Of a stretch of DNA of 13,936 nt, positions 1-13,936 are shown piece by piece (the first letter of the stretch is position 1; each line of letters opens with the position of its first letter). Source of the DNA: Candidatus Thorarchaeota archaeon. GTDB taxonomy: Archaea; Asgardarchaeota; Thorarchaeia; Thorarchaeales; Thorarchaeaceae. The position numbers and the translations under genes were made by a program. The notes under the pieces are model-generated. The model worked only from the letters and a program-made list of their open reading frames with translations, had not been told where the DNA came from and did not search any database. Location of the stretch: assembly GCA_016839345.1 (NCBI GenBank), contig JAEOUL010000227.1, positions 1 to 13,936 of the forward strand. Reading direction: 5' to 3'.

Positions 1-96
1 CAAATACTCGCATCTTGCGAACATCTGACTCTCGTGCATAAGGGAATTTCGCTTGATGAGAAGCTGGAAAATAGCTGCTCGAAGGGAGATGCTTAA
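1..96 (+). CDS. possible 3' end of an upstream gene (partial)
   Basis: Frame 1 is open from the first base of the window to a TAA at 94-96 and encodes about 31 residues, ending in LENSCSKGDA. The other two forward frames close quickly (TGA at 26-28, TAA at 37-39). No domain can be recognised in so short a tail. It could be the C-terminus of a gene preceding the ABC operon or an open stretch by chance. If real, its stop overlaps the TATA-like element proposed for the ABC operon. Confidence 0.25.
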   Translation, partial: QILASCEHLTLVHKGISLDEKLENSCSKGDA

Positions 97-99
97 AAC
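91..99 (+). promoter_or_regulatory. possible TATA box of the ABC operon
   Basis: GCTTAAAAC lies about 40 nt upstream of the TTG start at 137. An archaeal transcript would start near 120, leaving a short leader that contains the ribosome binding site GGTGA (123-127). This rests only on AT-rich resemblance and spacing. Confidence 0.35.
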
Positions 100-136
100 G
101 GAGTCCTTCTAGTTTCGGAGTTGGTGAATTCACACG

Positions 137-910
137 TTGGTTGGCAAGAATCACGTTGCAGTGGACTGCATCGATGTACACCGCGAGTTCCAAGATGGCT
201 CAAGAGTCATCAAAGTACTTCAAGGTACAAATCTCCGAGTCGATCGTGGTGAGTTTGTAGCAATCGTAGGGGCTTCCGGTTCTGGAAAGACCACATTGCT
301 GAATCTCATTGGAGGACTTGACCAGCCAACTTCTGGTAAAATTCTCATAGATGGTGAGGATATTACTCTCCTTAATGATGAAAAGATGTCAGAAGTACGA
401 CGGCATAAAATTGGAGTCCTGTTCCAGGATCAACATCTACTCCCAATATTCACTGCACTCGAGAATGTTGAGGTGCCTATGCTTCTTGATGATGTCCCAG
501 AAGCGGAACGTAAAGAACGAGCCATGAAAATTCTCCAAACTGTTTTTGTTGACCATAGATCTCAACATATGCCCCATGAACTTTCAGGAGGAATGCGCTC
601 ACGCGTTGCATTAGCACGAGCTCTGGCCAATGACCCCGCTGTCCTGCTATGCGATGAGCCTACTGGTGACCTTGATCACACCACAGGTGGAGAGATTATC
701 CAGTTGATGCGAAATCTTGCAAAGACCCAGAATCGTGCAGTGATTGCTGCAACACACGATCCTGAAACTGCACGAATGGCTGACAGGATCCTATTGCTCC
801 GCGATGGAGTTCTTGTTGACGAACTTGTTGGTGACTTCTTTAAAGCCAGTAGAGTTGATGTTGGGACAACTAAGAATGGTACTCCGCGTGAAACATCTGC
901 TTTGGAGTGA
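137..910 (+). CDS. ABC transporter ATP-binding protein, LolD/MacB type
   Basis: This is a cytoplasmic ATPase that should power the adjacent FtsX-type permeases. All nucleotide-binding motifs are visible: Walker A GASGSGKT (45-52), Q-loop Gln97, signature LSGGM (149-153), Walker B VLLCDEP (169-175) with D-loop GDLD, and switch His207. The signature is unusual: LSGGM followed by RSR, where LolD/MacB ATPases usually have LSGGQ and a Gln-rich stretch. At 257 residues it is slightly longer than a minimal LolD, the excess being a polar C-terminal tail after residue 230. The start is TTG, supported by GGTGA nine bases upstream and an in-frame stop at 125-127; GTG at 161 is an alternative. Its stop codon overlaps the ribosome binding site of the first permease, so it is the first gene of the operon. 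Confidence 0.93.
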   Translation: MVGKNHVAVDCIDVHREFQDGSRVIKVLQGTNLRVDRGEFVAIVGASGSGKTTLLNLIGGLDQPTSGKILIDGEDITLLNDEKMSEVRRHKIGVLFQDQHLLPIFTALENVEVPMLLDDVPEAERKERAMKILQTVFVDHRSQHMPHELSGGMRSRVALARALANDPAVLLCDEPTGDLDHTTGGEIIQLMRNLAKTQNRAVIAATHDPETARMADRILLLRDGVLVDELVGDFFKASRVDVGTTKNGTPRETSALE

Positions 911-915
911 TCTGA

Positions 916-3807
916 GTGGGTTTAGCTAGAAAGACCCGGAAAATCGAAAAGAAGGGCAATAGAGCCTATGGACTTTCCTATGCTATGAGTTCTATTCGAG
1001 CTAATCCCTTTCGAGCAATTAGTCTAGCACTTACACTCAGTCTAGGTATCAGTCTCTTTGCCTCAACAATGGTCTGGGGTGATACTGGGGTCTATGTAAG
1101 CATCTACGAGTATGTTGAACAAAATGCATTCCAACTTCAAATATCTTCAGAGTTGGGTGATTATGGAGAGTTGAGTCTTGCTGAAGAATACATACAACAA
1201 GACCCTTTGGTTGAACAGACGTATAGAATTAACTCAACTATTGGAATAGTCTGGGGAACGGAGTTAGACGATAGCACTGTGTATGATATTGATGGTCATG
1301 TATACAGTGATGGCATGAAGGACTGTAGGGTCATCTTTGTTGATAATGATTTTCTCCAATTGACAGAGCAGGAGTACTGGATTCAAGGGTCTTTTCAACT
1401 TGGAGCAGGAGAGATAGCAGTTTCTGCAAATTTCATCTATTACTACAATTCACTCTATGATTACGAACCACAGATTAACGACACGATAGATATTGAACTT
1501 CTCACTGAAGTGACTTCAACTGAACCAAATATGATTGGCAATCTTGGAAGGATTAGCCTGACTGAATTGAAGATTGTAGGAATATATAATCCCAAGCCAT
1601 TAAATTCAATTATTGAACAAGCACTTCCCTCAATGTCCAGGGCACATCTGAATAACACGAATCTCCGTTATCCCGTTCTTGGATTGCGTGACAGTGTGAT
1701 GATTCTGAAAGATTCAATCCCTACCAACTCACTCCCAGAGGATAGTTATTTTGAATCTTCGACCTTGGTTCGGTTCTCCGCAGGCGCATTGGCTGTGTCA
1801 GGTCCAGAGAATATTGCATCCAACCTTTTCGGTTTGGCAGATCGAGTGGACCAACGATTCAGTATTGAATGGGTTGGGATTGGGAAAATCCAGGAGATGC
1901 AAACATCTGTTAATACCTATGTTTCTACTCTCTCACTCTCTATCTTGGCTCTCCCCATCATTCTTCTTGCACTATTCTTCTCAGTCTTTGCTGCTGATAC
2001 TTTCATGGCTCCCCGAACAGTAGAAGTCGGTATAATCCGGTCCAAAGGTGCATCCTATTCCCAAGTTTCGAGCATTTTCCTTTGGGAAACTCCCATCATT
2101 GGTTCCTTGGCTGTTGTGTTTGGTATCGTCTTCAGTGTCCTCTTTGCTCCATTGATACCATCAAGTTTGGACTTCATGTCATTTGACTGGAGTATTTACA
2201 CATACTACCTGTCACAGACAGTCATTTCCACAAGTACACTTCTGAGATCAATTGGATTGACTGTTTTACCCAGTATGCTATTCATACTCTATCTTGGCAG
2301 GAAAGCCGCCTCGACCGAGATTGGTCTTACTCTGATGGAGTTCACAGAAGATCCTACTGAGCATGTTGAATCCCATGGATTTACTATCGGCGCTTCGGTA
2401 GTACTTCTCTTAATTGTGGTCATCATGATGTACTTACTTCCCAAAGATCCCATGCTATTCCTCTTGGAGATTGGACTTGGTACTGCTTCATGGTTCTTTA
2501 TTGCCTATAATGGATCTAGAGTTTCACGTGTTGGACTCGCTCGAATCTCCGAGAAACTCTCTTTTGTCCTTGGTCAGAAGAACCTCATATCAGCTGGCTA
2601 TCTCAGAATGCGTAAGGGACGTATCATTCCACTCATGGTTGTTCTTGCGCTCACAATGTCATCAACAATTGCGTTTGCTGTTCAATCAGAGAGTCTTAAG
2701 GTTGATCTCTCCCGAGAGGTTGATTATGCTATAGGTGCGGATATTCGCATTGATTGTACAGCGAAAGAGCTGAGTTTCAATGACACACTGACTTCAATTG
2801 AGGGTGTTGAACGAGTCACACCTGTTCTTACAACTTGGGCGCGGATTGGAATTGATGAAATAACGCTCGAAGCAATATACCCGGATGAATATGCAGAGAT
2901 AGGACACTTTGATCAATCGAGTTTTCCAAACTCCGACCCTACTACAGTACTTGCAGCACTTGAAGCTGCGCCAAATGGCATCATTATCAGCGATTTTCTT
3001 TCATCTCGGCTGAATAAGCCTGTTGGAGATAATCTGACCTTAGAAATGGAAAGTCCGCTTGGAATCCAACAAGTCATGTTCACCATAGTTGGAGTTGTAC
3101 ACAGCGCACCAGGCTTTGGATATGCCTCTATAGCAAACATGCCCTATTCCACTCTAGGATCAGGATTTGGTTTCCAGACAGGTTATGGTGGTTTTCTCAT
3201 TGCAAATCTAGATTTTGTAGCATTTGAAACAGGGATAGAAACTGTTGAGCTCTTCTTTGGAGAACTATCTCAAACAGCCAACAAAACACAAATTCTTGAA
3301 GATATGCAGACTATGCCAGATATCTATCCAAATATCCCTTCAGAGTTCGACCTAAAAACGCATTCACTATACACATCGCTGTTTCTCAATACAGTGGAGG
3401 GACTATTCTCAATTGGTTTCCTCATGTCATTGATACTCAGTATTTTTGCATTATCAATATCACTAGGTTCGGTAGTTCGAGAACGTCGGAAAGAGTATGC
3501 TGTGATGCGTGCAATAGGAGGGTCGAAACGTCAAGTCGTGAGTATGGTATTTTCTGAATTTTCCGGTGTTGTTCTTGCATCACTAGCGTTAAGCATAATC
3601 CTTGGAGCTGTCTTTGGATTTGTAATGGGCTTCTTACTAAATAATATGAGTCCCTTCTCAAGAGTCTTGGGAGCCACTATATCGTTTCCACTTGGCTTTC
3701 TCTCGATAGTCCTTTTCCTAGAAATCTTCACGATGGTGATTGGATCCTATCTGCCAGCGCGAGAAGCAGCAAACACAGACCCCGCAGTGGTTCTGAGAAA
3801 TATGTGA
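916..3807 (+). CDS. FtsX/MacB-family ABC permease, ten membrane helices (copy 1)
   Basis: This large integral membrane protein (963 aa) is in the type VII ABC family, which transmits ATP-driven motion across the membrane rather than moving substrate through a channel. Predicted helices lie near residues 33-54, 337-360, 392-413, 443-461, 491-507, 511-531, 570-589, 828-850, 880-907 and 922-944. Two large extracytoplasmic domains (about 55-335 and 590-827) follow helices 1 and 7, giving a duplicated FtsX layout. The motif RRKEYAVMRAIGGSKRQ (857-873), after helix 8, is the classic FtsX cytoplasmic segment thought to contact the ATPase. The GTG start at 916 has GGAGTGAT (904-911) four bases upstream, overlapping the stop of the ATPase gene. 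It is a paralogue of the next gene: both have SAPGF near 730-740 and end in VLRNM. The substrate cannot be told. Confidence 0.92.
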   Translation: MGLARKTRKIEKKGNRAYGLSYAMSSIRANPFRAISLALTLSLGISLFASTMVWGDTGVYVSIYEYVEQNAFQLQISSELGDYGELSLAEEYIQQDPLVEQTYRINSTIGIVWGTELDDSTVYDIDGHVYSDGMKDCRVIFVDNDFLQLTEQEYWIQGSFQLGAGEIAVSANFIYYYNSLYDYEPQINDTIDIELLTEVTSTEPNMIGNLGRISLTELKIVGIYNPKPLNSIIEQALPSMSRAHLNNTNLRYPVLGLRDSVMILKDSIPTNSLPEDSYFESSTLVRFSAGALAVSGPENIASNLFGLADRVDQRFSIEWVGIGKIQEMQTSVNTYVSTLSLSILALPIILLALFFSVFAADTFMAPRTVEVGIIRSKGASYSQVSSIFLWETPIIGSLAVVFGIVFSVLFAPLIPSSLDFMSFDWSIYTYYLSQTVISTSTLLRSIGLTVLPSMLFILYLGRKAASTEIGLTLMEFTEDPTEHVESHGFTIGASVVLLLIVVIMMYLLPKDPMLFLLEIGLGTASWFFIAYNGSRVSRVGLARISEKLSFVLGQKNLISAGYLRMRKGRIIPLMVVLALTMSSTIAFAVQSESLKVDLSREVDYAIGADIRIDCTAKELSFNDTLTSIEGVERVTPVLTTWARIGIDEITLEAIYPDEYAEIGHFDQSSFPNSDPTTVLAALEAAPNGIIISDFLSSRLNKPVGDNLTLEMESPLGIQQVMFTIVGVVHSAPGFGYASIANMPYSTLGSGFGFQTGYGGFLIANLDFVAFETGIETVELFFGELSQTANKTQILEDMQTMPDIYPNIPSEFDLKTHSLYTSLFLNTVEGLFSIGFLMSLILSIFALSISLGSVVRERRKEYAVMRAIGGSKRQVVSMVFSEFSGVVLASLALSIILGAVFGFVMGFLLNNMSPFSRVLGATISFPLGFLSIVLFLEIFTMVIGSYLPAREAANTDPAVVLRNM

Positions 3808-3810
3808 GGT
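3791..3810 (+). repeat. 20-bp direct repeat, copy 1, at the permease 3' end
   Basis: TTCTGAGAAATATGTGAGGT matches 6707-6726 at 19 of 20 positions. It covers the last codons, the stop and the ribosome binding site core of the following gene. It is read as a remnant of the tandem duplication that produced the two permeases. Confidence 0.8.
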
Positions 3811-3816
3811 GAGAAA

Positions 3817-6723
3817 GTGGCGAGAAAGAAATCTAAAGGAATTCTGAAAGGCAATCGGCTTTGGGCCATGAGCCACGCAATCTCCTCTCTCAAGACTTAC
3901 AAAATACGAAATATCGGAATTGCTATTATTCTGGCAATTTGCGTGGCCATTCCAACAACTGTGTTTGCATGGACGAATACAGGCACTCGAATCGCAGTTG
4001 AGGATTTCATCAACAACAACCCGTACCAGCTAAGTGTAATTGACCCTGGAGCAGACCGTCATTTTGAAGATCTTTTAGAAATAGAGGACTGGATTGTATC
4101 CAGTCCCTATATCGAGTATGCTCGGATGACTCCAAGTACTGTAGGTATTCTAAGGATTGATGGCGTTACAACAGAGTGGGATGAATACCGACCTACTGAT
4201 GTAGTGTACAATGATGGAATCAAAGATACACGTGTTATTGTAGTAACTCCAGAAATCCTTCAAGAATGGTCCACCGAACTGGCATGGACTGGAAATAATT
4301 CCATTGGACCAAATCAAATCTTAGTTTCACAATATTTCATCGATACAGCGGAAGAGGTCACAGGCGTTGTAATAGGGATTGGTTCGGAGATTGGTATTGA
4401 TATTCTTCGTAATTACTATGTTCCAGACCCCCGAATTCCATTTGATCCACTCCCCCTTGACCGTATCATTGTGAGAAACCTGACAGTTGCAGGAATATTC
4501 GATGTAGTGACATGGTCAATTCTGGCTCAGTCCTACCCCGCTGTCATACGTCCCAGTTGGCGATCTGATGCAAGTGACGCTGCCATGGGCTTGCGTGATT
4601 CAATTCTTATTCTTGAAGAAACCCTTGATAAAGAAACGGTTGAAAAGATCACTACCACCGGATACTTTTCACCGGTGGAGTTTTTCCGTGGTTCAGTACG
4701 TGGACTTATTGATGGTGGACCTTCCAATGCAGCATTCAATTTACGAGATTTGAAAATCCAAATTCTGGAGAATAATATTGTATTTGATGTGTTTGGAGAA
4801 AGTTTCCTTGATGATCTTCAGATGCATATCTCTACATATTTCTCTGGTCAAGTACTGATTATCCTAGCCATACCAATCATGATCATGAGTCTGATGCTGA
4901 CACTGTTCACATCTGAAACATCCGTTGCTCAGAAGAAAGGTGAAGTTAGTGCACTAAGAGCAAAAGGAGCCTCATTCAATCAGATATTTTCAGCATTCAT
5001 TTACGAGTCGTTAATACTTGCGAGTTTTGGATATATTTTGGGAATCATTCTAACCACATTTATGGCTCCACTTATGGGCTCTTCCACTGGTTTATTGTCA
5101 TTTGATCCTGTTTTGTATGATCAGTATCTAACCAAACTACTGATACCTGGTCAATCTTTAGCACTTGCAGTTGCTATCACTATGTTCCTGCCAGCTGCAT
5201 ACTTGGTTCATGTGGCACGACGAATTGATGTTGGTGAAATCGGTCAACCTACAGCAAGGATGACCTATGAAGTGCCAGAAGAAGTAAATATGTGGTACTA
5301 TGTGCTTGCTCTAGGAGGAACACTCTCAATCCTTCTCCTAATGCCTATTCTGATTAATCCTGTTGGTCAGATTGCTTTAATTCAGATACTCATTGCTGCA
5401 ATGTTGCTATTTGCCGCATCATATCTCGGTTCTAGAGCCATGCGCCTGGTCACTGCGAAGGCATCTGAGAAAGCTGGTGGCTTGATGGGAGAAAAGAAAC
5501 TGTACATGACACAAAGTCTCAAGAGACGCAAAGGTCAGTTTATTCCACTCCTTGTCATCTTGACCATGACATTGACTACAACTTCAATGATGCTAATTCA
5601 AACTGCGAGTTTTCAGAACACACTAGAAAATGAGGCAAATTACGCTTTAGGTTGTGATTTGAGGATAGAGGTCTATGACCAACCTTTAGATTGGACTATC
5701 ACATTATCGAGTTATTCCGGCGTAGAAGCGGTGACTCCCGTACTCGAACTATTATCCTACTTTGAGGATGAAGGATTCTATCTTGAAGGATTAGACGCAG
5801 ATACCTACTTGGAAATAGGGAACTTCAAGGAAACAAGTTTTGTTGATGGTTCGCCTGAAACTGTATTGAGCAATCTTCAAAATACTGCTAATGGCATCAT
5901 CATCAGTCAGTATTATGCCACAGAATGGAATGTATCTTCAGGAGATACGATACAGATTGATGTTCCCACGTTTGATCAAATTGGGACCACTGAAAATTTT
6001 GTGGTGGTCGGAGTGATGAAAAGTGCGCCTGGTTTTGGTATGGCATCCACTCGTGACCTCAAGGGTATACCCTTTGGTACATATTTTGGCTTTCAGCCTG
6101 GAAGAGGAGGGTTCGCACTAGTCAACCTAGCCTTTCTATCCATACACACTGGGTTCCACACAGCTGATCTATTTCTAGCTATGACAACATCTTTTGAAGA
6201 TGTATCTCCCCTACTAGAGTTCTTGGACTCTGAACGTTGGATGGAATACTACACGCCTGAAACTATAGAGTTCAGTTCGAACAGTGTAGCCGGACTATTT
6301 TTGGCAGGACTAGAGGGTCTCACGATGATCAGTTTCATCACGTGTGCAGGCATGGGCATTGCTTCTATCGTTTTATTCCTTGGCTCTGCTGTCCTTGAGA
6401 GAGAACCAGAGTATGCGCTATTTCGTGCCATTGGTGGTACAAAACGACAAGTGATCTCCCTCGTATTTGGCGAGTTTGCGGGAAGTGTGATGGCAGCCGT
6501 TGTAATAAGCTTGGGTCTAGGAATCTTGTTTGGTTACTCTATGACACTACTGACATTTGGTATCTCAACAGTGTGGCCCATACTCCCCAAGCTGTTCACA
6601 TACCCTCTGACAGTTATGTTTCTGACTGTGGTTGTTGAGTGTGCAGCTATGATTGCATCGTGCTATTTCCCAGCACGTAGAGCAGGGAATACTGATCCTG
6701 CTGATGTTCTAAGAAATATGTGA
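3817..6723 (+). CDS. FtsX/MacB-family ABC permease, ten membrane helices (copy 2)
   Basis: This 968-aa membrane protein has the same architecture as the preceding gene. Predicted helices lie near residues 31-52, 342-365, 394-417, 443-466, 493-510, 515-536, 572-594, 833-858, 885-908 and 928-950, with extracytoplasmic domains at about 53-340 and 595-830. The coupling segment EREPEYALFRAIGGTKRQ (861-878) matches copy 1 except that its basic start (RERRKE) has become EREPE. Shared blocks include YNDGIKDTRV (131-140), MGLRDSILIL (257-266), KSAPGF (735-740) and the VLRNM C-terminus. The GTG start has GAGGTGA (3806-3812) four bases upstream, formed partly by the previous stop codon. The two permeases may form a heterodimer, as LolC and LolE do, or serve two separate transporters. 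Divergence is considerable, so the duplication is old. Confidence 0.92.
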   Translation: MARKKSKGILKGNRLWAMSHAISSLKTYKIRNIGIAIILAICVAIPTTVFAWTNTGTRIAVEDFINNNPYQLSVIDPGADRHFEDLLEIEDWIVSSPYIEYARMTPSTVGILRIDGVTTEWDEYRPTDVVYNDGIKDTRVIVVTPEILQEWSTELAWTGNNSIGPNQILVSQYFIDTAEEVTGVVIGIGSEIGIDILRNYYVPDPRIPFDPLPLDRIIVRNLTVAGIFDVVTWSILAQSYPAVIRPSWRSDASDAAMGLRDSILILEETLDKETVEKITTTGYFSPVEFFRGSVRGLIDGGPSNAAFNLRDLKIQILENNIVFDVFGESFLDDLQMHISTYFSGQVLIILAIPIMIMSLMLTLFTSETSVAQKKGEVSALRAKGASFNQIFSAFIYESLILASFGYILGIILTTFMAPLMGSSTGLLSFDPVLYDQYLTKLLIPGQSLALAVAITMFLPAAYLVHVARRIDVGEIGQPTARMTYEVPEEVNMWYYVLALGGTLSILLLMPILINPVGQIALIQILIAAMLLFAASYLGSRAMRLVTAKASEKAGGLMGEKKLYMTQSLKRRKGQFIPLLVILTMTLTTTSMMLIQTASFQNTLENEANYALGCDLRIEVYDQPLDWTITLSSYSGVEAVTPVLELLSYFEDEGFYLEGLDADTYLEIGNFKETSFVDGSPETVLSNLQNTANGIIISQYYATEWNVSSGDTIQIDVPTFDQIGTTENFVVVGVMKSAPGFGMASTRDLKGIPFGTYFGFQPGRGGFALVNLAFLSIHTGFHTADLFLAMTTSFEDVSPLLEFLDSERWMEYYTPETIEFSSNSVAGLFLAGLEGLTMISFITCAGMGIASIVLFLGSAVLEREPEYALFRAIGGTKRQVISLVFGEFAGSVMAAVVISLGLGILFGYSMTLLTFGISTVWPILPKLFTYPLTVMFLTVVVECAAMIASCYFPARRAGNTDPADVLRNM

Positions 6724-6726
6724 GGT
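6707..6726 (+). repeat. 20-bp direct repeat, copy 2, at the permease 3' end
   Basis: TTCTAAGAAATATGTGAGGT is the partner of 3791-3810, with one mismatch. It contains the stop codon of permease copy 2 and the GAGGT that serves the ATPase start at 6734. Confidence 0.8.
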
Positions 6727-6733
6727 AGTAATA

Positions 6734-7765
6734 ATGAATTCATCATTGGAAATCAAAGAGGAACTTGACCTATACAGTGAACTTCCTGATGATGTTGTAG
6801 TTAGTGTCAATGACTGCTATAAGATCTACAAGGCTCAGGAACTAGAGGTTGTTGCACTGAGTGGTGTATCACTTCAAATTCTTGAAGGAAAGATAATGGC
6901 TGTTGTAGGTCCTAGTGGTTCTGGAAAAACCACCCTAATCAATGTCATAGGTGGAATAACTAAGGCAACTGTCGGTAAGGTCTATTGGGCCAATCTGAGG
7001 ACTGACATCACAAAATTGAGTGAGAGAATTCTGACAGAAGCTAGACGCAATTTCATTGGATTTCACTTCCAGCTGAACAATCTACTACCTCATCTCAATG
7101 CTTGGCAGAATGTCGAGCTTGCTGCTAGGATTGCAGGTGTTCCACGAAGAGTCCGAAAGGAACGAGTTGACAAACTAATCAAAATGGTGGGTCTTGAGGA
7201 ACGCAAACGGAATAGCGCAACTACTCTGAGCGGTGGTGAGAAGTCACGAGTCGCTATAGCAAGCGCCTTGGTCAATCTTATTGACACAGAGGGGAAGGGA
7301 CTTGTCTTATGTGATGAACCGACAGGTGACCTAGATCCTGAAACTGGAGAACGGATTCTTGACTTGTTTCAGGAGCTGAACGAAACCATTGGAACATCGT
7401 TCTTCATTGTCACACACAGTCAGCAAGTTGCATCAAAGGCTGATGTCACAGTGGAACTCCGTGATGGAGTAATCTCTGGGTTCCATCAAACAGGAATTGA
7501 CTTGGATACACTAGACACAACACGTATAGTCCGACTTGACGACAAGCATAGACTTCCAATGCCCACTGACCTGTTGGATCTTGCAGGGAACCCTCGTGAG
7601 TTCCGTCTGAGCTATACTGACAATAGGTTCACATTAGTGCCACAGACTGGTGAGGTTGTTGATTCCATGCGAGCGAAGAAAGCCAGAATCTGCAGAGTCT
7701 GCGGTGAAACCATCGCTGCTGGTAAATTCATCTGTCCAAACTGCGGTAGCCAAGTTACAATATAG
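6734..7765 (+). CDS. LolD/MacB-type ABC ATPase with a C-terminal zinc ribbon
   Basis: This is the second ATPase of the operon, 343 aa, roughly 100 longer than a usual LolD. Its motifs are Walker A GPSGSGKT (59-66), Q-loop Gln113, signature LSGGE (165-169) followed by KSR, Walker B VLCDEP (191-196) with GDLD, and switch His228. The ATPase core ends near residue 248. About 65 residues without a recognised domain follow, then a zinc ribbon with Cys320-x2-Cys323 and Cys334-x2-Cys337 close to the C-terminus. Such a ribbon is not part of the standard LolD fold and may be a docking or regulatory module. An N-terminal acidic extension of about 20 residues is also present. The ATG start follows GAGGT (6722-6726). 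The gene ends two bases from the convergent Toprim gene. Confidence 0.92.
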   Translation: MNSSLEIKEELDLYSELPDDVVVSVNDCYKIYKAQELEVVALSGVSLQILEGKIMAVVGPSGSGKTTLINVIGGITKATVGKVYWANLRTDITKLSERILTEARRNFIGFHFQLNNLLPHLNAWQNVELAARIAGVPRRVRKERVDKLIKMVGLEERKRNSATTLSGGEKSRVAIASALVNLIDTEGKGLVLCDEPTGDLDPETGERILDLFQELNETIGTSFFIVTHSQQVASKADVTVELRDGVISGFHQTGIDLDTLDTTRIVRLDDKHRLPMPTDLLDLAGNPREFRLSYTDNRFTLVPQTGEVVDSMRAKKARICRVCGETIAAGKFICPNCGSQVTI

Positions 7766-7767
7766 CT

Positions 7768-8262
7768 TCAAGATAAATTGCGACTTGCTTCTGGCGAGTC
7801 GCTTCTCTTGAAGAGAGATACAAGCTGCTCTATAGTGGTCCAAGTGTCCATGTATTTGCGAATCATTCGTCTTTCTCTCTTTAGATTCTTGACACCATTT
7901 AACTCAAGTCCTTTCTCAATGAACCTGTAAATCTCCTTTCCTTTTTTGTCAAAATCTGTCAGAATGAGCACTTGTCCTTCTTTTCCAGCATTCGCTACAA
8001 TCTTCTCAACTAGTCTGTCTCTCGACAATCGAGTCTGCGTTTTGATAATTGGTGCATCGAGTCCAAGATTTCTGAGAACAGCAACATCTCGTTTTCCTTC
8101 AACTACAACAATCAGATTCTCGTACTTCAAATCCAGCTTCTGGATGAATTCAATGAGAGCTTTCTCATTATCATTCAATCTTCTGGCACGTCTCTGTTCA
8201 ATGGCTTTTGTTCTCCAGAGGTTTCCCTTTTCCCATAGTGAGTCATCTTTATCGTTACTCAA
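7768..8262 (-). CDS. stand-alone Toprim-domain protein (archaeal UPF0292-like)
   Basis: This small (164 aa) predicted metal-dependent nucleic-acid enzyme has a Toprim fold like those of DnaG primase, topoisomerases and RNase M5. The catalytic Glu is Glu55 in VVVEGKRD (52-59), and the metal-binding DxD is Asp103-Phe-Asp105 in LTDFDKKG. A basic N-terminal region (residues 19-33) precedes the domain, and a Lys/Arg-rich stretch lies at 125-137. Length and motifs match the small archaeal UPF0292 group, for which I know no established function. The start is TTG, chosen because GGTG lies six bases upstream and no in-frame ATG precedes the domain. It begins 18 nt after the dehydrogenase stop on the same strand, so the two are probably co-transcribed. 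Confidence 0.85.
   Translation of the reverse strand: MSNDKDDSLWEKGNLWRTKAIEQRRARRLNDNEKALIEFIQKLDLKYENLIVVVEGKRDVAVLRNLGLDAPIIKTQTRLSRDRLVEKIVANAGKEGQVLILTDFDKKGKEIYRFIEKGLELNGVKNLKRERRMIRKYMDTWTTIEQLVSLFKRSDSPEASRNLS
7780..7802 (+). terminator. hairpin just after the ABC operon
   Basis: GCGACTTGC and GCGAGTCGC flank a five-base loop and form a nine-bp stem with one G-U pair when transcribed on the + strand. It begins 15 nt after the ATPase stop and lies inside the 3' end of the convergent Toprim gene. The minus-strand transcript would carry an A-C mismatch at the wobble site, so the structure suits the + transcript better. No strong T-run follows, so it may be an RNA 3'-end stabiliser rather than a terminator. 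Confidence 0.4.
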
Positions 8263-8280
8263 TAATTACACCAGAATTTG

Positions 8281-9312
8281 TTAGAGCGTGATTGCTACTT
8301 TCATTGTTTCTCCAGCCCCCATCATATCTAACGCCTCAGTGATCTTCTCAATTGGCATCTCGTGAGATATCAAGAGGTCTGGATTCACATCTCCTGCAAT
8401 TATATGTTTCAAAGCCAAATCAACATGTCTAGGCTTGAGGTGAAATACACCTTTTATTGTGAGTTGACCATAGTGAAATCTTCCAGTGTCTAACTCGAAT
8501 TTGGTCCCAGAAGCGGCACCACCGAAAAGAACAGTAGTACCTGCATCCCGTGTCATATCCACAGCCTGTTCCCAGGTCTGCCGTATTCCAACTGCTTCGA
8601 TTACTACATCTGCTCCCATTCCTGAGGTTTCTTGCTTTACCCGCTCAACTGGATTTTCCTTTGATGGGTCTATGACAATATCTGCTCCTGCCTTCAGTGC
8701 GATGTTCCTTCTTAGCTCTGCTAGGTCTGAAGCTATGACACTTGAAGCACCATTCTTTTTTGCCAACATTATCAGCATTTGCCCAATCGGTCCAGCTCCA
8801 ATGACAACTACAGTGTCGCCGAGTTTGATGTTGGCTTCCTCGATTCCATGGACCACACACGCTAGGGGCTCCGTGAGTGCCGCATCTCTGAAAGACAAAG
8901 AGTCTGGTATCTGATGAGTATTCCATTGAACAACAGCCTTTGGAACTCTGATATACTCTGCAAAGGCTCCATTCACAAGACTGTCTTTCAACTTTGCACA
9001 TAGGTTCGGCATGTCCCTATTGCAGAAGAAACAGTCTCCACATGGTGCAGAATTGGTCGCGACGACTCTCATTCCTACCTTAAAGTTCTTGACTCCTTCT
9101 CCAACTGCCTTTATAGTGCCTGCGTACTCATGACCAAAAAGAGCAGGAGTGTGTTTGATTAACAGGGGATGACCCCGCTTGTAGGTCTTGACATCAGTCC
9201 CACAGGTGAGAGCGGTTCCCACCTGAATCAACAGTTCACCAGGACCTATCTCTGGAATATTGGTTTCCTCATATCGAACATCACCAACACCATAGTACAT
9301 TGCAGCTTTCAT
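8281..9312 (-). CDS. zinc-dependent medium-chain alcohol/polyol dehydrogenase
   Basis: This is a cytoplasmic NAD(P)-dependent oxidoreductase of the MDR family, related to sorbitol and threonine dehydrogenases. Numbering from the start chosen here (343 aa), the catalytic zinc ligands are Cys37, His61 and Glu62, with Glu148 in TEPL as a possible further ligand. The structural zinc site is Cys91, Cys94, Cys97 and Cys105. The Rossmann motif is GAGPIG (172-177), and Asp196 at the end of the next strand favours NAD over NADP. The open frame runs to 9390, but the extra 26 residues are basic, unlike the family, and contain the probable TATA box; MKAAMYYG is the typical N-terminus. ATGs at 9324 and 9330 are alternatives. 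The substrate cannot be inferred. It is followed closely by the Toprim gene. Confidence 0.9.
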   Translation of the reverse strand: MKAAMYYGVGDVRYEETNIPEIGPGELLIQVGTALTCGTDVKTYKRGHPLLIKHTPALFGHEYAGTIKAVGEGVKNFKVGMRVVATNSAPCGDCFFCNRDMPNLCAKLKDSLVNGAFAEYIRVPKAVVQWNTHQIPDSLSFRDAALTEPLACVVHGIEEANIKLGDTVVVIGAGPIGQMLIMLAKKNGASSVIASDLAELRRNIALKAGADIVIDPSKENPVERVKQETSGMGADVVIEAVGIRQTWEQAVDMTRDAGTTVLFGGAASGTKFELDTGRFHYGQLTIKGVFHLKPRHVDLALKHIIAGDVNPDLLISHEMPIEKITEALDMMGAGETMKVAITL

Positions 9313-9353
9313 CTTTCGAGACATGAACATCCCAGAGCATGCTCTCACAGACT

Positions 9354-9361
9354 GTTTAAAT
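9354..9361 (-). promoter_or_regulatory. TATA box of the dehydrogenase gene
   Basis: On the minus strand the sequence reads CATTTAAACAG, a strong archaeal TATA match. A start about 26 nt downstream falls near 9331, immediately before ATGs at 9330, 9324 and 9312. The transcript would therefore be leaderless or nearly so. This supports the shorter protein. Confidence 0.55.
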
Positions 9362-9393
9362 GACTTCCTGACTGTCCGTGTCTTGACCACAAC

Positions 9394-9401
9394 GCTTAAT
9401 C
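9394..9401 (+). promoter_or_regulatory. possible TATA box of the OsmC-family gene
   Basis: GCTTAATC lies about 30 nt upstream of the ATG at 9429. The predicted transcript start near 9424 would give a very short leader. It lies back to back with the dehydrogenase promoter in an intergenic region of about 115 bp. The match is weak. Confidence 0.35.
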
Positions 9402-9428
9402 AATCCTCAACAGGTGTTCGACTGGCTG

Positions 9429-9887
9429 ATGACAATGCGCTTGAAGTCGAAATATCCTGAACACTTGGAGTATCATGCTCAAAGCACTTGGGACGGAAAA
9501 ACTGGCGGCACAACCTCCGCTGCTGCTGATCGTCAAATAGTATATGATACGCCCAAGACTTATGGTGGTCGAGGAGAGGGAATCTGTCCGGATGAGATAT
9601 TCGTTTCTGCTGTCCTTAGTTGTCTTAACAACACATTCCTTGATTTCCAACGGCGCTTTGAGATGAAGCTAGTTTCTTTAAAGCTCAAGGGAAAAGCCAC
9701 AGCCAAGTTTGATGGTGAAGGATACAAGATTACAGGAGTTTCGGTTAGTGGAGAGATTGTTGTTGGAGAAGATGAACTAGAAACTGGTGCGCGATGTGTC
9801 GAGCTGATGAAAAAATATTGCCACCTCACTCGAACAATACAGGACTGCATTCCTATAGAGTTCAATCTATCAGTCCAAGAAGGCTAG
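9429..9887 (+). CDS. OsmC/Ohr-family protein
   Basis: This is a small cytoplasmic protein (about 152 aa from this start) of the OsmC/Ohr family, whose characterised members reduce organic peroxides with a pair of cysteines. The two expected cysteines are present in typical settings. One is in VSAVLSCLNNTF, on the central helix after GICPDEIF. The second is in KKYCHLTRTI, about 66 residues later. The N-terminal strands and the SLKLKGKATAKF strand also fit. The frame is open from GTG at 9414, but the predicted transcript start falls after it, so ATG 9429 or 9435 is preferred; GGTG sits 12 bases before 9429. Many archaeal OsmC-like proteins have no tested peroxidase activity. The stop codon interlocks with that of the convergent Mut7-C gene. 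Confidence 0.8.
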   Translation: MTMRLKSKYPEHLEYHAQSTWDGKTGGTTSAAADRQIVYDTPKTYGGRGEGICPDEIFVSAVLSCLNNTFLDFQRRFEMKLVSLKLKGKATAKFDGEGYKITGVSVSGEIVVGEDELETGARCVELMKKYCHLTRTIQDCIPIEFNLSVQEG

Positions 9888-10372
9888 GACATCCCTTCCA
9901 TAAGTTTCGAGATTCTCTTCATGTATAATTCGATATTCTTCCAGTGCCCTCCTTGAAAGAAGACGCTGCTGCAATCTTTACACAACCAAAACTCGTCATA
10001 ATAATCGAATGTCTGTTCAAAGACAAGACCCTTCACTTGTTCTTTGTCAGCATCTTTGATTGAAACAAGACTGCCATTGCATTTACTACAGCGAGACAAT
10101 GTGGGATCTATCTTGGGGGGTATGTTGAATTGAGCAAAGACACGAGCCACCCCTTCATCCACAGAACCTCTAAGAAGAAGTGAATCAAGATTCTGACTCT
10201 TTGCACGATTATGGAGCCCTGCATCTGACGTTATGATTATCCGATCCTCATCTTGAGAAACTTGGAGCAGCTCATCATCATGCATTTCAGTAGAGTATCG
10301 AGTGTCATGTCCTGTTAGTCTTAGCCAAAGGGCAAGCTTCCCTAACATAGCATCTACGATGAATTTTTTCAT
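9884..10372 (-). CDS. Mut7-C-type PIN-like ribonuclease with zinc ribbon
   Basis: This 162-aa protein belongs to the Mut7-C (DUF82) group, named after the C-terminal domain of the MUT-7 exonuclease and predicted to be a PIN-fold ribonuclease. The hallmark N-terminus is present: FIVDAMLGKLALWLRLTGHD (4-23) with Asp7. Further acidic candidates are Asp32/Asp33, and Asp50 in ITSDAGL. A zinc ribbon follows with Cys95-x2-Cys98 and Cys131-x2-Cys134. It is the last gene of a four-gene operon. Its ATG overlaps the amidohydrolase stop as ATGA, and GGTGA lies six bases before the start, so translation is probably coupled. The RNA target is unknown. Confidence 0.88.
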   Translation of the reverse strand: MKKFIVDAMLGKLALWLRLTGHDTRYSTEMHDDELLQVSQDEDRIIITSDAGLHNRAKSQNLDSLLLRGSVDEGVARVFAQFNIPPKIDPTLSRCSKCNGSLVSIKDADKEQVKGLVFEQTFDYYDEFWLCKDCSSVFFQGGHWKNIELYMKRISKLMEGMS

Positions 10373-11274
10373 CCCTTCTCACCAAAGATGACACGTGCAG
10401 TATTTTTCCACATAACCTTCTCAATCTCGTCTTCCCTGACCTGTTTGTAGCCCTGATCAATCATTTCCGTTGGCATCTTCAAGCTTTTACAAAACTCAAC
10501 CCACTTCTCAAGACGCATTGTGCTTTCAAAGAGAGGATAATCACTACCAAAGAGTATACGATTGGGAAACACTCTCATTATTTTTGCGTGAGCTATCATC
10601 TGATAGACTTTCAATGGTACGGTTGATGCATAAATCTGCCATCCTGATATATCAATAGACACATTCGGGTTTTTAGCTGCAACCATCAGCGTTTCATCAA
10701 CCCAAGGAAAACCAACATGAGCAAGTATAATTTTCAGATCAGGAAAATCCGCAGCAACTCTATCAACATATACTGGTCTGGCATACTTCACATGTTTGTA
10801 CCTAGGAGTAATCCCCTGATGAATTAGAATGGGAATGTCTAGATCCACACAGAGCTCATAGTACAGGTCAAACTCATCGTCATCTGGATAGAATCCATTG
10901 GGGGGATACAATTTCCATCCTCTGCACCCTTTCTCTCTTACTGCACGTTCTAATTCATCTAGTCCTGTTTTTCCCCGTCTTGGATCTATTCCTACAAATG
11001 TCACTATGTTAGGATGATCGACCACTTCATCAGCGTGATGATTTGTTTTCTCAGTCAGTGATAACGGCATTTTCTGATGATATCCACTATCAATAGGAAG
11101 AACTACAGCTCTATCAACTCCACTCCTCTTCATTGCCTCTACAAGAGCGTCAATTGTGGAATCTAGTACTGGATCCGCCCCTGTCCTTTCAGCTGCGATT
11201 TTTCTTGCTTCCAGGTCTCTCGCACTTATGATATCTCGAGTCCATGTATGAGTATGCACATCAATAACTTTCAA
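10369..11274 (-). CDS. metal-dependent amidohydrolase (Amidohydro_2 type)
   Basis: This 301-aa TIM-barrel metallohydrolase is of the amidohydrolase-2 family, which includes hydrolases and non-oxidative decarboxylases. Visible metal-site motifs are His7-x-His9 in DVHTHT, Lys121 in GWKLYPP, His152 in ILIHQG, His186 in LAHVG and Asp245 in FGSDYP. The length is typical and the C-terminus (NTARVIFG) is as expected for the family. The TTG start overlaps the PHP gene's TGA as TTGA. It is well supported by GGAGGAAGGTGA, which ends four bases upstream, and by HxH lying at the usual distance from the start. The substrate is not evident; its neighbours are a PHP phosphoesterase and a predicted ribonuclease. 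Confidence 0.9.
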   Translation of the reverse strand: MKVIDVHTHTWTRDIISARDLEARKIAAERTGADPVLDSTIDALVEAMKRSGVDRAVVLPIDSGYHQKMPLSLTEKTNHHADEVVDHPNIVTFVGIDPRRGKTGLDELERAVREKGCRGWKLYPPNGFYPDDDEFDLYYELCVDLDIPILIHQGITPRYKHVKYARPVYVDRVAADFPDLKIILAHVGFPWVDETLMVAAKNPNVSIDISGWQIYASTVPLKVYQMIAHAKIMRVFPNRILFGSDYPLFESTMRLEKWVEFCKSLKMPTEMIDQGYKQVREDEIEKVMWKNTARVIFGEKG

Positions 11275-12113
11275 ACAGTCACCTTCCTCCGCATCTCATC
11301 GATTACTTCGATTGGCACAGTAATACTTCCAAGCTCTGTGACATGAAAGGTTCCATGATAATCACTACCACCGGTCTGAAGCAAGTGCCAGTCCCGACTT
11401 ATCTCTTTGACCTCTTCAGGTGAACGATTTATTCTCATGTAGCTGTAGTCATATTCTACCTCAACACCCAGGAGACCTTCTCTCACAAGTTTTTGAATGA
11501 ATGAATAGAGGTCTGGTACTTTGATTGTGAGTGGGTGTGCTAAAACAGGAACTGCACCAACTGATCTTAGCAACCTCACTACATCAAGAGCTTTCAGCCT
11601 TTCTTTCTTTACATAGGCTGGTCTATTAATGGCTAAGTATTTTTGAAACGCCTCAGTTGTGGTTTGTACAATTCCTTTCTTCACAAGCATTTGTGCAACA
11701 TGAGGTCGACCTGGACTTGCTACTCCCTCTAAGTCATTGTACAGTTCTTCTATTGAAACATCAATACCCAGATCATTGAGCTTCTGAATCATCTTTGGTA
11801 ACCGGTCATGTCTTGCTTTTCTGAGAAAATCAAGTTTGATGTTGAGTTGTTTTGAGTCCAAGGGTACAAAATATCCTAGGATGTGCACTTCCTTATCCTC
11901 GTAGTCAGAGCTTATCTCTAATCCTGGGATTCGCATCAGTTCATCTGATGCATCCGCATCCATGAATTCCTTAATCCCACTAAGTGAATCGTGGTCTGTG
12001 AGTGCAATACCTCCCAAGCCCAGCTTGCCAGCTTTTCTAACCAACTCAGTGGGGGAGTCACTTCCATCAGACGCAGACGAATGTAAGTGCAGATCAGCAC
12101 GGGCTTTCACCAT
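11271..12113 (-). CDS. PHP-domain phosphoesterase (TrpH/YciV-like)
   Basis: This 280-aa protein has the PHP fold of the TrpH/YciV group; characterised members act as 3',5'-nucleotide bisphosphate phosphatases or 5'-3' exonucleases on short RNA. The metal-binding residues are in order: His9 and His11 in DLHLHS, Asp16, Asp40-His41 in TDHDS, Glu66 in GLEIS, His77 in HILGYF, the GRPH motif (135-138), His193 in LAHP, and Asp251 and His253 in GGSDYHG. Length matches the family (about 280-290 aa). The start is ATG with GGAGG six bases upstream, overlapping the YkgJ-type gene by 20 bp. The activity is inferred from family motifs; RNA or nucleotide substrates would fit the ribonuclease encoded downstream. 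Confidence 0.9.
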   Translation of the reverse strand: MVKARADLHLHSSASDGSDSPTELVRKAGKLGLGGIALTDHDSLSGIKEFMDADASDELMRIPGLEISSDYEDKEVHILGYFVPLDSKQLNIKLDFLRKARHDRLPKMIQKLNDLGIDVSIEELYNDLEGVASPGRPHVAQMLVKKGIVQTTTEAFQKYLAINRPAYVKKERLKALDVVRLLRSVGAVPVLAHPLTIKVPDLYSFIQKLVREGLLGVEVEYDYSYMRINRSPEEVKEISRDWHLLQTGGSDYHGTFHVTELGSITVPIEVIDEMRRKVTV

Positions 12114-12510
12114 GTGCAGCCTCCTGTCTCAGTGTTTCTACGAGGTTCCGTACTTTGTGACACACTTTCCGAATCTCTTCACGAGTCACAGTTTCTCTAG
12201 AGGGACAGTCTTTATCTATGATGCATTTCCTTCTTCTTGCATCATAGATTATTGGATAATATCTGCACCCTTCTGGTCTGTCCTCATAGATACGACATTC
12301 CTTATTCTCTCTATCATAAAAGTAACAGAATCCATCAACATTCTTCAGTTCACAGAATCCCGCCATCGCTCGCACAAGAAAATCAGTTCTATTGTATCCC
12401 AGAGCCTCAATACGTTCTGCATCTTCTCGAGTGAGTGTCATCTCGGTTTCAGTGCAACAGAGTCGAATCTCTTCACATGATCCATCATGGTTGCATACAA
12501 AGGGAGTCAA
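12094..12510 (-). CDS. YkgJ-family cysteine-cluster protein
   Basis: This 138-aa protein matches the YkgJ/CxxCxxCC group, predicted to bind zinc or iron; the function is unknown. Twelve cysteines are present. Cys6, Cys12, Cys18 and Cys19 lie at the N-terminus, followed by the usual MTLTREDAERIE segment. Then come Cys53, Cys62, Cys72 and Cys82, the last within RPEGCRYYP (78-86), the best-conserved family signature. Cys96 and Cys102 follow in a basic segment. The TTG start at 12510 has GGAGA about ten bases upstream and puts the first cysteines at a normal position. It is the first gene of the operon with the PHP, amidohydrolase and Mut7-C genes. Its leader includes the possible C/D box RNA. 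Confidence 0.87.
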   Translation of the reverse strand: MTPFVCNHDGSCEEIRLCCTETEMTLTREDAERIEALGYNRTDFLVRAMAGFCELKNVDGFCYFYDRENKECRIYEDRPEGCRYYPIIYDARRRKCIIDKDCPSRETVTREEIRKVCHKVRNLVETLRQEAAHGESPC

Positions 12511-12540
12511 AGTACTAGGTTCTCCTGCCAGGTTGGCGCA

Positions 12541-12614
12541 TCGGTCAGATTGCGGTTTCGCGGTTCATCACGCTGATGAGGTCGTTCACCTTCCCTACTT
12601 CATCATCATCCCGA
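12541..12614 (-). ncRNA. candidate C/D box guide sRNA
   Basis: Read on the minus strand, the segment has a C box ATGATGA (12609-12603, or shifted three bases to 12606-12600 in a GAT repeat). It also has a C' box GTGATGA (12571-12565) and a D box CTGA (12548-12545). A terminal stem pairs TCGG (12614-12611) with CCGA (12544-12541), and two wobble pairs extend it. A TATA-like box about 26 nt upstream would start the RNA right at the stem. Against it, the spacers (16 nt before D, about 28 nt between C and C') are longer than the roughly 12 nt usual in archaea. The D' box is degenerate (GTGA or CTCA), and C' is half of a small dyad. It could instead be a structured leader of the YkgJ operon. Confidence 0.4.
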
Positions 12615-12638
12615 CAGGGGATAAGTAGTGACTCAAGG

Positions 12639-12660
12639 CTAAATATGCTTTCTAAATATC
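12639..12660 (-). promoter_or_regulatory. tandem TATA-like boxes upstream of the sRNA/YkgJ operon
   Basis: On the minus strand ATATTTAG occurs twice, 13 bp apart (12659-12652 and 12646-12639). The proximal copy predicts a start near 12617, which matches the 5' end of the candidate C/D RNA. The distal copy predicts a start near 12630. These boxes probably drive the YkgJ-PHP-amidohydrolase-Mut7-C operon. Confidence 0.5.
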
Positions 12661-12663
12661 ACT

Positions 12664-12969
12664 TCAGAGGTTTCTTCTAGCCAGACGCCTTGATGGGGAA
12701 AGGTCCTTTGTCATATCATCGATTGTATTTCCAGTTGGTAGTTCTTGAACTGGCAGTTTCTTTCCAGTGATTTTGAAGTATGCTTGAGCTCTGACAGCAC
12801 GTACTAGCGTCATAAGATCAGTGGGCTGTGAAGTAGCACCTAAAAGCAGTTGTCGGCGCCTGCCAAATACATCAAGCAGTCTATCTAGTATTTTCATTGA
12901 AATCCATTTACTGATTCTCTTGAATTGCTCAAAAGGATTTGCAATAGCACATACTCTCCTTCTTTTCAC
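12664..12969 (-). CDS. hypothetical small basic protein (uncertain)
   Basis: The open frame encodes 101 aa from a GTG start, or 79 aa from an ATG at 12903. The protein is strongly basic (RRR at 3-5, GRRRQ, and SRRLARRN at the C-terminus) and contains helix-like stretches such as LMTLVRAVRAQAYFKITGKK. I recognise no family, signal peptide or metal site. No good ribosome binding site precedes either start. A TATA-like element at 12982-12989 could serve this strand as well as ABCE1; a minus-strand start near 12960 would then favour the shorter form. It fills the space between the ABCE1 promoter and the sRNA promoter. It could be a lineage-specific gene or a chance ORF. Confidence 0.35.
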   Translation of the reverse strand: MKRRRVCAIANPFEQFKRISKWISMKILDRLLDVFGRRRQLLLGATSQPTDLMTLVRAVRAQAYFKITGKKLPVQELPTGNTIDDMTKDLSPSRRLARRNL

Positions 12970-12973
12970 TCAG

Positions 12974-12989
12974 CCAAAGCGCTAAATAG
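12974..12989 (+). promoter_or_regulatory. BRE/TATA promoter of ABCE1
   Basis: CCAAAGCG followed by CTAAATAG fits an archaeal purine-rich BRE plus TATA box. It predicts a transcript start near 13011 and a leader of about 28 nt containing AGGTG (13022-13026). The TATA core reads similarly in both directions. Confidence 0.5.
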
Positions 12990-13038
12990 TCTCCAAAAAC
13001 ATCCTCGCATAGCTCCTCTACAGGTGTTGAAACAACAG

Positions 13039-13936
13039 ATGCGTATCGCCATAGTCGATAAGTTTCGATGCAGGCCAAAAGACTGCACTCATGAGTGTCA
13101 GAGATTCTGTCCAAGAGTCAGGACTGGGGATGAAACTGTAGTCTTTCCAGAAGGTCCAGATAAACCACCAGTCATAGTGGAGGCTCTATGCTCTGGTGAG
13201 GCAATATGCGTAAAGAAATGTCCTTACAATGTCATTCGAATAGTGAATCTGCCTGAGCAGCTAGAGACTGATACAAGCCATCGGTACAACGTCAATGGGT
13301 TTAAGCTGTTCAGACTTCCTATTCCCAAAGATGGTCAGGTTTTAGGACTCATCGGACCAAATGGTGTTGGAAAAACAACTGCAATACAGATCCTAGCAGG
13401 AGAGATGTCACCCAACTTGGGTCGTTTTGACGATCCTCCGGATTGGGATGAGATTATCAAGGAGTATCGTGGTTCTGAACTGCAACCCTTCTTTGAGAGA
13501 ATCCAATCTGGTTCTTTAACACCAATCCTAAAACCACAAAACATCACAGACCTACCAAAGGTGAAAGAGCTAGCTGAACGGCCAATCAGCGATTTACTCG
13601 AAGCCTCTGACTCATCAGGTCGGCTGAAGGAACTCAAGGATGACATGGGTCTGAACGAGATCTGGGACCGTCCAATCAAGGTTCTGAGTGGTGGAGAACT
13701 TCAGAGAGTTGCAGTCACAGCAGCTATTGTTCGAGATGGTGACATCTACTTCTTTGACGAACCGACAGCTTACCTAGACGTCAGAGAACGTCTTCGAATG
13801 GCTCGTGCCATCAGAAAACTATCATCACTGGGGAAGACAATTGTCGTAGTTGAACACGACCTATCAATACTCGATTATGTTTCAGACCTCGTCTGCATGT
13901 TCTACGGAGATCCCGGAGTCTATGGTATAGTTTCGC
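13039..13936 (+). CDS. rli1: ABCE1/Rli1 ribosome-recycling ATPase (5' part, cut by window end)
   Basis: This is the N-terminal 299 residues of ABCE1, the soluble iron-sulfur ABC ATPase that splits ribosomes after termination in archaea and eukaryotes. The ferredoxin-like domain has a normal first motif (Cys11, Cys16, Cys20, Cys24-Pro). The second motif has Cys51, Glu54, Cys57 and Cys61-Pro, so the second of its four cysteines is replaced by glutamate. The first ATPase domain follows: Walker A GPNGVGKTT (106-114), RGSELQ (144-149), signature LSGGELQR (216-223), Walker B IYFFDEP (236-242) and switch His273. The hinge and second ATPase domain lie beyond the window. ATG 13039 is chosen because MRIAIVDK matches the family N-terminus and AGGTG precedes it by 12 nt; GTG 13024 is in frame as an alternative. 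It stands alone on this strand with its own promoter. Confidence 0.96.
   Translation, partial: MRIAIVDKFRCRPKDCTHECQRFCPRVRTGDETVVFPEGPDKPPVIVEALCSGEAICVKKCPYNVIRIVNLPEQLETDTSHRYNVNGFKLFRLPIPKDGQVLGLIGPNGVGKTTAIQILAGEMSPNLGRFDDPPDWDEIIKEYRGSELQPFFERIQSGSLTPILKPQNITDLPKVKELAERPISDLLEASDSSGRLKELKDDMGLNEIWDRPIKVLSGGELQRVAVTAAIVRDGDIYFFDEPTAYLDVRERLRMARAIRKLSSLGKTIVVVEHDLSILDYVSDLVCMFYGDPGVYGIVS

Follow-up and report, generated by a model that had tools for sequence, protein, structure and literature searches.

In the literature, ABCE1 (Rli1, RLI), the ribosome-recycling ATPase, is described as being among the most conserved proteins in Eukarya and Archaea, with eight conserved cysteines that hold two [4Fe-4S] clusters. 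We number these ligand cysteines Cys1 to Cys8; the one of concern here is Cys6, the second cysteine of the CTGCGIC motif in Pyrococcus. Work by Barthelme in 2007 (J. Biol. Chem.) reportedly assigned Cys4–Cys7 to a ferredoxin-like cluster and Cys1–3 with Cys8 to the other, and the Cys6 position of yeast Rli1 is said to have been the only one of the eight that could be mutated with viability kept, giving a [3Fe-4S] cluster. Two other ligand mutants of yeast Rli1, C25S and C61S, are described as growing without oxygen but not with it (PMC4523923). These mutants resemble the case reported below in that, when oxygen is excluded, the loss of one ligand is tolerated; they differ in being laboratory-made rather than natural and fixed, and C25 and C61 are not the position that has been lost in Asgards. 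Comparable changes are on record for the ferredoxins. One paper (PMC6237146) gives Pyrococcus furiosus ferredoxin as CXXDXXC, with an aspartate at the second cysteine of CxxCxxC and a cluster found as [3Fe-4S] in air and as [4Fe-4S] when oxygen is absent. In the P450 ferredoxins of the same paper, with the pattern CXX?XXC(X)nCP, several residues (H, N, Y, S, T, F) are allowed at this position while the other cysteines are fixed, A or G stands there in the common [3Fe-4S] ferredoxins, and those with H, N, S, T, Y or F held [3Fe-4S] in all the cases examined.

The DNA analysed here (13,936 nucleotides, hereafter the window) ends within an ABCE1/RLI gene. Its 5' part runs from an ATG at 13039 to 13936 on the + strand, where it is cut by the window end after 299 of about 606 amino acids, and the frame translates as MRIAIVDKFRCRPKDCTHECQRFCP...EALCSGEAICVKKCPYN. 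Pfam detects Fer4_RLI (42 bits) followed by an ABC ATPase (ABC_tran, 68.8 bits); only the first ATPase domain, with its Walker A sequence GPNGVGKTT at 13354..13380 (+), lies within the window, and full-length relatives agree with this architecture. The best NCBIfam match is the RLI model PRK13409, covering residues 1-299 with 405 bits, a score below the cut-off of 469 that comes from a fragment with half of the protein missing; the full-length relatives P0002 and P0102 each reach 812 bits against the same model. A predicted structure (mean pLDDT 91.4, from an alignment of 48 rows) superposes over the whole of residues 1-299 on rabbit ABCE1 from a termination complex and on P. abyssi ABCE1; containing no metal, it bears on the fold and not on ligation.

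Seven of the eight ligand cysteines are present (residues 11, 16, 20, 24, 51, 57 and 61). Aligned to Pyrococcus ABCE1, the first group is intact: Cys1–Cys4 are residues 11, 16, 20 and 24 of CRPKDCTHECQRFC, encoded at 13069..13110 (+), in the motif CRPKDCTHECQRFCP. The second Fe-S motif (13189..13221, +) reads CSGEAICVKKCP, and keeps Cys5 (residue 51, TGC at 13189-13191), Cys7 (residue 57, 13207-13209) and Cys8 (residue 61, 13219-13221). Cys6 is replaced by Glu54, a GAG codon at 13198..13200 (+), and the Gly that usually follows is Ala55 (GCA, 13201..13203, +). Reading frame and alignment thus agree with the original prediction, which had described a CxxExxC motif, a Gly to Ala change next to it and a glutamate codon differing from TGT/TGC at all three bases; its Pyrococcus motif needs one correction, the aligned Pyrococcus sequence being CTGCGICVHKCP and not one that ends in KKCP. 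The CXX?XXC pattern of [3Fe-4S] ferredoxins, in which the second position is not a cysteine although the other three ligands are present, is found in the window and in 72/149 Asgard rows. This is a likeness of motif with no claim of membership, the P450 ferredoxins serving P450s in bacteria (PMC6237146). The window protein is still an ABCE1, minus one ligand of one cluster. The lack of a full set of eight cysteines in 72/149 Asgard rows therefore bears on the definition of ABCE1/RLI rather than on homology: full-length score, seven cysteines and predicted fold are those of the family, whereas position 6 is Glu in the window and Ala in some sisters, and the next Gly is Ala.

Three other features of the window may be recorded. 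A row of four genes (137-7765) encodes two large FtsX/MacB-type permeases, 963 and 968 amino acids long, flanked by two ABC ATPases; a frame of 164 amino acids on the - strand (7771-8262), with no Pfam match at E 1e-5, looks by eye like a toprim/RNase M5-type protein, which is a guess; and a putative zinc- or iron-chelating CxxCxxCC protein is encoded near ABCE1 on the opposite strand (12097-12510, -).

We consider it likely, with a probability of roughly 0.7, that the ferredoxin-like cluster sits on three cysteines, either as [3Fe-4S] or as an open-site [4Fe-4S], in an ABCE1 that still works. Thorarchaeal ABCE1 would then be a ribosome-recycling ATPase that has given up the sixth of its eight cluster cysteines and whose ferredoxin-like cluster has Cys4, Cys5 and Cys7 as its only cysteine ligands. 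Exposed to air, that cluster would be [3Fe-4S]; inside the cells, which look anaerobic, it may be [4Fe-4S], with the fourth iron on water, on another small ligand or, where Glu54 is present, weakly on that residue. The fold would be kept, and so would the part of the Fe-S domain as a lever when ribosomes are split with aRF1/aPelota, which would make of the cluster mainly a structural pin that tolerates the loss of its Cys6 ligand.

A replacement seen in one contig could in principle be an assembly or base-calling artefact, or belong to a decaying copy beside a canonical one. The nearest relatives of the window ABCE1 are in thorarchaeal assemblies, with up to 92% identity. Among 35 loci returned, 24 are of the thorarchaeal type (L001-L022, L024, L033), 19 of them with CSGEAIC and five (L016, L019-L022) with CSGAAMC; Sifarchaeum (L023) and nine other archaea (L025-L032, L034) have CxGCGIC, and the bacterial ABC protein L035 is unrelated. 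The ABCE1 of L005, titled Lokiarchaeota, is 85% identical to that of the window and groups with the thorarchaeal ones. Among the best 120 of 7,999 proteins, a pattern match gave a state for 111, with Glu in 106, Ala in 5 and Cys in none; of the nine remaining, six have CSGE[AG]IC by eye, two begin past the site and one has an odd N-terminus. In the class Thorarchaeia, 42 of 47 genomes gave a strong ABCE1 match, which includes the N-terminus in 40 (counted by eye). Aligned to Pyrococcus, 38 of these 40 lack Cys6 (32 Glu, 6 Ala) and two keep it; the latter, G043 and G044, are basal in the FastTree phylogeny and lie inside the class, near G041/G042, in an IQ-TREE quick tree. The 32 Glu genomes use both codons (GAG 20, GAA 12), as would be expected if selection keeps the glutamate. 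One thorarchaeal ABCE1 of the protein set, P0116, has a Phe for Cys5 in addition to Glu at Cys6 (LFSGEGIC), perhaps through a sequencing error; its relative L070 reads CSGEGIC.

The search for a second rli1 copy that the original prediction had suggested was made in relatives of the window's genome, and the thorarchaeal chromosome G001, a single contig, turned out to have just one ABCE1. Across ten Thorarchaeia genomes Fer4_RLI matched ten long ABCE1 frames, one per genome, seven frames of 178-202 amino acids and, weakly, a frame of 455 amino acids in G004; the one short frame examined, that of G001, is a DUF367/Tsr3-type protein. The only extra ABCE1 in the class, and the one point in favour of a decaying copy, is in G025, which also carries a canonical fragment (CVGCGICVHKCP) where a contig of 5.65 kb ends. 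This fragment is 56% identical, however, and may be foreign to its bin, perhaps from another organism. Given 24 named-record loci, 38 of 40 genomes and the nearest metagenome proteins, all with open frames and without Cys6, an artefact is excluded for the thorarchaeal clade, and for the clade the original judgement that a base-calling error was unlikely is borne out; even for the window, artefact or decay has a negligible probability.

The loss extends beyond Thorarchaeia. Our search of the Asgard phylum covered 227 genomes, of which 196 matched, and one ABCE1 N-terminus was taken from each of 40 Thorarchaeia and 110 other genomes; further matched genomes were left out, so that the counts are those of the genomes fetched. 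In the 110 the Cys6 position is Cys in 75, Val in 12, Glu in 9, Thr in 8, Ser in 3, Ala in 1, Asn in 1 and masked in 1, i.e. the cysteine is lost in 34 of 109 with the masked row set aside. Four genomes (G105, G107, G110, G135) are represented in this count by a divergent copy with Cys6, and L308 (G227), which has a three-residue insertion in the motif (CSGEKACGICIKKCP), is counted as having Cys6. The divergent ABCE1-like proteins just mentioned, L176 (G105), L175 (G107), L173 (G110) and L174 (G135), have the motif CIACGICVN.CP (CIYCGICLNVCP), and in G102 a second Fer4_RLI frame, of 616 amino acids, accompanies the canonical one. Over all 149 rows Cys6 is lost in 72, Cys2 in 5 and the other six cysteines in none, so that the loss is limited to Cys6 with the exception of the Cys2 clade and of Cys5 in P0116. 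Cys2, a ligand of the other cluster, is replaced by Ser or Thr with Cys6 kept in one small clade: L117 (G214), L120 (G216), L122 (G217), L125 (G215) and L144 (G212). The ferredoxin-like cluster may also have been lost as a whole; against this, none of Cys4, Cys5 and Cys7 varies across the genome set.

A tree of 98 ABCE1 sequences, built with the motif columns left out, calls for at least 12 changes between Cys and non-Cys and 17 between residue types; the figure of 12 is a count on one best tree in which many deep branches are weak. Independent Cys/non-Cys pairs number 7 on the starred (well-supported) branches and 12 on all branches. Sister contrasts include G132 (Cys) with G133 (Ala), G055 (Cys) with a Val clade, and G084 (Cys) with G083 (Ser); G207 (Cys) shares one starred group with the Thr forms G123-G126, and the pattern in a FastTree phylogeny of 158 rows is similar. 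It thus seems that Cys6 has been lost several times independently in Asgards and that this cysteine is dispensable in nature. Conservation of Glu54 as a clade, which the original prediction had asked about, therefore stands in part: Glu is present in 32/40 Thorarchaeia genomes, but it recurs across the Asgards and is not the feature of one clade. The residue after position 6 is Ala in 42 of the 72 Asgard genomes without Cys6, as against 3/145 Cys6-bearing rows, all three from Thermoproteota. Met precedes Cys7 in 7/7 Ala forms, 3/145 Cys forms and 0/65 of the other non-Cys forms, an association that rests on few, partly related Ala forms.

Outside the Asgards every protein scored keeps Cys6. 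For Thermoproteota, 151 genomes were searched, 149 matched, 70 were fetched and 68 scored, with Cys6 in 68/68; the two left out, L241 and L245, carry an insert at or close to the motif that prevents their alignment, and direct reading of L241 shows Cys6 ahead of an intein-like insert. This insertion (L241 1..1501; G265:C1:378200-379700) lies in the Fe-S motif exactly before Cys7 (CIGCGI / CLDPNTPV...VHN / CVKKCPF), and a similar one is perhaps present in G241, G257, G273, G289 and G354, whose frames are 922-927 amino acids long with matches starting at residue 53. The phylum of the Diapherotrites locus L029, which we take to be DPANN, gave 14 matches in 19 genomes and Cys6 in 13/13 scored, with one off-pattern. 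The best 120 proteins against a profile of six non-Asgard ABCE1 had Cys6 in all 118 scored, and the best-listed proteins nearest Pyrococcus ABCE1 (119 new; those named being Thermococcales, Methanocaldococcus, Methanofastidiosum, Methanopyrus and a few others) in all 117 scored. Haloarchaea, Thermoplasmata and, beyond a few PDB chains, eukaryotes are left out of this sample. The loss is thus real, spread across Thorarchaeia, repeated in other Asgards and absent from the other archaea sampled.

What, then, is the glutamate doing? The original prediction had drawn an analogy to the aspartate of Pyrococcus furiosus ferredoxin, and this residue does stand at the equivalent position (PMC6237146). 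By this analogy Glu54 would be a real fourth ligand, giving a full but labile carboxylate-ligated [4Fe-4S] cluster. The aspartate precedent, with its [4Fe-4S] form under the exclusion of oxygen, speaks for such ligation, as does the presence of Glu in 32/40 Thorarchaeia and in nine other Asgard genomes at three further places in the tree, though TGY to GAR takes three changes. The ferredoxin, however, has Asp and not Glu, and is a small electron carrier rather than a domain of a ribosome-recycling ATPase; its ligation is known, whereas the window ABCE1 is known here from its sequence. Moreover, six of the 40 Thorarchaeia genomes, among the Glu forms in the tree, have Ala, and 12 other Asgards have Val, neither of which offers a ligand. 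Since Ala and Val cannot bind iron, ligation at position 6 is not required, and with Ala in close relatives and Val, Thr, Ser or Asn in other Asgards, ligation by Glu cannot be the whole story. The common feature of the variants is a missing cysteine and not a carboxylate; the original analogy is possible for the Glu forms, and the redox sensitivity that it brought in is a guess. We regard a true Glu54 ligand as possible but rather unlikely; on the three-cysteine reading, Glu may still serve as a weak ligand of the fourth iron in the Glu forms.

Alternatively, there may be relaxed constraint and nothing more, Cys6 having become nearly neutral in Asgard ABCE1 for some historical reason and drifting since. 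The variety of residues, and the change of the Gly after Cys6 to Ala in 42/72 Cys6-less rows, would fit such drift. The residues themselves do not: the one-step neighbours of TGY (Gly, Arg, Phe, Tyr, Trp) are found in 0/72 and Ser in 3/72, while 69/72 have Glu, Val, Thr, Ala or Asn, which lie two or three steps away. Drift also leaves the retention of Cys6 in the other sampled archaea unexplained, and we hold it to be improbable. Glu occurs in four separate places in the tree (one of them, G048, weakly placed) in spite of the three base changes needed from Cys, a pattern that speaks for more than mere loss. It suggests that Glu is favoured at Cys6, and it is the best hint of a function at the altered site.

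Why the Asgards should have lost this cysteine might be sought in oxygen. A haem-copper oxidase (PF00115) exceeded the cut-off in 7 of 80 Asgard genomes, six with Cys6 and one with Ser, all belonging to one clade of the tree, and 41 of the 73 oxidase-less genomes have no Cys6. These counts fit the tolerance of ligand loss without air in yeast, but the single clade and the retention of Cys6 outside the Asgards weaken the argument. The groups that keep Cys6 outside the Asgards include strict anaerobes. Life without oxygen can be at most part of the cause, since the sampled proteins from Thermoproteota, Thermococcales and methanogens have Cys6. A scan for sites changing together with the Cys6 loss (945 column/residue choices, 7 independent pairs, too few for significance) found none that changed one way in more than about three pairs. 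Among 30 Fer4 loci of G001, fetched from 84 matches of a profile search that favours Cys and is thus a weak control, the second cysteine is present in 37/40 motifs; the other three (L329, L345, L351) have Asp, His or Leu.

The Cys6-less ABCE1 is a variant of a known protein. Our search of the open-licence literature (subscription papers being outside its scope) found, among the papers listed, none on the loss of Cys6 in Asgard ABCE1; ABCE1 combined with Asgard or Thorarchaeota terms returned nothing, and Lokiarchae terms only papers on translation initiation, as judged from the portions available. More speculatively, the open site of Asgard ABCE1 would have an exchangeable iron, through which iron supply or redox state would switch ribosome recycling; the switch would have arisen repeatedly with the loss of Cys6 and be tuned by the replacing residue (Glu, Val, Thr, Ala, Ser or Asn), an idea to which we give little credence. 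The repeated natural loss of one ligand shows what part of the cluster the protein can do without, and it has taken place in the archaea thought to be closest to eukaryotes. The natural Cys, Glu, Val, Ala, Thr, Ser and Asn variants are thus at hand for asking whether the clusters of ABCE1 do more than hold their domain together.
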